Below are positions 1 through 64,000 of a DNA stretch of 64,000 nucleotides, in pieces (position 1 is the first letter of the stretch; each line of letters begins with the position of its first letter). The DNA comes from Nitrospira sp. (GTDB lineage Bacteria > Nitrospirota > Nitrospiria > Nitrospirales > Nitrospiraceae), in the NCBI GenBank assembly GCA_019636835.1, contig JAHBWU010000009.1, positions 1 through 64,000 on the forward strand. Direction: 5' to 3'. Under the pieces are notes generated by a model. It ran no database searches. It was given only the letters and a program-made list of their open reading frames with translations, and was not told the origin of the DNA. Both the position numbers and the translations under genes were made by a program.

Positions 1-343
1 CTATGTTTAAGCAGATCCGCATAAGAGCTGGATCGGCCAGTTCCTGTCCGTCTAACACACCCTTACTGTTCGCGAACAATACGCCATAACTTATAGCGTT
101 TCAATGAGTTGTGACTACGGGACCATTTCTCACGTGGTCTTATAGCGGATCCGCCTAAGCCTCCACCGCTCACAGCCTTAGCCTGCTGCACATGCAGACA
201 TTGAACGGCCGCTTTCAATTCGTGATCGACCAGTTTGTGTTGATAGCTGCCACTGACTGGAAGATTGAGTCTGAACGACTACACCTCTTCCATCTTTTCT
301 TCCATCATGGCCTTTTCGCTGTGCTTCACGTATCGTACGTGCG
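1..343. other. Left-edge intergenic stretch without a recognisable gene
   Basis: No reading frame on either strand resembles a protein and no tRNA-like clover-leaf was seen. The stretch contains a perfect 10-base palindrome, GCGGATCCGC, at 147-156. It presumably carries the promoter region of aat, but no convincing -35/-10 pair could be picked. The feature that precedes it lies outside the window. Confidence 0.5.
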
Positions 344-1033
344 ATGTTTCGCGTGAATCGGCACGATCTTCGTTTTCCTCCGGTTGATCGGGCATCCCCT
401 GAAGGCCTCCTCGCGGTAGGGGGTGATCTCTGTCCGGAGCGGTTACTCGTAGCCTATCGACAGGGCATCTTTCCCTGGTACAACGACGATCAACCCATTC
501 TCTGGTGGTCGCCGGACCCTCGCGCCGTGTTGTTCCCCGACAAACTCCATGTCTCGCGCAGCCTCAAGCGGAGCCTTCGCCCTGAGGTATTCACCGTCAC
601 GCTCGATACCGGCTTTCGAACTATCATGGAACAGTGCGCAGGGCCACGTCCGCAGTACCCCGAAGGAGGAACCTGGATCACGCGTGACATGCTGGATGCC
701 TATACCCGCTTGCACGAACTCGGCTATGCCCATTCCGTCGAGACATGGCAGGACGGTCGCCTGGTCGGCGGACTGTATGGCGTGGCGATCGGAGGGGCCT
801 TCTTTGCCGAGTCGATGTTTACCCGAGTCGACGATGCATCCAAAGTGGCGCTCGTGAGGCTCGTCACACAGCTTCACGCCTGGAACTTCCGCCTCATCGA
901 TTGCCAACAGTTCTCTTCCCATGTCAGCCGATTCGGCGCTGAGGAGGTTCCACGAACAGACTTCATCAAACATCTCACTGCAGCACTCAAGGTTCCCCAC
1001 CGGCGTGGCAAATGGACATTCGAAACGGTGTAA
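344..1033 (+). CDS. aat: Leucyl/phenylalanyl-tRNA--protein transferase
   Basis: Cytosolic enzyme that transfers Leu or Phe from aminoacyl-tRNA to proteins with an N-terminal Arg or Lys, marking them for ClpS/ClpAP degradation (N-end rule). The 229-residue product matches the family over its whole length: GLLAVGGDL near residue 22, GIFPWY, ILWWSPDPRAVLFP, EGGTWIT, HELGYAHSVE, GGLYGVAIG and the LIDCQ segment. The start at ATG 344 leaves the usual short N-terminus. It is followed after 109 bases by a rhodanese gene on the same strand. Identification is based on family-wide motifs and is secure. Confidence 0.96.
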   Translation: MFRVNRHDLRFPPVDRASPEGLLAVGGDLCPERLLVAYRQGIFPWYNDDQPILWWSPDPRAVLFPDKLHVSRSLKRSLRPEVFTVTLDTGFRTIMEQCAGPRPQYPEGGTWITRDMLDAYTRLHELGYAHSVETWQDGRLVGGLYGVAIGGAFFAESMFTRVDDASKVALVRLVTQLHAWNFRLIDCQQFSSHVSRFGAEEVPRTDFIKHLTAALKVPHRRGKWTFETV

Positions 1034-1142
1034 GTCATTGAAGGGCCAAGATTGACGCGCCGCCACTTGCCTGGTGAACCGCATTTGACAGCCTTTTCCT
1101 CGGTCGATTATGATTTCGTTCAAGTCATGAGGAGGACATTAC

Positions 1143-1463
1143 ATGAGCTTTGTCATTACACCCAAAGAACTGAAGGACAGACTCGATAAAGGGGACAAAT
1201 TGGTGCTTTTGGATGTGCGGGAGCCTTGGGAAAACCAAATCGCCAAACTGGACAACTCCATCCTCATTCCGCTCGGCACGCTGCCTAACTCCATTTCCAA
1301 ATTGGACAGGAACACCGAGATTATCGCCTACTGCCATCATGGGATGCGAAGCGGAGACGCCACAGGGTTTTTGTTACAGCAGGGGTTTTCAAACGTGAAG
1401 AACCTGATCGGCGGGATTGATGCTTGGTCTGTTCAGATTGATGGGGCAGTTCCTCGATACTGA
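1143..1463 (+). CDS. Single-domain rhodanese-like protein
   Basis: Small cytosolic protein of 106 residues made of one rhodanese domain, a sulfurtransferase fold that carries persulfide sulfur on a cysteine. The CH1-like segment LLDVREPWE and the active-site loop YCHHGMRSG with the catalytic Cys are visible, followed by GFSNVKNLIGGIDAW. A strong Shine-Dalgarno (GAGGAG) sits about 7 bases before ATG 1143. The physiological sulfur donor and acceptor cannot be read from sequence. It could be cotranscribed with aat. Confidence 0.9.
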   Translation: MSFVITPKELKDRLDKGDKLVLLDVREPWENQIAKLDNSILIPLGTLPNSISKLDRNTEIIAYCHHGMRSGDATGFLLQQGFSNVKNLIGGIDAWSVQIDGAVPRY

Positions 1464-1554
1464 TCCAGTCTGATACCGACATGGGAAAGGCTGGCGGTTG
1501 AATTCTGACAGCCTCGTCTGTGGTTCGACTAGATCATCGCCTTATAGGAGCGGG

Positions 1555-2478
1555 CTACCTGGTTTTCCCCTGGAAAAATTCGACGGTCTGCTTCAACCCT
1601 TCGGCGAGGTCCACCTTGACCTCCCACCCCAGTTCTTGTTTGATCCTTGACGCGTCAATCACACTGCGAACCTGCTCGCCGGCTTTGGCCGGGCCATGAA
1701 CCTCTTTGGAGCTCGAAGCGGTCAAGCCGGCGAGCATCCGGAACAACTCATTGACGGATGTCTCTGTCCCGGTTCCGACGTTGTACGCTCCGTGCGCATT
1801 CTGCCCCATGGCGGCGAGGTTAGCTTCGGCCACGTCGTCGACGAACACGAAATCGCGCGTTTGACGGCCGTTTCCATTAATAATAGGCTGCTCGTTGTTC
1901 AACATCTTTTGGATGAAGATGGCAATGACCCCTGCTTCTCCCTCGGGATCCTGTCTCGGCCCGTACACATTGGCGTACCGCAGGCTGACCACTGGAATCC
2001 CGCTTGTCCGCTGGAAGTAGGACAAGTAATGCTCCCCGCACAGTTTACTGATGCCATAGGGCGATAGGGGGTTGGTGGCGTGAGATTCGGCGGCTGGAAA
2101 GGTCTCCTGTTCACCGTAGATCGCTCCTCCGGACGATGTGAACACGACCTTTCGACAACCATACCGAACCGCTTGTTGTAACACATTCATGGTTCCCAAG
2201 ACGTTGACCTGCGCATCGAACACCGGGTCGTCAACCGAACGGCGGACACTGACCTGAGCCGCAAGATGGAGGACGATGTTGGGCCGTTCATTGCGAAAGA
2301 CCCGTTCAAGACGCCAACTGGTAATGTCGGTTTTGTAGAGACTCGCCGCGCGGTTGACGTTCTTCCGCTTTCCAGTAGCCAGATTGTCGACGATGACAAC
2401 TTGATGCCCCTCTTCAACGAGTCGATCCACCACATGAGACCCGATAAACCCTGCGCCGCCCGTCACGAGTACTTTCAT
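1555..2478 (-). CDS. NAD-dependent epimerase/dehydratase, GalE-like
   Basis: Extended short-chain dehydrogenase/reductase acting on a nucleotide sugar, most like UDP-glucose 4-epimerase. The 307-residue protein opens with the NAD-binding motif VTGGAGFIGSHVV, has the DLxxxx-type cofactor region, a TSSGGAIYGE segment, and the catalytic YxxxK as YGISK. The start at 2478 is chosen over an upstream Met at 2514 because AGGAGG lies just before it and the Rossmann strand begins immediately. It is the last gene of the minus-strand run after tlyA. Substrate (UDP-Glc, UDP-GlcNAc or another sugar) is not decided by sequence. Confidence 0.88.
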   Translation of the reverse strand: MKVLVTGGAGFIGSHVVDRLVEEGHQVVIVDNLATGKRKNVNRAASLYKTDITSWRLERVFRNERPNIVLHLAAQVSVRRSVDDPVFDAQVNVLGTMNVLQQAVRYGCRKVVFTSSGGAIYGEQETFPAAESHATNPLSPYGISKLCGEHYLSYFQRTSGIPVVSLRYANVYGPRQDPEGEAGVIAIFIQKMLNNEQPIINGNGRQTRDFVFVDDVAEANLAAMGQNAHGAYNVGTGTETSVNELFRMLAGLTASSSKEVHGPAKAGEQVRSVIDASRIKQELGWEVKVDLAEGLKQTVEFFQGKTR

Positions 2479-2517
2479 TGGCCCTCCTGAATGAACTCTC
2501 AGCAATTCCGACACTCC

Positions 2518-3288
2518 TTACATACCATGAAACGGGGTGTTGTACTCAAAGATTGCTAATATTTCCTGATTGCCCTTTTTCCCTTTGATCGGAGACACAA
2601 CGGTCCCCATCGTCCGAAGCCCCATTCCCTCCACAAAGCGTACGACTCTCTGAGCAACCTCCGCTCTCTGGGTGTCGTCACGCACGACGCCCCCCCGACC
2701 CACTTGCCCCTTTCCCACTTCAAACTGTGGTTTGATCAAGGCGATGACGCGGGCCGGAGAACGGAGGAATTGCGTGATGGACGGAAGCACCTTCGTCAAC
2801 GAGATAAATGAGACATCGATGACGGCCAGATCAACCAGCTCCGGGATGGCAGAAGGAGGCATATAGCGAATGTTGGTCCGCTCAATCAGCACGACGCGTG
2901 GATCTTGCCGGAGCCGCCAATCGAACTGACCATAACCCACATCAACCGCGTAGACCTTTGCAGCTCCCCTCTGGAGCAAACAGTCGGTGAACCCTCCGGT
3001 CGAGCACCCGACATCGAGACAGATCAGTCCTTGAGGGTCAATCGAGCCGGAGCCGAGAGCCGCCTCCAGTTTTTCGCCGCCTCGGCTGACGAACGGCTTG
3101 CTCTCTCCGACAATCTCGATGACCGCATCGATGGGGATCACCCGGGACGGCTTGTCGATGATCACCCCGTTGCTCTTGACCTTACCCGCAAGAATCATCC
3201 GGACGGCAGCGTCTCGGCTCTGCACCAATCCCTGAGCCGTCAGCACGTGGTCGCAACGATCCCTACCGCGTCGTATGTGTGTACCCAT
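2518..3288 (-). CDS. tlyA: TlyA family rRNA (cytidine-2'-O)-methyltransferase
   Basis: Predicted S-adenosylmethionine-dependent RNA methyltransferase of 256 residues. An N-terminal S4 RNA-binding domain (about residues 12-70, including SRDAAVRMILAGKV) precedes an FtsJ-like methyltransferase domain with FVSRGGEKLEAAL and the SAM motif LDVGCSTGGFTDCLL. Family members 2'-O-methylate 16S and/or 23S rRNA cytidines. No strong ribosome site precedes ATG 3288, so the true start could be a few codons downstream. The gene follows xseB by 53 bases in a linkage (xseA-xseB-tlyA) seen in many bacteria. Confidence 0.9.
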   Translation of the reverse strand: MGTHIRRGRDRCDHVLTAQGLVQSRDAAVRMILAGKVKSNGVIIDKPSRVIPIDAVIEIVGESKPFVSRGGEKLEAALGSGSIDPQGLICLDVGCSTGGFTDCLLQRGAAKVYAVDVGYGQFDWRLRQDPRVVLIERTNIRYMPPSAIPELVDLAVIDVSFISLTKVLPSITQFLRSPARVIALIKPQFEVGKGQVGRGGVVRDDTQRAEVAQRVVRFVEGMGLRTMGTVVSPIKGKKGNQEILAIFEYNTPFHGM

Positions 3289-3341
3289 GAGAATCGAAAA
3301 GGGGGAAAGATGAGAAAGGATAATACCAGAAGGGTGACCTG

Positions 3342-3599
3342 TTATGGATCTTCGGTGGAAGTCGGTACGTCAATGTCATTGGAGGTGAAAGCACGTAAAT
3401 GTTTTTTTCCATTCTTATCCTGAACGAGCACCTCGACTTTCCGTTCAGCCTCTTCCAGCACCCTCAAGCAATTCTTCGACAGCCGAATGCCCTCCTCGAA
3501 AATCTTCAAGGATTCATCCAGCGGCAGATCTCCTTTTTCTAATTCGCCGACGATGGCTTCCAACCTGGCCATCGCTTGTTCAAACTTCACGCCAGCCAC
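3342..3599 (-). CDS. xseB: Exodeoxyribonuclease VII small subunit
   Basis: Small subunit of ExoVII, which degrades single-stranded DNA together with XseA. The 85-residue helical protein shows the family signature FEQAMARLEAIVGELEKG followed by LPLDESLKIFEEG. It begins at a GTG codon with AAAGGAG seven bases upstream. It lies 55 bases after xseA on the same strand, so the two subunits are coexpressed. The C-terminal acidic tail is ordinary for the family. Confidence 0.95.
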   Translation of the reverse strand: MAGVKFEQAMARLEAIVGELEKGDLPLDESLKIFEEGIRLSKNCLRVLEEAERKVEVLVQDKNGKKHLRAFTSNDIDVPTSTEDP

Positions 3600-3654
3600 A
3601 ATAATCTCCTTTTAAGCGACACGCAGCCCATTATAACGAAGTCTCAACCGGCAT

Positions 3655-5037
3655 TTAAACCGACGGATCCAACCTGACTTCCTCCACAGTACATCGGAGC
3701 TGACCCTTGGCAAGATGTGCCAGGATCTCTTCACCGACGGAGACCTGTCCGGCATCCCGAATGATCCGGCGTCCTGGCATCGTTTCGAGAATCCCGTAAC
3801 CCCGGTCCAGAATGGCGAGCGGGCTCAGCCCGTTGAATCGGCCGAGATAGGCATGGGTTTGCTCGACCTTCCGCTTGAGGTCATGGTTCACGGCAACGAT
3901 CAAACGCGCCCGCAACTGTGGAACGATCGCCAGATCGTGACGCACTTGAAGCCCCGGACTCCTCGACATCAGCGATTGCGTCCATGTTTGCACATTCTCC
4001 ATCGCTTGCCTCAGCTGTGCGCGAAATGCTTCTCGCATGCCTGCCACGGCATCATCCACCCGCTGAGCTTCTTTGAGAACCCTAAACCTGATGGTGTCCA
4101 TATGGGCAAGCAAAAGATCAAGTCGCTGATGCTGCTCCAGGCATCGCGAGTTTATGGCTTGCCGACAACGGGCGGTGAGCATGCCCAACCGCTCGACCAT
4201 CTCCGTCAGTACTGGGGCAACCATTTCGGCGGCAGCGGACGGTGTGGGGGCCCGTACGTCTGCCGCAAAGTCAGCCAGTGTCACATCCGTCTCATGTCCC
4301 ACAGCCGATACGACTGGGACTCGTGACGCGGCGATGGCTCGTACGACGGCTTCTTCGTTGAAGCTCCACAGATCTTCCAAGGATCCACCGCCTCGCCCGA
4401 TGATCATGACATCGACCACACCCAGTCTGTTCAACGCATGAATGGCGGCTGTGATCTGTTCACCCGCTCCAGACCCTTGCACCTGTACAGGCGCGATGAT
4501 GATGCTCAAGATAGGACAACGACGGTGCAATACGGTGATCAGATCTCGAACCGCCGCTCCGGTCGGCGAGGTCACGATTCCGACGGTCCGAGGGAACACC
4601 GGTAATGATTGTTTGCCCTCTCTATCGAAGAGCCCTTCGGCCTCCAGGCGACGCTTCAGTTGCTCAAACGCCAACTGGAGGGCACCCCGCCCCTTGGGTT
4701 CGAGATGATCGAGAATGACCTGGTACTCTCCACGCGGCTCATACACGGAGAGTCGCCCTCGCACGACGACATGCAGCCCCTCCTCCAGGCCGAACCGCAA
4801 ACGAACGGCCGTCGAACGGAAGATCACCGCTCGAATCTGGCTCATCTGGTCCTTGAGTGTACAGTAGAGATGTCCGGACGCCGGTGCGCGCAGGTTCGAA
4901 ATTTCCCCTTCAAGCCATACCTCGGCAAAGTCAGTTTCGAGGGAAAGCCGAACCATGGCGGTCAGTTCCGAGACGGTGCGGATTTGTCTCGAGGTCGACT
5001 CGGAAGGAGAAAGGGACGGGCGAGAGTACGTAGTCGT
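3655..5037 (-). CDS. xseA: Exodeoxyribonuclease VII large subunit, probable ACG start
   Basis: Catalytic subunit of ExoVII. It has an N-terminal OB-fold (VWLEGEISNLRAPASGHLY), a nuclease core (GIVTSPTGAAVRD, IIGRGGGSLEDLW, SAVGHETDVTLADFAAD) and a C-terminal coiled coil. The first ATG in frame, at 4956, would delete the start of the OB-fold. The frame stays open upstream and encodes the conserved VSEL element. A strong AGGAGG at 5049-5044 lies 6 bases before an ACG codon at 5037-5035, and no ATG, GTG or TTG occurs in between. An ACG start gives 460 residues, a normal length. A sequencing error or mutated ATG is the alternative. Confidence 0.93.
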   Translation of the reverse strand, partial: TTTYSRPSLSPSESTSRQIRTVSELTAMVRLSLETDFAEVWLEGEISNLRAPASGHLYCTLKDQMSQIRAVIFRSTAVRLRFGLEEGLHVVVRGRLSVYEPRGEYQVILDHLEPKGRGALQLAFEQLKRRLEAEGLFDREGKQSLPVFPRTVGIVTSPTGAAVRDLITVLHRRCPILSIIIAPVQVQGSGAGEQITAAIHALNRLGVVDVMIIGRGGGSLEDLWSFNEEAVVRAIAASRVPVVSAVGHETDVTLADFAADVRAPTPSAAAEMVAPVLTEMVERLGMLTARCRQAINSRCLEQHQRLDLLLAHMDTIRFRVLKEAQRVDDAVAGMREAFRAQLRQAMENVQTWTQSLMSRSPGLQVRHDLAIVPQLRARLIVAVNHDLKRKVEQTHAYLGRFNGLSPLAILDRGYGILETMPGRRIIRDAGQVSVGEEILAHLAKGQLRCTVEEVRLDPSV

Positions 5038-5040
5038 GTA

Positions 5041-5050
5041 TCCCCTCCTT
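5041..5050 (-). promoter_or_regulatory. Strong ribosome binding site placing the xseA start at ACG
   Basis: Reading the minus strand, AAGGAGGGGA occupies 5050-5041. The next in-frame codon at good spacing (6 bases after AGGAGG) is ACG at 5037. No canonical start codon occurs in frame until ATG 4956, about 87 bases further on. Confidence 0.7.
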
Positions 5051-5100
5051 TGAAGCTCGCGATGTGGAACAGGGCTCGCAGCCTATTGCAGCGTCTCCAC

Positions 5101-5880
5101 CTAATCGACGAGGCGAATTCGTTCAAATGCGATCGCCTTGCCCAAGCGAGGATCGAGCTCAAGCAGGACTGCACAAAAGACGGACGGTCCTGATGCAACT
5201 TCAAACCGCCTCGGCATCGCGGTCAAAAATTTCTCGATCGCCAATTCTTTCTTGACACCGATCACCGAATGGAGCGGTCCCGTCATTCCGATATCCGTGA
5301 TGTATGCAGTGCCCTTCGGAAGGATTTGCTCGTCGGCAGTCTGCACATGCGTATGCGTACCGACGACGGCGACCACTTCCCCATCCAGAAAATGCCCCAT
5401 GGCCATCTTCTCAGACGTGGCTTCCGCATGCATGTCGACCACAATCGCGGAGGTCTCCCGTTTCAACCGGGACAACTCGCGTTTTGCCGTCTGAAAGGGG
5501 CAATCGATTGTCGGCATGTACACCCGGCCCATCAACTGTAAGATGGCCAGGCGCTCACCGCCTGCGGTCTCAATAACGACACTCCCATTTCCCGGAACTC
5601 CCGACGGGTAATTCGCCGGACGCAACAAACGGGGCTCTCGCGAAAAGTAGTCGATCGCCTCTTTCTTATCCCAGGCATGATTTCCGGTGGTGATCACCGA
5701 TATGCCCGTTTCGAACAGTTCTTCGGCCAGCTCAGGCGTGACCCCGAAGCCTCCGGCCAGATTTTCACCATTGGCGATGACCGCATCGATACGGCGCTGT
5801 GCGATCAACCGAGGCACCGCCCGAGCGACCGCCCGGCGGCCCGGCTCCCCCATGATGTCCCCGATACATAGGACTTTCAT
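5101..5880 (-). CDS. ymdB: YmdB-type metallophosphoesterase
   Basis: TIGR00282-family dinuclear metal phosphodiesterase of 259 residues, whose Bacillus subtilis relative hydrolyses 2',3'-cyclic AMP and influences RNA-dependent switching. Metal-ligand motifs are all present: GDIMGEPGR at the N-terminus, ANGENLAGGFG, TTGNHAWDKKE, VDMHAEATSEK and VVGTHTHVQTAD. Its ATG overlaps the rny stop by 4 bases, so it is translationally coupled to RNase Y, matching the known rny-ymdB pairing. Function in this organism is inferred. Confidence 0.93.
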   Translation of the reverse strand: MKVLCIGDIMGEPGRRAVARAVPRLIAQRRIDAVIANGENLAGGFGVTPELAEELFETGISVITTGNHAWDKKEAIDYFSREPRLLRPANYPSGVPGNGSVVIETAGGERLAILQLMGRVYMPTIDCPFQTAKRELSRLKRETSAIVVDMHAEATSEKMAMGHFLDGEVVAVVGTHTHVQTADEQILPKGTAYITDIGMTGPLHSVIGVKKELAIEKFLTAMPRRFEVASGPSVFCAVLLELDPRLGKAIAFERIRLVD

Positions 5881-7448
5881 TTAGCGTATTCCACGTATCG
5901 GCTTTCTCGAATGACAGTGACCTTGATCTGTCCCGGATAGGTCAGCTCCTGTTCTATTTTCTTGGCAAGTTCACGGGAAAGTTGGAACGACTCGGCATCG
6001 GTGATGTCCTCTTGCCTCACAATGACTCGAATTTCACGCCCGGCTTGGATCGCGTAGGCTTTCTGCACTCCCTTATGTCCGGTTGCCAGCGATTCCAGCT
6101 TTTCCAACCGCTTCACGTAGGACTCCAGTGCTTCCCGTCGGGCGCCGGGCCGTGCCGCCGACAGCGCCTCGGCCGCCGCCACCAAGACACTCTCCGGACA
6201 GATCGGTTCCACCTGCTCGTGATGCGCGGCGATCGCATTGACGATCTTGGGAGATTCGCCGTATTTCTTGGCGATTTCTGCCCCCAGCATGGCATGCGGC
6301 CCCTCTTCTTCATGGCTGACCGCCTTGCCGATGTCATGGAGCAAGGCTCCTCGCCGAGCCAGTCTGACATCGAGACCCAACTCCGACGCCATGATGCCGC
6401 AGATGTAAGAGGCTTCGCGGGCATGATAGAGGTTATTTTGCCCGTAGCTTGTTCGATACTTGAGACGCCCCAACACTTTGATCAACTCAGGATGAAAATC
6501 TGAGAGCCCCAGCTCAAAAATAATTTTCTCCGCCTCTTCATACATCAGCTTGTCGATGTCGACCTTGACCTTCTCGACGATCTCCTCGATGCGCGTGGGA
6601 TGGATCCGCCCATCGTGCATCAGCCGTTCCAGCGACACTTTGGCAATCTCGCGCCGCAACGGATCAAATCCTGAAATAATCACCGCCTCAGGGGTTTCAT
6701 CGATGATCAGATCAATGCCCGTTGCCGCTTCAAGCGCGCGGATATTCCGCCCTTCCCGGCCGATGATTCGGCCTTTCATGGCATCATTCGGAATGGGAAC
6801 GACAGAGATCGTGGATTCCGATACATAGTCCCGAACGACACGCTGGATCGAGCTGGTAATGATCTCCCGAGCTTCCCGCTCCGCATTTTCACGCGCCTCT
6901 TCGATCGTTCGCTTCGCAAGCCCGACGGCATCGAGTTTCGCCTGCGATTCCATTTCGAGAATCAACTGTTTCTTGGCTTCATCCGCCGTCATACCGGCAA
7001 CCCGTTCCAACGCGTCCCGGTGTTCGTGTTCGGCCTTGGCACAGGCAGACTCTTTGGCTGCGAGCCCCTCTTCTCGTTTCGCGAAATCCACATCTCGCTT
7101 GCGCGACTCACTCTCGCGTTTCTCTATGGCGGCTAGTTTCCCGTCGAGCCCTCCTTCCCGTTGAATGAGGCGCTTTTCCATCGCTGAAAGTTCACCAAGC
7201 TTGGCTTTCTGTTCTTGCTCGAATTCAGCCTTCGCTTGAAACGCGAGATTCTTGGCTTCAAACCTGGCTTCCTTCAGAACATTCTCTGCCTCTCGTTGCG
7301 CATTTTGCACAACCTGCTTGGCCAAGTCTTCAGCCTCAGCCTGTTTGGCGCCCGTCATCCGTCGTCGCAGAACTTCAAATACTCCTGCACCAACCACGGC
7401 GCCGAAGATCACCGAAAGAATAATGTAAACAATAGTTGCGGTAGAAAT
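5877..7448 (-). CDS. rny: Ribonuclease Y, probable ATT start
   Basis: Membrane-anchored endoribonuclease that initiates mRNA decay. From an ATT start it has 523 residues, the usual RNase Y size. One N-terminal membrane helix (TIVYIILSVIFGAVVGAG) is followed by a long charged coiled coil, a KH RNA-binding domain (GRIIGREGRNIRALE), and an HD phosphohydrolase domain with the HDIGKA metal motif. No ATG suits the N-terminus. AAGGGGGTGA at 7463-7454 lies 5 bases before ATT 7448, whereas the in-frame GTG at 7457 falls inside that ribosome site. TTG 7535 has no ribosome site and would add 29 odd residues. Confidence 0.94.
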   Translation of the reverse strand: MSTATIVYIILSVIFGAVVGAGVFEVLRRRMTGAKQAEAEDLAKQVVQNAQREAENVLKEARFEAKNLAFQAKAEFEQEQKAKLGELSAMEKRLIQREGGLDGKLAAIEKRESESRKRDVDFAKREEGLAAKESACAKAEHEHRDALERVAGMTADEAKKQLILEMESQAKLDAVGLAKRTIEEARENAEREAREIITSSIQRVVRDYVSESTISVVPIPNDAMKGRIIGREGRNIRALEAATGIDLIIDETPEAVIISGFDPLRREIAKVSLERLMHDGRIHPTRIEEIVEKVKVDIDKLMYEEAEKIIFELGLSDFHPELIKVLGRLKYRTSYGQNNLYHAREASYICGIMASELGLDVRLARRGALLHDIGKAVSHEEEGPHAMLGAEIAKKYGESPKIVNAIAAHHEQVEPICPESVLVAAAEALSAARPGARREALESYVKRLEKLESLATGHKGVQKAYAIQAGREIRVIVRQEDITDAESFQLSRELAKKIEQELTYPGQIKVTVIRESRYVEYAK

Positions 7449-7453
7449 GGGAG

Positions 7454-7463
7454 TCACCCCCTT
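7454..7463 (-). promoter_or_regulatory. Near-perfect ribosome binding site pointing to an ATT start for rny
   Basis: AAGGGGGTGA differs by one base from the full anti-anti-Shine-Dalgarno AAGGAGGTGA. It is centred correctly for ATT at 7448-7446, and no ATG, GTG or TTG follows at usable spacing. Confidence 0.7.
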
Positions 7464-7601
7464 CTTAAAAACAGTCAGACCAGATGGACCAATCTGGCAT
7501 AGGCACCCCCCACAGACCGGGTGGAATGGGCGCAAATCATGATGTGAGGTGAAGAATGGAAGGGCTCAGGAAACCGCGAGTCGTCCAGCCTGGAAACGCA
7601 A

Positions 7602-7944
7602 GAGATCGTCAGGATACGATACCACACCCAGTAAGTTTCTCTGTCTGCTCCTCCTCAACTGTCGGTTGCCAGACAGCTGTTGGTGAGGATCAGATATCGA
7701 AATAAGTATTGGGGGTAGATACTCGCTCCACCCGGCAGGTATCTGCCGAATCGCCTCAATTTCGCAAACTGGCCGTCGCATGGCCGGTTGAAGCCGCCGC
7801 TCAAGCACGGACCATGCAATGAGTATCCACCGAACCAACACTTCGTATCCCATCAAGTAGACGTTCTCTGTAGTTTCTAGCACTTGTTTCCAATGGATCA
7901 ACAATCGACGATGTCACCCTTCCTCTTCACCTACACAATCACTT
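7602..7944 (-). ncRNA. Candidate structured RNA between zapA and rny (possible 6S RNA)
   Basis: About 540 bases between zapA and rny hold no protein I can support, but the minus strand can fold strongly. AAGTGTTGG pairs with CCAATACTT, and directly inside, across a small internal loop, GTGGATACTC pairs with GAGTATCTAC. The enclosed region carries a CGGCAG/CTGCCG hairpin and a GCATGG/CCATGC stem. ATCGTC/GACGAT could close an outer stem. A promoter-like TTGCTT, 17-base spacer, TATCAT lies at 7979-7951. 6S RNA commonly sits next to zapA, hence the suggestion. Ends are approximate and 6S identity is inference. Confidence 0.4.
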
Positions 7945-7950
7945 ATCTAT

Positions 7951-7979
7951 ATGATAACAAAGCGACTCTTTGAAAGCAA
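7951..7979 (-). promoter_or_regulatory. Putative sigma-70 promoter downstream of zapA
   Basis: On the minus strand TTGCTT (7979-7974) and TATCAT (7956-7951) are separated by 17 bases, with a predicted transcription start near 7944. It lies just past the zapA stop and would drive the candidate RNA and/or rny. It is a motif match only. Confidence 0.35.
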
Positions 7980-7986
7980 GGCGCTG

Positions 7987-8283
7987 CTACCTAAAGAGCG
8001 ATGTCGGCATCTGTTCGTCGATCGATTCCATCAACGTCACCATCCGCCGTTCGACATCAGCCTCTCCTTGGACACGTTTTTTCTCGGACTCAAACAGCTG
8101 ATGGGCAAGGTTGATCGCCGTCAGCACCGCCAATTTCGATGGAGTCGTCGTCTTCATCCCCTCCGCCAAATGTTTCATATGATCGTCGACAAAATGGGCC
8201 AGCCGCCGGATATAGGCATCGTCGCCATCTCCCGTGATCGCGTACCGTTGACCATAAATTTCCACATCAATGGTCTTAGTCAA
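7987..8283 (-). CDS. zapA: Cell division protein ZapA
   Basis: Cytosolic FtsZ-ring-associated protein that bundles FtsZ filaments. The product of 98 residues has the ZapA core (IDVEIYGQRYAITGD, then AYIRRLAHFVDDHM, and LAVLTAINLAHQLFESE) ending in a coiled coil. TTG 8283 is chosen because AAGGAGGTGG lies immediately upstream and the domain starts directly after it; the Met at 8331 would add 16 alien residues. The start overlaps the stop of the upstream coiled-coil gene, which implies translational coupling. Confidence 0.9.
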   Translation of the reverse strand: MTKTIDVEIYGQRYAITGDGDDAYIRRLAHFVDDHMKHLAEGMKTTTPSKLAVLTAINLAHQLFESEKKRVQGEADVERRMVTLMESIDEQMPTSLFR

Positions 8284-8530
8284 TGGCCACCTCCTTGGGA
8301 TCCTCGACACATTCAAGCAACTCCATTTCATTCATGACTTTTTCGATCCGCGCCTTGATGTCCATCCGTTCCATTTCCCATTTACGATTCGTATCATCCT
8401 GCGCAGCCAACCGATGGCGAGCCGTCTTGAGCTCCTCCTCCAATAGTGCATTCTTTCGTTTGAGTTCTTGAACGAGCTTCACCAAGTCACGAATTCGAGT
8501 TTCCAATGCATCAAGCCGATCCAACGACAT
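8276..8530 (-). CDS. ZapB-like coiled-coil protein
   Basis: Short, almost entirely coiled-coil protein of 84 residues (heptads from LDALETRIRDLVKLVQELK through the middle). Its position immediately upstream of and overlapping zapA suggests a cell-division partner comparable to ZapB or to the coiled-coil genes commonly found before zapA. ATG 8530 is preferred over 8536 because AGAGGA sits 6 bases before it. Sequence similarity alone cannot prove ZapB identity, as coiled coils are low-information. Confidence 0.7.
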   Translation of the reverse strand: MSLDRLDALETRIRDLVKLVQELKRKNALLEEELKTARHRLAAQDDTNRKWEMERMDIKARIEKVMNEMELLECVEDPKEVAID

Positions 8531-8596
8531 AATCATTCCTCTTCGTTATTGCCCCCTACGGATTGTGGCGCACTATAAAAACTTCACAAAATCTTG

Positions 8597-10882
8597 TCAA
8601 GAAACGGCCTTTTGAACTCCCGCCAGACGCAGGTATTCCTTGTAGCTGCGTAGTACCCGTTTGACGTATTGCCTGGTCTCCTGATACTGGATCAATTCAA
8701 CGAATTCATCCTCGCTCCGTCCCTGATTGGTCGCCGCCCAGGTTCCCACAACCATCGGACCGGCATTGTACGCGGCGATCGTCTGCACCACATTGCCGGC
8801 AAACTGCGTAAATAATTGTTCCACATACCGGGCCCCGATTCGGATATTGATCTCTTGATCGAACAAATCTTCCCGGGATAGAGTTGGAAGACGGTGCTGT
8901 TGAGCCACGGCGTTGGCGGTGGCGGGCATGACTTGCATCAATCCGATCGCCCCGACGCGCGAGACGGCTCTCCAATCATATTGACTTTCTTCCCGAATGA
9001 TCGCTGCAACAAGAAACGGATCAACCCCGTTAGCTCCCGACATTCTTATCGTCGGAATCAAACCGGTTGGATAAGCCACATTCCACAGTCCATCTGCGAC
9101 CGTTCCGCCGGTTCGTTCCAACTTCTCACGGAATCGAGACCGCACCAGACGCAAGGCATGATGATAGGCACCGACCTCGTTCAACATCATCGATAACGCA
9201 CCCAACACCTCGGGGTCACGACTATACCGATCTGTCAATGCTCCGAGCTCTCTGGCGGCATCCTGCTCGAGACCGAGTGTCCTGAGTTCCACCGCCCGCC
9301 GGTATGCCGCTTGTAGCTCGATCTGCATCCGGCTGCTTGTTTGATTATCCTGAACTGACATCTGAGTCATCTCGGAGGCAGGCTGAGAGGACGAAGCAGC
9401 GACGACGGAACCTTCCCGTTTCGTCTGCCCGGAAATCGACACGTCTGTGTGTTCGCGCGCCAACTGGCAGTAGTAGGTGTACGGAAAGCGCTGGCAGAGC
9501 AATGCAAACGCCTCTTTTGACTTCACATCTTCTACATGGCCATAGGAACGGGCTGTCCAATAGAGTGCCTGGGGCTCAAAGTCGTTGTCCTTCTGGTCGA
9601 CGATCTGCCGCCATACGCCGATCGCCTCACGATAACGAGCCGTTCGGTAGAGCACCCACCCTTCCCGCCATTGTGCTTCCGTTCGCTGAGAAGCCGGTTC
9701 TCCGAATTTGGACACCTGTCGATACCTTGCGATCGCCTCATCGAACCGCGCCTCATCTTCCAGCCAGATCCCGGCAAATAAATTGATCTGCCCTTTCTGC
9801 TCCGGAGTCATCGTTCGCTTCGAGAGTGTCCGGCAGAGGTCCAATAACTTCTCCCCCAGTCCCAGCCTAAGATAGACCCTTCCCAGCCATACACTCGCTT
9901 CATCCGCCCGAGGTCCTGGCTCAATTGTCAGCGCATGAAAGGTGTCGCGTGCCTGATCGTAAATCTTCAACCGAACTTGGGCGATTCCCAATTTGAGTTT
10001 GGCATCACCGCGCTGTGGAGAAGATAGATCTTGCGCCAAAAACTTTTTCAACTCCTCGATTGCCTCCGCGTGAAGCGACTGTCCCAAGAAAGCCTGAGCA
10101 CGCTCATAATGCATGTCAGGCGCCGCTGTCCACGGCCCCCCCCCCACATTGCCCCTAAGAAGAGCCTCCGCTTCCTTGGCCTCTTTTGTCTGGGGAAACT
10201 TCATCCAAAGCTGCTTCAGCGTTTCTCGTCCTTCCGTCAATTGATTCTCTCGAAGATAACAAGATGCCAACCGTAACCATGCCTGAGAGATCTGCGGGTT
10301 CTTATCATTGACATTGACGGCCTTGACGAACCAGGACACGGCCTCGGGACAACTGGACGCCTGATACCACGCTTCCCCGGCACGGAGCGCCACTTGATTG
10401 AGCAGATTGGAATCGGGAACCGCTTGCGGCACTCCCTCAAACATGCCGGCCGCCTCCTTGGCATCCCCTGAGCGCAGTAAAGCCTCTCCGATCCAGAATC
10501 GAATATAATCGTCGAGGACGAGAAAGTCCCGCTGGGCTGCTCGAAGATATGGCAGAGCGCCGGTAGGATTCCGATCAAGCAAGATCACCCCGGATAGTAA
10601 CCCCGCACGTTTAGCCCACAGCGTGGCGGGAAATTCCTCCATGACCTTTCGGAGACGTTCCAGCTTGAGCGCCACCACTTGATCTTTCGTCAAAGCCTGC
10701 CCCAGGCGCTCCTTCGGCCAGGCCGCCGCCACAAAACAATCCTCCGCAGTCGTACAACCATTGGCCGTCGATTGTTCGGGCGTTTCAGCTTGCGCCGTAT
10801 ATCCGTCGCTTGAGAGAAAACATCCGAGCACGAGCGTCAGCACGCAACCACCGATGGAACGGTATTTGTTATAGGTTTTCAT
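8597..10882 (-). CDS. Slt-type lytic murein transglycosylase with TPR region
   Basis: Periplasmic enzyme cleaving the glycan strands of peptidoglycan. The 761-residue protein has an N-terminal export signal with a possible lipobox (VLGC), a long helical TPR-like region of about 500 residues, and a C-terminal SLT domain. The SLT domain shows IIREESQYDW with catalytic Glu632, the GAIGLMQVMPATA motif and the AAYNAGP motif. This architecture resembles soluble lytic transglycosylase Slt70, with TPR repeats forming the superhelical ring. It is divergently oriented from rlmN. Confidence 0.9.
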   Translation of the reverse strand: MKTYNKYRSIGGCVLTLVLGCFLSSDGYTAQAETPEQSTANGCTTAEDCFVAAAWPKERLGQALTKDQVVALKLERLRKVMEEFPATLWAKRAGLLSGVILLDRNPTGALPYLRAAQRDFLVLDDYIRFWIGEALLRSGDAKEAAGMFEGVPQAVPDSNLLNQVALRAGEAWYQASSCPEAVSWFVKAVNVNDKNPQISQAWLRLASCYLRENQLTEGRETLKQLWMKFPQTKEAKEAEALLRGNVGGGPWTAAPDMHYERAQAFLGQSLHAEAIEELKKFLAQDLSSPQRGDAKLKLGIAQVRLKIYDQARDTFHALTIEPGPRADEASVWLGRVYLRLGLGEKLLDLCRTLSKRTMTPEQKGQINLFAGIWLEDEARFDEAIARYRQVSKFGEPASQRTEAQWREGWVLYRTARYREAIGVWRQIVDQKDNDFEPQALYWTARSYGHVEDVKSKEAFALLCQRFPYTYYCQLAREHTDVSISGQTKREGSVVAASSSQPASEMTQMSVQDNQTSSRMQIELQAAYRRAVELRTLGLEQDAARELGALTDRYSRDPEVLGALSMMLNEVGAYHHALRLVRSRFREKLERTGGTVADGLWNVAYPTGLIPTIRMSGANGVDPFLVAAIIREESQYDWRAVSRVGAIGLMQVMPATANAVAQQHRLPTLSREDLFDQEINIRIGARYVEQLFTQFAGNVVQTIAAYNAGPMVVGTWAATNQGRSEDEFVELIQYQETRQYVKRVLRSYKEYLRLAGVQKAVS

Positions 10883-11028
10883 GACGGCCTGTAGACACTC
10901 GTCCGCGTTTATTCGCGTTTATTATATACGGAGCTGTCCGCAATGGAAGAAGTTTCAGGACCCGATGACGGGACATGGCCGTATGCGGCATGAGTTCCGC
11001 TATGGTAGGCTTCTAGTTTGAGGATGAT

Positions 11029-12126
11029 ATGGTCGACTTGCCAATGACCCCTTCCGGCACCATGACAACACTCTTGAGTCTCACCGAACCACAAATGGTG
11101 AAGTTTGTCCGCGCGCAACACTGGCCGAGCTATCGTGCAAAGCAAATCATGCGCTGGATCTATCAACGACGGCTTCGAACGATCACCGACATGACCGATC
11201 TCTCAATGCACGATCGCATGACGCTGTCTCAATCAGCCTCCATTGGTCGTTCGGCTCATGTTACCGTCCTCCGGTCCCAGGACGGAACGCGAAAATTGCT
11301 GTTGACCCTCGACGACGGCATGTCGATTGAAGCCGTACTGATCCCGGATGAGGATCGGCTGACGCTGTGCGTCTCGACTCAGATCGGTTGTATGTTGGAT
11401 TGCGGTTTCTGCCTGACCGGACAAATGGGACTTAAACGCAATCTCAAGCTTCATGAAATCATCGATCAAATCCTAACCGCGCAAGACCTCCTGCGCTCCG
11501 ATGAACACATTACAAATCTCGTATTCATGGGGATGGGAGAACCCCTGGCCAATTTAGACGGTCTCAAGGCCGCCGTGACGGCTTTGACCAACAAATCGTG
11601 GGGTCTTGGGTGGTCGCGTCGACGCGTGACGGTGTCGACGTCGGGGCTGGCGTCCCGTCTCCCGGAAGTCGCAGCGCTTGGCGTGAACCTCGCCATCTCG
11701 CTTAATGCCACCACTGAAGAACAACGGCGAGAGCTGATGCCTGCCGCCAGCGAAATCGCTTCACTGAGATCACTCCTGACCGCCTGTCGTCGCTACCCGC
11801 TCACTTCTCACCAACGGCTGACCTTCGAATATGTATTGCTCGCCGCGGTAAACGATCATACGGCTGATGCCCGCCGACTGGTACAATTGCTGAGAGGCAT
11901 GCGGTGCAAGGTCAATTTGATTCCCTTCAATGAATTTCCAGGCAGCCCTTTTCATCGCCCGTCCGAACAGGCGATTCTTCACTTTCAATCCATCCTCCGC
12001 GACGCCGGCCTTGATGCGTTTGTTCGAAAGAGCCGAGGACGGGACGTTCTCGGCGCCTGCGGACAACTTGGAGAACTCCAGCAACCGTCCTCCCTTACCT
12101 TGACACCTATCGAAACTCGTTGCTAG
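11029..12126 (+). CDS. rlmN: Dual-specificity 23S rRNA/tRNA adenine-C2 methyltransferase
   Basis: Radical-SAM methyltransferase that methylates C2 of A2503 in 23S rRNA and A37 in some tRNAs. The [4Fe-4S] ligands are Cys121, Cys125 and Cys128 in GCMLDCGFC, the SAM-region motif VFMGMGEPL is present, and the methyl-carrying C-terminal cysteine is Cys344 in GACGQLG. Length 365 is typical. GAGGA lies 4 bases before ATG 11029; later Mets at 11044 and 11062 are possible alternatives. The next gene begins 5 bases after its stop. Confidence 0.96.
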   Translation: MVDLPMTPSGTMTTLLSLTEPQMVKFVRAQHWPSYRAKQIMRWIYQRRLRTITDMTDLSMHDRMTLSQSASIGRSAHVTVLRSQDGTRKLLLTLDDGMSIEAVLIPDEDRLTLCVSTQIGCMLDCGFCLTGQMGLKRNLKLHEIIDQILTAQDLLRSDEHITNLVFMGMGEPLANLDGLKAAVTALTNKSWGLGWSRRRVTVSTSGLASRLPEVAALGVNLAISLNATTEEQRRELMPAASEIASLRSLLTACRRYPLTSHQRLTFEYVLLAAVNDHTADARRLVQLLRGMRCKVNLIPFNEFPGSPFHRPSEQAILHFQSILRDAGLDAFVRKSRGRDVLGACGQLGELQQPSSLTLTPIETRC

Positions 12127-12130
12127 CATC

Positions 12131-13528
12131 ATGAATTCTACTTTCAGCATGATCATGCGGACTATTCAGTTTCATTGGCACAACCACCTCTTAGCGGCAC
12201 TTCTCGTCTTCGGCTCGACCTCGATCTCGCTCGGAGCGGACCCGAGCGAGTACATCCTCTCAAACGGTATGAAAGTGCTGCTGGTCGAGGTTCCCAAAGC
12301 TCCGGTGGCCACGGTGCAAGTGTGGTACAAAGTCGGTTCTCGAAACGAGGTCATGGGACGGGCCGGACTCTCACACATGCTTGAACACATGATGTTCAAA
12401 GGCACGGCTAGATATCCTAAGGGCTCATTTTCCCGAATCGTCAGAAAAAACGGCGGAGTCGACAACGCGTTTACCGGACAAGACTTTACCGCCTATTTTG
12501 AGAATGTGGCGGCGGATCGTGTCGGACTGGTTCTCGAATTGGAGGCCGATCGAATGCAGGGCCTCATTCTCGATCACAGCGAATTTCAGACCGAGCGCGA
12601 CGTCGTAAAAGAAGAACGCCGCCTTAGGTCCGAGGATGATCCGCAGGGCGCGCTGGTTGAAGCGTTGTTTGCCCACACCTTCCTCAGCCATCCCTACCAT
12701 TGGCCCGTCATCGGATGGTTTGCCGATCTCGACGCAATGTCTCTCGAAGACTTACAACGCCACTACGACACCTTTTACTCTCCCAACAATGCGACCCTCG
12801 TGGTCGTGGGCGATATCAAAGCCGAATCTCTACTTCCGACGATCAAACGTCTGTTTGAACCGATCCCTAGAGGTCCCTCACCCAAGCAAATACTTCCACC
12901 GGAACCGGAACAGCGAGGCGAACGCCGTTTTCTGCTGAAGCGCGAAGCACAGGTACCGTTTGTCATGATGGGGTTTCGCGTACCCAACTACTCAAACGAG
13001 GACTCGTATGCTCTCGACATCCTCGAATCGATCCTGTCTCACGGCAAAAGTTCCCGCCTCTACCAGAGCTTGGTCTATGACCAGAAGAATTCGTTGGCCG
13101 TCGGCGCCGAGTACAGTGTGCTGCAAACGGATCCCGGCCTGTTTTATTTCTACTCATTGGTGAATCCCAGCGCGAAAGTCGAAGGGGTCGAAGAAGCCAT
13201 TCAACGTGAGATCGTGCGGCTCCAGAATGAACCGCCGTCCGAGCAGGAGCTTCAGCGGGCCAAGAACCAAGTTGAGGCGGCCCGCGTCTTCGAGCAAGAT
13301 TCGAATTTTCGCCATGCCATGTTGATGGGGCAGGCGGAATCCGTCGGCGCCGGCTGGCGGCGGATCGACCAATTCGTGGAACGTATCCGTGCGGTGACGG
13401 CAAAGGACATCCAGCGTGTTGCGAAGCAATATCTCATCCCAGACAATCGGACCGTCGGGATTCTCATTCCTTTGCCCTCTCCTCCCCCAGACTCAGCCCC
13501 CACAGCCGCCCATGAGGGAAAGTCATAA
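12131..13528 (+). CDS. M16 family zinc metallopeptidase, catalytically intact
   Basis: Secreted or periplasmic insulinase/mitochondrial-processing-peptidase-type protease of 465 residues. An N-terminal signal-type hydrophobic segment is followed by the M16 core with the inverted zinc motif HMLEH (His82, Glu85, His86) and a downstream Glu-rich helix (VVKEERRLRSED) supplying the third ligand. A second M16 domain follows (VPFVMMGFRVP onwards). It is paired with an M16 gene lacking the zinc motif, the usual arrangement of a heterodimeric two-gene protease. Confidence 0.93.
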   Translation: MNSTFSMIMRTIQFHWHNHLLAALLVFGSTSISLGADPSEYILSNGMKVLLVEVPKAPVATVQVWYKVGSRNEVMGRAGLSHMLEHMMFKGTARYPKGSFSRIVRKNGGVDNAFTGQDFTAYFENVAADRVGLVLELEADRMQGLILDHSEFQTERDVVKEERRLRSEDDPQGALVEALFAHTFLSHPYHWPVIGWFADLDAMSLEDLQRHYDTFYSPNNATLVVVGDIKAESLLPTIKRLFEPIPRGPSPKQILPPEPEQRGERRFLLKREAQVPFVMMGFRVPNYSNEDSYALDILESILSHGKSSRLYQSLVYDQKNSLAVGAEYSVLQTDPGLFYFYSLVNPSAKVEGVEEAIQREIVRLQNEPPSEQELQRAKNQVEAARVFEQDSNFRHAMLMGQAESVGAGWRRIDQFVERIRAVTAKDIQRVAKQYLIPDNRTVGILIPLPSPPPDSAPTAAHEGKS

Positions 13529-13535
13529 AAGAACC

Positions 13536-14924
13536 ATGATGACCGAGCCGAGAGACCAGAGGCGTCATTCTCACCCCCCTCAATCCGTTCGACGGTGGTC
13601 GGTCACCAGCATGGTAGCGCTGGTCCTGTGTGGGGTGTTCGTCGCGGGGCCGGGCGATGCCGCGGACATTTCACCTATCAGATTCACCACCCCGAATGGG
13701 ATGACCGTTCTCGTGCTGGAACAACACTTCCTCCCCATCGTTGAAATCCATGCCCTCATCAAGACCGGCTCAGCGCAGGATCCTCAGGAAAAGGCCGGTC
13801 TGGCGAACTTAGTCGCTGGTCTCCTCGATGAAGGCACCACAACCAGATCTTCCAAACAACTGGCCGAGCAGATCGACTTTGTCGGAGGTTCATTGGGAGT
13901 CCAGGCGGGCGAAGATTTCACGACCGCGTCGGCACGCACACTGAAGAAAGACATCGATATCGGGTTCACTCTCCTCGCCGATATTCTTCAGCGCCCCGCT
14001 TTTCCCAAGCAAGAGTTCGAACGAGTCCGATCGCAAATCCTAGGGGAAATTGCCAGCGATAATGACGATCCTGGGCACGTCGCGATGAAGGCTTTCAATC
14101 AGTTGGTTTTCCAGAATCATCCCTATCGTTGGCCGGTGAACGGGACAGAGGAAACGTTGGGCAAGATCACCTTGGCGGATGTCCAGAACTTCTACGCCAA
14201 AGAGTATCTTCCCAGTCAAGTCATCCTCACCATCGTCGGTGACATCACGGTGGAACAAGCGACGACGCTCGTCCAGACCCATTTCGGATCCTGGAAGAAA
14301 GGGGTGATGCAACCGAGAACGGCTAAGAAGCCGATTGCCGTCGACAAAAAGATCGTGCAGTTCATTGAAAAGGATCTCACACAATCGACCATTGTGATAG
14401 GTCATGCCGGAATCAGTCGGACCAACCCGGATTTTTACGCCGTCACCGTCATGAATCATGTGTTAGGGGCCGGGGGATTTTCGTCGCGACTCATGGATAC
14501 CATTCGAGACAAGCAGGGGCTTGCCTACGGCATTACCAGCCATTACGACGCCCGATCGATGCCGGGTTCTTTTTGGATCAACCTCCAGACTCGCACCGAT
14601 GCCACCAATCAGGCCATCAACAGCATCTTGGCTGAAATGAAAACGATTCGAGAGGCCCCGGTCAGCGATCACGAATTGGCCGATGCCAAAGCATTTTTGA
14701 TGGGCAGCTTTCCCTTACGGCTGGATTCTACGGCGAAGCTGGCGCAAGTTTTGGCGCAAGTGGAGTTCTTTGGGTTGGGGTTCGACTATTTTAGTCAGTA
14801 TCCAAAATGGATTGAACGGGTGACGAAAGAAGATGTGCAGCGCGTGGCCAAACAGTACCTGGACCCTCAGCGCTACGCGCTCGTCGTGGTCGGCAATATC
14901 GCGAAGGCGAAAGTTCGTCACTAG
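13536..14924 (+). CDS. M16 family peptidase-like partner, zinc motif lost
   Basis: Companion of the preceding peptidase, about 462 residues from ATG 13536. A signal peptide (MVALVLCGVFVAGPGDA) precedes two M16 folds. Where the partner has HMLEH this protein reads NLVAGLLDEG, so it cannot bind the catalytic zinc. The rest of the fold is kept (EFERVRSQILGEIASDNDDP; GAGGFSSRLMDTIRDKQGLAYG). Such inactive subunits usually help bind substrate. The frame is open back to 13416, overlapping the first gene; ATG 13512 is another possible start. Confidence 0.9.
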   Translation: MMTEPRDQRRHSHPPQSVRRWSVTSMVALVLCGVFVAGPGDAADISPIRFTTPNGMTVLVLEQHFLPIVEIHALIKTGSAQDPQEKAGLANLVAGLLDEGTTTRSSKQLAEQIDFVGGSLGVQAGEDFTTASARTLKKDIDIGFTLLADILQRPAFPKQEFERVRSQILGEIASDNDDPGHVAMKAFNQLVFQNHPYRWPVNGTEETLGKITLADVQNFYAKEYLPSQVILTIVGDITVEQATTLVQTHFGSWKKGVMQPRTAKKPIAVDKKIVQFIEKDLTQSTIVIGHAGISRTNPDFYAVTVMNHVLGAGGFSSRLMDTIRDKQGLAYGITSHYDARSMPGSFWINLQTRTDATNQAINSILAEMKTIREAPVSDHELADAKAFLMGSFPLRLDSTAKLAQVLAQVEFFGLGFDYFSQYPKWIERVTKEDVQRVAKQYLDPQRYALVVVGNIAKAKVRH

Positions 14925-14944
14925 GCCCGCGGAAGGGGCTCACT

Positions 14945-15754
14945 ATGCAACCGTCCCTTATCCAACAGAAGCTCGATCGGCTCCGAACTCTCCTGACGGA
15001 GATGGGCTCGGTCGTGGTGGCCTATTCCGGTGGAATCGACAGCACCATCGTTCTGAAGGTCGCACATGACCAGCTGCAGGAGAAGGCGGTCGGCATCACG
15101 GCCATTTCACCGACATTTCCATCTATTGAGTTGGAAGCTGCCGAACGGGTTGCTCAGGAGATCGGTGCCCGCCATGAAACCGTACTGACGGATCAACTGA
15201 CCATTGATGACTTCGTGAAGAATGACGCGAATCGTTGTTTTCATTGTAAGACCGACCTGTACCAACTTCTTGGGAATGTACGGCAATCAAGGGCTGCTGT
15301 GTATGTCGTAGATGGAACCAACCTGGATGATCTGACTGATGACCGTCCCGGCATCAAAGCAGCTCGGGAATGGGGCGTGCGCAGCCCGCTCGTGGAGGCA
15401 GAACTGTCGAAAGCCGATATCCGCATTCTTGCCAAGGAGCTTGGGCTTTCGAATTGGGACAAGCCGGCGGCTGCCTGTCTTTCGTCAAGAATCCCGCGTG
15501 GGATCCCGATTACGCTGGATAAACTAAGCCGGGTTGAAGAGGCAGAAGCCATACTCCACCGTGAAGGATTCCGTCATTTTCGAGTGCGAAATCATGGTGA
15601 GATCGCGCGGATTGAATTGGCACAGGACGAACTCCCTCGACTCATGGAGTCAAATCGTTGTACAGAGATCAGCGCGAGACTGAAAGCACTGGGGTTCAAA
15701 TTCGTGACGGTGGATTTGGAAGGATATCGGCCGGGTGGAGTCACCCTGAGCTGA
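14945..15754 (+). CDS. larE: ATP-dependent sacrificial sulfur transferase LarE
   Basis: PP-loop ATPase of 269 residues. In Lactobacillus, LarE adenylates the carboxylates of a nicotinic-acid-derived dinucleotide and donates its own cysteine sulfur, to build the nickel-pincer cofactor of lactate racemase. The PP-loop SGGIDST is at residues 28-34, NRCFHCKTDLY near 97-105, and the candidate sacrificial Cys178 in ACLSSRIPRG. Neither larB nor larC is in the window, so the final cofactor use here is unknown. The gene converges on atpF. Confidence 0.88.
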   Translation: MQPSLIQQKLDRLRTLLTEMGSVVVAYSGGIDSTIVLKVAHDQLQEKAVGITAISPTFPSIELEAAERVAQEIGARHETVLTDQLTIDDFVKNDANRCFHCKTDLYQLLGNVRQSRAAVYVVDGTNLDDLTDDRPGIKAAREWGVRSPLVEAELSKADIRILAKELGLSNWDKPAAACLSSRIPRGIPITLDKLSRVEEAEAILHREGFRHFRVRNHGEIARIELAQDELPRLMESNRCTEISARLKALGFKFVTVDLEGYRPGGVTLS

Positions 15755-15762
15755 CTCCACCC
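15733..15762. terminator. Perfect 11-bp hairpin between convergent larE and atpF
   Basis: GGGTGGAGTCA (15733-15743) pairs perfectly with TGACTCCACCC (15752-15762) around an 8-base loop, spanning the larE stop codon. No T-run follows on either strand, so it is a stem-loop that may stall or protect transcripts rather than a textbook intrinsic terminator. Its position between convergent genes supports a bidirectional 3'-end role. Confidence 0.4.
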
Positions 15763-15780
15763 ACAGATCACGACACCACG

Positions 15781-16287
15781 TCAGCGTGGATGTGATTTCG
15801 AAAGAGCGTCAAGCGCTTCGTCTGCGAATCTTCGCTGATCGGATTCCGTTAAGCTCCTCTGCACCACTTTTTCCGCCACCATAAGAGCGAGTTCAGTCGT
15901 CTGGGTTCGAATATCTTGTAATGCTTTACGACGCTCTTGCTCGATTTCGCGCGTCGCATCACCCTTGATACGTTCCGCCTCCGCGGTCAACCGTTGTTCG
16001 TTTTCATCGAGCAAGCGTTGAGCGCGTTCTTTTGCCGCTGCCAGAATGGCCTCGGCTTCCTTCCCTGCCGCATTGAGTTTGGCTTCATATTCTTTGAGTC
16101 GTCGCTCGGCCTCGGACCGGTGCTGCTCGGCCTGATCGAGGCTGTCTTTAATTTTCTTTTCACGCTCTTCCAAGGCGCTCAAGATGCCGGGGAATGCATA
16201 CTTGTAGAGCACGAACAAGAGAATCCCGAACGAGATGACCTCCCAGAAAATCAATGAAGAAAAAAAATCAGATTCAAACTGTGGCAT
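15781..16287 (-). CDS. atpF: F0F1 ATP synthase subunit b
   Basis: Peripheral stalk subunit of 168 residues. One N-terminal membrane helix (SLIFWEVISFGILLFVLYKY) is followed by a long charged coiled coil rich in Ala, Glu and Arg, and a C-terminal part that would contact subunit delta. It is the last gene of the atpZ-B-E-F run; the F1 genes atpH, A, G, D and C are not present in the window. It is separated from atpE by an AACG-rich repetitive spacer. Confidence 0.94.
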   Translation of the reverse strand: MPQFESDFFSSLIFWEVISFGILLFVLYKYAFPGILSALEEREKKIKDSLDQAEQHRSEAERRLKEYEAKLNAAGKEAEAILAAAKERAQRLLDENEQRLTAEAERIKGDATREIEQERRKALQDIRTQTTELALMVAEKVVQRSLTESDQRRFADEALDALSKSHPR

Positions 16288-16292
16288 ATGCG

Positions 16293-16366
16293 TTTCGCGA
16301 AACGTTAAACGTGAATCGTTAAACGAGAACGACCTCTCGATGAACGGTTAACGAATAACGAGTAAC
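16293..16366. repeat. AACG-rich short-repeat spacer inside the atp operon
   Basis: The spacer between atpE and atpF is built from near-repeats of the units cgttaaacg and gttaacga/aataacga, in plus-strand reading. Such low-complexity AACG tracts are unlike the surrounding coding DNA. Function is unknown; it could be a slippage-generated or REP-derived tract. Confidence 0.5.
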
Positions 16367-16371
16367 GCTCC

Positions 16372-16602
16372 TTATTTTCGGAAGCCCATGATGATGAAGG
16401 CGATGACCAAACCATACAGCGCAATGGCTTCTACCAGCGCGAACCCGATCCACATATACTTCGTGACGCGAGCTTCTGCTTCAGGCTGGCGTGCCACTAC
16501 TTCGATCATCTTCCCGAAGATGTATCCGATCCCCACACCGGCCCCGGCAAATCCTGCCGCGGCACATCCCATACCGATCAACCCTGCTGCTGCTGAATCC
16601 AT
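16372..16602 (-). CDS. atpE: F0F1 ATP synthase subunit c
   Basis: Proteolipid ring subunit of 76 residues with two membrane helices and the polar loop ARQPEAEA. The second helix carries the ion-binding carboxylate in FALVEAIALYGL. The first helix has the glycine-rich packing motif GAGVGIGYIFG. The Gln and Ser/Thr expected of Na+-type rings are not evident, so proton coupling is more likely. It lies 36 bases downstream of atpB in the same direction. Confidence 0.96.
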   Translation of the reverse strand: MDSAAAGLIGMGCAAAGFAGAGVGIGYIFGKMIEVVARQPEAEARVTKYMWIGFALVEAIALYGLVIAFIIMGFRK

Positions 16603-16638
16603 TATGGCTTACTCCTCCCTTGGCTAAACCCGCATGCG

Positions 16639-17388
16639 CTAATGCGCGTGCTCCTCATGGCCGTGTAAATGAAACGCGTCTCCCAAGTAGACGCACGTCA
16701 AGATTGTAAAAATATAGGCTTGAATGAACGCGATACCAAACTCCAGTCCGTATATCGCCACCGTAAACACAAAAGGCAACCACCCGATCAACAATCCGCC
16801 CCCGATCGTAAGGCTAAACAGAACCGCAAGCATCACATGGCCTGCCGTCATATTCGCAAAGAGCCGAACAGCCAGTGAAATGGGCCGGGCCAACTGACTG
16901 ATGATCTCGATCGGGATCATCAACGGCAACAGCCATCCGGGCGTACCAGGTGGAACTAGTATTCCCAGAAACTTTGCTCCATGTAACCAGAACCCGACGA
17001 CCAAGCTAAGCCCGTACACCAGGCAAGAGAAGACGGCGGTCACGATAATCTGACTCGTGACCGTGTAGGTGCCGGGGATCAACCCGATATAGTTCGAGAA
17101 AAGAATAAACACAAACAGGGTGGCGATGAGCGGGAAAAATCGCATGCCGTCTTTCCCCATCGTATCCATGATCATGTTGCGAATGAAATCCACCATCATC
17201 TCCGCCAAGCTTTGCAACTTGCCTGGCACTAACTTGCGCGACGATCCTGCCATCACCATGATCACCGACGCGAGCGCCACCACGATCCACATGAAGACAA
17301 CGGCTTTATTGATGGAAACATCCAATCCACCGACCGAAATGGGGATCCAGCTATGAAGTTCGAACTGATGGAGCGGACTTTCTTCCAT
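16639..17388 (-). CDS. atpB: F0F1 ATP synthase subunit a
   Basis: Membrane subunit forming the proton half-channels against the c ring, 249 residues, with 5-6 membrane helices. The conserved helix with the essential arginine is visible as SQLARPISLAVRLFANMTAGH. A second conserved stretch, GLEFGIAFIQAYIFTILTCVYL, is near the C-terminus. A His-rich tail (HLHGHEEHAH) ends the protein. It lies 2 bases after the atpZ stop, consistent with a single transcript. Confidence 0.96.
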   Translation of the reverse strand: MEESPLHQFELHSWIPISVGGLDVSINKAVVFMWIVVALASVIMVMAGSSRKLVPGKLQSLAEMMVDFIRNMIMDTMGKDGMRFFPLIATLFVFILFSNYIGLIPGTYTVTSQIIVTAVFSCLVYGLSLVVGFWLHGAKFLGILVPPGTPGWLLPLMIPIEIISQLARPISLAVRLFANMTAGHVMLAVLFSLTIGGGLLIGWLPFVFTVAIYGLEFGIAFIQAYIFTILTCVYLGDAFHLHGHEEHAH

Positions 17389-17390
17389 GG

Positions 17391-17636
17391 CTATTCCTGT
17401 TTATCCACGTTGTCCGACGGGACTTGCCACCGCTGTGCGGATCGGTAGGCGTTCCTCATTCCCGCCGCCAAACCGAAGACCAACCCGATGACGAGTCCCC
17501 ACGGAGTTGTCCCAAAGAGATACGTATCGACAACCCATCCAAGCCCACCTCCGACGATTAGCGCAGCCAGCAGTTCCGTTCCGATTCGAACGGCCTGACC
17601 AAGCCCCGCATATAAGGGATCTTGTGGAGGGGGCAT
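17391..17636 (-). CDS. AtpZ/AtpI-type small membrane protein of the ATP synthase operon
   Basis: Small two-helix membrane protein of 81 residues at the head of the F0 gene run. It shows the family features GGGLGWVVDTYL, the TTPWGLVIGLVFGLAAG helix and a terminal RNAYR. Such proteins assist c-ring assembly or Mg2+/Ca2+ handling. ATG 17636 is chosen since upstream codons (to 17705) look non-coding; the ribosome site is weak. The next gene on the other side, pabB, is divergent, so this spacer should carry both promoters. Confidence 0.8.
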   Translation of the reverse strand: MPPPQDPLYAGLGQAVRIGTELLAALIVGGGLGWVVDTYLFGTTPWGLVIGLVFGLAAGMRNAYRSAQRWQVPSDNVDKQE

Positions 17637-17798
17637 CCCAAACCCACGGAAGGCGAGAGCACATGAGCAGAACTCTGCCCCTGATGGGGTTCGCAATTTA
17701 AGCAAAACCCTGCTTGGAATGTCAAGCGGTTAGAGGCCTATGCCCACAGAAACCGCTGCGGTATAGTGATCTTGCTTTCGTGTTGGAAAGATCCGACT

Positions 17799-19277
17799 AT
17801 GCCCAAAACCTTACCCTCGTCGATTCCATTCTTGCATGGTTCTCCCTCGCCTCTCATCCTGAGACGCCCTGTTGCCTCGGCCAGTCCGTTTGAACTGTAC
17901 GCGAAGGTCGCCTCAACTCGGCACCCCTCGTTTCTCTTTGAAAGCGGCAACGGTGCGGGTTCCATGGGACGGTATTCGTATTTTGGCGTCGATCCCTATC
18001 AAACATTGTATGGGAAGGGGGATACGTTTGTAGGCCGATCGATTCAAGGCGTCATAGACTCAGGCACATCTCCGTTTCAACGTTTGTCTCACCTCATAAA
18101 CCGCCAACGGATCGCTCGTCCTCCCGATGTTCCGCCGTTTTTCGGCGGCGCGGTCGGCTACTCGAGTTATGATCTCGCGCGCCAGTTCGAGAGGTTGCCG
18201 TGCATGGCCATCGATGACCTTAACCTCCCTGATCTGGAGTTCGCCTTTTTCGATCTGGTCGCGGCAATCGACCATGAGTTGAACTGTCTGGTGCTCATGT
18301 TCTGTCCACCGCTTGAACGATTTTTAGGCGAGCCCCGGGAAAAGCTGTTTCGCGAGGGGAGGGATCGACTGGCCGAATTCGAAGCCAGATTGACCAGGCC
18401 TGACAAGGTCGACGCGCACTGGAGCAATCTCGATCACCTTACGTTTACACCGGAGCAGGAGCAGGCGGTTTATAGTCGTAACGTGAGCCGTTGCCAGGAA
18501 TACATCGCAGCCGGTGACATCTATCAAGTCAACCTCTCCCACCGCTTCAACGTGACCTGTGGAGCATACTCTTCGCTAGGGGACCTTCAAACCGATCTGG
18601 CTGCCTATAGTCGTTTGCGCACATTGAACCCTTCACCCTTCTCAGGGATACTCCGGTTCGACGCAGTTCGTCTCATCAGTTCCTCACCTGAACGGCTCGT
18701 TCGACTGGAAGGGCGTCGAGCCGATACGAGGCCGATCGCGGGCACCAGACCCCGCGGAAGAAGCGTCCTCGACGATAGAAGGCTGATCGAGGAATTACAC
18801 TCAAGCGAAAAGGAACGTGCGGAACATGTCATGTTGGTCGACCTTGAGCGGAACGATCTCGGTCGAGTCTGCCGTTTCGGAAGCGTCCATGTGGATGAAT
18901 TGATGACGGTGGAGCAATATTCTCATGTCAACCATCTGGTCTCGCATGTGGCCGGCACCCTCAAGGATCACACGACGGGTTTCGACCTGCTGAAAGCCAT
19001 GTTCCCTGGTGGAACGATTACCGGCGTACCCAAGATCCGCTGCATGGAGATCATCGAGGAGTTGGAACCCGTGCGCCGCGGTCCATACACCGGCTCGATG
19101 GGCTACCTCAGCTGGAGCGGAGATCTCGATTTCAATATCCTGATACGCACGCTGGTGATGAGGAACACCGTGGGCTATCTCCAGGTCGGAGCAGGAATTG
19201 TGGCCGATTCAGACCCGACGCGCGAATATGAGGAAACGATTCATAAGGCCCAGGCTTTCTTCAGCGCCTTTTCATAG
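17799..19277 (+). CDS. pabB: Chorismate-binding enzyme: aminodeoxychorismate synthase component I (or anthranilate synthase I)
   Basis: 492-residue member of the TrpE/PabB family that aminates chorismate using ammonia from a glutaminase subunit. The C-terminal catalytic half reads like PabB (VDLERNDLGRV, FPGGTITGVPKIRCMEIIEELEP, GSMGYLS). The key segment, however, is RPIAGTRPRG: Escherichia coli PabB has Lys here (PIKGT), whereas anthranilate synthase has Ala. Coupling to a pabC-like gene 4 bases downstream favours folate synthesis. No glutaminase gene (pabA/trpG) is nearby. ATG 17799 follows GGAAAG. Function as TrpE remains possible. Confidence 0.85.
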   Translation: MPKTLPSSIPFLHGSPSPLILRRPVASASPFELYAKVASTRHPSFLFESGNGAGSMGRYSYFGVDPYQTLYGKGDTFVGRSIQGVIDSGTSPFQRLSHLINRQRIARPPDVPPFFGGAVGYSSYDLARQFERLPCMAIDDLNLPDLEFAFFDLVAAIDHELNCLVLMFCPPLERFLGEPREKLFREGRDRLAEFEARLTRPDKVDAHWSNLDHLTFTPEQEQAVYSRNVSRCQEYIAAGDIYQVNLSHRFNVTCGAYSSLGDLQTDLAAYSRLRTLNPSPFSGILRFDAVRLISSSPERLVRLEGRRADTRPIAGTRPRGRSVLDDRRLIEELHSSEKERAEHVMLVDLERNDLGRVCRFGSVHVDELMTVEQYSHVNHLVSHVAGTLKDHTTGFDLLKAMFPGGTITGVPKIRCMEIIEELEPVRRGPYTGSMGYLSWSGDLDFNILIRTLVMRNTVGYLQVGAGIVADSDPTREYEETIHKAQAFFSAFS

Positions 19278-19280
19278 CCC

Positions 19281-20147
19281 ATGTGGATATACCTGAATAA
19301 CAAGTTCGTCACAGACAAAGAGGCCATGGTCTCCGTCTTCGACCATGGATTTCTCTACGGCGATGGGGTCTATGAAACGATTCGCTCATACGGCTCCCGC
19401 ATCTTCATGCGAGACGAACATTTGTCACGGCTGTTCCGCTCCGCGGCGGAAATCGGTCTTACGATGCCGATTCCGTTGAAAAACTGGGGGGACATTCTGC
19501 AAGAGGCCATGATGCGCAACGACGTCGGGACTGATCGGCAAGACGCCTATCTGAGGATCACGGTTTCCCGAGGAGCCGGAGACATCGGACTGGACCCGGC
19601 ACTCTGCTCCTCGCCAACCGTCGTCGTAATGGCCAAGCCGCTCGCGCCTCCGGCGTCCCATCTCTATGAAGCAGGCGTCAACGTGATCATGGCTTCCACA
19701 AAACGGAATTTACCAAGCGCTTTGTCGCCACAGATCAAGTCCACAAACTTCTTGAACAATATCCAAGCTAAACGCGAAGCGATCGCAGCAGGTGCATTCG
19801 ACAGTATCCTGCTCAATTGGGAACAGCATCTGACCGAATGCACCATCAGCAATGTGTTCTTTGTGATGGATGGAACTCTGCGAACGCCTGCCCTGGAATG
19901 CGGTTTACTCGACGGCATTACCAGAAGCATCGTGATTCGGTTGGCCGGAGAACTCAACATGCACGTCGAAGAAGGTCGCTATACCGTTGACCAGTTGTAC
20001 CGGGCCGACGAATGTTTTCTGACGAACACCAGCATGGAGATCATGCCGGTGACTTCCGTCGACCGTAGACCTGTCGGCGACGGAAAACCAGGTCCGGTTA
20101 CCTTGAAGTTAAGAGAGCAATTCGGCGCGGTGCGAAGCCGATTGTAG
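19281..20147 (+). CDS. pabC: Fold-type IV PLP enzyme: aminodeoxychorismate lyase or aminotransferase
   Basis: PLP-dependent class IV protein of 288 residues. It has the N-terminal FDHGFLYGDGVYETIRSY, the PLP-lysine segment IKSTNFLNN, the ECTISNVFF motif and the phosphate-binding region GLLDGITRSIV. The lysine context resembles D-amino-acid/branched-chain aminotransferases as much as PabC. Position directly behind pabB argues for 4-amino-4-deoxychorismate lyase (4-aminobenzoate formation). Substrate choice is not settled by sequence. Confidence 0.85.
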   Translation: MWIYLNNKFVTDKEAMVSVFDHGFLYGDGVYETIRSYGSRIFMRDEHLSRLFRSAAEIGLTMPIPLKNWGDILQEAMMRNDVGTDRQDAYLRITVSRGAGDIGLDPALCSSPTVVVMAKPLAPPASHLYEAGVNVIMASTKRNLPSALSPQIKSTNFLNNIQAKREAIAAGAFDSILLNWEQHLTECTISNVFFVMDGTLRTPALECGLLDGITRSIVIRLAGELNMHVEEGRYTVDQLYRADECFLTNTSMEIMPVTSVDRRPVGDGKPGPVTLKLREQFGAVRSRL

Positions 20148-20267
20148 GACAGCCCTCCCCATCGATAAAATTCCATCCTCCCGTTTTCCATCACCTTTCT
20201 TCAGATCTCCCAAGGCACAGGATCTGCTTTCCCTTGACAGACAGTGACAGACTGCTATCGTTTGACC

Positions 20268-20969
20268 ATGCCGAAACTGAATAACTTGCATCGTTCTTCA
20301 ATCAGCCGGCCTGGCATGGCCGTCCTCGTCGCATTGAGCGGCATTACCCTATTGACTGTTCCAAGCGATAGTCAGGCAGAGATTTACCAATATATCGATG
20401 CCAAAGGGACGATATCGCTCACCAACGTTCCCTCTGACACGCGGTACCGTCGGATCGACCTTCACCCGAATCGGCTGCATCCTGTTCTCTCGGAACAAGA
20501 GTTGGAACCGGTGATCAGTCGATTCTCACGGCAGCATCAATTACACCCTGCTCTTATCCGCGCCATCATCAAGGCTGAATCGGATTTCGATCCTCGCGCG
20601 GTATCACGAGCGGGAGCCATCGGATTGATGCAATTGATGCCGCAAACGGCAGTGAAATTGGAGGTCCGGGACCTCTACGATCCCGAGGACAATATCGGAG
20701 GAGGAACGAAGTACTTACGCCAGTTGCTCGACCGATTTCACGGCAATCTTCCATTGGCGCTCGCTGCCTATAACGCTGGAGAGCGTGTCGTCGATCGTTA
20801 CCGAACACTTCCGCCGATCAACGAAACCCGCCACTATGTCCGCAAGGTCTTGCGGTATTATCGACTCTTCCTCACTCGTGATCTTGCGGTGACCGGCCAC
20901 GTCATCCCGTCTTCGGAGTACGCAATGCCACGACTCGCCCCTGTGTCTTCGAGTCAGTCCGGCCGGTAG
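20268..20969 (+). CDS. DUF4124-SLT lytic transglycosylase
   Basis: Exported peptidoglycan lytic transglycosylase of 233 residues. A signal peptide ends near SDSQAE, then comes a short DUF4124-like segment (IYQYIDAKGTISLTNVPSD), and then an SLT domain. The SLT domain has IIKAESDFDP with catalytic Glu104, GAIGLMQLMPQTA and LALAAYNAGERVV. ATG 20268 is preferred to 20244 because the signal-peptide basic region begins there. Its 3' end overlaps the convergent nadB gene by 68 bases. Confidence 0.9.
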   Translation: MPKLNNLHRSSISRPGMAVLVALSGITLLTVPSDSQAEIYQYIDAKGTISLTNVPSDTRYRRIDLHPNRLHPVLSEQELEPVISRFSRQHQLHPALIRAIIKAESDFDPRAVSRAGAIGLMQLMPQTAVKLEVRDLYDPEDNIGGGTKYLRQLLDRFHGNLPLALAAYNAGERVVDRYRTLPPINETRHYVRKVLRYYRLFLTRDLAVTGHVIPSSEYAMPRLAPVSSSQSGR

Positions 20970-22536
20970 TTCGAATCCCCAAACGCACTTGACTATGCTG
21001 TTTCCAGCCCGTCCGTTTAGATCCGGGAAAATCGGATCGGTAATGGGCACCGACACTGTTCTCTCTCCAGAGAGCAGCTTCAGCCACGCAATGCGCCACT
21101 TGAACCATGTTCTTGACCTCCAGATCCGCTCTCCCCGCAAAGGATCTGGACACCATCCGTTCCCACCGCACAAGCTGAGCCGTAGCACGAACGAGCGACT
21201 CCCGAGAACGGACGAGTCCCACTTGTCCCCACATGGCCCGTCGAAGCGAGCTGCGCACTTTTTCGGCATCCTCCAATCGTTCCAACCGAACACGCTTCAA
21301 GCGCTCCACGTGGTGAGTCAAATCGGGCATCGAATAACGAGAGGCCCAGGCGACAGCGGCAACGCCGGCCCGCATCCCAAATACCAATCCGTCCAGCAAT
21401 GAATTGCTGGCCAGTCGGTTGGCGCCGTGCACACCGCTGCAGGCCACCTCGCCCGCCGCAAAAAGACCCGGCAATGTCGTGGCTCCGTTGATGTCGGTCG
21501 CCACCCCACCCATCATGTAATGGGCGCTCGGAGAGACCGGGATCCACTCTTCCGTGATATCGATATCATGGCGTAAACAGGTCGCATAGATCGTCGGAAA
21601 TCGCCGTTTGACAAAACCTGATCCCAAGTGAGTCACATCAAGGTAAACATGCCGCGCACGCGTGGCCGCCATTTCCGCCCAGATGGCCCGCGCGACGATA
21701 TCCCGCGGAGCCAAGACGCCGAGGGGGTGATACTGTTGCATGAACATCTCTCCCCTATTGTTGCGCAGCTGACCTCCCTCTCCTCGCATGGCTTCCGACA
21801 ACAAAAAAGGCGGGCTCGACGGCAGATACAGCGACGTCGGGTGAAACTGGACGAATTCCATGTCTTGGAGTTCCGCTCCCGCACGAAATGCCATGGCCAT
21901 GCCGTCGCCGGTCGCATTGGGCGGATTTGTGGTGCGAGCAAAAATCTGCCCCGCTCCGCCTGTCGACAGGACGACAGCCTTTGCAGGTATGATGAATTGT
22001 TCACCCGAATGTTCATCAAGCACTACCGCTCCGCAACATCGGCCTTCCTCAACCACAAGATCGACGGTGAAGTGGTAATCCAGCCGGATAATTCGCTTTT
22101 GCTGTGCGGCCTGCGCCATTAACACCCGCACCATTTCGTTTCCTGTCGCATCGCCTCTTGCACGGAGGATTCGGCTGCGGCTGTGAGCCGCTTCACGAGC
22201 AAAGGCAAACTTCCCACCGGTTTTGTCGAATTTTGCACCCCAGCGGATGAGTTCTTGAATCCGATCCGGTCCTTCCTCAACCAATACCCGCACTGCTTCA
22301 CGGCGACACAGGCCGTGTCCAGCCTTCACGGTATCCGTCAAATGGATGGCGACATCATCCTCCTCACTCAAGGCTACGGCCACCCCGCCTTGTGCGAAGA
22401 TGGAATTACTTTGTAAGGGATGTCCTTTGGTGAGAACGATCACTCGACCTACTCGGCAGAGGTCCAGGGCGGCGCGAAGCCCGGCGACTCCGCTGCCGAT
22501 GACGAGAAAATCTGCTCCCAACGTACTCCGCGGCAT
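20902..22536 (-). CDS. nadB: L-aspartate oxidase
   Basis: FAD enzyme oxidising L-aspartate to iminoaspartate for quinolinate and NAD synthesis. The protein of 544 residues starts with the dinucleotide motif FLVIGSGVAGLRAAL and shows the SNSIFAQGGVAVAL loop, the HSRSRILRA segment, QFHPTSLY, and GLFAAGEVACSGVHGANRLASNSLLDG. ATG 22536 sits 2 bases after the stop of the upstream lipoprotein gene; an in-frame Met at 22722 would overlap that gene. The last residues are unconserved and overlap the convergent transglycosylase gene. nadA and nadC are not in view. Confidence 0.94.
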   Translation of the reverse strand: MPRSTLGADFLVIGSGVAGLRAALDLCRVGRVIVLTKGHPLQSNSIFAQGGVAVALSEEDDVAIHLTDTVKAGHGLCRREAVRVLVEEGPDRIQELIRWGAKFDKTGGKFAFAREAAHSRSRILRARGDATGNEMVRVLMAQAAQQKRIIRLDYHFTVDLVVEEGRCCGAVVLDEHSGEQFIIPAKAVVLSTGGAGQIFARTTNPPNATGDGMAMAFRAGAELQDMEFVQFHPTSLYLPSSPPFLLSEAMRGEGGQLRNNRGEMFMQQYHPLGVLAPRDIVARAIWAEMAATRARHVYLDVTHLGSGFVKRRFPTIYATCLRHDIDITEEWIPVSPSAHYMMGGVATDINGATTLPGLFAAGEVACSGVHGANRLASNSLLDGLVFGMRAGVAAVAWASRYSMPDLTHHVERLKRVRLERLEDAEKVRSSLRRAMWGQVGLVRSRESLVRATAQLVRWERMVSRSFAGRADLEVKNMVQVAHCVAEAALWRENSVGAHYRSDFPGSKRTGWKQHSQVRLGIRTTGRTDSKTQGRVVALRTPKTG

Positions 22537-22538
22537 TG

Positions 22539-23054
22539 TTATCGTGGTTGGGTTGACGGTGAGGGAGGTTCCGACAACATCTGTTTCATCTTCATTCCGA
22601 AGGGTAAATCTCCCTGCGCGCTGCGCAAGAGAATCGAGTGCGTACCGACCCATTGCAACCGTGCATGCCCTCGTTGCCTGACACCCATGTCGTTGGCGTC
22701 TTGTTTCCACGTCCCTTGCCAATTGATGAAGACGTCGATATCGTCTTTTTCGATCACGACCCGTTCAATCTTGAACTCAAGGGAGATGGCGGCAAAGGCT
22801 TCGAAATCCGTGTCGACCTGCCGTTTCAGTTCGTCCAGTTGATCAATCGGCAACAGCATAGAATGGAACCCGGACCGATCCTTTCGTTGATAGGCGCTCC
22901 GCAAGGATTCCAACGCTTGATCGATACGGATGAGTCGCTCATGCTCTGCTGGGTATCGGATGGTCTTCGACGGACACCCGACTACCATCACGGCGAGAAT
23001 TAGGAGCCACGCGATGGACGAGGTCTGTGAAAAACCGATCCTTCGGCGGTCCAT
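22539..23054 (-). CDS. Predicted lipoprotein of unknown function
   Basis: 171-residue protein with a hydrophobic leader ending in a lipobox (VMVVGC), so probably lipid-anchored in the envelope. The rest is alpha/beta, with FEAFAAISLEFKIERVVIEKDD and DVFINWQGTWK resembling small NTF2-like or snoaL-like lipoproteins. That similarity is an impression only. It immediately precedes nadB (2-base gap), so the two are probably cotranscribed. No function can be assigned. Confidence 0.7.
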   Translation of the reverse strand: MDRRRIGFSQTSSIAWLLILAVMVVGCPSKTIRYPAEHERLIRIDQALESLRSAYQRKDRSGFHSMLLPIDQLDELKRQVDTDFEAFAAISLEFKIERVVIEKDDIDVFINWQGTWKQDANDMGVRQRGHARLQWVGTHSILLRSAQGDLPFGMKMKQMLSEPPSPSTQPR

Positions 23055-23148
23055 GGCGGTGCAGTATAGCATAAGAGGAAAAGGCGCCGTGAGCTTGCAT
23101 TTTCAGCGGAAAGCTTTTAGACTCGGCCCTCCTTAGGAGATACAGAAC

Positions 23149-23244
23149 ATGTCAAGCGTCTTGAAGAAACGACGAAAGAAGATGCGCAAGCACAAGTACA
23201 AGAAGCTGCGCCAACGCCAGAAATTTCTTCGCCGAAAAAGCTAA
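23149..23244 (+). CDS. AURKAIP1/COX24-like micro-protein, 31 residues
   Basis: Very short, strongly basic protein (MSSVLKKRRKKMRKHKYKK to a RRKS end), easily missed. It resembles the AURKAIP1/COX24 domain family, related to mitochondrial small-subunit protein mS38 and found as a small ribosome-associated protein in some bacteria. AGGAGA lies 6 bases before ATG 23149, a good ribosome site. The gene precedes the 72-residue protein by 30 bases. Ribosomal association is inferred from the family. Confidence 0.85.
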   Translation: MSSVLKKRRKKMRKHKYKKLRQRQKFLRRKS

Positions 23245-23274
23245 GCTCAGCCGGCGTGGCGGGAGGAGGGAACC

Positions 23275-23493
23275 GTGGCCGAGGGAAAGAAAGTCCGCAT
23301 CCGCGTACGGACGGTCAATTGTACCTACGTGGGAGATTTCCTGGTCCCTCCGATGCGGAATCGTGTTTCCGATGCGATCAATGAAGAAGCGCGTCTCTTC
23401 ATCAGCCTGACCGATGTCGTGATCGACGATAAGGACCGGTCGGACTTCGTTGCGATTAATAAGAACCTGATCGAGTCGATCGCTCAAACCTAG
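23275..23493 (+). CDS. Conserved small protein (DUF6812-like)
   Basis: 72-residue cytosolic protein beginning at GTG 23275, preceded by a strong GGAGGAGGG. It appears to be a small beta-rich domain (VRIRVRTVNCTYVGDFLVPP, then RLFISLTDVVI). I recognise it only as a conserved hypothetical type resembling DUF6812. It lies directly after the COX24-like micro-gene and is probably cotranscribed. Confidence 0.75.
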   Translation: MAEGKKVRIRVRTVNCTYVGDFLVPPMRNRVSDAINEEARLFISLTDVVIDDKDRSDFVAINKNLIESIAQT

Positions 23494-23583
23494 TCGTTTC
23501 GTCTCACCCCGTTACTTATTCTTTCACCGTCGCCAAAAGCCGGAACACGATTCCGTGTCCAATCACACCGCCTGATTACTACG

Positions 23584-25314
23584 ATGTTGATCGTCAAACG
23601 ATTCCTCCCGTTCGTGCGTCCCTATTTGGCGCGTTTGGTGCTGGCCGGCCTTTTGGTGAGCGGCGTTGCGCTTATTAATCTCGCCTTGGTTCGGTTGGCC
23701 GGCACCCTCTGGGATATCATCACCGTTCAGCACGATGCCGAGAAGATGACCCGATCGATCGGCTTGTTCCTAAGCCTGGTGATCCTACAGGGCCTCTGTT
23801 CAATGGGTCATAGTTATCTGACCGCATGGGTCTCTCAGGAGGTCGTGGCCGACTTTCGCAAACATATCTTCGGCCACTTGCAGACGCTGACAGTCAGCTT
23901 CTTTGCTCGACGTCGGACGGGAGAACTGCTCTCCCGATTGATGACCGATGTGACGGTCATCCAATCCATCGTGACAGAAACCCCCATCGACGGCGTCAAA
24001 CAACTCGTGACGTTCGTCGGGGGCATCACGTTCTTGCTCATGATGAATTGGCAGCTCTGCCTCTTGATCCTGATCCTTCTCCCGTTACTGGTCCTGGTCG
24101 CCAAGGTATTCGGCCGCAGATTGAAATCCCTTTCCACCTCGATTCAAGATCACACGGCCGCGCTCAGCACCCTCGTCGAGGAAGTGATTTCCGGCATTCG
24201 CATCGTCAAATCGTTCGTCCAGACACAACGGGAAAAGACTCGTTTCGCGGATCAGGTCGATCAAACGCTTCATCTCACGCTCCGTCGAGCCGGAATCATG
24301 GCCGTCTTCATCCCGGTGATCAGCCTCCTGACGTTCTCATCGGCAACGGCGGTGCTGTGGTACGGAGGCAGACAAGTCATCGATGGAGTCGTGACGCCGG
24401 GCGATCTGTTCGCTTTTGTCTTGTTCGCCGGCATCTTGATCGGCCCCTTCAGCTCGGCAGCACGCGTCTTTGCGCAGATCAAAGAAGCCCAGGGAGCGAC
24501 ACAGCGTGTCTTCGAAATACTGGATGCTCAGCCGGACATTCGCGATCAATCCGACGCACAGACCCTGGTAACCGTCGATGGCCATGTGCAGGTAGAAGGG
24601 GTCAACTTCAGCTATGATACTCGCCATCCGGTGTTGTCGAACCTGTCGTTCGAGGCTAAGCCAGGCGAATTGGTCGCGTTAGTAGGACCGACGGGCGCCG
24701 GCAAAACCACCGTGATCAACCTGCTTCACCGCTTCTACGATCCGACGGAGGGTCGCATCACGATCGACGGCAAAGACCTGCGCCATGTGACCGTTGAGAG
24801 TTGGTACCGACAGATTGCTCTCGTCCCACAAGAAACTATCCTGTTTGGAGGCACCATTCTCGACAATATTCGCTACGGCAATATGACGGCGAATGAAGCC
24901 GCAGTACTGGAAGCGAGCAAAGCTGCTCATGCTCATGACTTTATCACGAGCTTGCCGGACGGGTATCAAACCCTGGTGGGCGAGAAGGGGGTCAATCTTT
25001 CTGGCGGACAACGCCAACGAATCGCGATTGCTCGGGCGATCTTGAAGAATCCTCGCATTTTGTTGTTGGACGAAGCGACCTCGTCGCTGGATACCGAATC
25101 GGAACGGCTGGTTCAGGAAGCCCTTCAACGCCTCATGGAAGGTCGCACGACCTTCGTCGTCGCCCACCGACTGTCGACCATTCAGCGTGCCGATCGAATT
25201 TTGGTTTTAGACAAAGGCAAACTGGCGGAAGAGGGCAACCACGCCCAGTTAATGGCCCGTAACGGGCTTTACCACTATCTGTATACCATCCGTTCAAACG
25301 AGTCGACCGCCTGA
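23584..25314 (+). CDS. MsbA-like ABC exporter (membrane and ATPase domains fused)
   Basis: 576-residue half-transporter with an N-terminal six-helix exporter domain (about 1-310) and a nucleotide-binding domain. ATPase motifs are complete: Walker A GPTGAGKT (368-375), Q-loop VPQE, signature LSGGQ (472-476), Walker B ILLLDEATS with Asp496/Glu497, and the H-loop VVAHRLST. The profile matches lipid A/lipid flippases of the MsbA type, but the substrate is not determined. It makes a useful contrast to the motif-broken ABC protein at 44.5-46.2 kb. Confidence 0.93.
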   Translation: MLIVKRFLPFVRPYLARLVLAGLLVSGVALINLALVRLAGTLWDIITVQHDAEKMTRSIGLFLSLVILQGLCSMGHSYLTAWVSQEVVADFRKHIFGHLQTLTVSFFARRRTGELLSRLMTDVTVIQSIVTETPIDGVKQLVTFVGGITFLLMMNWQLCLLILILLPLLVLVAKVFGRRLKSLSTSIQDHTAALSTLVEEVISGIRIVKSFVQTQREKTRFADQVDQTLHLTLRRAGIMAVFIPVISLLTFSSATAVLWYGGRQVIDGVVTPGDLFAFVLFAGILIGPFSSAARVFAQIKEAQGATQRVFEILDAQPDIRDQSDAQTLVTVDGHVQVEGVNFSYDTRHPVLSNLSFEAKPGELVALVGPTGAGKTTVINLLHRFYDPTEGRITIDGKDLRHVTVESWYRQIALVPQETILFGGTILDNIRYGNMTANEAAVLEASKAAHAHDFITSLPDGYQTLVGEKGVNLSGGQRQRIAIARAILKNPRILLLDEATSSLDTESERLVQEALQRLMEGRTTFVVAHRLSTIQRADRILVLDKGKLAEEGNHAQLMARNGLYHYLYTIRSNESTA

Positions 25315-25427
25315 AACACCGTCTCAGCGCGAACTCACCTTCCGATATTTCCAGCCATTTAACAGGCCTGTAACAGAGAGAGAGTATGGTTGGCCCAGCT
25401 GACACGAGCGCACACACAGGAGGTCGT

Positions 25428-26138
25428 ATGGCTTCTCAACGTCCCAAAAAAATTCTCATCGTCGAGGATGAACAGGACATTGCGCAGTTAGTCAGGCACT
25501 ATCTTGAAAAAGAAGGATATCATCCGAACATAGCTAAAACCGGTCTTGAAGCGCTCAACCTCGCGGTATCTGAGCATCCTGATTTAGTTATTCTTGACCT
25601 CATGCTGCCTCAGATGGACGGATTGGAGGTGTGCAAAGCCATCCGTCACAAGCCCGAGACTGCGCGGTTGCCCATTATCATGCTGACGGCGAAGAACGAG
25701 GAGTCCGATACAGTTGTTGGACTTGAGCTCGGAGCCGATGATTACATCACCAAACCCTTCAGCCCCAAGACATTGATGGCTCGGGTCAAATCCCTCTTCC
25801 GTCGACTGGAGCGGACAAACGACCACAAACCAACGTCCTTAGTGTACGATTCCATGCAAATGGACCTGACGCGACATGAAGTGACGGTGAACGGTAAAGA
25901 AGTGCTGCTCACAGCCAAGGAGTTCGGACTACTGGAGCATCTATTACGCCACCGCGGGCGAGTACTGACACGAGAGGTCCTTCTCAATGAAGTTTGGGGT
26001 TACGACTATTATGGGACGACACGAACCGTCGACGTTCACGTCCGGCGGGTGAAACTGAAAGTGCCGCTCTTCAATGACTCGATTGTCTCGGTCAAGACGA
26101 TGGGATACAAACTATTGGACAAACCTCGAGAGGAGTAA
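25428..26138 (+). CDS. OmpR/PhoB-family response regulator
   Basis: Two-component transcription regulator of 236 residues. It has an N-terminal receiver (ILIVEDEQD acidic pair, phospho-acceptor in VILDLMLP, Thr in MLTAKNE, Lys in ITKPFSPKTL) and a C-terminal winged helix (LTAKEFGLLEHLL, VLTREVLLNEVWGYDYYG, RTVDVHVRRVK). ATG 25428 is preferred because AGGAGGTC lies just upstream; an earlier Met at 25386 is unlikely. No sensor kinase adjoins it, so its partner is encoded elsewhere. Confidence 0.94.
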   Translation: MASQRPKKILIVEDEQDIAQLVRHYLEKEGYHPNIAKTGLEALNLAVSEHPDLVILDLMLPQMDGLEVCKAIRHKPETARLPIIMLTAKNEESDTVVGLELGADDYITKPFSPKTLMARVKSLFRRLERTNDHKPTSLVYDSMQMDLTRHEVTVNGKEVLLTAKEFGLLEHLLRHRGRVLTREVLLNEVWGYDYYGTTRTVDVHVRRVKLKVPLFNDSIVSVKTMGYKLLDKPREE

Positions 26139-26152
26139 CCAATCCGGGACAG

Positions 26153-26476
26153 ATGGATCGTGACTCTAACTACCGACTTCCCCGCCATCGTCCTTTGCGA
26201 CAGCGATCAGCGCCGAGCGTGGCTATCCAACAACTCAAGGAAAAAATCGAGATGCTCCAAGGAAAGCTTCATGCTTTCATCGTGGCCCTGGCTGATAAGT
26301 ATATGTTTTCTCTGACCAAAAATGTCCAACCAGCCCAAGAGAAGTCTATTCGTCAAAATGGATCGGGCTCAGTCGGTTCGAGGGCACGACCTGCGGTTTT
26401 CAAGTGTGCTGCGCTGTGGATTCTGTGCAGAAACCGCGTGTACTACCACGTTGTCACCATGACCAACCGTACTTAG
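26153..26476 (+). CDS. Doubtful open reading frame, possibly a remnant
   Basis: A 107-codon frame whose middle (AIQQLKEKIEMLQGKLH) looks helical and protein-like. The final 40 residues read like non-coding DNA and the ribosome site is weak. It may be a small unannotated gene, a decayed remnant, or chance. The stretch 26139-26580 otherwise contains no recognisable gene or stable hairpin. Confidence 0.25.
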   Translation: MDRDSNYRLPRHRPLRQRSAPSVAIQQLKEKIEMLQGKLHAFIVALADKYMFSLTKNVQPAQEKSIRQNGSGSVGSRARPAVFKCAALWILCRNRVYYHVVTMTNRT

Positions 26477-26580
26477 GGAACACCGTTAACACACCATTAA
26501 AAATCATCGCTTCCGGCACAAGAAGAATGCATCTGTCTCAGGAAATAAGGTGGAAACTGTTAAAATGTGAGGTGCGAGGA

Positions 26581-27690
26581 ATGGCCATGCCGGAGCATGC
26601 CATCATCACCAAAGGGACTTGCTTCGCCCTTTTTGCTTACAACGTCGGCCTGTCCATCAACCTCACTGATGCGGAACGTCGAATCATTGCAGGAACAGAA
26701 CGGGGGCGGCTGCGCCATAAGACCAGGGCACCTCAGTACTTCGAGTATCGACCGGCTCCGTTGCGGCTCGTTCAAGAAGGAAGTGTGTTCGATGTCAGTC
26801 AATATCAGGCCAGTCCGACTGTCGAAGCGATGGTGTATGACTTCGGGGCGGTCACCATCACCTATCGCTTCCCGATCGACGGACCATTCGCTCGGCTGCT
26901 GGACCTGAGCGAGTCACTCTATGAGAATGAACAACTTTTAGCCGAGTCACGCACCCGCGTGGAACAGCTGCTCCAAGCGTTGGGGCCTGCAGTCGAGCGG
27001 CCGGCCATTGCACAGGAGGTCGAGGATTACATTATTTTCTCGATTGAGTCTCACATGCCGGAGAGGCCACCGCTGTGGATGAGCAACGAAACAGATTTGG
27101 CTCATATCCTGCGCGCAGAGCGAGTACCGCTTTCCGACCAAGAAGTGGTCGACGCCGTTGCTTGCCGGATTTCCTTCGGGCAGGAGGATGCTGCGGTAAT
27201 CGACTGGCATTCAGCCGTGCTGTTCGGCAAGGAAATGGACGATGTGCGCGCCGTCTTGGAATTTGCCAATGTCGAGTTGCTGGAGATGCGGATGCTCGAT
27301 GAACAGCTCGATCGGGCACTGGATGAGGGCTACGAAGCGTTGTCTCGAAAACCGCGCCTCCTGTCCCTTCCCGGCTCCCACGAAAAGGACACGACGCACA
27401 TTGCGCAGCTCCAAGTCGACAGTGCCTTGCTCTTCGAGCGCGTCACCAACACCTTGAAGCTGCTGGGCGACCAGTATCTTGCGCGTGTCTATCGGCTGGT
27501 TTCGCAGCGCTTTCATTTGGAGGCCTGGGACGCGAGCATCCTGCGCAAACTCCAGACCTTGGAAAGCATCTACGGCAAGATGTCGGACCGAGCCGGCACC
27601 AGGCGGATGGAGGTGCTTGAGTGGATCATCATCATATTGATCACGCTTTCCATCGCCATCCCGTTTCTCCCGATAGGGGCCGGTCACTGA
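26581..27690 (+). CDS. RMD1/DUF155-family membrane-anchored protein
   Basis: 369-residue protein of the RMD1/Sif2 (DUF155) family, known from yeast Rmd1 and mitochondrial RMND1. The family pattern is visible in AMVYDFGAVTITYRFP, VLEFANVELLEMRMLDEQLD and the C-terminal anchor MEVLEWIIIILITLSI, a single membrane helix. ATG 26581 follows CGAGGA. The biochemical role of bacterial members is unknown; RMND1 is involved in mitochondrial translation. The downstream repeat-protein frame overlaps its end. Confidence 0.85.
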   Translation: MAMPEHAIITKGTCFALFAYNVGLSINLTDAERRIIAGTERGRLRHKTRAPQYFEYRPAPLRLVQEGSVFDVSQYQASPTVEAMVYDFGAVTITYRFPIDGPFARLLDLSESLYENEQLLAESRTRVEQLLQALGPAVERPAIAQEVEDYIIFSIESHMPERPPLWMSNETDLAHILRAERVPLSDQEVVDAVACRISFGQEDAAVIDWHSAVLFGKEMDDVRAVLEFANVELLEMRMLDEQLDRALDEGYEALSRKPRLLSLPGSHEKDTTHIAQLQVDSALLFERVTNTLKLLGDQYLARVYRLVSQRFHLEAWDASILRKLQTLESIYGKMSDRAGTRRMEVLEWIIIILITLSIAIPFLPIGAGH

Positions 27691-28334
27691 GCGTTCCGTC
27701 GCTTCTCTCTTTGGTCCCATTCTTCTGCGTAACCTGCCTCCCGCTGACCTTGGCGTTTTCGCCAATCGTCCAGATGACAGACTCTCCATCTGAGGTCACT
27801 GTATGGTTCGAATCGGGTATGGCCATCGCAACCAGTCAACTGAGCGGGCGAAGGGAAATACCGTTGGGTTCGCAAGAAGTCGTGATCAGTTCCGGCACGA
27901 GTGGAATCAACGGCGTGGTGGTGACGTCTCGTCGACTCTTGGGGTTTTCAAGTCGTGCGCTGACCTGGAGCAAGAAAGAACTGGACGTGAACGAAAAAGT
28001 CCTCGAACGAAAGATCCTCTCAACCTTCAGTCTCATCAGGACGGATCGACATCTGTACGGGTTTCGCGGCGTCAACGGTCTGTGGCTCGAAGACGCATTA
28101 GGTGTGCGGGAAAAAGTGGTTCGTTTCCACAGCAACGACTATGGAGCGGTCTTCATCACCAATGAGCGAATGATCGGGTTCACGCCGCTGCTCGGTGGGT
28201 TCGCATCGAAGTGGTTGGATATACATGAGCGGGTCGTGGGAGTGGATAACGAAAACGGGCTCATCCTGGTTTCCACCACCAGGCGCACGCTTGTTTTCGG
28301 CAGCCGATTGAGCGGCTGGGAAGAATTTGAGTGA
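27621..28334 (+). CDS. Unknown protein with four tandem 36-38-residue repeats
   Basis: No family was recognised. After a hydrophobic leader (LLSLVPFFCVTCLPLTLAF) the protein carries four degenerate repeats of the type xxVxTxRRxxGFxxxxxxWxxxxLxxxExV, beginning near GVVVTSRRLLGFS, SLIRTDRHLYGF, AVFITNERMIGF and LILVSTTRRTLVF. The pattern suggests a small all-beta repeat fold. GTG 27621 has GGAGGT seven bases upstream but overlaps the preceding gene by 70 bases. TTG 27711 and ATG 27774 are alternative starts. Confidence 0.65.
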   Translation: MDHHHIDHAFHRHPVSPDRGRSLSVPSLLSLVPFFCVTCLPLTLAFSPIVQMTDSPSEVTVWFESGMAIATSQLSGRREIPLGSQEVVISSGTSGINGVVVTSRRLLGFSSRALTWSKKELDVNEKVLERKILSTFSLIRTDRHLYGFRGVNGLWLEDALGVREKVVRFHSNDYGAVFITNERMIGFTPLLGGFASKWLDIHERVVGVDNENGLILVSTTRRTLVFGSRLSGWEEFE

Positions 28335-28489
28335 TTGAAACCGTTGCATCGGCGTCACTCACCGAGTCTTTGTGATGTCTTAATCGACAATTTACTGCTC
28401 CGCATCCAGTTTGTAACACACCGGCCATAGGTTGATTTGAGAATCTAGCGCCGACTGCCTCGATACCTTATGGAAGGGGGTGAGAAACT

Positions 28490-28585
28490 ATGATGACGTC
28501 ATCAGTCGTGATCGTAGGAACGCTCGTCTTCGTGACCGTTTTGGGTGCGCTGGTTAAAGTGCTTGCCATCATGGGTCGGCAGTAA
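28490..28585 (+). CDS. Single-helix membrane micro-protein, 31 residues
   Basis: Starts MMTSSVVIVGTLVFVTV and continues as one hydrophobic membrane helix ending KVLAIMGRQ. The ribosome site AAGGGGGTGA, 6 bases before ATG 28490, is close to perfect, which argues for real translation. It is too short for most gene finders. A second micro-protein of similar build follows 37 bases later. Function is unknown. Confidence 0.65.
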   Translation: MMTSSVVIVGTLVFVTVLGALVKVLAIMGRQ

Positions 28586-28622
28586 ACCAACACAACCACA
28601 ACCTGAAAGGAGGTGACAAGCG

Positions 28623-28712
28623 ATGACGATGGCGATGTGGATCATCGAAGCGTTCCTGCTCAGCGCCATTATAGGGCTGGCGTATACGGTACTTTCTGTG
28701 GGTCGCGAGTAG
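28623..28712 (+). CDS. Single-helix membrane micro-protein, 29 residues
   Basis: MTMAMWIIEAFLLSAIIGL followed by a short tail ending SVGRE. AAAGGAGGTGAC is a perfect ribosome site 5 bases ahead of ATG 28623. Together with the preceding gene it forms a tandem pair of one-helix proteins with a small basic or charged C-terminus, as in membrane micro-subunits. No family was recognised. Confidence 0.65.
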   Translation: MTMAMWIIEAFLLSAIIGLAYTVLSVGRE

Positions 28713-29015
28713 ACGAAACATCTCGTGAGAAGAGGAGACTTGACCGTGAATGGAAAACGTCAGACGAGAGCCGCAACGGGGTGTTCCTGTTCAGCGGCTC
28801 TCGTCGAATGGAAGAAGTCGTTCAGCCATCAGGCGAGATTCGGCTCCATCACCGCGCCCTCAGCCTGTACCTCACTGCCGAATCGGTACTATCGTATGAA
28901 CCACTCTTCTTCATTCCTCTACATTTTACTGGCCTGTAATATCTACCTAACGCCGGCGCAACAGCACATTGGTAGTCTGGAGCCGATACAACAATAATAA
29001 AAAAGGAGGATCGGT
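28713..29015 (+). other. Intergenic stretch with one strong hairpin
   Basis: No convincing gene is seen. A frame from about 28725 to 28997 exists but reads as non-coding. The main structure is the 12-bp hairpin described separately. A good ribosome site (AAAAAGGAGGATC) at the right end belongs to the CBS gene. Confidence 0.45.
28763..28805 (+). repeat. Perfect 12-bp inverted repeat with 19-base loop
   Basis: GACGAGAGCCGC at 28763-28774 pairs perfectly with GCGGCTCTCGTC at 28794-28805. It lies 50 bases after the second micro-gene. There is no T-run, so it is a transcript-end stabiliser, attenuator or protein site rather than a standard intrinsic terminator. Confidence 0.6.
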
Positions 29016-29399
29016 ATGGTCACAGTCGGCAACTTAATGCAGAAGGAACCAGTGATGGTGGACGCAGGCACCTCGGTCATCGAGGCGGCGAAACTGATGA
29101 AAGCCTGCAACGTCGAAAGTGTGCTCGTCGCCCGCCAAGCGAAGATTATCGGAATCCTCACGGAATCGGACGTCGTCAAGAAGTTCGTGGGAGCCGAGAA
29201 AGTGTCCTACTTCGTGCCCGTGGAAGACATCATGAGCAGTCCGGTGCCCGGCATCGAAGAGCGGCGGCCGCTGACGGAAGCCGCCGATCTCATGGACAAG
29301 CATCGTACACTCCACCTCGGCGTGACGAAGGGTGGTTCGCTCATCGGTCTGGTGTCGGTGCGGGATTTTCTCCGACCGGTCTCCATCGACGACTTTTAA
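29016..29399 (+). CDS. CBS-pair domain protein
   Basis: 127-residue stand-alone CBS pair, an adenosyl-ligand sensing module. Both CBS motifs are visible (VIEAAKLMKACNVESVLV ... IGILTESDVVKKFV and LTEAADLMDKHRTLHLGV ... LIGLVSVRDFL). AAGGAGGATCGGT precedes ATG 29016. It is followed by two short hairpins before the CYTH-CHAD gene. With no attached effector domain, it probably regulates a partner protein in trans. Confidence 0.92.
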   Translation: MVTVGNLMQKEPVMVDAGTSVIEAAKLMKACNVESVLVARQAKIIGILTESDVVKKFVGAEKVSYFVPVEDIMSSPVPGIEERRPLTEAADLMDKHRTLHLGVTKGGSLIGLVSVRDFLRPVSIDDF

Positions 29400-29421
29400 C
29401 GACCCTACCTTTCTTGACCTC

Positions 29422-29443
29422 GCTGCCTACTCGGCTAGGCAGC
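29422..29443 (+). terminator. 8-bp hairpin downstream of the CBS gene
   Basis: GCTGCCTA (29422-29429) pairs with TAGGCAGC (29436-29443) around a 6-base loop, 23 bases after the CBS stop. The following CCTTACCCCCTCTT is pyrimidine-rich but not a true T-run. A second 7-bp hairpin (GTCGCCG/CGGCGAC) lies at 29462-29482. Together they plausibly mark a transcript end. Confidence 0.45.
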
Positions 29444-29576
29444 CCTTACCCCCTCTTCCATGTCGCCGGTTCAATCGGCGACCTCCCCAGGTATTCCCGA
29501 AGATCCCCCTGAGTTGCATTTCCCTCTCCTGCGTTGACACTATAGGGTAGCTAGGTTTTGCCATGAGGATTCCACG

Positions 29577-31061
29577 ATGACTCGATTGGACACACCTCTC
29601 ACTCCTCCTGGTCGCTCCTCCCCGATCTCTTCACAACTAGAACGCGAACTGAAGCTCGCCGTTGCTCCAGATTTCCACCTGCCTCAGCTTCCCGGCACGC
29701 CCCTCCCCCGGCGGTTGCTGATCTCCACCTATTACGACACTGCCGCCTACGACTTGGCCCATGCAAGGATGACCCTTCGCCATCGAATCGAACGGGGGAA
29801 GAAGTCATGGCAGCTGAAAATTCCGTTGGGAGATGATCGGCAGGAAGTGGAAGTGACCGGCGACCACACCGATCCACCCGACTCACTGCGCAGCTTACTG
29901 ATTCTCCACCTTGGACCTCGAAAACTGATGCCGGTCGTGACACTGCGCGTCTGGCGGAGGAGCTTCCTGGTCCGTCACGGCCGCAGACCCGTCGCGGAGG
30001 TCGCCCTCGACACCGTGTCCGTCGACAAGAATGGCCGTACCATCCAGTGCTTTCGCGAGCTCGAAATCGAACAGCGACAGGGCGACGAGGCCTCCCTTCG
30101 TTCCCTCGAACGGCAGATGCGCAAAGGCGGTGCGTCTGATCACGATGGAAGGCCGAAGCTCTTTCGCGCCCTCTCCCTTTCAGCCCCCACCTCACCTGTT
30201 CCCCCTGAGCCGGAGGCGCCGGTGGTCGAACAGCTCAAGTGGGCGTTTGCACGGCACGTCGGATGGCTCCTCGCCCATGATCCCGGCACCAGGCTCGGCA
30301 CAGAGCCTGAGAGCCTGCATCAACTGCGGGTCGCGACGAGACGCCTGCGCGCCGTGCTCCGGACAGCTCGACCGATTCTGCTGCCCGCATGGGTGACGTC
30401 GTTGGAACAGGAGCTTGATTGGCTCAGCGAGCTGTTGGGACCGGCTCGCGATCTGGATGTCCAGATCTCCTATTTTACGGACGAATCTGCTGGATTGGAG
30501 GCGCGGGACCGCAAGTTGCTGGCGCAATTTATCGTCCATCTGCGCACGCAACGAGAGGCCGTTCAGCAGCTGGTGCTCAGCGAGCTCACGAGCGCACGAT
30601 ACCTCGAACTCATCCGGCGGCTGCAACAGGCCGCGCAGGATCCATCGGTGGTGGAGTCTTCTCTGTGCATGCGCGACCTTGCCAGGCGGGAATTCAAGAA
30701 GCTACGTAAGGCAATCAGCCGGTTAGGTCCTTCGCCGTCAGACACTCGACTGCATAAGATCCGCATCAAAACCAAACGGGCCCGCTACGCGGCAGACCTC
30801 GCTCGCAGCTCGGTGGGCCGACCAGCCACCCGGTTTATCAAGTCCGCGCGTAGGGTGCAAGATCTATTAGGTATCCATCAGGATGCGATCCAAGCGGAAC
30901 GTCATATTCGACAGTTCCTCAAATACTCGACCAGCATCCGCGCCGGATTCGTCGCGGGACGCATGGTGGAGCGTCAGCGCCAACGGCGCCAACATGTCCG
31001 CAAAGGCATGAAACCGCTGCTCAAGAATCTGCTGAAACGAGGGAAAAAGATTTGGGGGTAA
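29577..31061 (+). CDS. CYTH-CHAD domain protein (predicted triphosphatase)
   Basis: 494-residue protein with an N-terminal CYTH tunnel-fold domain (about 20-200), carrying the signature ERELKL of the ExExK motif near residue 22. A C-terminal helical CHAD domain follows (about 215-490), with conserved His/Arg positions in LHQLRVATRRLRAVLR and LHKIRIKTKRARYAADL. CYTH-CHAD proteins hydrolyse inorganic tripolyphosphate, and CHAD domains bind polyphosphate. A role in polyphosphate metabolism is therefore inferred. It stands alone, convergent with the next gene. Confidence 0.9.
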   Translation: MTRLDTPLTPPGRSSPISSQLERELKLAVAPDFHLPQLPGTPLPRRLLISTYYDTAAYDLAHARMTLRHRIERGKKSWQLKIPLGDDRQEVEVTGDHTDPPDSLRSLLILHLGPRKLMPVVTLRVWRRSFLVRHGRRPVAEVALDTVSVDKNGRTIQCFRELEIEQRQGDEASLRSLERQMRKGGASDHDGRPKLFRALSLSAPTSPVPPEPEAPVVEQLKWAFARHVGWLLAHDPGTRLGTEPESLHQLRVATRRLRAVLRTARPILLPAWVTSLEQELDWLSELLGPARDLDVQISYFTDESAGLEARDRKLLAQFIVHLRTQREAVQQLVLSELTSARYLELIRRLQQAAQDPSVVESSLCMRDLARREFKKLRKAISRLGPSPSDTRLHKIRIKTKRARYAADLARSSVGRPATRFIKSARRVQDLLGIHQDAIQAERHIRQFLKYSTSIRAGFVAGRMVERQRQRRQHVRKGMKPLLKNLLKRGKKIWG

Positions 31062-31068
31062 CCGGAAC

Positions 31069-31716
31069 TTACTTCACTTTGGAAAAATCGGCGGGAATCC
31101 TAATCTCTTTACCGTCTTGCAGATTGACGACGAACTCCGACGATGCAGTGGAGTCGAACTGTTCGTAAGCGAAAATCGCCGTGAACCGTGACCTGAAGGC
31201 TGGGCCATTGCCTTCGTTCTTTCGTCCTCGTTCGGCCTTGCCGGTATCGATAGGCTTGATCCGCTTCGATCCTTGCTGCAATTCAATCACTGCGCCCTCG
31301 GCGAAATACTCGTCATCGCCGCACAACTGCACGTCCATTTCCATGTTCGGCATGTCCATCACTTTCTGGATAAACTCCTCGGGCATGCGCACATCCGTCT
31401 TTCGTTTCTTCGATTCTGCCGCTTCTTGACGGCCAAAGGCTTCCAGTCGATACCGCTTGGTGCGTAGAACAGCGCTCGCGCCGCAGGGTTCTTTTTCCGG
31501 GTCGGCACCTACGCGAGTCGCTAAGGACGCTTGTTGAAGGACTCTCTTCACGTCTTCTGGAGAATTGGCATTTTCCATCGGCACTCGCCCAATCTCCAGC
31601 GCTTTGTGCGCCTCATCTGACGACAGATTGACATCAATCGCCCACGCGCCACTGTTCCCTGCTGCAAGGACTCCCATCAGCCCCAACAGTGACGCAACCC
31701 GTTTGCAAAAAGTCAT
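31069..31716 (-). CDS. Exported hypothetical protein
   Basis: 215 residues with a clear signal peptide (VASLLGLMGVLAAGNSGAWA). No domain was recognised. The mature part has a single Cys pair (PCGAS, QLCGDDEYF) and a beta-rich C-terminus (FRSRFTAIFAYEQFD ... FVVNLQDGKEIRIP). It is probably periplasmic. It lies 95 bases downstream of maf on the same strand and may share its transcript. Confidence 0.7.
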   Translation of the reverse strand: MTFCKRVASLLGLMGVLAAGNSGAWAIDVNLSSDEAHKALEIGRVPMENANSPEDVKRVLQQASLATRVGADPEKEPCGASAVLRTKRYRLEAFGRQEAAESKKRKTDVRMPEEFIQKVMDMPNMEMDVQLCGDDEYFAEGAVIELQQGSKRIKPIDTGKAERGRKNEGNGPAFRSRFTAIFAYEQFDSTASSEFVVNLQDGKEIRIPADFSKVK

Positions 31717-31811
31717 GCCTTCCCCTTATGGCGCGAGATGACGAGACCTACAGTATCCAGAAGACTCAGATGAATGGGGTGCATTGTAGGAGAACCGTCA
31801 TGTCTTTTCAA

Positions 31812-32444
31812 TTAGGCCGCAAACCGATTCCAATTCGCATACGATTTGCGTCGATACAAGTCTTCCACGTTCACAAGAATAGGATAACCGGCTGACCGAA
31901 GCAGATGCGCTACAAGCTTCAGCGGTAATCCCACAACGGTCGTGTAGTCGCCGGAGATCCGTCCTACCAGATCTCCACCAAGTCCTTGGATTGCATAGGC
32001 TCCAGCTTTGCCTAACGATTCCTCCGATGCAAGATACTGTTCATGTGCTTGCTCCAGGTTCGCTTTCATCCAGACTTCAGCCGTGGCAACCTCCACTGTT
32101 TCAATGTTTTGCTCACGGTCGCGTAAGGCGACGGCAGTATGGACATGATGAGAACGGCCGGCCAGACGTGCCAGCATGACGCGTGCGTCTGCAAGATCCA
32201 CTGGCTTCCCGAGCAGTTGGCCATCGAGATCAATCACGGTATCGCTGCCGAGCACGAGGGCTCGTGGCTTCACGAGTGCCACGAATCTTGCCTTTTCACG
32301 CGCGAAGCGCCTGACCTGCTCGATAGGTGAGAGTCCGACCGTAGGGTGCTCGTGAAACTCCGAGGGGCACACCTCGAAGGAAAGGCCTAACAGTGCGAGG
32401 AGTTCCCGGCGGCGAGGCGAGCTCGACGCCAGCACTAGCTGCAT
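31812..32444 (-). CDS. maf: Maf-family nucleotide pyrophosphatase
   Basis: Cytosolic house-cleaning NTP pyrophosphatase of 210 residues acting on dTTP/UTP and modified nucleotides. The family N-terminal signature LVLASSSPRRRELLALLG and the catalytic SDTVIDLDGQLLGKP segment are present, as is GDYTTVVGLPL near the C-terminus. Its start overlaps the end of dus by 10 bases, which implies translational coupling in the order DUF692 gene, dus, maf. Confidence 0.94.
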   Translation of the reverse strand: MQLVLASSSPRRRELLALLGLSFEVCPSEFHEHPTVGLSPIEQVRRFAREKARFVALVKPRALVLGSDTVIDLDGQLLGKPVDLADARVMLARLAGRSHHVHTAVALRDREQNIETVEVATAEVWMKANLEQAHEQYLASEESLGKAGAYAIQGLGGDLVGRISGDYTTVVGLPLKLVAHLLRSAGYPILVNVEDLYRRKSYANWNRFAA

Positions 32445-33610
32445 CGTGAGACCAACAGGCTCGGCTCATCGACTGATTCGGCCTGGGGTAGGTCCGCTAT
32501 TGCTTCCGGCCGATCGTGAAAGTCATCGAGGAGGGCATGGAGTTCGTCGACGGAAGAAACCTGCACCATCTGTGCGCGAAGTGAAGCGGCATGTGGGAAG
32601 CCTTTACAATACCAGCCTAGATGCTTTCGCATACGATAGAATTGTTTTTCCCCAACCAGCGCCTGGAACTGTTGCGCATGGTCGACCAACACGGCGAAGC
32701 GCTCGTTCAGCGAAACCTCGCCAGGACCTTGTCCGACCTTAGTACCATTCATACCACAGGCTCGCATGCGGGCCTGTTCTTTGGAACGAAAGAACCACGG
32801 CGCGCCAAGCACACCACGCCCGACCAACACGCCATCGACCTCGGTTTCACCAACTCGTACCGCGATATCGTCAAGGCTCTGAATGTCCCCATTCCCCAAT
32901 AATAATGTCCCGGTTCCCCGTACCAGTGTGGCAGCGCGTCCAATAGCCGACCAGTCCGCCGTGCCTCGATACATTTGTCGGAGCGTTCGCCCATGAAGCG
33001 AGATCACGGCCGGTTGTTCCATTAAAAGCTCCTCGACCCATCCTTCAACCGTCACTGAGTCATAACCGAGCCGAGTTTTCACGGAAAGGGGCAGTCGGCG
33101 CCGAGGGGTTGGACCGGTTTTGCCGCGTTGTCGATTCAGACGTTCGAACATGGCGACTCGCGCCGACTTAAAACCTGCTTGTTCAAGAGTCTGTCCGCCG
33201 GCCCAATCCTCGATTCCACGTTTGGCGGCCTGCATGATCATGCGAGCCAGTTCTGGAGTGCGGATCAACCCGGCGCCTGACCCGGACGACGCCACGCTCT
33301 TCGACGGACACCCCATGTTGATGTCCAGCCCGTCGAAGCCTAGTTCGCACACCGCCTGTGCCGCCAAATAGAAGTGATCAGGATCGTTCCCATAGAGCTG
33401 CGCCACGATTGGACGCTCCTTCTCGCTGTACAGGAGCGTCTCCAAGTGCATCTCCGGTCCATGGCAGACATCATTGACATGCGTAAATTCTGTAAAGCTG
33501 ACGTCCGGTTTCCCCTGCTGGGCAATGACGGATCGAAAGCAGGCATCGGTCACACCATCCATAGGGGACAACCCTATGAGCGGGCGTGGAAGGCTCAACC
33601 AAAAGTTCAT
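32435..33610 (-). CDS. dus: tRNA-dihydrouridine synthase
   Basis: FMN enzyme reducing uridines in tRNA D-loops; 391 residues. It shows PLIGLSPMDGVTDACFR at the N-terminus, the catalytic Cys in DINMGCPSKSVASSGSGAGL, LSVKTRLGYD, SLHGRTLRQMYRG and LLGNGDIQSLDD. The family is clear but not the exact subtype, and there is an extended insertion (about 140-165) before SVKTRLG. It starts one base after the upstream DUF692 gene ends, so the two are coupled. Confidence 0.92.
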   Translation of the reverse strand: MNFWLSLPRPLIGLSPMDGVTDACFRSVIAQQGKPDVSFTEFTHVNDVCHGPEMHLETLLYSEKERPIVAQLYGNDPDHFYLAAQAVCELGFDGLDINMGCPSKSVASSGSGAGLIRTPELARMIMQAAKRGIEDWAGGQTLEQAGFKSARVAMFERLNRQRGKTGPTPRRRLPLSVKTRLGYDSVTVEGWVEELLMEQPAVISLHGRTLRQMYRGTADWSAIGRAATLVRGTGTLLLGNGDIQSLDDIAVRVGETEVDGVLVGRGVLGAPWFFRSKEQARMRACGMNGTKVGQGPGEVSLNERFAVLVDHAQQFQALVGEKQFYRMRKHLGWYCKGFPHAASLRAQMVQVSSVDELHALLDDFHDRPEAIADLPQAESVDEPSLLVSRCS

Positions 33611-33611
33611 A

Positions 33612-35117
33612 TCAGCTCACTGGAACGCCGGGTTCGTTGGCAAAACGGTACGCGCACCGAAGCTCCTCGGCCTCTCTTTCGGCAATGCAGTGCAACTCCG
33701 GCGCCACCTCACGGACAAACTTCACGAACCACTCGACTTTCAGCAAAAAGAAATCATAGAGTCCGGAGAAAGGTCGTGGCTCACTGAACCAGAACACTAC
33801 AAATCCATCGAGCGACACATCACGCTCTTTGAGCAGACGACAAGATTCTACAAACATGTCCTCCACCTTTCCTCCCCAGTGAAGAATTTCATAGGGGAGA
33901 TAAACGGAGCGATAGAGGTCCAAATCTTGGATACTGGCTGTGTCTTGGCTCCATTCTGTTCCTACTGGCTCGGCTTTGCCCATCAGCACGCGCGCATATC
34001 GATCGTAGGCCGCTCCAAGCGTTTGCGTGACAGGTGTCGTCCTCTGTCCTTCCGACACTAAGCATGCCTCGAAATCCGGTACGGCCTGCTCAGCACTGCT
34101 CAGCCGGGAGAACAGCGGCCCATAGTGCCGGGAGAATTCGATGAATTCATCCACGATCAATTCGACCTGTTTCGTATCCACTTCCAAGGCAAGCCCCTTC
34201 AGGCTGGTTAGCCATGGATGGCCTAGAATCTGATCGAGCATCTCGAACAAGACGATCGGAATGGGGGCGGCATGGTCATCGATCCAGGCAGGAAGCGCGT
34301 CATCGCCCATACCAACCTTCAGCCGGGAAGCGAGAGTTCGGTGTGATTCATGAATGGCCAGACCTGCTACGTGAATCTCCACCACACGATCCATGGGAAA
34401 CTCGTTGAGAAATTCCTGGACAAATCGTGTGAGCGACATGGCTCGATGCGCTCCGGAATATCGAAATACCGTCCAGAGATGGCCCACGTCCAAGACCAGC
34501 CCACAGGGAGCCTGTTCGCTGACAACCCGAAAAAACCTTGCGATGGACATCGTCCCTGCCACAAAGTACGTGAGTGGCGGCATTTCAAGCAGCACCAACG
34601 GCGTGCTCCCGTTGGCCAAACGACACTGTTGATCGAGCAAATCTTGGATCAATCGTGTATTGTCAGCCACCACTGTTGCGCTTAACGGAGTGTAGAGGGG
34701 GGGAAGATAGGTCCCATAGTGATAGCCGGCAAGATATTTTGTCGCACATTCATGATTCAGCCAGGCACTTTGCAAGATCATCAGTTGTTCGGCAGCTTCA
34801 GAGATTTCCTGTCCAAACGCCGTAGAATCAGCCATCTCGGGCTGAGTGACCCACAACCCTTCACCATGATATGTCAGCAGACTGTCGCCGACCTCTTTTC
34901 GAGTGTATGCCAAGGCCATAGGCGTCGTACGGAACACTTCAAGATAATCAGGTGGCACTTGACGTTCTTGTAGACTTCGCCGCAAGCTAGCGAGGTCCGG
35001 AGCATGAATATCAACGGAAAGCCCCAGCCCATGCACCGGAATTTTCTTGAGCCGACGAATGAACTCTCTATGGTAAGGCCCATTCGACCCCATCATTTCT
35101 CTCTTGCCCATCGTCAA
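33612..35117 (-). CDS. DUF692-type (MbnB/TglH-like) barrel protein with C-terminal extension
   Basis: 501 residues. The first 300 align by eye with DUF692, the multinuclear non-haem iron TIM-barrel family that includes methanobactin oxidase MbnB. Visible pieces are GLGLSVDI, DYLEVFR, LLTYHGEGLW, LVLLEMPPLTYF, CGLVLDVGHLW, RVVEIHVAGLAIHESH and WIDDHAAPIPIVLFEML. Motifs are diverged: DVGHLW replaces the common DVNNLYV-like stretch and VAGL replaces LAGH. The last 200 residues match nothing I know. No peptide precursor or MbnC-like partner is adjacent; dus and maf follow. Confidence 0.7.
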   Translation of the reverse strand: MTMGKREMMGSNGPYHREFIRRLKKIPVHGLGLSVDIHAPDLASLRRSLQERQVPPDYLEVFRTTPMALAYTRKEVGDSLLTYHGEGLWVTQPEMADSTAFGQEISEAAEQLMILQSAWLNHECATKYLAGYHYGTYLPPLYTPLSATVVADNTRLIQDLLDQQCRLANGSTPLVLLEMPPLTYFVAGTMSIARFFRVVSEQAPCGLVLDVGHLWTVFRYSGAHRAMSLTRFVQEFLNEFPMDRVVEIHVAGLAIHESHRTLASRLKVGMGDDALPAWIDDHAAPIPIVLFEMLDQILGHPWLTSLKGLALEVDTKQVELIVDEFIEFSRHYGPLFSRLSSAEQAVPDFEACLVSEGQRTTPVTQTLGAAYDRYARVLMGKAEPVGTEWSQDTASIQDLDLYRSVYLPYEILHWGGKVEDMFVESCRLLKERDVSLDGFVVFWFSEPRPFSGLYDFFLLKVEWFVKFVREVAPELHCIAEREAEELRCAYRFANEPGVPVS

Positions 35118-35261
35118 AATGCGTTCCTAGTGTATGCCGTCAAACCATTGAGTGACAAGGCTTTCAACCTCTCATGGCATCAAGGAACCTTCTGCTATAC
35201 TTGGCATACATTGCGGCCAGGAGGGGGGCAAATTTGTGAGGAAAAAGGACCTCTTTAAGGA

Positions 35262-36038
35262 ATGGCGGATAAGGACGATCAACAGCCAAAAGCCGCGGAT
35301 CATCAGTCCATACTGGTTGCACACATGATGACACCCGGCGTAGTCCAGATTCCAGGGGATGTATCGGTCACCGAGGCGGCATCGCTCTTGGAACGCGAGC
35401 GCATGCCCTGCCTCCTGGTCAAGGATACAGAGTCTCGGTTCGGACTCATGACACCGACCGATATTGTCAAAAAGGTGGTTGCCCAGGGTCTCGAACCGGA
35501 TGACATCGAAGTCCGGACCATCATGACACGACCGGTACAATTTATCGAGTACGATCGAGCGATGGACGAGGCCTCGGCGCTCATGATGTCCACGGGGACA
35601 CCGATCCTCATCGTCACGAAACAAGATCAACCGGTCGGCGTCCTCACCGCGAGAGACCTGATCCTTTCTCCAAAGCGATGCACGACGAACATCTCGGCTA
35701 CCATCAGCGTCATCGAGGGAGACGGCATAGGAGATGAGCATCATGTCGTCATCTCGCAACTTAGTCATGCCGGCGCCTCGGTGGAGTCTCCCGCGCTGTT
35801 GCCGCCGGGGACCAAAGCCATATTGAGCTTTTGCCTCCCTGAGATGATGAGTCCCTTGACTATTCGAGGAACCGTCTTGAATAACGCCGGAGTTGAACCG
35901 GTGTCCGACACGACCGGTTCCCTTATGACGGCACCTCGGGGTGTAGAGATACAATTCGTGGATCTCTCTCCTGCAGATCAGTCCAGGATCAAGGCCTGGG
36001 TGCTGACCAATCTCCCCAAGTCTTTCGACCCCTCTTAG
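35262..36038 (+). CDS. CBS-pair plus PilZ-like domain protein
   Basis: 258 residues: a CBS pair (about 20-145; MTPGVVQIPGDVSVTEAASLLE and VGVLTARDLIL) followed by a PilZ-like beta-barrel (about 150-250). PilZ domains bind cyclic di-GMP through RxxxR and (D/N)xSxxG. Here the second motif reads QLSHAG and no clear RxxxR is seen, so c-di-GMP binding may be lost. AAAGGA lies 12 bases before ATG 35262. The protein may link adenylate sensing and c-di-GMP signalling. Confidence 0.8.
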   Translation: MADKDDQQPKAADHQSILVAHMMTPGVVQIPGDVSVTEAASLLERERMPCLLVKDTESRFGLMTPTDIVKKVVAQGLEPDDIEVRTIMTRPVQFIEYDRAMDEASALMMSTGTPILIVTKQDQPVGVLTARDLILSPKRCTTNISATISVIEGDGIGDEHHVVISQLSHAGASVESPALLPPGTKAILSFCLPEMMSPLTIRGTVLNNAGVEPVSDTTGSLMTAPRGVEIQFVDLSPADQSRIKAWVLTNLPKSFDPS

Positions 36039-36125
36039 ACCGCACCGGATCCCGACAATCTTTGACCAATGTCTGATCCATTGGTACAATTTTCTGTCTC
36101 ACTTACCATAAAGAGGACAACAACC

Positions 36126-37181
36126 ATGAATACAACCGGCAGATCCCCGCAGACTCGACCCCGTCCTGTCTTGTCACGAGATGAGATTCTGCATCAAATC
36201 AGTGTCCTTCTCGACAGCCGTGAGGACGACCTGCATGCCGCTCTTATGACGGAACTCCTGACGGGACTGCTGAAGCTCCACGACGCGCACTTAGACCTCC
36301 TGGATGTGAAAATCGTGAATCGTGCTGTCAAAGAGCTGCGGCATGCATTCGGTGTCTTCCACAGATATCGCAATCGCCAGAAAGTCAGCATTTTCGGCTC
36401 TGCACGAACACTTTCCGACGATCCCAATTATCAACTAGCCTACCAGTTCGCCCAATCCATCGTTCGGGAAGGGTTCATGGTCATCACCGGGGGAGCAGAC
36501 GGGATCATGCGGGCTGCTCAAGAGGGTGCCGGCCGCGAGAACAGTTTCGGCGTCAACATCATGCTTCCGTTCGAACAAGGGCCTAACTCCACGATCGCCG
36601 ATGACCCGAAGCTTATTACCTTCAAATACTTTTTCACCCGCAAGTTGATGTTTCAAAAGGAGGCGAACGCCATCGCGCTCTTCCCTGGAGGATTCGGCAC
36701 GCACGACGAAGGTTTTGAAATCCTCACGCTGGCCCAGACCGGCAAGAGTGATCCGCAACCGATCATCTGCCTTCAGGATCCAGGCTGTGATTATTGGGAC
36801 GATTGGTCGGCCTTTGTGACAAGGCAACTGCTGAAGCGGAAGCTGATCAATGAAGAAGACATGAGTCTCTTCACAATCGTCAATTCCGCGGAAGCCGCGG
36901 TGAGCCAGATCCTCAGATTCTACCGTCGCTATCATTCCATGCGCTTTGTGGGACGAGAGCTCGCGATGCGACTCAAGCAGACCATAACGCCTGATCAACT
37001 CGAGCAGCTCCGGGACCGATTTGCCGATCTCCTGTCGGACGGCACGTTCGAGCTTCGTGGCCCCCTCGCAGAAGAATTGGATGAACCAGCTCTCCGCGAT
37101 CTCCCTCGACTCGTCTTCAATTTTAACCGGCGTAGTACCGGCCGACTTCGCCAACTGATCAGTTACCTGAACGAGTTGTGA
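36126..37181 (+). CDS. LOG-family Rossmann protein (nucleotide phosphoribohydrolase-like)
   Basis: 351 residues from ATG 36126, which has AGAGGAC upstream; an earlier in-frame Met at 36069 is less likely. The core has KVSIFGSART, ITGGADGIMRAAQEGAG and the hallmark PGGFGTHDE (family PGGxGTxxE). Relatives hydrolyse cytokinin ribotides or other nucleotide monophosphates. N- and C-terminal helical extensions make it longer than plain LOG enzymes, like the TIGR00730-related long group. Substrate is unknown. Confidence 0.87.
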   Translation: MNTTGRSPQTRPRPVLSRDEILHQISVLLDSREDDLHAALMTELLTGLLKLHDAHLDLLDVKIVNRAVKELRHAFGVFHRYRNRQKVSIFGSARTLSDDPNYQLAYQFAQSIVREGFMVITGGADGIMRAAQEGAGRENSFGVNIMLPFEQGPNSTIADDPKLITFKYFFTRKLMFQKEANAIALFPGGFGTHDEGFEILTLAQTGKSDPQPIICLQDPGCDYWDDWSAFVTRQLLKRKLINEEDMSLFTIVNSAEAAVSQILRFYRRYHSMRFVGRELAMRLKQTITPDQLEQLRDRFADLLSDGTFELRGPLAEELDEPALRDLPRLVFNFNRRSTGRLRQLISYLNEL

Positions 37182-37260
37182 GGCATGCCTTAGTAGTTAG
37201 GCCTGGACACGACTGACGCCTTTAAGTCCTGGCCCACCCATGCTATTCTCTCCACTCTCT

Positions 37261-38133
37261 ATGAGTAATCTATTCTCCGTACCTTCATTCCATGGTTCTC
37301 CGGACATTGTCCTGTACCATGCCGAATGTTCCGATGGGTTCGGAGCGGCCTGGGCTCTGTGGAAAAAATTTCCGAGTGCGAGCTTCTTGCCCGTCAAACA
37401 CGGCCACCCGCCCCCTCCCGACCTCAAGGATCGCCGTGTTGTGATCGTCGATTTCAGCTACGCCCGGCCGATCCTGGAATCCATGGCTTCCGAGACCAAG
37501 GAACTCCTCGTTCTGGACCACCATATCACCGCCGAACGGACCTTGGACGGATTTTCAAATGCGTACTTCGATCAAACAAAGTCCGGTGCCGTCCTGAGCT
37601 GGGAATGGGCTCACCGCACGGCGGCTCCATGGTTGCTTCAGTATATTCAGGACAAGGATTTGTGGACCTGGGCGTTGCCGGAGAGTCGCGAAATCAACGC
37701 AGCTTTGGCCTCCTACCCGTTCGACTTCAACGTATGGGATAGCTTTATTCAGTCGACACTTGAACAGGAAGGTCGAGCCATCTTGCGCTACGAACGTGAG
37801 CTCGTCGGGAAGCTCGCAGCACAGGCGTCAATGGTGGAATTCCAAGGTATCGTCGTTCCTGCTGTGCAAAGCTCAATCTTGACCAGCCAGATCGGCGAGC
37901 GTCTGTCGCCGCATCATCCCTTTTGCCTGATCTGGCACGACCGAGACGGACGTCGCTATTTCAGCATGCGTTCCCGATCCAATGGTACGGATGTCGGTAC
38001 AATCGCCGCCTCATTCGGAGGGGGAGGCCATACTCATGCTGCTGGATTTTCCATTCCACTTGAAATGGACGGGACACCTCCGGACGATCCCAGACTGCCT
38101 CGTGCAGTCTCGGATCGTCGCCGAATTCCATAA
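37261..38133 (+). CDS. DHH-family phosphoesterase
   Basis: 290 residues. The DHH signature is LVLDHHITAE (near residue 83), preceded by VLYHAECSDGFGAAW with metal-binding residues and VVIVDFSYA. The DHHA1 substrate-binding motif is GGGGHTHAAGF near the C-terminus. Relatives cleave oligoribonucleotides or cyclic dinucleotides. The ribosome site is weak, and ATG 37240 is an alternative start. The rhomboid gene follows after 12 bases. Confidence 0.85.
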   Translation: MSNLFSVPSFHGSPDIVLYHAECSDGFGAAWALWKKFPSASFLPVKHGHPPPPDLKDRRVVIVDFSYARPILESMASETKELLVLDHHITAERTLDGFSNAYFDQTKSGAVLSWEWAHRTAAPWLLQYIQDKDLWTWALPESREINAALASYPFDFNVWDSFIQSTLEQEGRAILRYERELVGKLAAQASMVEFQGIVVPAVQSSILTSQIGERLSPHHPFCLIWHDRDGRRYFSMRSRSNGTDVGTIAASFGGGGHTHAAGFSIPLEMDGTPPDDPRLPRAVSDRRRIP

Positions 38134-38145
38134 TGGCGGACCGTC

Positions 38146-38847
38146 GTGATTCCACTCCAAGACGATAATCCTACTCAACGGACTCCCATCGTCACGATCA
38201 TCTTCATCGGCATCTGCATCGCTGTGTTTCTCTACCAAGTGAATCTCCCTCAGGATGCAGCCGAGCTCTTTGCGTTTCAATACGGTGCCATCCCTGCCGT
38301 TGTCTTCGGCCAGGCTTCGCTTCCTGCGGAAGCCGTCGAAATTCCGGCGTTCCTCAGCCTGGTAACCAGCATGTTTCTTCACGGAGGCTGGATGCATCTA
38401 CTGGGTAACATGCTCTACCTCTGGATTTTCGGCAATAACATAGAGGATGCGATGGGTCACGCGAAATTCGTCGTCTTCTACATCCTATCCGGTATCCTCG
38501 CCGCTCTGAGCCATGCCTTAACCGACCCTTCTTCACAAATCCCGATGGTTGGGGCGAGCGGCGCCATCTCTGCCGTGCTCGGTGCCTATCTGCTGTTATT
38601 TCCACGCGCTCACGTGCTGGTCTTACTGCCGGCGATCGGGATGACCCGAGTGGCGGCGGGTATCGTCCTCGGCATGTGGTTTATCACGCAGCTGATCAGT
38701 GGAGGCATGAGCATGGGAGCCACTGGAGGTGGCGTCGCCTTTTTCGCTCATATCGGTGGATTCGTCGCGGGCATGGCACTGATCGGTCTTTTCAAACGGA
38801 AAGAGGTGCGATTTTTCGCGCCGGGCCGGTCGACGTGGTCTTCATGA
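38146..38847 (+). CDS. Rhomboid family intramembrane serine protease
   Basis: 233 residues starting at GTG 38146, with six or more membrane helices. The catalytic Ser is in VGASGAISAVLGAY (GxSG) and the catalytic His in FFAHIGGFVAGM. The HGGWMHLLGNMLYLWIFG helix, typical of the family, lies between residues 80 and 105. Rhomboids cleave membrane proteins within their transmembrane segments; the substrate here is unknown. Confidence 0.93.
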   Translation: MIPLQDDNPTQRTPIVTIIFIGICIAVFLYQVNLPQDAAELFAFQYGAIPAVVFGQASLPAEAVEIPAFLSLVTSMFLHGGWMHLLGNMLYLWIFGNNIEDAMGHAKFVVFYILSGILAALSHALTDPSSQIPMVGASGAISAVLGAYLLLFPRAHVLVLLPAIGMTRVAAGIVLGMWFITQLISGGMSMGATGGGVAFFAHIGGFVAGMALIGLFKRKEVRFFAPGRSTWSS

Positions 38848-38877
38848 GGACGTACCTCCCAGAACCTGCAGGAATGC

Positions 38878-40725
38878 TTACGCAGCGTCTAACATCTCTC
38901 TGACCTTTTCGACCAATCCGGACTGGCGGTAGGGTTGCTGCAGGACAAACCGCTGGTTAATCCGATGATGTTGAATCGTTTCATCATCGTACCCCGAGAC
39001 AAACAGTGTCTTCATCGTCGGATGCTGCCTCAAGAGTCGGCGGGCAAGTTCACGTCCCCCGATTTCCGGCATCACCAAGGGACTCACGGTGAGATGAACA
39101 ATTCCATCGTATTGTTGTGTGAGCATAAGCGCCTCGACCGATGAGGACGCCTCCAAGACTCGATAGCGATATCGCTGTAAGGTCGACAGTGCCAGCTTCC
39201 GCTCAATCTCGTTTTCCTCCACAAGCAGAATCGTTTCATCTCCTTTGGCCAACATGGCTTTCGGCATCCTTTCTTCCCGTACCACCGGCGCCGGGACTGC
39301 AGGGAAGACGATCTGGACGACAGTCCCTTGACCTGGTCGACTATCTACCTCCAGTGTTCCTCCGTTCTGTTTGACGATCCCGAAAACTGCGGTGAGACCA
39401 AGTCCGATGTTGGTTTCCTTTGTCGAAAACAACGGCTCGAACATATGGGCCTGGGTGTCCAAGTTCATGCCGGTTCCGGTATCACTGATTTGAATTAAGA
39501 TGTGATGGGATGCCGACCCGATCGGCAATGGTCGAGTCAATTTAGAGAAACTTTCAATCGTCTTAACCTCAATGGTAAGCCGACCTCCATTCGGCATTGC
39601 ATCACGTGCATTGACGACCAACTGAGAAAAGACCGTTTCCAATCCTTCCCGATCTACCTCGGCATAGGCCACCTGTTTATCCAGTTGGATAGTGAGCTCG
39701 ATGTGATCCGGTAAGAGACTTGCGATCATATCGTGTAGATCCGTTAACACTGCATGGACGGATAACGTGTTTCGAACGTGTGGGCCATCAAGATTCATGG
39801 CAATGAGCTGTGCCGTAAGGGTGGCAGCCTTTTCCCCTACTTTAAAGAGCTCATCGGCAGATGACCTGAGGGGGTCATTCTGCTGTAGGCGCGATAACAT
39901 GACCCCCGTTTGTTTTCCGACGACCGCAAACAACGTCCCAAATTCGCCAGCAATTCTGGCCGTGACGCGGCCGATGGCTTCCATTTTCTGTGCTTCATGA
40001 AGTTGTCTCTCAAGTCCCTGTCTGACAATCTGCCCCTCTCGGAGATCGGCATTCGCCTTTGTTAGATCGTCTTTCAGGCCTTTAATTCGCGCTTCAAGTT
40101 TGGTTTTGGCCGTCTCCAATTCCTCTTCGGTCTTCTTCAGTTCCTCAACATCTTCCAAGAGCGCGACATTCTCTTCTTGGGCAACGGCTGTGCTTTCTAG
40201 TGCAACCCCATAGAACACCGCCATGACGAGAAGAACCGGGATCCCCAGCAGCTGTCCTGTACCCAAGATCCCCGTTTGCAGAACCTCTTCATAGAGCACT
40301 ACAGCGTACCCGACGCTCAAGAGCAGGGAGAGACCGAGCAGATGACTCAGCCGTCTGACTGACGCCGCTACCAACATAAGTACAAAATACGCAATATAGA
40401 GATCGGACCTCGCGTTTCCGGAAAGGTAAATAACGGCGGTCACTAAAAGTGTATCCATGGTAACGAGCCCGGCACTGAACCACATGGTCCCCAGGACAGT
40501 CTGAGGCAGCATTGCGATAACGAGTAGCGCCAGCCATAGTCCCACCACCAGACCGTTGCTCATTAGTCGACTAATGACTGACTCGGCACCGAAGAGCAAT
40601 TCATACGACAAGATGATAGTGACAAGCCCTTGAAGAACAAGGTAGCGGGAGCCTGGCTCGGTGAGCAATCGGTAGAGTTTGTCTGACGCTGGGCGGGAGT
40701 CACTTTTGAGCAAATTTCGTCCCAT
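38878..40725 (-). CDS. Hybrid histidine-kinase-like protein lacking both phospho-acceptors
   Basis: About 615 residues from ATG 40725 (GAGGG upstream). Several N-terminal membrane helices are followed by a coiled coil (about 180-245), a HisKA-like helix, an HATPase_c domain and a receiver. The ATPase domain looks intact (VVNARDA, SDTGTGM, GLGLTAVFGIV). The H-box QKMEAIGRVTARIAGEF has Gly260 where AHDF-type kinases have His. The receiver has Glu503/Glu504 in place of the usual acidic Asp pair, Ser548 at the phospho-Asp site, and Gln597 at the conserved Lys. It may act as a scaffold or pseudo-kinase. TTG 40788 is an alternative start. Confidence 0.85.
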   Translation of the reverse strand: MGRNLLKSDSRPASDKLYRLLTEPGSRYLVLQGLVTIILSYELLFGAESVISRLMSNGLVVGLWLALLVIAMLPQTVLGTMWFSAGLVTMDTLLVTAVIYLSGNARSDLYIAYFVLMLVAASVRRLSHLLGLSLLLSVGYAVVLYEEVLQTGILGTGQLLGIPVLLVMAVFYGVALESTAVAQEENVALLEDVEELKKTEEELETAKTKLEARIKGLKDDLTKANADLREGQIVRQGLERQLHEAQKMEAIGRVTARIAGEFGTLFAVVGKQTGVMLSRLQQNDPLRSSADELFKVGEKAATLTAQLIAMNLDGPHVRNTLSVHAVLTDLHDMIASLLPDHIELTIQLDKQVAYAEVDREGLETVFSQLVVNARDAMPNGGRLTIEVKTIESFSKLTRPLPIGSASHHILIQISDTGTGMNLDTQAHMFEPLFSTKETNIGLGLTAVFGIVKQNGGTLEVDSRPGQGTVVQIVFPAVPAPVVREERMPKAMLAKGDETILLVEENEIERKLALSTLQRYRYRVLEASSSVEALMLTQQYDGIVHLTVSPLVMPEIGGRELARRLLRQHPTMKTLFVSGYDDETIQHHRINQRFVLQQPYRQSGLVEKVREMLDAA

Positions 40726-40929
40726 TTCTTTGATACCCTCTCTGCAACAACGCGCAAGGAACAGCAAATTGTATGCCTCTAGAATCAATGATAGGTCTTG
40801 TCATTTGCTGGGCTTTTTGTCTTTCTCATGATCTCTTCCGAACCAAATGGTGACAAAATCGAACGGCGTCAGGGTGCTTGCTGCCGAAAAGCTTTTTCAC
40901 CGTGTATATATAGGAAGTATCGAGCGAAC

Positions 40930-42114
40930 TTAGGCGGGCTTTCGGAGACGTTGGATGAAGCTGTGAGCCAATTCTGCTGCTGTCAGATCTTGGGGAGCTG
41001 TAAATGTCACATGTCCCATCTTTCGACCAGGACGAATCATCCGCTTGCCGTATAGATGAAGCACAGCCCCTGCTGTTGAATGGAGTGCGTAGATCCCTTC
41101 GCTGGATGTCACAGATCTTACGTCTTCACCGATAAGATTCACCATGATCGCAGGGCTTAAGAGCCTTGTTTCGCCCAATGGGAGCCCACAAGTTACTCGT
41201 ACCTGCTGCTCGAATTGGGATACCGTACAAACGTCCAGTGTATAGTGCCCCGAGTTGTGAGGGCGAGGCGCAATCTCGTTAATGAGAAGGAAACCATCTT
41301 TGACCTGAAAGAGTTCCACACAGAAAACGCCGACACCCTGTAACGCCGCTACGGCTTGTTTCGAGAGTTCCGTCGCCTTCTCAGCGATGTCAAAAGGAAT
41401 AGAAGCGGGGACGCGGGTTTCTCGTAAAATGCCCAGCTCGTGCCGATTCTCAACCACGGGATACACACAGCACGCTCCGCTCTCGCTTCGCACGACGAGA
41501 ACCGAAAGCTCTCTGACATAGTCTATGAATTGTTCAAGAATCCACCGATGACCGGGCGGAGCCCTTTCTAGGATTTGTCCAACCTGCCTCATATCAGCAG
41601 TGTTTCGGAGTAACCACTGACCTTTCCCATCGTACCCACTCTTTGCCGTTTTACAGACAGCGGGAAGGCCGAGACGGTCGACTGCTGAGATCAGTTGAGG
41701 TGCCGATTCGACGGCGACGAACGCGGGAACAGAGAGGTGCCGTGACGACAAGTATTCTTTCTGCTCAATCCGGTCCTGGAGGATCCTAAGAACAGCCCCG
41801 GCAGGTCGCATCGGGCAGCGCCCTTCCAGCCATTCGCAGAGCTCCGCAGGCACATTTTCCCATTCCAGAGTCACGGCATCAGCCATGCTTGCGAATTGAT
41901 CCCGGACGCCAACATCCGTGAATGGCGCTGTAAATGAGTGGGTGGCGATCCTATGAGCCGGTGCGTCGGCATCTGGATCCCAGACAGCAACCCCGTAACC
42001 CATGCGGTGGGCAGTATCAGTGAACATCGCCCCCAATTGTCCACCACCCAATACTCCCAGAGTGGAGCCAGGTTCAAGGATGCGCTCCGTCACAGCCGCA
42101 GCCTTATCTCTCAT
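40930..42114 (-). CDS. purK: N5-carboxyaminoimidazole ribonucleotide synthase
   Basis: ATP-grasp enzyme of purine synthesis, converting AIR and bicarbonate to N5-CAIR; 394 residues. Signatures include [13 protein letters not shown] at the N-terminus, [56 protein letters not shown] and QFEQQVR. It overlaps the stop of purE by 4 bases, a tightly coupled purE-purK pair. Confidence 0.96.
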
Positions 42115-42686
42115 CGGATCCGACGTTGTCTAGACCCGTGCCCTTTGGCCTCGGGAGAATTGAGAACGCTCTCCGTTTGAGCGGCCCGATAGTTCCTGAT
42201 GCGCTCAGCAATTTCAGGATGCCCGCCTGCGAGAACTTGCCCGGCGAGAAGGCCCGCATTCTCAGCACCCCCGATTGCCACGGTCGCAACTGGAATGCCT
42301 TTTGGCATCTGGACGATTGATAATAAGGAATCGAGGCCACGAAGGTTTTCTGTCGGAATCGGCACACCGATCACCGGCAGATGGGTCTTGGAAGCCAACA
42401 TGCCGGGAAGGTGAGCCGCTCCTCCAGCTCCAGCAATGATGACTTCGATCCCTCGGCCATGAGCGCTTGTGGCGTACTCGAAGAGACGGTCGGGTGTCCG
42501 ATGAGCAGAAACAACGAGCAGTTCATAGGGGATCCCCAGTTCGTCCAAGATCATTCCGGATTTTTCTAAAACGGGGAAATCTGATTTACTGCCGCCTAGG
42601 ATTCCAACAAGCGGTTTACGGCTCTTGACCTCTCCACTTGCCTCTTGCTGAGACCGGCTCGCTGCCCGCTGTATTCTGGCCATCAT
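42111..42686 (-). CDS. purE: N5-CAIR mutase
   Basis: Mutase converting N5-CAIR to CAIR after PurK. The core begins at [16 protein letters not shown] and contains the catalytic-loop [30 protein letters not shown] and PVIGVPI. It carries about 25 extra polar residues at each end relative to typical class I PurE (about 160 residues). ATG 42686 is the first in-frame start; the adjacent ATG 42683 is equivalent. It is the first gene of the purE-purK pair. Confidence 0.95.
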
Positions 42687-43031
42687 CTACCTTTCCTTTC
42701 CACAACGCTTCTCTTTCCATAGGATAAGTAGCGGCACCTTAGCGAGTCTCCCTGATTGGGTCAAGGAGATTGGAGCCATCGCAAATTGCCCTTGTGCAAT
42801 CTACATTCGCTTTGCACAGGCCAGGGAGAGGTGAGAGCCAAAACAATCATACTTTTGTAAAGAGGTCTTCGCAGTAGGTGTATCTGCGATCGCTGTGCGT
42901 TGGAAGTCACACTGGAAAATCGACGGGATAAAACTTACAGTCACCGCTAAACGTAAAGATGGCCCAGGGAATGCCCTGAGCCATCTTCAAGAAGGAGAAC
43001 GATGTGCCGTATCGATTTACGGCACGATCAG
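42687..43031. other. Spacer between purE and the export operon
   Basis: No gene is apparent; a 68-codon frame at 42895-43101 is a shadow. It holds the terminator of the hlyD operon and a second 8-bp hairpin GTGCCGTA/TACGGCAC (43004-43025) just after the hlyD stop. The left part should carry the purE promoter. Confidence 0.6.
42956..42987 (-). terminator. Intrinsic terminator of the tolC-ABC-hlyD operon
   Basis: On the minus strand AAGATGGCTCAGGG pairs with CCCTGGGCCATCTT (14 positions, one G-U) around a 4-base loop, followed by TACGTTTA. This is 45 bases past the hlyD stop codon. The strong stem and moderate T content suit a rho-independent terminator. Confidence 0.7.
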
Positions 43032-44477
43032 CTATTTACCACCAGGGGCCGCCACCTTGGGTGCAAACATCTCAAACACGCTCGGTGACCGCTCAAGATA
43101 ATCCGGTGGGAAGAAGTTAAAGCGCCGCCACAGTTCGTACCAAAGAGGAACACGATTCATGATCACCCAGCCCAATACCTTTGTGCCCTGTCTCACCTGA
43201 GCCTGCTCAGGCCATGGTTGAGGATCATCCGGGTCAGGAACGACCCAGAACCGGTAATTTCCTTTTCCATCGTCAATCTGGTCAACCACCTTGATGACGC
43301 CGCCGCGAGTACCCGCCATCAACGAAGGCCACGCCGGCAATGGAATGGCCGGCACGCCGAAAAACAAGATTCGAACCTTCCGCCCAGGTTTCAAAAGCGG
43401 AGAATCCAATCCTTCTGCCACCATTTCGATGGCTGGATCAGCGGCGAGAGGAGAAATAGTGACTAGATTCTCTCCCTGTTTCACCGTCTCATTAATACCG
43501 ACTTTGTTCATCTTGACGACGGTTCCACTCATCGGCGCTATAAGTTTAGCGGCTTCAATACGTTGTTGGACACCCTGTTGCCGGTACGAGATATCCGCCA
43601 ACTGCTCCGTCGCTTTGGCGGCTTCCGCCACCGCAGCATCGCGCGATGCTATCGCGTCCATGAGTCGTTGCTGTACATCCGCGGTAATTTGATCACGTCC
43701 GAAGCTCAGGGCTGACCGAGACTGTTCAGCAGCCAACAAACTGGCCTGTGCTGCCTGCAAACCTGCCTTTGTGCCGATTTCCGTCTGAATCGTTAACTCA
43801 AGTTCGCGTTGTGAAACCAACCCATCCCTGACAAGTTGCCGATGCCGATCGACATTGAGTTGCGCTGTGTGCACATCGATCTTAAGCTGTTCAACCTTCT
43901 GTTGTGCTTCCCGCACCCTGTTATCAGCTTCCACCACCCGGGCTTCGGCGGAAGGCACAGCAGCCTGGACCAACTTTTTCATCTCCCCAATTCGCCTATT
44001 GAGTTGATCTGCCCTGGCTAATGCTGCCTGGCGTGTCTGTTCTAGGGCTACCTTACGCTGTTCGAAGAGAGGAAGAATTTCAGGCGCCATGAAGGTTGGA
44101 TCGTAATCCTCCAACTCGCCGACGAGATCGCCTTTTTGAACCTTGACCCCTTCATAAATATGCCATGCCTTGATGCGGCCCGTAATCCGGGACTCAATCT
44201 GCTGTGGGCGATCGTAGGGAGTATAAGCGGACACTTTTCCATTTGCAGAAATGGTCTGCGTCCAAGGGACGAACTCAAGAATGATTAGAAAGAGCAGGAG
44301 AATCGTCAGGATCGCACGAGATGCCGTGAACATTCCGCCTGGAATCTGTACTGCTTCCCAGCATGGCAACTTAGCCAATGTGGGTCCCTGTTCGATGGTG
44401 ATCGCTTCCAAGCCTACCCCTCGCTTGACCAGCGCACGTTCCCCACTGCCTTCGACACCGCGACCTAGGCTAGCCAT
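43032..44477 (-). CDS. HlyD-family periplasmic adaptor (membrane fusion protein)
   Basis: 481-residue adaptor linking an inner-membrane transporter to an outer-membrane channel. One N-terminal membrane helix (ILTILLLFLIILEFV) is followed by a biotinyl-lipoyl half (ISANGKVSAYTPYDRPQQIES), a long helical hairpin (about 130-300), the returning lipoyl half (APMSGTVVKMNKVGINETVKQG) and a beta-barrel region. It resembles type I secretion and bacteriocin-export adaptors. It lies 45 bases after the ABC-like gene and ends the operon. Confidence 0.9.
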   Translation of the reverse strand: MASLGRGVEGSGERALVKRGVGLEAITIEQGPTLAKLPCWEAVQIPGGMFTASRAILTILLLFLIILEFVPWTQTISANGKVSAYTPYDRPQQIESRITGRIKAWHIYEGVKVQKGDLVGELEDYDPTFMAPEILPLFEQRKVALEQTRQAALARADQLNRRIGEMKKLVQAAVPSAEARVVEADNRVREAQQKVEQLKIDVHTAQLNVDRHRQLVRDGLVSQRELELTIQTEIGTKAGLQAAQASLLAAEQSRSALSFGRDQITADVQQRLMDAIASRDAAVAEAAKATEQLADISYRQQGVQQRIEAAKLIAPMSGTVVKMNKVGINETVKQGENLVTISPLAADPAIEMVAEGLDSPLLKPGRKVRILFFGVPAIPLPAWPSLMAGTRGGVIKVVDQIDDGKGNYRFWVVPDPDDPQPWPEQAQVRQGTKVLGWVIMNRVPLWYELWRRFNFFPPDYLERSPSVFEMFAPKVAAPGGK

Positions 44478-44522
44478 GGAGCCTCCATTAATTTACCGGT
44501 GTTGATTTGCCATTCCAACCGT

Positions 44523-46199
44523 TTACGCATGAGCATGGTGCAACATAATGCGACGATCGGCGTGATCCGTAAGATTGGGATCCGTCGACACGAAGATCAC
44601 AGACCATGCTTCGTCCTTAGAGCACAATCGACGCAACACACGCTCGCGCAACGATGGTTCGAGCGAGTGAATCAGGCCGTCAAATATGAGGACTTGCGGA
44701 CGCCCTAGGATCGCTCGGGCGAGGAGGATCTGCACGACGTGTGTCGGCGAAAGGGATTCTCCCAGTGAGGAGATATCGGACTTCACACCGCGCGCCAAAC
44801 CCTCGACATCCTCTTCCAGTTCGGTGAAACGAAGTGCCCAGTTGATATCATCATAGGTGACGTAGGAACGTCCCATGACGATATTTTCTTCGATCGTTCC
44901 CTTGATCAACGACAGCTGAGAATCGATCATGACGCTGCGGCATTGGTTGATGGCATTGGGCTCGATATAGCGGAGATCAACGCCATTGTACTGAACGACA
45001 CCATTAGTCGGTGTTTCGAGTCCACCTAACACTCTGGCCAACGCGGTTTTGGCTCCCGTGGTCCTCGCGTAGATACCGAGCTTCTCTCCCGGCGCTACAT
45101 CCAGGTTGAAGCCATCGAACACGGACGCGCCGTTATGAATCAAACTGACGCCTTTGCAGGTGACACGGACCCCTTGCGTCAAATGCTTAGGCAAAGCCAC
45201 AGCGGATTCGACTGAGACATAATCCTGTTCCTGCCTAAAGACCTCATCAAGATGTGTCAGGGACGCGAAGAAATAATACACATAGCCCATGTTTTTGATG
45301 AGGGAGTCAAAATTGATGACCAGTGCGCCGACGACCGCCTGAACAGCGACCAACTGCCCAAGGGTCAACTGCCCTGCTGCCATGAGATAGCCTGCGAGGC
45401 CAAGGGCTCCGGATTGTGCGATCGCTTGCCCGCTCACTGACCCAATATACTGCCGCACGAGAACGGCAAACCGCGCCTTCCGAGTTTCGACATACCGACT
45501 GACGAGATCATTCGTCTTCTGCATGAGAAATGGGCGGCTGTCAGTGGCTTTCAACTGCAACGAATTTCGCGAAATATCTTGAATCCAATTGAAGACGTCG
45601 TACTTCGCGTGAGACATGGTGAGCGTCGTCTTCAGCGCCCCGCGAGAGAGCACGAAAAACGTGATGCCGAACCCCGCCATGAGCAGAAGGTTGTACAGAA
45701 GAAAATACGGGTGATACACAACCAGCACGATCATGCCGACCGTTCCACCCACCACGACGTTCAACAGATCAATGAGCAGCGTGGATAAGGCGCGCTGCAT
45801 AAAGACTGTTTCAATAAAATAGTTCGCAAGCTCAGGCCGCATCCCTTTAAATCGATTCCGAGGGAGCTGTTCAACCATCGCCACGGCAACCCTTGCAAAG
45901 ATTCGCCGCTGGACGACGTCCACCGCGTAGAAATGGAAAGTCTTGAACAGGCCGACGAACAACAGGACCCCCAGCATGACGCTGGTCAGAGTCCAAATCA
46001 TGACCGGCTGAACCGCGTAGGAAAAGGTGCTGACCAACTCCTGCACGGTCAACGGGATGATAAGGGAAAAGAACCCAACGGCCAGGGCATAAGAAAAAAT
46101 CAGACTCATGATTTTTTTCTCAGCCCGCATGGCCACAGAAAGCTGCTTCATCAGCGCTTCGAACAGGCCCTGATAACTTTCGCCCTGAGGTTCTTTCAT
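44523..46199 (-). CDS. ABC-exporter-like protein with broken ATPase motifs
   Basis: 558 residues from ATG 46199 (GGGGGTG upstream): a six-helix exporter domain (about 1-320) and a nucleotide-binding-type domain. That domain keeps its shape (GEKLGIYA, GTIEENIVMG, LARAILGRPQVLIFDG) but its key residues are changed. Walker A is ARTTGAKT (378-385) instead of GxxxxGKT; the signature is LSPTH (483-487) instead of LSGGQ. Walker B Asp507 is followed by Gly508 instead of Glu, and the H-loop His is replaced (STDPN). ATP hydrolysis is therefore doubtful. The closest type is bacteriocin/T1SS exporters, lacking a peptidase domain. Confidence 0.88.
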   Translation of the reverse strand: MKEPQGESYQGLFEALMKQLSVAMRAEKKIMSLIFSYALAVGFFSLIIPLTVQELVSTFSYAVQPVMIWTLTSVMLGVLLFVGLFKTFHFYAVDVVQRRIFARVAVAMVEQLPRNRFKGMRPELANYFIETVFMQRALSTLLIDLLNVVVGGTVGMIVLVVYHPYFLLYNLLLMAGFGITFFVLSRGALKTTLTMSHAKYDVFNWIQDISRNSLQLKATDSRPFLMQKTNDLVSRYVETRKARFAVLVRQYIGSVSGQAIAQSGALGLAGYLMAAGQLTLGQLVAVQAVVGALVINFDSLIKNMGYVYYFFASLTHLDEVFRQEQDYVSVESAVALPKHLTQGVRVTCKGVSLIHNGASVFDGFNLDVAPGEKLGIYARTTGAKTALARVLGGLETPTNGVVQYNGVDLRYIEPNAINQCRSVMIDSQLSLIKGTIEENIVMGRSYVTYDDINWALRFTELEEDVEGLARGVKSDISSLGESLSPTHVVQILLARAILGRPQVLIFDGLIHSLEPSLRERVLRRLCSKDEAWSVIFVSTDPNLTDHADRRIMLHHAHA

Positions 46200-46339
46200 G
46201 AGCACCCCCAGTAATAAGTCAGAATGTGATTGATCGGCACCTTGCTGAATCTAATGACGACTGCACTACATCACGTCTGGGAACCTACTTCCAAGCCCAT
46301 CGAATGAACTATACGGTAGTACCACCCTTCTGCCTGACA

Positions 46340-47932
46340 TCAGTCGCGTCCCGGCAGTTTACGACCGGACGAGCCAGCCGCATGCAATGGGTCCCCGTAC
46401 TTGGCCAACACATCATTGGACACAGGCTTAGAGAGAGCCCCCCTTGCCCACAGCATCCCTCCTCGGGCCACCGCATAGTCTGCCTGGGCGCGGTAAAGCT
46501 CATAGGCCGCTTGGACGACGGCGCGCTCGCGCAGGTTAACGAACAGCACACTCGTCGCTCCCATATTAAACCGGGCTCGTTCGCCCTCTTCTAAGGTCTT
46601 GGCCAAGCGCAGAGCTTCCGTTGCGGCTGTCACTCGGTCTCGGGCCCGCACAATCGCTGAGAGCCAGTTATCCACGTCGATCGTAACTTGTCGCTCCGTG
46701 TATGCTATTTTCCATGTCAATCGTTGCTGCTGCGCTTCTGCGTGAAGGACCTTCCCTCGGGCGGCCCGATTGAACAACGGCATGCTGAAGAGAGTACCCA
46801 CTCGGTAGCCGAACCCTCCAATCCAATAGATACCGCCCACCGACGGCCCCCCCTCAACCTCCAGCTTTGGAAGCAGGTTATTCTTCGCCAGTTTCAGTTC
46901 GATATTGTTCAATTTGGCTTCAATGTAGAGATCGCGCACTTCTGGACGATCCTCCATGGCTTCCACCTTGAAGGCCGCCACATCCTCTTCGCTCGGCAAC
47001 GGCGTTTCCCCCTGAAATTCCGGGGCCCATTCAGGGCGAGGTGTCACAGGTTGGCCGTTTTCCCAGAGAAAGAGCGCCAGCTTATATTGCTCATACTCGA
47101 CCTTCCGCTGCGCGGCAATAGCAGCCTCTCGACGCCGCTGAACTTCTTCTCGGGCTTCGACCACATCGATCGGAGCAACCGCACCGGCTTTGGATCTGCC
47201 CTCAACCATGCGATAGCGCTCTTCCGCGACGGCCAGCGCACGCTTCACCACATCGGCTTGTTTGGCGGCGACCTGCCAATCCCAATATTGAACGGCCCCA
47301 GCGAGATAGAGATCCTGCCTTTTCTGGGCCACCGCGATCTCCGCCTGCGGCCCCGCGAGTTCGGCCTGTTGCAACGCGGCGTATTGGTCGTTGATCATGA
47401 ACCCGCGCATGAGATTGAAGGCTCCACCGACGATGGCCATTTGCTGCGGATAGAAAAGTTGCATGTCTGTAGGAAACGCCACCGGGCCGGTTTCTGGGGA
47501 ACGAAGGATAGGGCCGCCGGAGCCATTAAGAGTGGCATGAGTCCCAAAGCCGTTACGGATACCGCCGAAAATCTCGAACCCATAGGGGTGCCCGATCTTG
47601 AGCATGGTATCGCTATAGCCGGCAATCTCGGTATTCGGCACGCCTGAAACGTTCGTCAGATTCCACGTGAGATACCGGTCGATCTCGACCTCATTTCGAA
47701 ATTTCGGCTCCCACGCTCCCAACGCTTTCAGGATTTTCGCCCGAGCCTGCGCCCGCTCCAGTCCGGTGGCCCGGAGCAGCGGATGGGTCAGATCGATCCT
47801 GGCGAACACCTCTTCAATGGTCAGGGGAGCGGTACGAGTCGACTGAGCCTGCACCGCACTCGAGTCGATCACCGATTCCGCCAGTGTGGTCGCCGGCACA
47901 ATCATCAACGAGAACAACAATAGAAGGATCAA
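46340..47932 (-). CDS. TolC-family outer membrane protein, copy 1
   Basis: 530 residues from TTG 47932 (AAAGGAG upstream, in the leader shared by all three copies). A signal peptide (LIVPATTLA-like) precedes the outer-membrane efflux domains: PLTIEEVFARIDLTHPLL, the long helices (AVQYWDWQVAAKQADVV; LRLAKTLEEGERARFNMG) and a conserved end (GGMLWARGALSKP). It forms the outer-membrane channel of a tripartite system. It is the most diverged of the three tandem copies, and lies next to the ABC-like gene. Confidence 0.92.
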   Translation of the reverse strand: MILLLLFSLMIVPATTLAESVIDSSAVQAQSTRTAPLTIEEVFARIDLTHPLLRATGLERAQARAKILKALGAWEPKFRNEVEIDRYLTWNLTNVSGVPNTEIAGYSDTMLKIGHPYGFEIFGGIRNGFGTHATLNGSGGPILRSPETGPVAFPTDMQLFYPQQMAIVGGAFNLMRGFMINDQYAALQQAELAGPQAEIAVAQKRQDLYLAGAVQYWDWQVAAKQADVVKRALAVAEERYRMVEGRSKAGAVAPIDVVEAREEVQRRREAAIAAQRKVEYEQYKLALFLWENGQPVTPRPEWAPEFQGETPLPSEEDVAAFKVEAMEDRPEVRDLYIEAKLNNIELKLAKNNLLPKLEVEGGPSVGGIYWIGGFGYRVGTLFSMPLFNRAARGKVLHAEAQQQRLTWKIAYTERQVTIDVDNWLSAIVRARDRVTAATEALRLAKTLEEGERARFNMGATSVLFVNLRERAVVQAAYELYRAQADYAVARGGMLWARGALSKPVSNDVLAKYGDPLHAAGSSGRKLPGRD

Positions 47933-47957
47933 GGAAGGATGCTCCTTTGTTGCCGAA

Positions 47958-49532
47958 TTAATCGCGTCCCGGTTGTTTGTAGCCGTTCATGCCAGCCGCC
48001 GTCAGAGGGTTCCCGTACTTGGCCAACTCGCTTTCGGGCCACGGCTTGGACAAGTTCCCCCTGGCCCATAACATCCCGCCTTTGGACACCGCGTAGTCGG
48101 CCTGCGCCCGATACAGCTCGTACGCCGAATCCACCACGTTGCGCTCACGGAGGTTCACAAAAAGGACGGTGGTCGCGCCCATATTGAACCGGGTCCGTTC
48201 GCCCTCCTCCAACGTCTTGGCCAACCGCAGGGCTTCCGTCGCCGCCTTCACCCGGTCTCTGGCGCGTACTTGGGCCGAAAGCCAGTTATCCACGTCGACC
48301 TTGACTTGTTGCTCGGTGTACAGCTGCTTCAGGACCAACTGTTGCTGGTCCGCTTCCGCGGTCATGACCTTCCCACGCCCTTCCCGCTGGAACAGCGGCA
48401 TCTCAAACTGCATTCCGTAGTGATACCCCACGCCCACAATCCAGTCCGCTGCGGCATCCACTCGTCCCCCCTCAATATTCAACTTCGGGAGCAGATAGTT
48501 CTTGGCGAGCTTGAGATCGATATTGTTCATCTTGGCTTCGATGTAGAGGTCCCGCACTTCCGGCCGATCTTCTTTCGCCTCCACTTTATAGGCCGCGACC
48601 TCGTCTTTGGTCGGGAGCGGCGTCTCTCCCTGGAACTCCGGTGCCCACTCAGGTCGTGGGGTCACTGGCTCGCCGTTCTCCCAGAGGAAGAGGGATAGAT
48701 GGTACTGCTCATACTCCACCTGCCGTTGCGCGGCGATCGCAGCCTCTCGCCGATTCTGAACCTCTTTGTTGGCCTCGACGACATCAAGCGGCGCCGCCTT
48801 CCCACCCTTGGCTAGCCCTTGCACCTGAATGAGGCGTTCTTCCGCGACGGCCAGCGCACGCTTCACCACATCGGCTTGTTTGACGGCGACCTGCCAATCC
48901 CAGTACTGGACGGCCCCGGCGAGATACAGATCCTGCCGTTTCTGCGCGACCTTGATCTCCGCCTGCGGACCCGCGAGTTCGGCCTGTTGCAACTCGGCGT
49001 ACTCGTCGTTCATCATGAATCCACGCAGCAGCTTGAACTCCCCACCGAAGATCATTTGCTGCTGAGGATAGAAGAGGGTTACATCAGGGATCCAAGCAGC
49101 CGTCCCTGCTTGCCCAGCTTGCACAGGAGGGTGCCCGGTAGCCAGTTGATCCCCGAAGCCGTTACGGATCCCGCCCATGATCCGGAAGCCCCAGGGATGC
49201 CCGACCTCAAGCTTGCTGTCGTTAAATCCCCCCGTATACACAGCTTCGGCAAACAGGAAATTCCAATCTTGAATACGAGCGGCCTGTGTAATGTTCTTGA
49301 ACGTCGGTTCCCAGGCCCCGAGCGCCTTTTGGATCTTCGCCCGGGCCTCAATTCGCTCGATCCCGGTCGCCCGAAGCAGCGGATGCGTCAACTCAATACG
49401 GGCAAGCACCTCGCTGATGGTCAGGGGCTCGGTGCGGGCGGACTGCGCTTTCAACGCGCTTGAATCATGCACCGGTTCCGCCAGTGTCGTCACGGGAAGC
49501 AAGAGCAGAATCACGAATAATAGAGCGGCCAT
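47958..49532 (-). CDS. TolC-family outer membrane protein, copy 2
   Basis: 524 residues from ATG 49532, preceded by AAGGAGCATCC; the frame extends to 49667 but that part overlaps copy 3. A signal peptide ends at TTLAEP. Large blocks are almost identical to copy 3 at DNA level with a constant offset of 1598 bases, for example 48072-48270 and 48781-49018. The middle variable segment (ITQAARIQDWNFLFAEAVYTG) differs, presumably in external loops or the periplasmic tip. It follows copy 3 by 23 bases. Confidence 0.92.
   Translation of the reverse strand: MAALLFVILLLLPVTTLAEPVHDSSALKAQSARTEPLTISEVLARIELTHPLLRATGIERIEARAKIQKALGAWEPTFKNITQAARIQDWNFLFAEAVYTGGFNDSKLEVGHPWGFRIMGGIRNGFGDQLATGHPPVQAGQAGTAAWIPDVTLFYPQQQMIFGGEFKLLRGFMMNDEYAELQQAELAGPQAEIKVAQKRQDLYLAGAVQYWDWQVAVKQADVVKRALAVAEERLIQVQGLAKGGKAAPLDVVEANKEVQNRREAAIAAQRQVEYEQYHLSLFLWENGEPVTPRPEWAPEFQGETPLPTKDEVAAYKVEAKEDRPEVRDLYIEAKMNNIDLKLAKNYLLPKLNIEGGRVDAAADWIVGVGYHYGMQFEMPLFQREGRGKVMTAEADQQQLVLKQLYTEQQVKVDVDNWLSAQVRARDRVKAATEALRLAKTLEEGERTRFNMGATTVLFVNLRERNVVDSAYELYRAQADYAVSKGGMLWARGNLSKPWPESELAKYGNPLTAAGMNGYKQPGRD
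48781..49018 (-). repeat. Near-identical duplicated block shared by tolC copies 2 and 3
   Basis: The DNA at 48781-49018 recurs at 50379-50616 with only a few mismatches, and 48072-48270 recurs at 49670-49868, both with an offset of 1598 bases. Copy 1 is more diverged. This fits a recent tandem duplication or ongoing gene conversion, and makes the region prone to recombination. Confidence 0.85.
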
Positions 49533-49555
49533 CGAAGGATGCTCCTTGTGCCGGA

Positions 49556-51112
49556 TTAATCGCGGCCCGGTTGTTTGTAACCGTACATGCCCGCTGCCGT
49601 CAGAGGGTTCCCATACTTCGCCAAGGACTCCGTCGGCCAGGGCTTCGACAATAGTCCTCTCGCCCACAGCATCCCGCCTTTGGACACCGCGTAGTCGGCC
49701 TGCGCCCGATACAGCTGATACGCCGATTCCACCACGTTGCGCTCACGGAGGTTCACAAAGAGGACGGTGGTCGCGCCCATATTGAATCGGGTTCGTTCGC
49801 CCTCCTCCAACGTCTTGGCCAACCGCAGGGCTTCCGTCGCCGCCTTCACCCGGTCTCTGGCGCGCACGATCGCCGAGAGCCAGTTATCCACGTCGAAGCT
49901 GACTTGTTGCTCGATATATTGCTGTTTCAACGCCAATTGTTGTTGGCCCACTTCCGCGGCCATGACCTTCCCCCGCGCTTCGCGCTGGAACAGCGGCATC
50001 TCAGCGTGTATGCCGATTCGATACCCGATTCCCACAATCCAGTCCACGGCGCCAGGTGTCGGCCCCCCTTCAAGAACCAATTTCGGGAGCAGTTTGTTCT
50101 TGGCGAGCTTGATGTCGATATTGTTCTTCTTGGCTTCGATGTAGAGGTCCCGCACTTCCGGCCGATCTTCTTTCGCATCTGCTTTGTAGGCCGCGACCTC
50201 GTCTTCGGTCGGGAGCGGCGTTTCTCCCTGGAATTCCGGCGCCCATTCCGGCCGAGGGGTCACCGGCTCGTTCTTCTCCCAGAGAAAGAGAGACAGTTTG
50301 TACTGCTCATACTCCACCTTCCGTTGCGCGGCGATCGCAGCCTCTCGCCGCTTCTGAACCTCTTGGCTCACCTCGACCACATCAAGCGGCGCCGCCTTCC
50401 CACCCTTGGCTAGCCCTTGCACCTGAATGAGGCGTTCTTCCGCGACGGCCAGCGCACGCTTCACCACATCGGCTTGTTTGACGGCGACCTGCCAATCCCA
50501 GTACTGGACGGCCCCGGCGAGATACAGATCCTGCCGTTTCTGCGCGACCTTGATCTCCGCCTGCGGCCCCGCGAGTTCGGCCTGTTGAAACTCGGCGTAC
50601 TCGTCGTTCATCATGAGGCCGCGCAGCAACTGGAACGACCCGCTAACGATGAGCATCTGCTGAGGATAGAAGCCCAGAAGATCATGCGGGATAATAGCGG
50701 TGAAGTTCTGATTGGCGCGATCCCCGAAGCCGTGGCGGAGTCCGCCCTGGACCCGGAAGCCCCAGGGATGCCCGACATCGAGCTTGCTGTCGTTATATCC
50801 CCCCGTCGAAAAAAACGGTAGGAAGGGAGACGTCGTGAGATTCCAAGTGTTATAACGTTGGGCCTCTGTAATGTTTTTGAACGTCGGTTCCCATGCCGCA
50901 AGCGCCTTCAGGATCTTTGCCCGGGCCTTCGTTCGCTCGGCTCCCGTCGCCTGAAGCAGCGGATGCGTCAACTCGATACGAGCCAGCACTTCATCGATGG
51001 TCAGTGGAGCGGTGCGCGTCGACTGAGCCTGCAATACGCTGGAATCATGAATCGGTTCCGCCAGTGCGGTCATTGGCAGGAGAGTCACAAGGGCCAATAC
51101 CAGAGCAATCAT
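49556..51112 (-). CDS. TolC-family outer membrane protein, copy 3 (first in operon)
   Basis: 518 residues from ATG 51112, chosen over GTG 51130 because AAAGGAGCATCC precedes it as in the other copies. A signal peptide (LVLALVTLLPMTALAEP) is followed by PLTIDEVLARIELTHPLL and the long helices typical of TolC. The variable segment includes NLTTSPFLPFFSTGG. It is the first gene after the divergent LysR-regulator promoter region, so it is probably the most directly regulated. Confidence 0.92.
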   Translation of the reverse strand: MIALVLALVTLLPMTALAEPIHDSSVLQAQSTRTAPLTIDEVLARIELTHPLLQATGAERTKARAKILKALAAWEPTFKNITEAQRYNTWNLTTSPFLPFFSTGGYNDSKLDVGHPWGFRVQGGLRHGFGDRANQNFTAIIPHDLLGFYPQQMLIVSGSFQLLRGLMMNDEYAEFQQAELAGPQAEIKVAQKRQDLYLAGAVQYWDWQVAVKQADVVKRALAVAEERLIQVQGLAKGGKAAPLDVVEVSQEVQKRREAAIAAQRKVEYEQYKLSLFLWEKNEPVTPRPEWAPEFQGETPLPTEDEVAAYKADAKEDRPEVRDLYIEAKKNNIDIKLAKNKLLPKLVLEGGPTPGAVDWIVGIGYRIGIHAEMPLFQREARGKVMAAEVGQQQLALKQQYIEQQVSFDVDNWLSAIVRARDRVKAATEALRLAKTLEEGERTRFNMGATTVLFVNLRERNVVESAYQLYRAQADYAVSKGGMLWARGLLSKPWPTESLAKYGNPLTAAGMYGYKQPGRD

Positions 51113-51191
51113 GAGGGATGCTCCTTTCACATCAAGTGGCGGACGGCGCCCACAGTAGCAATCTCCCGTTCGTTTTTCAAAATAGATAAAA

Positions 51192-51216
51192 CGGATTGGA
51201 GTTATCGGCTAATCCG
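51192..51216. promoter_or_regulatory. Inverted repeat CGGATT-N13-AATCCG, candidate LysR operator
   Basis: Between tolC copy 3 and the divergent LysR gene, CGGATT (51192-51197) and AATCCG (51211-51216) form a dyad. LysR regulators usually bind such dyads (T-N11-A type) between themselves and a divergent target. It is adjacent to an A/T-rich stretch (ttttcaaaatagataaaa) suitable for a promoter. Confidence 0.5.
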
Positions 51217-51254
51217 ATGTATAGTGTCTTCCCTAATTCGAGGCCTAGGGCCAT

Positions 51255-52154
51255 ATGGATTGGCTGAACTATCATCATCTGCTGTATTTCTGGTCCGTCG
51301 CCAAGCACGGGACCGTGACGAAAGCCTGCGAAGAACTCCGTCTGGCGCAGCCCACGATCAGCGGACAGATCCACCTCTTGGAAAATACGTTGGGAGAAAA
51401 GTTATTCATACGAACCGGCCGCCGCCTGGCGCTGACGGAGATGGGCCAGCTCGTGTTCAAGTACGCGGAGGACATCTTCGCGACCGGTCAAGAGCTGATG
51501 AACACCGTGAAGGGGCAGGGCAATGGACATCCGACGCGGCTGATCGTCGGCATTGCGGACGCGGTGCCGAAACCGTTGGCGACTCAGCTCCTCAAATCGG
51601 CTTTGAAGCTGTATCGGCCGACGCGGTTGATCTGCCAGGAAGACAAACTTCGCCAACTCTTGACCGATCTGACGGCCCATCGATTGGATCTCGTGATCGC
51701 GGACACACCGGCCCCATCGGGCATCAAGGAGCACACGTATAACCATCCCTTGGGCGAATCGGGAGTCACACTGTTTGCCACGGCGAAGCTGGCCGGTCAG
51801 TATCGTCGCAGCTTCCCCCAATCACTTCGCGACGCACCATTACTCCTTCCTACCTCCAATGCCATGCTTCGGCGGCTGTTGGACCAATGGCTGGTCAACT
51901 ACGGAGTGCAACCCAACATTGTGGGGGAGTTCGACGACAGCGCGACATTGAAAGCGTTCGGACAGGACGGGCATGGGATCTTCCCCGGCGCATCGGTGAT
52001 CGGGAAGGAAATCTGTCGCCAATATCGAGTGCAGGTGGTCGGCCAAGTGGAAGGACTCAAGCAGCACTTCTACGCCATCACCGTGGAGCGGCGGCTGAAG
52101 CACCCGATCGTTCTCACCCTCGTCCGAACCGCCCGTCGCGAGCTGCTCAGTTAG
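51255..52154 (+). CDS. LysR-family regulator, NhaR-like
   Basis: 299 residues. The N-terminal winged helix (NYHHLLYFWSVAKHGTVTKACEELRLAQPTISGQIH, split by family positions) and the effector domain (LIVGIADAVPKPLATQLL; HRLDLVIADTPAP) closely resemble NhaR, which in enterobacteria responds to Na+ and pH. It is transcribed away from the tolC x3-ABC-hlyD operon, the classic LysR layout, so it probably controls that operon and itself. The inducer is not known; no Na+/H+ antiporter gene is in the window. Confidence 0.9.
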   Translation: MDWLNYHHLLYFWSVAKHGTVTKACEELRLAQPTISGQIHLLENTLGEKLFIRTGRRLALTEMGQLVFKYAEDIFATGQELMNTVKGQGNGHPTRLIVGIADAVPKPLATQLLKSALKLYRPTRLICQEDKLRQLLTDLTAHRLDLVIADTPAPSGIKEHTYNHPLGESGVTLFATAKLAGQYRRSFPQSLRDAPLLLPTSNAMLRRLLDQWLVNYGVQPNIVGEFDDSATLKAFGQDGHGIFPGASVIGKEICRQYRVQVVGQVEGLKQHFYAITVERRLKHPIVLTLVRTARRELLS

Positions 52155-52185
52155 CCGTCCATTGGGCTCCACTAGAAAAACCGCG

Positions 52186-52899
52186 TCAGACCTGAGGCCG
52201 CCCTACCGCTCTCAGGAGCTCCTCCCGCTCCGGACTCGTGAGTTCTTTCCAACTCCCGGCGCTCAGCCCGTTGACGGTAACGTGCATGATCCTCGTGCGG
52301 TGCAGCTTTGTCACTCGATAGCCGAGCGCCTGACACATACGCCTGATCTGCCGATTGCGTCCCTCCGTCAGAATGATGCGAAATTGATCACGCCCCACGC
52401 GCATCGTCCGACAGGGCTTCGTCCTGTTTCCAAGAATGACCACGCCCCGCGACAGATGATCCAAGAAGGATTGGTCGAACGGACGATCGACCTGCACGAG
52501 GTACTCTCGTTCGTGTCCGAATTCGGCACGGAGGATTTCGTTCACGATGTCGCCGTCGTTCGTCAGCAAGATGAGCCCGGATGAATCCTTGTCCAACCGC
52601 CCGATGGGGAAAATCCGCTCAGGGTGCCCGATCTCCGCAATGATGTTTCGCGGGACATGCGATTCACTCGTTGTCGTGACGCCGACCGGCTTATGATACT
52701 TGATATAGAGAGTCGCCTTGCCCCAGGCGATCACACGGCCCGCTCGGGCAATGACGTCATGGGACGATACCTGGTCGCCGAGTTTGGCCACCCGGCCGTT
52801 GATCGTGATGAGGCCGGACTCAATTAAACGGTCTGCCTCGCGCCGGGAACAGATCCCATGCTCGGTGAAGAACTTATTGATGCGAATGGTTTGCGCCAC
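52186..52899 (-). CDS. rluF: RluF-type 23S rRNA pseudouridine synthase
   Basis: 237 residues from GTG 52899. An N-terminal S4 domain (IRINKFFTEHGICSRREADRL) precedes the RsuA/RluB/E/F catalytic domain with the catalytic Asp in PIGRLDKDSSGLILLTND. The end (RIILTEGRNRQIRRMC, RIMHVTVNGL) matches RluF, which modifies U2604. Upstream codons to 53106 overlap speB and look non-coding. The start has no strong ribosome site; translation may be coupled to speB. Confidence 0.88.
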   Translation of the reverse strand: MAQTIRINKFFTEHGICSRREADRLIESGLITINGRVAKLGDQVSSHDVIARAGRVIAWGKATLYIKYHKPVGVTTTSESHVPRNIIAEIGHPERIFPIGRLDKDSSGLILLTNDGDIVNEILRAEFGHEREYLVQVDRPFDQSFLDHLSRGVVILGNRTKPCRTMRVGRDQFRIILTEGRNRQIRRMCQALGYRVTKLHRTRIMHVTVNGLSAGSWKELTSPEREELLRAVGRPQV

Positions 52900-52934
52900 G
52901 GAAAGACGAAACGATGGACGTGTGATGCTGATCG

Positions 52935-53873
52935 TTAGTGGACACGACGTCCGGCCCTGACACGACCGAGTATACGATAGATCAAACGCGCAATGGAAAA
53001 TTGCGGCGCCACGAATCCTTCGATGGGAGCGATCTCGCTGACATCCATGCCGACGATGCCGGGCCCGTTGGCCAGAGCCGTGATGAGATTGAGGGTATCG
53101 TACCACCCGAGCCCACCCGGCTCGGGAGTGCCCAAGGCGGGAACGATCGACGCATCGAGCCCATCGCAGTCGAATGTCAGGTACACGGGCGTTCGGCAGG
53201 CCGCAACCACGTCAGGGATCCAGTTCGACGCTTTGCCTTCGTACGGTCCGGATGGATCAAGAATGGTCGCAGCAAAAAACGTCTTGATGCGGGACGTGGC
53301 ATCGATACGAGCGACCTCTTCCGGGCTGATCGACCGAATACCCACTTGCACCAAGGGTACGCCGTCCTCCACCACCCGCGCCATAACGCTGGCATGGCTG
53401 AACGGATTGCCTTGATAGGCATCCCGTAGATCTCCGTGGGCGTCGATCTGCACAACGGTCATCTGCGGATATCGTTTTGCATGGGCCCGAATCGCTCCCA
53501 ATGCACCGGTGTGTTCGCCGGTCAGCGTGATAAGAAACCGTCCGGTTCCTACGTGCGGGGAAACAAACGCTTCGATGGCGTCGACTGCCGCGCGATCGAC
53601 ATCCCCATTGAGATCCAAGGGCGAAGCCGTCGCGATCCCACCCCATTCTCGAAACGGCTCACACCCGAGCTGCTCGTCGTAGAATTCAACCTGGCAAGAG
53701 GCTTCCAAGATAGCGGATGGGCCATGGTCTGACCCGCGAATATAACTGGAGGTATGTTCGTAGGGAGCCGGTAGAACGTAAACCCCCGCTTGGTCCGGAT
53801 GACACCAGGGTTCGTCGATTCCCAGGAAATTATGGTCGGGCCCCTCCCAACCGGCGGGAAGCGTCATGGGCAT
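52935..53873 (-). CDS. speB: Agmatinase (ureohydrolase family)
   Basis: 312-residue Mn2+ enzyme hydrolysing agmatine to putrescine and urea. Metal ligands are seen at His121 (TGEHT), Asp144, His146 and Asp148 (DAHGD), and Asp235 and Asp237 (FDCDGLD). The family N-terminus (YVLPAPYEHTSSYIRGSDHGP) is present. It lies 214 bases downstream of the arginine decarboxylase, with a REPIN-like element in between. The two steps together give arginine to agmatine to putrescine. Confidence 0.9.
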   Translation of the reverse strand: MPMTLPAGWEGPDHNFLGIDEPWCHPDQAGVYVLPAPYEHTSSYIRGSDHGPSAILEASCQVEFYDEQLGCEPFREWGGIATASPLDLNGDVDRAAVDAIEAFVSPHVGTGRFLITLTGEHTGALGAIRAHAKRYPQMTVVQIDAHGDLRDAYQGNPFSHASVMARVVEDGVPLVQVGIRSISPEEVARIDATSRIKTFFAATILDPSGPYEGKASNWIPDVVAACRTPVYLTFDCDGLDASIVPALGTPEPGGLGWYDTLNLITALANGPGIVGMDVSEIAPIEGFVAPQFSIARLIYRILGRVRAGRRVH

Positions 53874-53916
53874 TCTTCTCGGAAGTTTCCGTTTGGTGCT
53901 GACGCCAGAATCAATT

Positions 53917-54038
53917 CAGGATGCTCAAAAAGACGGTCCAGCAAGGCCACAGCGAGCGAAGGGACGAGGCGTACGCTTCGGTACGTTGAGTCTCTGAGCG
54001 ATGCGAGAACGCCGCTGGACGACTTTTTCAGCATCCTG
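53917..54038. repeat. REPIN/MITE-like element with 25-bp terminal inverted repeats
   Basis: The left end CAGGATGCTCAAAAAGACGG (continuing GTCCAGC) and the right end GCTGGACGACTTTTTCAGC (continuing ATCCTG) are imperfect inverted copies bounding a 122-base palindromic unit. Inside is a short CGTAC/GTACG hairpin. It lies in the intergenic gap between speB and the arginine decarboxylase. No protein is encoded, so it would be moved in trans, if mobile. I saw no second copy in the window. Confidence 0.75.
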
Positions 54039-54087
54039 TCAGACCGACGGCTGAGGCGGTGTGAAGACAGCCAAGACCGACAAGCCT

Positions 54088-54657
54088 CTACTTGCGAGAA
54101 CGGCTGGGCACATTCTCCGGCGGGATGAAGACCGCCAGTGCGATGACCGTGATCCACTTGCCTTTCTTGCCGACGGCCGATTGGGTGATGTTCAGAGTTC
54201 TCACGATTTTTCCACCCATCTTAAAGACCTGCTCGCGCTCTTTCCAGGCGACATTTGGATCGAACTCCACTCCCAACGTGGTTGCAAGCATCTGCGCTGC
54301 GAGATCTTCCGTGTACTCTCCGGTCTCCTCATCTGTTTCGCCATGGGCATGGTGTTCCGATAGATAGCCGTATGTCCCGCGATCTGTGGGTTTCGCCAGG
54401 CCGACCGAAGCCGAGATGAGCCGGTTCCGTTCATTCGTTTCCGAACGCGCCATGACACAAAACGTGATTTCACCTGGTTTCAACAACTTCTCTCCGCGTT
54501 TGCGAGGAATGATCTTACAATGGGGAGGCAGGATGGACGATACGCTGACGAGGTTGCAATAGGCCACACCGGCGCTGCGCAACGCCTCTTCGAAGGAGGC
54601 CAGCTTTTCCTTGTGGACCCCTACCCCTCTCGTTAAAAACATATGCGTAGGTACCAT
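54088..54657 (-). CDS. pdaD: Pyruvoyl-dependent arginine decarboxylase
   Basis: 189-residue pro-enzyme that self-cleaves to form a pyruvoyl cofactor and decarboxylates arginine to agmatine. The cleavage motif is VSSILPP, with scission expected between Ser40 and Ser41. The catalytic region ([23 protein letters not shown], by family position) and [12 protein letters not shown] are typical. This archaeal/chlamydial-style enzyme replaces the PLP-type SpeA. It is followed downstream by agmatinase. Confidence 0.93.
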
Positions 54658-54814
54658 TCATCTCCCCTTTCGTCTGGTAGTCGGCCTGTCTGGTTGTTCG
54701 GAGGTTGTTTGGTGACGTGTGCCAAAGCGGTCAGCTGGACAAACAAACCGGACCAGATCAACGGCAGTATCAGGCGCCTGTTGTAGCAAGATTGGACCGG
54801 CTTCGCAATATCTT

Positions 54815-56269
54815 CTAGACACTTTTTTCGGGTGAATGGGACGGTTCCTTCAGGTTCATGATGAGCATCCGCGGCTCCGTCATATCTTCAATCGCGGCAC
54901 GAACGCCCTCGCGTCCCAACCCGGAATCTTTCACGCCGCCGTAGGGCATATGGTCGGCCCGGAATGTAGGAATTTCATTTGCCAACACGGCTCCGACTTC
55001 CAGGTGACGAAAGGCGTAAAAGATCTTGTTGATGTCCTGCGTGAAGACGCCGGCCTGTAATCCGTAGTCCGATTGATTGAGCAGCACCACGGCCTCGCTG
55101 AGCTGCCGATACGGCGTGACGGTGACAACCGGTCCAAACACTTCCTTACAGGAAACTTTCATGTCGGGCTTTACATTCGACAGCACCGTGGCTTCAATCA
55201 GCGATCCCATCCGTTTTCCGCCCAACAGCACGCGCGCTCCGTCCGAAACGGCTTCGCCGATCCAGCTTTCCACCCGCTGAGCGGCTGCCTGATCGATGAG
55301 CGGACCGATGCTCGTCGTCTCGTCACGAGGGTCGCCCACTTTCAAGCGAGCGACATGCATGAGCAACTTGGTCGTAAACACATCGGCGACCGCATGATGA
55401 ACGAAGACCCGCTGCACCGAAATGCATGTTTGGCCGGCATACCCAAATCCACCTGCTGCGCAACGTTGGGCTGCAAGCTCGAGGTCGGCATCGGGCTCGA
55501 TGACCACGCCGGCGTTGCCCCCGAGTTCAAGCGTGACTTTTTTCTTTCCACACTTAGCCTTCAGCATCCATCCTACCGACGCGCTTCCGGTGAAACTGAG
55601 CAATTTGAATCGTGGATCGACCACCATCCGTTCAGCGAGGCTGTTATCGCACGGCACCACATTGAGCCCGCCCGGAGGAATTCCCGCCTCCATGACCACC
55701 TCTCCAAGGAGAAGAGCCGTCAGCGGTGTCTGAGGAGCCGGCTTGATCAGAATCGAGTTGCCGGAAGCAAGCGCAGGCGCCACTTTGTGTGTCACCAGAT
55801 TCAGCGGAAAGTTGAAGGGGGTGATGCCGAGAATCGGACCGATCGGGAAACGGCGAAGGACGCCAAGATGGGTATCGAAACCGGGTGTCCAATCGAGCGG
55901 GACCACCTCCCCCGGAATCCGTCGTGCTTCTTCGGCAGCCACCGTAAAGGTTTGAATGGCCCGACTGACCTCCCGCTTCGCGTCGGTGATCGGCTTGCCC
56001 GCCTCGGCCGTGACGGCCTGGGCAAATTCATCCCGGCGCCGATAGAGCAAGGCGGCCACCTGCTGGAGCATATTGTATCTGGCATGTGCCGGAAGCTGCT
56101 CCATCGTCGCAGCCGCACTGTGCGTGGACGCGATGGCCTCATCGACATCAGATTCAGTCGCTTGGGTGACCTGCGCGACGAGTTTTCCGGTGAACGGATC
56201 AACGACAGGAGCCGAGAGCTCGCCCGACTTCCATTGACCATGAACGAGGAACGGACGGGATTCCTGCAC
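54815..56269 (-). CDS. NAD(P)-dependent aldehyde dehydrogenase
   Basis: 484 residues of the aldehyde dehydrogenase superfamily. The catalytic Cys282 is in GYAGQTC, the general-base Glu248 in LELGGNAG, and the cofactor-site motifs ITPFNFPLN and FTGSASVG are present. It most resembles the lactaldehyde/glyceraldehyde-3-phosphate/succinate-semialdehyde group. The neighbouring polyamine genes make an aminoaldehyde substrate conceivable, but that is inference. It lies 35 bases downstream of the zinc-ribbon gene. Confidence 0.9.
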   Translation of the reverse strand: MQESRPFLVHGQWKSGELSAPVVDPFTGKLVAQVTQATESDVDEAIASTHSAAATMEQLPAHARYNMLQQVAALLYRRRDEFAQAVTAEAGKPITDAKREVSRAIQTFTVAAEEARRIPGEVVPLDWTPGFDTHLGVLRRFPIGPILGITPFNFPLNLVTHKVAPALASGNSILIKPAPQTPLTALLLGEVVMEAGIPPGGLNVVPCDNSLAERMVVDPRFKLLSFTGSASVGWMLKAKCGKKKVTLELGGNAGVVIEPDADLELAAQRCAAGGFGYAGQTCISVQRVFVHHAVADVFTTKLLMHVARLKVGDPRDETTSIGPLIDQAAAQRVESWIGEAVSDGARVLLGGKRMGSLIEATVLSNVKPDMKVSCKEVFGPVVTVTPYRQLSEAVVLLNQSDYGLQAGVFTQDINKIFYAFRHLEVGAVLANEIPTFRADHMPYGGVKDSGLGREGVRAAIEDMTEPRMLIMNLKEPSHSPEKSV

Positions 56270-56304
56270 TGGAAGGCTCGCTGGAGTCTAGGATGAGATT
56301 GGTG

Positions 56305-56577
56305 TTAGTCCGCCGCTTCAACCGGCGCCGTAGCTTCAGCGGCAGGTTGAGCAACCGTGGCTGCTTCTTGTGCGGCAACGGCCTTGGCGATCAGGTCTTC
56401 CGTGCCCCAATCGCGGATCGCCTCCATCGTAAATCCCTCGTAGGTCGACACACCGTGACAAGAGGGACAGTCCGGCATCGGAACTTTTCTGTAGAAGACT
56501 TCCGTGAGGCACGACATGCAGACCCAGAAGTCGTCATCGCGATGAGAGACGGGCCAAAACGATTGCATCGAAGCCAT
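56305..56577 (-). CDS. Small zinc-ribbon protein
   Basis: 90 residues. Two Cys pairs, CMSC and CPSC, about 17 residues apart form a rubredoxin-like zinc ribbon in the first half. The second half is an Ala/Glu-rich tail (AKAVAAQEAATVAQPAAEA), probably disordered. No family name was recognised. It lies between the DsbA-like gene and the aldehyde dehydrogenase on the same strand. Confidence 0.75.
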   Translation of the reverse strand: MASMQSFWPVSHRDDDFWVCMSCLTEVFYRKVPMPDCPSCHGVSTYEGFTMEAIRDWGTEDLIAKAVAAQEAATVAQPAAEATAPVEAAD

Positions 56578-56675
56578 ATGGACACCTTACCTTCTATTGA
56601 CAAAGAGGACTATCGCACCTGCGTGCCGATGTCAACATCACGCACAACGGCTCGCTCCGCTCCGGCGCAATCCAG

Positions 56676-57317
56676 CTATTTTCTGTCATTCGCTAGAAGT
56701 CGATCGATCTCTTCTGCGAACAGCTCGAATGGAAATGCCCCAGGGATCGCAACGGCCGGCTCTTTTTCCGTCGGCTCAGCAGCCGTTCGCATGAGGATGA
56801 ACCCTGGGGTTCCATGAAACCCCCACTGATTGGCTTCCTGGCGATCTTCGAAAATCGCCTTCGTATACCGCCCGTCGCTCATACACCGTTCAAACGCGAG
56901 CTGGTCCAAGCCGAGCGCATCCGCATGTCGGAGAATGACCTGCTTGTCCAACCGGCCCCCTGCGGCAAACAACCGGTCATGCATCCCCCAATACTTTCCT
57001 TGGGCACCCGCGCATCGTGCCGCTGAGGCAGCATCAACTCCAGGGCCCTGATCGGCACGCGGATAATCCTTGTAAAGAAACCGGACCTTTCCACTATCGA
57101 CGTAACGAGCCTGAATCCTTGGCCATGTATCCTTAAAAAACTTCAGGCAATAGCCACATGTAAAATCAGAATATTCGATGAGCGTGACCGGCGCGGTCGC
57201 ACGCCCTCTCATCCGAGCATCGGTTTCAAGCGCATCTCCGGCCGAGACGTAAGAGATCCATCCAAGTCCACCGAGGACAAGCAGTTGAACCAGAACTTGC
57301 CCGACCGTTTTCCTCAT
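56676..57317 (-). CDS. DsbA/DsbG-like thioredoxin-fold protein
   Basis: 213 residues with an N-terminal membrane anchor or signal (VGQVLVQLLVLGGLGWISYV), so it acts in the periplasm. The thioredoxin-fold active site is Cys54-Gly-Tyr-Cys57 in EYSDFTCGYCLKFF. The cis-Pro region FHGTPGFIL is present. It is a likely disulfide oxidase or isomerase. Its ATG overlaps the stop of the deoxyhypusine-synthase-like gene by 4 bases, so it is translationally coupled to it. Confidence 0.88.
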   Translation of the reverse strand: MRKTVGQVLVQLLVLGGLGWISYVSAGDALETDARMRGRATAPVTLIEYSDFTCGYCLKFFKDTWPRIQARYVDSGKVRFLYKDYPRADQGPGVDAASAARCAGAQGKYWGMHDRLFAAGGRLDKQVILRHADALGLDQLAFERCMSDGRYTKAIFEDRQEANQWGFHGTPGFILMRTAAEPTEKEPAVAIPGAFPFELFAEEIDRLLANDRK

Positions 57318-58420
57318 GACCGATGCACGGCACTGGCTTTCTTTCGCTCCAGAATCCCCATCATTAACAAGGGCCAGACGACCGTCGCATCACTCAACAC
57401 TTCGGCGAATCGCCCACCGTCCTTCGGTGTCACAAATTTCCCCCAGGAAAGTCCTTCTTGATACGTACAGCCGCTGAGCCCTCCCCAGTAATCCGGTTCG
57501 GGGCAAATTCTCACGCCATAGTGAAATCGAGGCGGCTTCACGTTCAGGCCCAACCGAAGATTACCGATTTCAATGTACGGACCAACCTGTTGCGCCCAGT
57601 TCCGTGGAACACCTCCTCCGATCGTGAAAATCCCGAGTCGTTTCGCGGAGAGGACATGGTCGGCATAGCTGTTGAGATCGAGATACGGATTGAATGAAGG
57701 ACATGATTGATGGATCGCTCGTAATACATCCAGATCTTTCCCCTGGCCGGCCTGAGAGCGGGCTCGATCGACCTCTCGAGCCATCGCCCACGTTCCCATG
57801 TCTAATCCCACTTCCGAATCAGTGAAAGCCGGGATATAGACCGGCACCTTTTTCAAGTAGGCGCTTTTGAGGATTCCATCTCCGTCCAATTCCTCGGCCA
57901 ACGTCTTTCCCAACTCCCGCGTGAGGATTTCCGACGAAAGCGGCCGGTCATGATTGAGGCGCTTCAACGTTTGCGCGACGACGTGCTCGACATAATTCAA
58001 ATTCGCTTCCATCTCAAGTGTATCGTAGACGCGATTGTACCCTTTCCGAAAGAGCTCCTCGTCGCTCATCGAAGGATCGTGCCGATAATGCGTCTTGCCG
58101 ACCGACTCACTGAGGCCATGCGCCATCAACGCCCCGGTCGAGACGATGCAGTGCACCATTCCTTCATCGATCATCTTTGTGATGATCTTGCCCATCTTGG
58201 CGATCGTCATCGCCCCGGACAACGTCATCACGACCCGGCAGTCGGGGTCTTCAATCATCGCCCACAGCACGTCGAACGCCTTGCCGACATGCCGTCCCCC
58301 GAATGCAGTTTTACCCATTGCCTCAAGCAACTCGCTGAACGAGGTAATCTTGTCGGGATCAAGCGGTTCGAGCGCTTCCAATCCGTCTTTTGCGCCGTCA
58401 CGAAACTCGCGTGCGTACAT
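57314..58420 (-). CDS. Deoxyhypusine-synthase-like enzyme (polyamine aminobutyl transferase)
   Basis: 368 residues of the deoxyhypusine synthase/homospermidine synthase superfamily, NAD-dependent enzymes that transfer an aminobutyl group from a polyamine. The catalytic lysine (human Lys329) is Lys328 in LSWGKF. NAD-site pieces VVMTLSGAM, CIVSTGALMAHGL and FTIGGGVPRNW are present. Bacteria lack eIF5A, so protein hypusination is unlikely; spermidine or homospermidine formation is the better guess. It heads the polyamine neighbourhood with pdaD and speB. Confidence 0.85.
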   Translation of the reverse strand: MYAREFRDGAKDGLEALEPLDPDKITSFSELLEAMGKTAFGGRHVGKAFDVLWAMIEDPDCRVVMTLSGAMTIAKMGKIITKMIDEGMVHCIVSTGALMAHGLSESVGKTHYRHDPSMSDEELFRKGYNRVYDTLEMEANLNYVEHVVAQTLKRLNHDRPLSSEILTRELGKTLAEELDGDGILKSAYLKKVPVYIPAFTDSEVGLDMGTWAMAREVDRARSQAGQGKDLDVLRAIHQSCPSFNPYLDLNSYADHVLSAKRLGIFTIGGGVPRNWAQQVGPYIEIGNLRLGLNVKPPRFHYGVRICPEPDYWGGLSGCTYQEGLSWGKFVTPKDGGRFAEVLSDATVVWPLLMMGILERKKASAVHRS

Positions 58421-58916
58421 ACGATCCTCTGAGAAATTCTAAAATCCTCATTGGTTATACACAACCAAGAATAGATGCGTCAATGAAGGGCGCCGTTGAA
58501 ATTCTCAACCAGCGTTTCATGACAAAGGAGAAACTGTGTGAAGAACGTTCGTTTGATGCGGCGAGTGATCATGCTGCCGCTCAGAGCTTTCACCCTCGTC
58601 TTTCTTTTCTATAGGGCACAACCTATAATCCGGACGATCGGTGTGGATAGACACCGACAAGACCGCTGACTTCGAGCATCGTTATGCGCGACGTGGAACA
58701 ACACGGCAGCACCGATGCAACACCACCCCAGCCAGTCTCAAGCCGGTAACAAGTGCCGAAGCATTGCAACGGCGACGGTTTGCATCACCGGCCTCGTATG
58801 GCCCGCGCTGTTGCGCCTGCGATCATTGGTGCGCCCGTTGTGATGTCAATGCCGACCGCCACCACACAACCGTACGCATGCAACGTCTTCAGCGCAACCT
58901 GAGGGAGAGGACGACC
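58421..58916. other. Spacer between divergent DHS-like and permease genes
   Basis: The frame of the permease stays open back to 58641, but that part (Arg/Cys/His-rich) reads as non-coding. No RNA gene was seen. The stretch should contain two divergent promoters. GAGAGGA before 58917 is the permease ribosome site. Confidence 0.5.
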
Positions 58917-60494
58917 ATGAACGCGAACAAGCCTGCTATCTGGGTACCCGGGGACTGGAACGCCTTATTCGGATTCGGCACCAACATCCTGCTCAACATG
59001 CTGGTCCTCACCGGCCTCCTGCGCTTCGTGCTGAAGATGCCGGACAATCTCGTCTTTGGTCGCATTCTTCCGGCCTGCGGCCTCATGCTGTTCATGAGCA
59101 CCATGTATTACGCATGGCTCGCCTACCGACTGGCCAGGACAACCGGGCGCAACGACGTCACCGCGCTGCCGTCTGGCACCAGTGTCCCGCACATGTTCGT
59201 GGTGGTGTTTGTGATCATGCTGCCGATTACGTTGCAAACCGGCGATCCGGTCAAGGGGTGGGAAGCCGGCCTGACATGGGTATTCGTGCAGAGCTTCGTA
59301 CTCATGATCGGCGGCTTCATCGGGCCCTGGATACGCAAAGTCACGCCCCGCGCGGCACTGCTCGGCACGCTGGCCGGCGTGTCCATCGCGTTTATTTCCA
59401 TGCGCCCCGCTCTGGAAATGTTCATGACGCCGCTGATCGGGCTCATCTGCTTCGCGATCATCATGGCCAGCTGGCTTGGCAACGTGCGTTACTTCGGGGG
59501 CATCCCTGCGGGCCTGGTGGCCATTGCAGTCGGCATGGTGATCGCATGGGGTTCCACCGCGTTGGGGTTGAACTATGGAGGCATGAGCCTGGACAAACTT
59601 GCCGGCTCCTTCTCAAATTTCGGGTTTTCCGTTCCGATCCCCGCAGTCGGCCACGTGTTCGCTGGCTTCGAATTTCTCGGCATTATCCTGGTGACTGCCA
59701 TCCCGTTCGGCATCTATGATCTGGTGGAAGCCATCGACAACGTCGAAAGCGCCGCCGCCGCCGGCGACAGTTTTCCCACCACGCGCGTGCTCACAGCCGA
59801 CGGGGTCATCAGCCTGATCGGCTGCCTGATGGGCAATCCGTTCATCCTCGCCGTCTACATCGGCCATCCCGGATGGAAAGCGATCGGCGGTCGCATCGGC
59901 TATTCTGTCGCCACCGGCATCTCGGTAATCCTATTGGCCTGGTTCGGCATCATTTCAGTCATGATGGCATTGATCCCGATCGTGGCCATCGCGCCAATCC
60001 TGCTCTACATCGGCATGCTGATCGGCTCGCAAGCATTCCTCGAAACACCGCGCAGCCATGCCCCGGCCATCATTCTGGGGTTGGTGCCGCACGTTGCGGC
60101 ATGGGGCAAACTGCAGATTGACGGTGCGCTGGGTGCCGCCGGTACCAATGCCGCAGCCGTCGGACTCGACAAACTTGGTCAGGTCGGCATCCTCTACCAT
60201 GGGTTACAGGTAATTGGTGGCGGCGCCATCCTCGGCGGGCTGGTGCTGGTTTCCATCGCCGTCTTCGTGATCGACCGATCATATTCCAGGGCAGGTGTGT
60301 TCGCCCTTGTCGGTGCCGTCTTGACGTTCTTCGGATTCATGCATGGCGAAGCGATCGGCTTTGCGCAATCGCCGGTTGTCGCCCTCGCATACGTAGGTGT
60401 CGCGGCCGTGCTGTTCGGATGCGCAAGGTACGCGACCGCCGCACCACCGGCCGTCGAAGCCCATCCGCATAGCGCCGTTGGTCAAGTTGGTTGA
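58917..60494 (+). CDS. NCS2-like permease (xanthine/uracil or related)
   Basis: 525 residues from ATG 58917, with about 12-13 hydrophobic membrane helices. Features resemble nucleobase:cation symporter-2 and AzgA-like permeases: TALPSGTSVPHMFVVVF in an early half-helix, IPFGIYDLVEAIDNVESAAAAG, and GNPFILAVYIGHPGWKAIGGRIGYS. The exact substrate is not decided. Base use (long GGC/GCC/ATC runs) is visibly more GC-biased than in neighbouring genes, suggesting acquisition. The next gene is convergent. Confidence 0.78.
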   Translation: MNANKPAIWVPGDWNALFGFGTNILLNMLVLTGLLRFVLKMPDNLVFGRILPACGLMLFMSTMYYAWLAYRLARTTGRNDVTALPSGTSVPHMFVVVFVIMLPITLQTGDPVKGWEAGLTWVFVQSFVLMIGGFIGPWIRKVTPRAALLGTLAGVSIAFISMRPALEMFMTPLIGLICFAIIMASWLGNVRYFGGIPAGLVAIAVGMVIAWGSTALGLNYGGMSLDKLAGSFSNFGFSVPIPAVGHVFAGFEFLGIILVTAIPFGIYDLVEAIDNVESAAAAGDSFPTTRVLTADGVISLIGCLMGNPFILAVYIGHPGWKAIGGRIGYSVATGISVILLAWFGIISVMMALIPIVAIAPILLYIGMLIGSQAFLETPRSHAPAIILGLVPHVAAWGKLQIDGALGAAGTNAAAVGLDKLGQVGILYHGLQVIGGGAILGGLVLVSIAVFVIDRSYSRAGVFALVGAVLTFFGFMHGEAIGFAQSPVVALAYVGVAAVLFGCARYATAAPPAVEAHPHSAVGQVG

Positions 60495-60587
60495 GAAGAT
60501 TTGGGGCGATAGGCATCGCCTAATCCGATGGCAGCGGATGGAGATGTCTTCAAACGAACAGTGTCTCCGGAAAGGAATGCTTGCAGT

Positions 60588-63500
60588 TCATGGTTGGGGA
60601 AGTCGTTTATCCAGTTCTCGAAATAAACCCGCTTCACGCCAGAGCTGTCGGTTACCAACGACATAGATGACTTCCTTCGCGCGAGTAACAGCCACGTTCA
60701 GCAAGTTCGGCCGTCCACCAGCCCAGCTACGAGCCCCGATTTGTGCCCCATAAGGCGCACCCAACACGAAAATCACCGCTTCAGCTTCGCGACCTTGCAC
60801 CGTATGCACTGTGCCGATTCGCTCGTTGGTCCAGCGCCAATCGTCCTCGTCAACCCAACCGTTGAGCACTCCGCTTTCTCGTACTGTTTGGCGCAAGCGC
60901 TCTGCAACAATAACGAAAGGCGTGATGAGATAGAGATCGGGCTTCACGTGAACTGCAGCTATTTGATGTAGCAGGCGAAGCACCTCATTGCCCTCCTCTC
61001 GGCACCATTTGTCTTCACCACTCCCTTCGACGTGAATCCATCTGGAAGGACCGAGCACATTTCTGATGTCAGATTGTTGCGGCGGTTTCGCGGACACCAT
61101 CATGCCGGAATAGGCTACTGCATTGGAGATCCCAAACATTGGTTCTGAACATCGCCGATGCACGAGCAACGGCACGCCCACACTCCGACTGCCCATTTTG
61201 GTCTGGAACTCACTCCGGTAGGTCGAAGCAGCGTCACCGAGGGTCTGCACCGAAGCCATTGGAGCCGCGTACTTCTCTGGATCCACGCCAAAACGACGGC
61301 AGATAGCGTTCGTCAACGTGTCGGGCAGCACGACCACTGGCTCAATCTGCACGGGGTCGCCAACAATGATAGCGCGACGACTTCGCAAGATCGCGCCCAC
61401 AGCAGCTTGTGGCAATGCCTGACCTGACTCGTCCACAAGCAGCCAGCCGAGGCTTTCGAGAGGTAGCTTGCCGAGCATTCGATTAACGGAAGCAAAGGTC
61501 GTCGAGACTAACGGCACTACGAGGAACAGTGATGCCCATAGGTCTGGCAGTAACGCTTGTTTCTCGGCGCCCGGTAACATCTGCGTCGTGAACGCGTTCA
61601 TCAGGGCACCGAGGTTATGACGAAATGGCTTAGCTGCGGCATCGATGAAGGTGCGGTGTACCGCCATAGCGGCAATAAAAACCTCGTCGCGAAGCCGTTG
61701 GGCATCAGGAGAAAACCATGGCGTCATTTGGTGTCGCCTGCCATTGTCCAGTGCGAAGAATGCCGCGTCAGCAAGAACGATCCCGTGCCTATGCTGAGCC
61801 TCAGCGAGTCGTTGTTCCACCTGCTGATGCTGGACGCAGGCCGTTTGCCATGCGGTTTCGGCGTTCTCCCGTTCGCCTACAGCCCGCTGAAGCTCATCCT
61901 CAACGCGCCGGCAGTCTGTCGAGGTTTTGGTGTGCTGCGTCTCTGCTCGTCGATGATTGGAACGGAGAGCATCTAGCGTGTCCGACCATTCACGCGCACT
62001 GCGCGTCCTGAACAACCGCGCCCAGAATCGCGGTTTTGTCAGGTTATGTGCGCGAAGCTCTCGATCAGCATGTTGAAGCTCGCGCGATGCTTCGGCTTCT
62101 GCTTGCCGCGCAATAACCAACGCTGAATCTACTCGCCTCGCTTTTTCTGTGGCAGCGTCACGCCTAGCTTCAGCGTCAGCCTCTACCTGTGCCATGACTG
62201 GCAGTTGGTCTACATCCGTGCGCAGGCTTTCCAAGCGTGTCTCCCACTGCTGGATCTTGTCCATTGCACTCAGAAATCGCTTTCGTGCACTCTTCCATCG
62301 TTTAAGAGCTTCCTCACGGGTAGATGGCGGCTGTTCTGCTTCGACAATATGTGGTATCCGCCGCTCAACGAGCCCTGTGTCTTGGTCGGTTACCTCCACT
62401 TCCCAGACCGAACCCGCGGCGGCTCGTAGATAACTGTTCAGTCCGCTATCGTCGTCCCACCAGAAGGCTTGCTTAAATCGGCTTCGATTCCGCGCATTAC
62501 CCAACACCGCAGCGATGGTCCCCCATGTTTCGGATTGATGGAGTGCATCTGACAACGTTTTGAAGTAGCGCAGCTCCAGAGCATCACTGGCGATGGCGTC
62601 AAGTCCAGGAATTTCTGCACTCACGTTCTCAACTGCTTTGTTGTTTGATGATGCGACCACCATCTCGAACCCACGCAGAGATCGGTTTAAACGGTAAAGG
62701 TGAATCCAGCTATCGCCAGCTTTGAGCTTTTGCCCGGAATGCTCGAATGCCTCCTCAGGGTCGTCGAACTTCGCCATCGCCTCAGCTCGTTTCGCAACGA
62801 TCCCAGCAATCAGGTCTCGAAGCAGCGTCGTCTTTCCAGTTCCGGGTGGGCCATTGATGCCTAGCAATCCGCCAGCCTTTGACTCTCGGAAAACCAAGTT
62901 GACGGCAGCCTGCTGAAGTAAGACGAGAGGATGGCGGTCAGGCCCAGGCCAGCGCGCCAATGGTGTGAATCCAGGGCTCACAGCCTCTGCCAAGGCAGTG
63001 CTGTTACACAATAAATCCCGACCGTCTTGCGGACGCTCAATTCCGAGATATCGTCGGATGTTCTGCGTCGCCTTACCCTCGGAGAATAGCCTTCGAGCAA
63101 GTGTAAGATCCTCGAGGAAGAAGCTATTCATGAGCAGGGGTTCTGGAGGGTTCGGGTCCTTGAAATATGTATAAGAGCGAATGGCAAATTCTGGCGGCTC
63201 GACCCATTCACGCGGTAATCCAAGCTCCTGGATAAGCGCGTTATAGGCGGCAAACAATGCCGCTCGCGTGAGCGGACGCTTTCTAAGCTCATCCTCGTCT
63301 TCATTTCCCACTGCCACGCCGAGAAGCCTCTTCTCGATTCGCTCCATTAACTTTGGTTCAACATCTGGCCACCCTGCCAGATCTGTCAATTCGCCCTTCA
63401 ACGCAGACATCACGCCCCAACTGAAGCTCGAAATACCGACAGCAGGCGAATCCACAAGTTGTCCTTGACGGTTAACCACGACAAGGGCGATCATGGCCTT

Positions 63501-63926
63501 GCCCGTTGCGCTTTTCTTCTCCGGATGCGTGTCGGCATATCGCTCAACGAGGCGCTCTACGGTAGGCTCCATTCTTATCGAGCCAAGAACGACCTGATAA
63601 TAAAGACGATAGTTCGGTCGTGACTTCTCACCCCGTTCCCACGGAAGCGGAGATTCGTTCAGCGACGTGACACGCCTCCGGTCACCTCCGGCCAAATCTT
63701 CAGGTCGGATATAGGTGGGTGGTGAAAGGACTTCCAATGCCGTCCACGCCGAAAGAACATCCTCTGGTCGGTTAGTAATGCCCGGCAAGGGTGAAGATGA
63801 AGGTCTGTCGGGCGGTATCTGAGGACGATGGTCCTCATGCATGCCAGACGTCGGACGGCTTTGGTGTGGTGGAACACCTGGAGGTTCCTGTAAAGTTTCC
63901 CTCGATGACGATGCCACTTTCCTCAA
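60588..63926 (-). CDS. Large SF1 (DNA2/NAM7/UPF1-like) helicase with inserted coiled coil
   Basis: 1112 residues. Superfamily 1 motifs are complete: Walker A GINGPPGTGKTT (357-368), motif II VDESGQA (831-837), motif III IIVGDPVQIEP (853-863), motif V TVHTVQGREAE (1039-1049) and motif VI VAVTRAKE (1078-1085). A long charged coiled coil (about 535-715) is inserted between motifs I and II, and a 330-residue N-terminal region is unassigned. The target could be DNA or RNA; no nuclease domain is evident. The region upstream is outside the window, so a defence-island setting cannot be tested. Confidence 0.88.
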   Translation of the reverse strand: MRKVASSSRETLQEPPGVPPHQSRPTSGMHEDHRPQIPPDRPSSSPLPGITNRPEDVLSAWTALEVLSPPTYIRPEDLAGGDRRRVTSLNESPLPWERGEKSRPNYRLYYQVVLGSIRMEPTVERLVERYADTHPEKKSATGKAMIALVVVNRQGQLVDSPAVGISSFSWGVMSALKGELTDLAGWPDVEPKLMERIEKRLLGVAVGNEDEDELRKRPLTRAALFAAYNALIQELGLPREWVEPPEFAIRSYTYFKDPNPPEPLLMNSFFLEDLTLARRLFSEGKATQNIRRYLGIERPQDGRDLLCNSTALAEAVSPGFTPLARWPGPDRHPLVLLQQAAVNLVFRESKAGGLLGINGPPGTGKTTLLRDLIAGIVAKRAEAMAKFDDPEEAFEHSGQKLKAGDSWIHLYRLNRSLRGFEMVVASSNNKAVENVSAEIPGLDAIASDALELRYFKTLSDALHQSETWGTIAAVLGNARNRSRFKQAFWWDDDSGLNSYLRAAAGSVWEVEVTDQDTGLVERRIPHIVEAEQPPSTREEALKRWKSARKRFLSAMDKIQQWETRLESLRTDVDQLPVMAQVEADAEARRDAATEKARRVDSALVIARQAEAEASRELQHADRELRAHNLTKPRFWARLFRTRSAREWSDTLDALRSNHRRAETQHTKTSTDCRRVEDELQRAVGERENAETAWQTACVQHQQVEQRLAEAQHRHGIVLADAAFFALDNGRRHQMTPWFSPDAQRLRDEVFIAAMAVHRTFIDAAAKPFRHNLGALMNAFTTQMLPGAEKQALLPDLWASLFLVVPLVSTTFASVNRMLGKLPLESLGWLLVDESGQALPQAAVGAILRSRRAIIVGDPVQIEPVVVLPDTLTNAICRRFGVDPEKYAAPMASVQTLGDAASTYRSEFQTKMGSRSVGVPLLVHRRCSEPMFGISNAVAYSGMMVSAKPPQQSDIRNVLGPSRWIHVEGSGEDKWCREEGNEVLRLLHQIAAVHVKPDLYLITPFVIVAERLRQTVRESGVLNGWVDEDDWRWTNERIGTVHTVQGREAEAVIFVLGAPYGAQIGARSWAGGRPNLLNVAVTRAKEVIYVVGNRQLWREAGLFRELDKRLPQP

Positions 63927-64000
63927 TGCCGTAAGTCGCTCAATAACCTGAATGCGTAACCTTCCTGCACGATCAGTTGTCCTATGAGTCAGTTCGTCCT
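63927..64000. other. Right-edge sequence upstream of the helicase
   Basis: 74 bases. They precede the helicase start on the minus strand and may hold part of its promoter or the end of another gene. Nothing is recognisable. Confidence 0.4.

Follow-up and report, generated by a model that had tools for sequence, protein, structure and literature searches.

A gene cluster of Nitrospira appears to encode a tripartite, envelope-spanning machine whose inner-membrane ABC protein has lost its catalytic residues, while its NBD is under stronger purifying selection than its membrane domain. Our analysis concerned a 64,000-nucleotide stretch of DNA (hereafter, the window) from a Nitrospira metagenome genome (3.85 Mb, about 88% complete), in which this pseudo-ABC is encoded together with one HlyD-like adaptor and three TolC-like channels. 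With credence just short of even, we read the cluster as an envelope conduit, in which a non-hydrolysing pseudo-ABC, the adaptor, and swappable TolC-like channels would together sustain movement that is not driven by ATP. Judged from the sequences, the unusual core, and with it the newness, lies in the pseudo-ABC-HlyD-TolC trio, a combination found beyond Nitrospirota too, and the three channels look to be a Nitrospira elaboration and not the essence, since a single TolC accompanies the same pseudo-ABC and adaptor in relatives.

An earlier, sequence-only reading had described five minus-strand genes separated by short gaps, and all five open reading frames are indeed present. Together with the divergent regulator, these are:

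43032..44477, minus strand: HlyD-like periplasmic adaptor (ORF and Pfam HlyD_3; RLS TolC-docking motif)
44523..46199, minus strand: pseudo-ABC half-exporter, membrane domain plus NBD (ATG start, GTG at 46205 as alternative; Pfam ABC_tran)
46340..47932, minus strand: T3, TolC-family channel, tandem paralogue with TTG start and 70% identity with T1 (ORF and Pfam OEP)
47958..49532, minus strand: T2, TolC-family channel, tandem paralogue with 80% identity with T1 overall (ORF and Pfam OEP)
49556..51112, minus strand: T1, TolC-family outer-membrane channel of 518 aa (ORF, Pfam OEP, and TolC fold by AlphaFold2/Foldseek/VIA-align)
51255..52154, plus strand: divergent LysR-type regulator, NhaR-like (NCBIfam NF008284, 241.7 bits vs a cut-off of 219)

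Transcription on the minus strand runs in the order T1, T2, T3, ABC, and adaptor, with intergenic gaps of 23 nt (T1-T2), 25 nt (T2-T3), 140 nt (T3-ABC), and 45 nt (ABC-adaptor), and the cluster is flanked by the NhaR-type gene upstream and by purE-purK downstream. The Pfam OEP matches of T1-T3 range from E 8e-34 to 4e-27, and the structural superposition (VIA-align) of the AlphaFold2 model of T1 with Klebsiella TolC (7ng8) gave a Z of 25.4 and a rmsd of 3.9 over 380 residues. For the ABC protein, Pfam ABC_tran matches at E 1e-8 and the best NCBIfam matches are peptide/protein exporters; its AlphaFold model (pLDDT 45.8) was set aside.

ABC exporters are thought to require at least one working ATP site. 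By sequence, the window ABC lacks the combination of Walker A/B, catalytic Glu, LSGGQ, and H-loop that marks a working ATPase, as its NBD has ARTTGAKT at Walker A, SPTH in place of LSGGQ, FDG in place of DE, and ST where the H-loop AH would be. The Nitrospira copies without exception lack the catalytic glutamate (FDG instead), LSGGQ (SPTH or APTH instead), and the histidine of the H-loop (ST or SN instead), and Walker A is worn (ARTTGAKT), with its lysine usually kept; throughout Nitrospirota, replacements affect the catalytic Glu, the signature motif, the Q-loop Gln, and the H-loop His alike. As a control, the canonical exporter encoded on contig 30 of the same genome has GRSGSGKST, LSGGQ, LIFDE, and AHR intact in the alignment. 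The ATPase that the sequence-only reading had called broken has thus lost its motifs in a state fixed through the whole lineage. Moreover, the domain lacking these residues is the more strongly selected one: pairwise dN/dS has a median of 0.039 in the NBD, compared with 0.075 in the membrane domain (approximate values, dS being high). Gene decay was ruled out by the dN/dS values and by the universal conservation of the gene.

These same observations bear on whether the cluster is a type I secretion system of the ordinary kind whose ATPase is atypical yet works, which we regard as very unlikely. Its gene set and fold family do agree with such a system, and the Walker A lysine and Walker B aspartate remain in the window protein, but the replacements span Nitrospirota, members in other phyla are worn differently, and the NCBIfam type I secretion ABC models give about 83-108 bits on the window ABC against cut-offs of 510-726. 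Because that lysine and aspartate survive, some residual ATP chemistry is conceivable. The earlier proposal of a type I-like export variant gains support in the form of an ATPase-dead ABC protein, whose catalytic motifs are lost and whose constraint is kept.

Alternatively, the pseudo-ABC could pair with an intact half-transporter encoded elsewhere, giving a heterodimeric exporter of the TM287/288 or TAP kind, in which one ATP site works. Exporters having one degenerate site are well known (PMC7756269), and in several genera of Nitrospirales, the cluster has two ABC half-transporter genes side by side, suggesting that different chains dimerise there. These adjacent pairs, however, are degenerate in both members, their NBD motifs being worn in other ways, as in the distant members at large. 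Moreover, no second member of the pseudo-ABC family was found in the window genome, where the other ABC proteins have at most 31% identity, mostly over the NBD, and an intact partner is never part of the conserved cluster. A heterodimer of this kind is therefore improbable, even if a partner ATPase might possibly be supplied from elsewhere. Two adjacent pseudo-ABC genes with both ATP sites degenerate occur in single clusters at loci L092, L093, L094, L095, and L098, and such pairs may form a heterodimer of two pseudo-enzymes.

A protein search against 85,000 species genomes yielded 38 loci, almost all from Nitrospira. Every locus that extends far enough (n = 26) has the divergent NhaR gene, TolC array, ABC, adaptor, purE, and purK, and 25 of the 26 loci reaching the regulator keep the T1-T2-T3-ABC-adaptor order with at least three TolC genes, the remaining locus having a collapsed array (L017:7121-9873). 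Elsewhere, the array is expanded to four full-length copies plus fragments (L016:2373-9873), and at L033:3-4970, the triple-TolC cluster is adjoined by a second pseudo-ABC, adaptor, and NhaR-like gene of the other type. A conserved tolC-tolC-tolC-ABC-hlyD linkage had been named beforehand as a test, and since order and linkage are kept in tens of genomes, the objection of absent linkage falls away. By census, the pseudo-ABC is present in 74 of 79 genomes of the genus, at least three TolCs of the window family in 53 of the 79, and the pseudo-ABC in 77 of 296 genomes of a phylum sample; the genus version of the cluster is close to universal in Nitrospira, a nitrifier genus of global importance.

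The cultured Nitrospira moscoviensis and most sister genera have instead an adaptor-TolC-ABC cluster with a single TolC, which occupies the equivalent site, with purEK on one side and an rsuA-speB-like block of genes on the other. Because the sister lineages hold this one-TolC form at that site, the TolC triplication is most simply read as a derived feature in Nitrospira. The same reading is given to the NhaR partner, although it is qualified by an NhaR-like gene that also lies beside a single-TolC cluster in a more distant family of the order (two genomes, L103 and L104).

Outside Nitrospirota, the adaptor in a tblastn search of 72,556 plasmids gave only 20 records, from Persicobacter, Aureibacter, Riemerella, and Sphingomonadales, and in all 13 of the non-Nitrospirota loci opened (Bacteroidota and sphingomonads), the adaptor gene adjoins both a degenerate ABC gene and a TolC gene, in the order ABC-HlyD-TolC. 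The C-terminal adaptor signature WYELWR..N.FP (LWYELWRRFNFFPP in the window) is common, with small variations, to Nitrospirota, Bacteroidota, and sphingomonads. The RLS TolC-docking motif, as defined in PMC3391258, is found at residues 211-222 of the window adaptor (RHRQLVRDGLVS), and its site and spacing are kept in all Nitrospirota adaptors. Which residues are degenerate varies between phyla; for instance, Walker A and the glutamate persist in one Riemerella copy, from which the Walker B aspartate, LSGGQ, and H-loop are gone. No member of the trio family with an intact NBD was found among the Nitrospirota copies and the 13 loci, the latter being a limited sample. Tentatively, and with rather less than even confidence, we propose a machine family present in at least Nitrospirota, Bacteroidota, and Alphaproteobacteria, which would have a permanent pseudo-enzyme in the place of the motor, transport without ABC hydrolysis, and, in Nitrospira, a three-channel cassette. 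A literature search, with most subscription papers beyond its reach, found no description of the degenerate ABC-HlyD-TolC trio. In three sphingomonad loci, a LysR-type gene adjoins the trio. At L120:571-7365 (Sphingobium plasmid pHAL16), such a gene follows the trio, and a DUF2309 protein, which we take to be DabA-like, comes directly before the trio.

In sister lineages, the ABC gene is usually followed by that of a four-helix-bundle membrane protein of 260 residues, and this sensory protein (MCP-type, without an output domain) was noticed 3' of the pseudo-ABC at L041:11679-12458, L095:10484-11272, and 10 further loci. Two stand-alone pseudo-ABC genes, without adaptor or TolC (L096:4973-9513 and L110:2812-7357), each directly precede genes for a histidine kinase and an NtrC-like response regulator. 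Such neighbours would befit an envelope sensor or scaffold, that is, a complex that spans the envelope, reports its state, and gates a regulator or kinase while exporting nothing, and a strongly constrained dead NBD would suit a ligand-responsive module. In fact, the stand-alone genes of these two genomes suit signalling equally and thus count against the conduit. Still, we consider a sensor unlikely, as every tripartite locus keeps a complete adaptor and outer-membrane channel with the docking motif, a pure sensor needs no TolC, still less three, and the four-helix-bundle gene has been lost from the triple-TolC window lineage, where a larger protein with a weak match is all that is left.

As for the channels, the variable segments on which the sequence-only reading had remarked are located in the β-barrel strands and loops. 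Paralogues within a genome have 77-87% identity in the helices and 39-50% in the barrel segments, and the TolC dN/dS is 0.29-0.46 for the barrel, as inflated by loop alignment, vs 0.07-0.12 for the helices. In the barrel tree, every copy (78 of 78) has as its nearest neighbour a copy from another genome that holds the same position in the array, while the helix trees place 4 of 26 T1 and 4 of 26 T2 copies nearest to their same-genome sister, with T3 always separate. Likewise, fourfold-site differences between T1 and T2 of the window amount to 11% in helix 1 and 25% in the barrel segment. Taken together, the sister grouping in the helix trees, the position-wise barrel tree, and the lower helix divergence have the pattern of what is probably occasional T1-T2 gene conversion, limited to the docking part and with the barrels kept distinct. 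Moreover, since the adaptor-facing tips are almost identical in T1, T2, and T3 (e.g. RFNMGATTVLFVN vs RFNMGATSVLFVN) and the adaptor keeps its RLS motif, all three should dock on one adaptor. Interchangeable channels, possibly mixed, on a single adaptor would thus be the best reading, and hetero-oligomeric channels are possible. Interchangeability had been suggested beforehand, and it fits the near-identical tips, the one adaptor, and the divergent barrels, with the docking itself being what we infer from them. The companion idea of a different export partner for each channel is left without support, because the cluster has only one adaptor and one ABC.

TolC is the receptor for some phages, and the triple array could then serve mainly for surface variation in the evasion of phages or predators, with a secondary role in export. 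The concentration of differences in barrel strands and loops, the tandem copies, and the two loci with four full-length copies and with a collapsed array are consistent with this. However, the barrels track array position across species, which argues for three stable types and not for rapid reshuffling, and the dN/dS values are below 1 even with the inflation from loop alignment. As the main explanation, surface variation is accordingly rather unlikely, though it may coexist with the conduit.

In T1, TolC repeat 1 (residues 77-161; window 50600-50900) is predicted with four membrane strands, and the predicted six strands per protomer, instead of four, would make an 18-strand barrel; this observation also covers loci L001 and L002. 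As a unique mark of the family, the extra repeat-1 β-hairpin was rejected, since two out of eight further OEP proteins in the genome have a segment just as long.

Expression signals were located as follows:

42954..42989, minus strand: strong hairpin of 16 bp, 3' of the adaptor gene (-27.1 kcal/mol, z -5.6)
46200..46339, minus strand: T3-ABC gap with conserved ATAGTTCATTCG.TGGGCTTGG and CACATTCTGACTTATTACTGGGG blocks, a possible internal promoter/control element
51152..51180, minus strand: candidate T1 promoter, TTGAAA, 17 nt, TGC-TACTGT (extended -10), from sequence and conserved columns
51204..51218, no strand assigned: inverted repeat ATCGG-ATTAG-CCGAT, candidate LysR-type binding site from a 26-locus alignment

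In the NhaR-T1 gap of the 26 aligned loci, an ATCGG-N5-CCGAT-type repeat is kept (imperfect in some loci) and is followed by TTGAAA-N17-TACTGT with TGC ahead of the second hexamer. The window repeat sits about 66 bp upstream of the inferred T1 start, and a consensus promoter scan did not pick up the candidate promoter. A repeat and then a promoter at such spacing is the usual geometry of LysR-type activated promoters, and NhaR-like regulation of the T1 array through these two candidate elements is what we infer. The regulator clears the NCBIfam NhaR equivalog cut-off, and an NhaR-like gene adjoins the cluster in all 26 related loci extending that far. In Nitrospira, NhaR has been listed as a salt/pH stress regulator, by homology only (PMC5596200). 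Within the cluster, a leader of the AAAGGAGCATCC / AAGGAGCATCC type stands 5' of the T1, T2, and T3 starts, in agreement with the common leader described earlier; its AAGGAG is an ordinary Shine-Dalgarno, and the remaining leader sequence is retained by descent. The two blocks of the 140-nt T3-ABC gap are strongly conserved in 34 loci, and an Rfam search of this gap gave no match. Because of this conservation, an internal promoter is likely and the ABC-adaptor pair may have its own transcription start, which makes the operon as a single transcript, as formerly supposed, doubtful. The strong terminator that had been placed at 42956-42987 stands as far as hairpin strength is concerned; it has no T-run and no listing in the terminator scan, and is likely a terminator with a weak T tail.

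Returning to the conduit, it would be built along the lines of a machine for type I secretion or ABC efflux. In the inner membrane would sit the pseudo-ABC, most likely as a homodimer, which would retain the exporter fold and possibly nucleotide binding, canonical ATP hydrolysis presumably being impossible. The HlyD-like adaptor, with its docking motif intact, would join it to a TolC-like channel, whose gene is tripled in this lineage under a putative NhaR-like regulator. Sharing their periplasmic docking tips, the three channels could be swapped or mixed on one adaptor, with the outer-membrane barrel and surface loops having diversified. The driving force for movement would then be a gradient, either of ions or of the substrate itself, and the NBD pair would act as a gate or sensor, not as a motor. 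A small exported peptide had been anticipated near homologous loci, and no linked substrate gene was found in a non-exhaustive search of short peptides, window-type clusters having only housekeeping neighbours and no conserved additional ORF. If true, the conduit would mean that an ABC exporter fold can serve a trans-envelope machine without its own ATPase, and it would offer a natural system for testing a long-standing question, whether ABC folds can be energized other than by ATP. Its significance stems from the catalytic residues being gone in every member tested and from the strong conservation of the NBD in Nitrospira.

Among known systems, type I secretion (HlyB-HlyD-TolC) is alike in its three components, as the cluster has an ABC exporter-like half-transporter, an HlyD-like adaptor with a docking motif of the RLS/RLT type, and a TolC-fold channel (OEP hits, VIA-align). 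In contrast, the window-family NBD is without catalytic residues in each member tested, the window ABC has no peptidase-like N-terminal domain, no linked substrate was found at the window cluster, the adaptor ends in its own C-terminal signature, and there are three TolC genes. Heterodimeric exporters (TM287/288, TmrAB, and TAP) similarly have degenerate nucleotide-binding residues in an exporter-type protein. However, they retain one consensus ATPase site in the dimer (PMC7756269), whereas no closely related intact partner was found in the window genome and the adjacent pairs elsewhere are both degenerate. The SecA_DEAD-HlyD-OEP loci, reported from Nitrospirae as well (Kamneva et al., 2015; PMC4452313), are alike in combining HlyD and OEP proteins in the absence of a functional ABC transporter, but have a second SecA and no ABC homolog. 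Only one SecA is found in the window genome (about 88% complete), on another contig, and a secondary SecA was thus ruled out as an energizer. Lastly, MacAB-TolC and RND efflux systems share the adaptor and TolC-type channel, though the window inner-membrane protein is an exporter-type ABC half-transporter with a fused TMD-NBD, and not MacB or RND.
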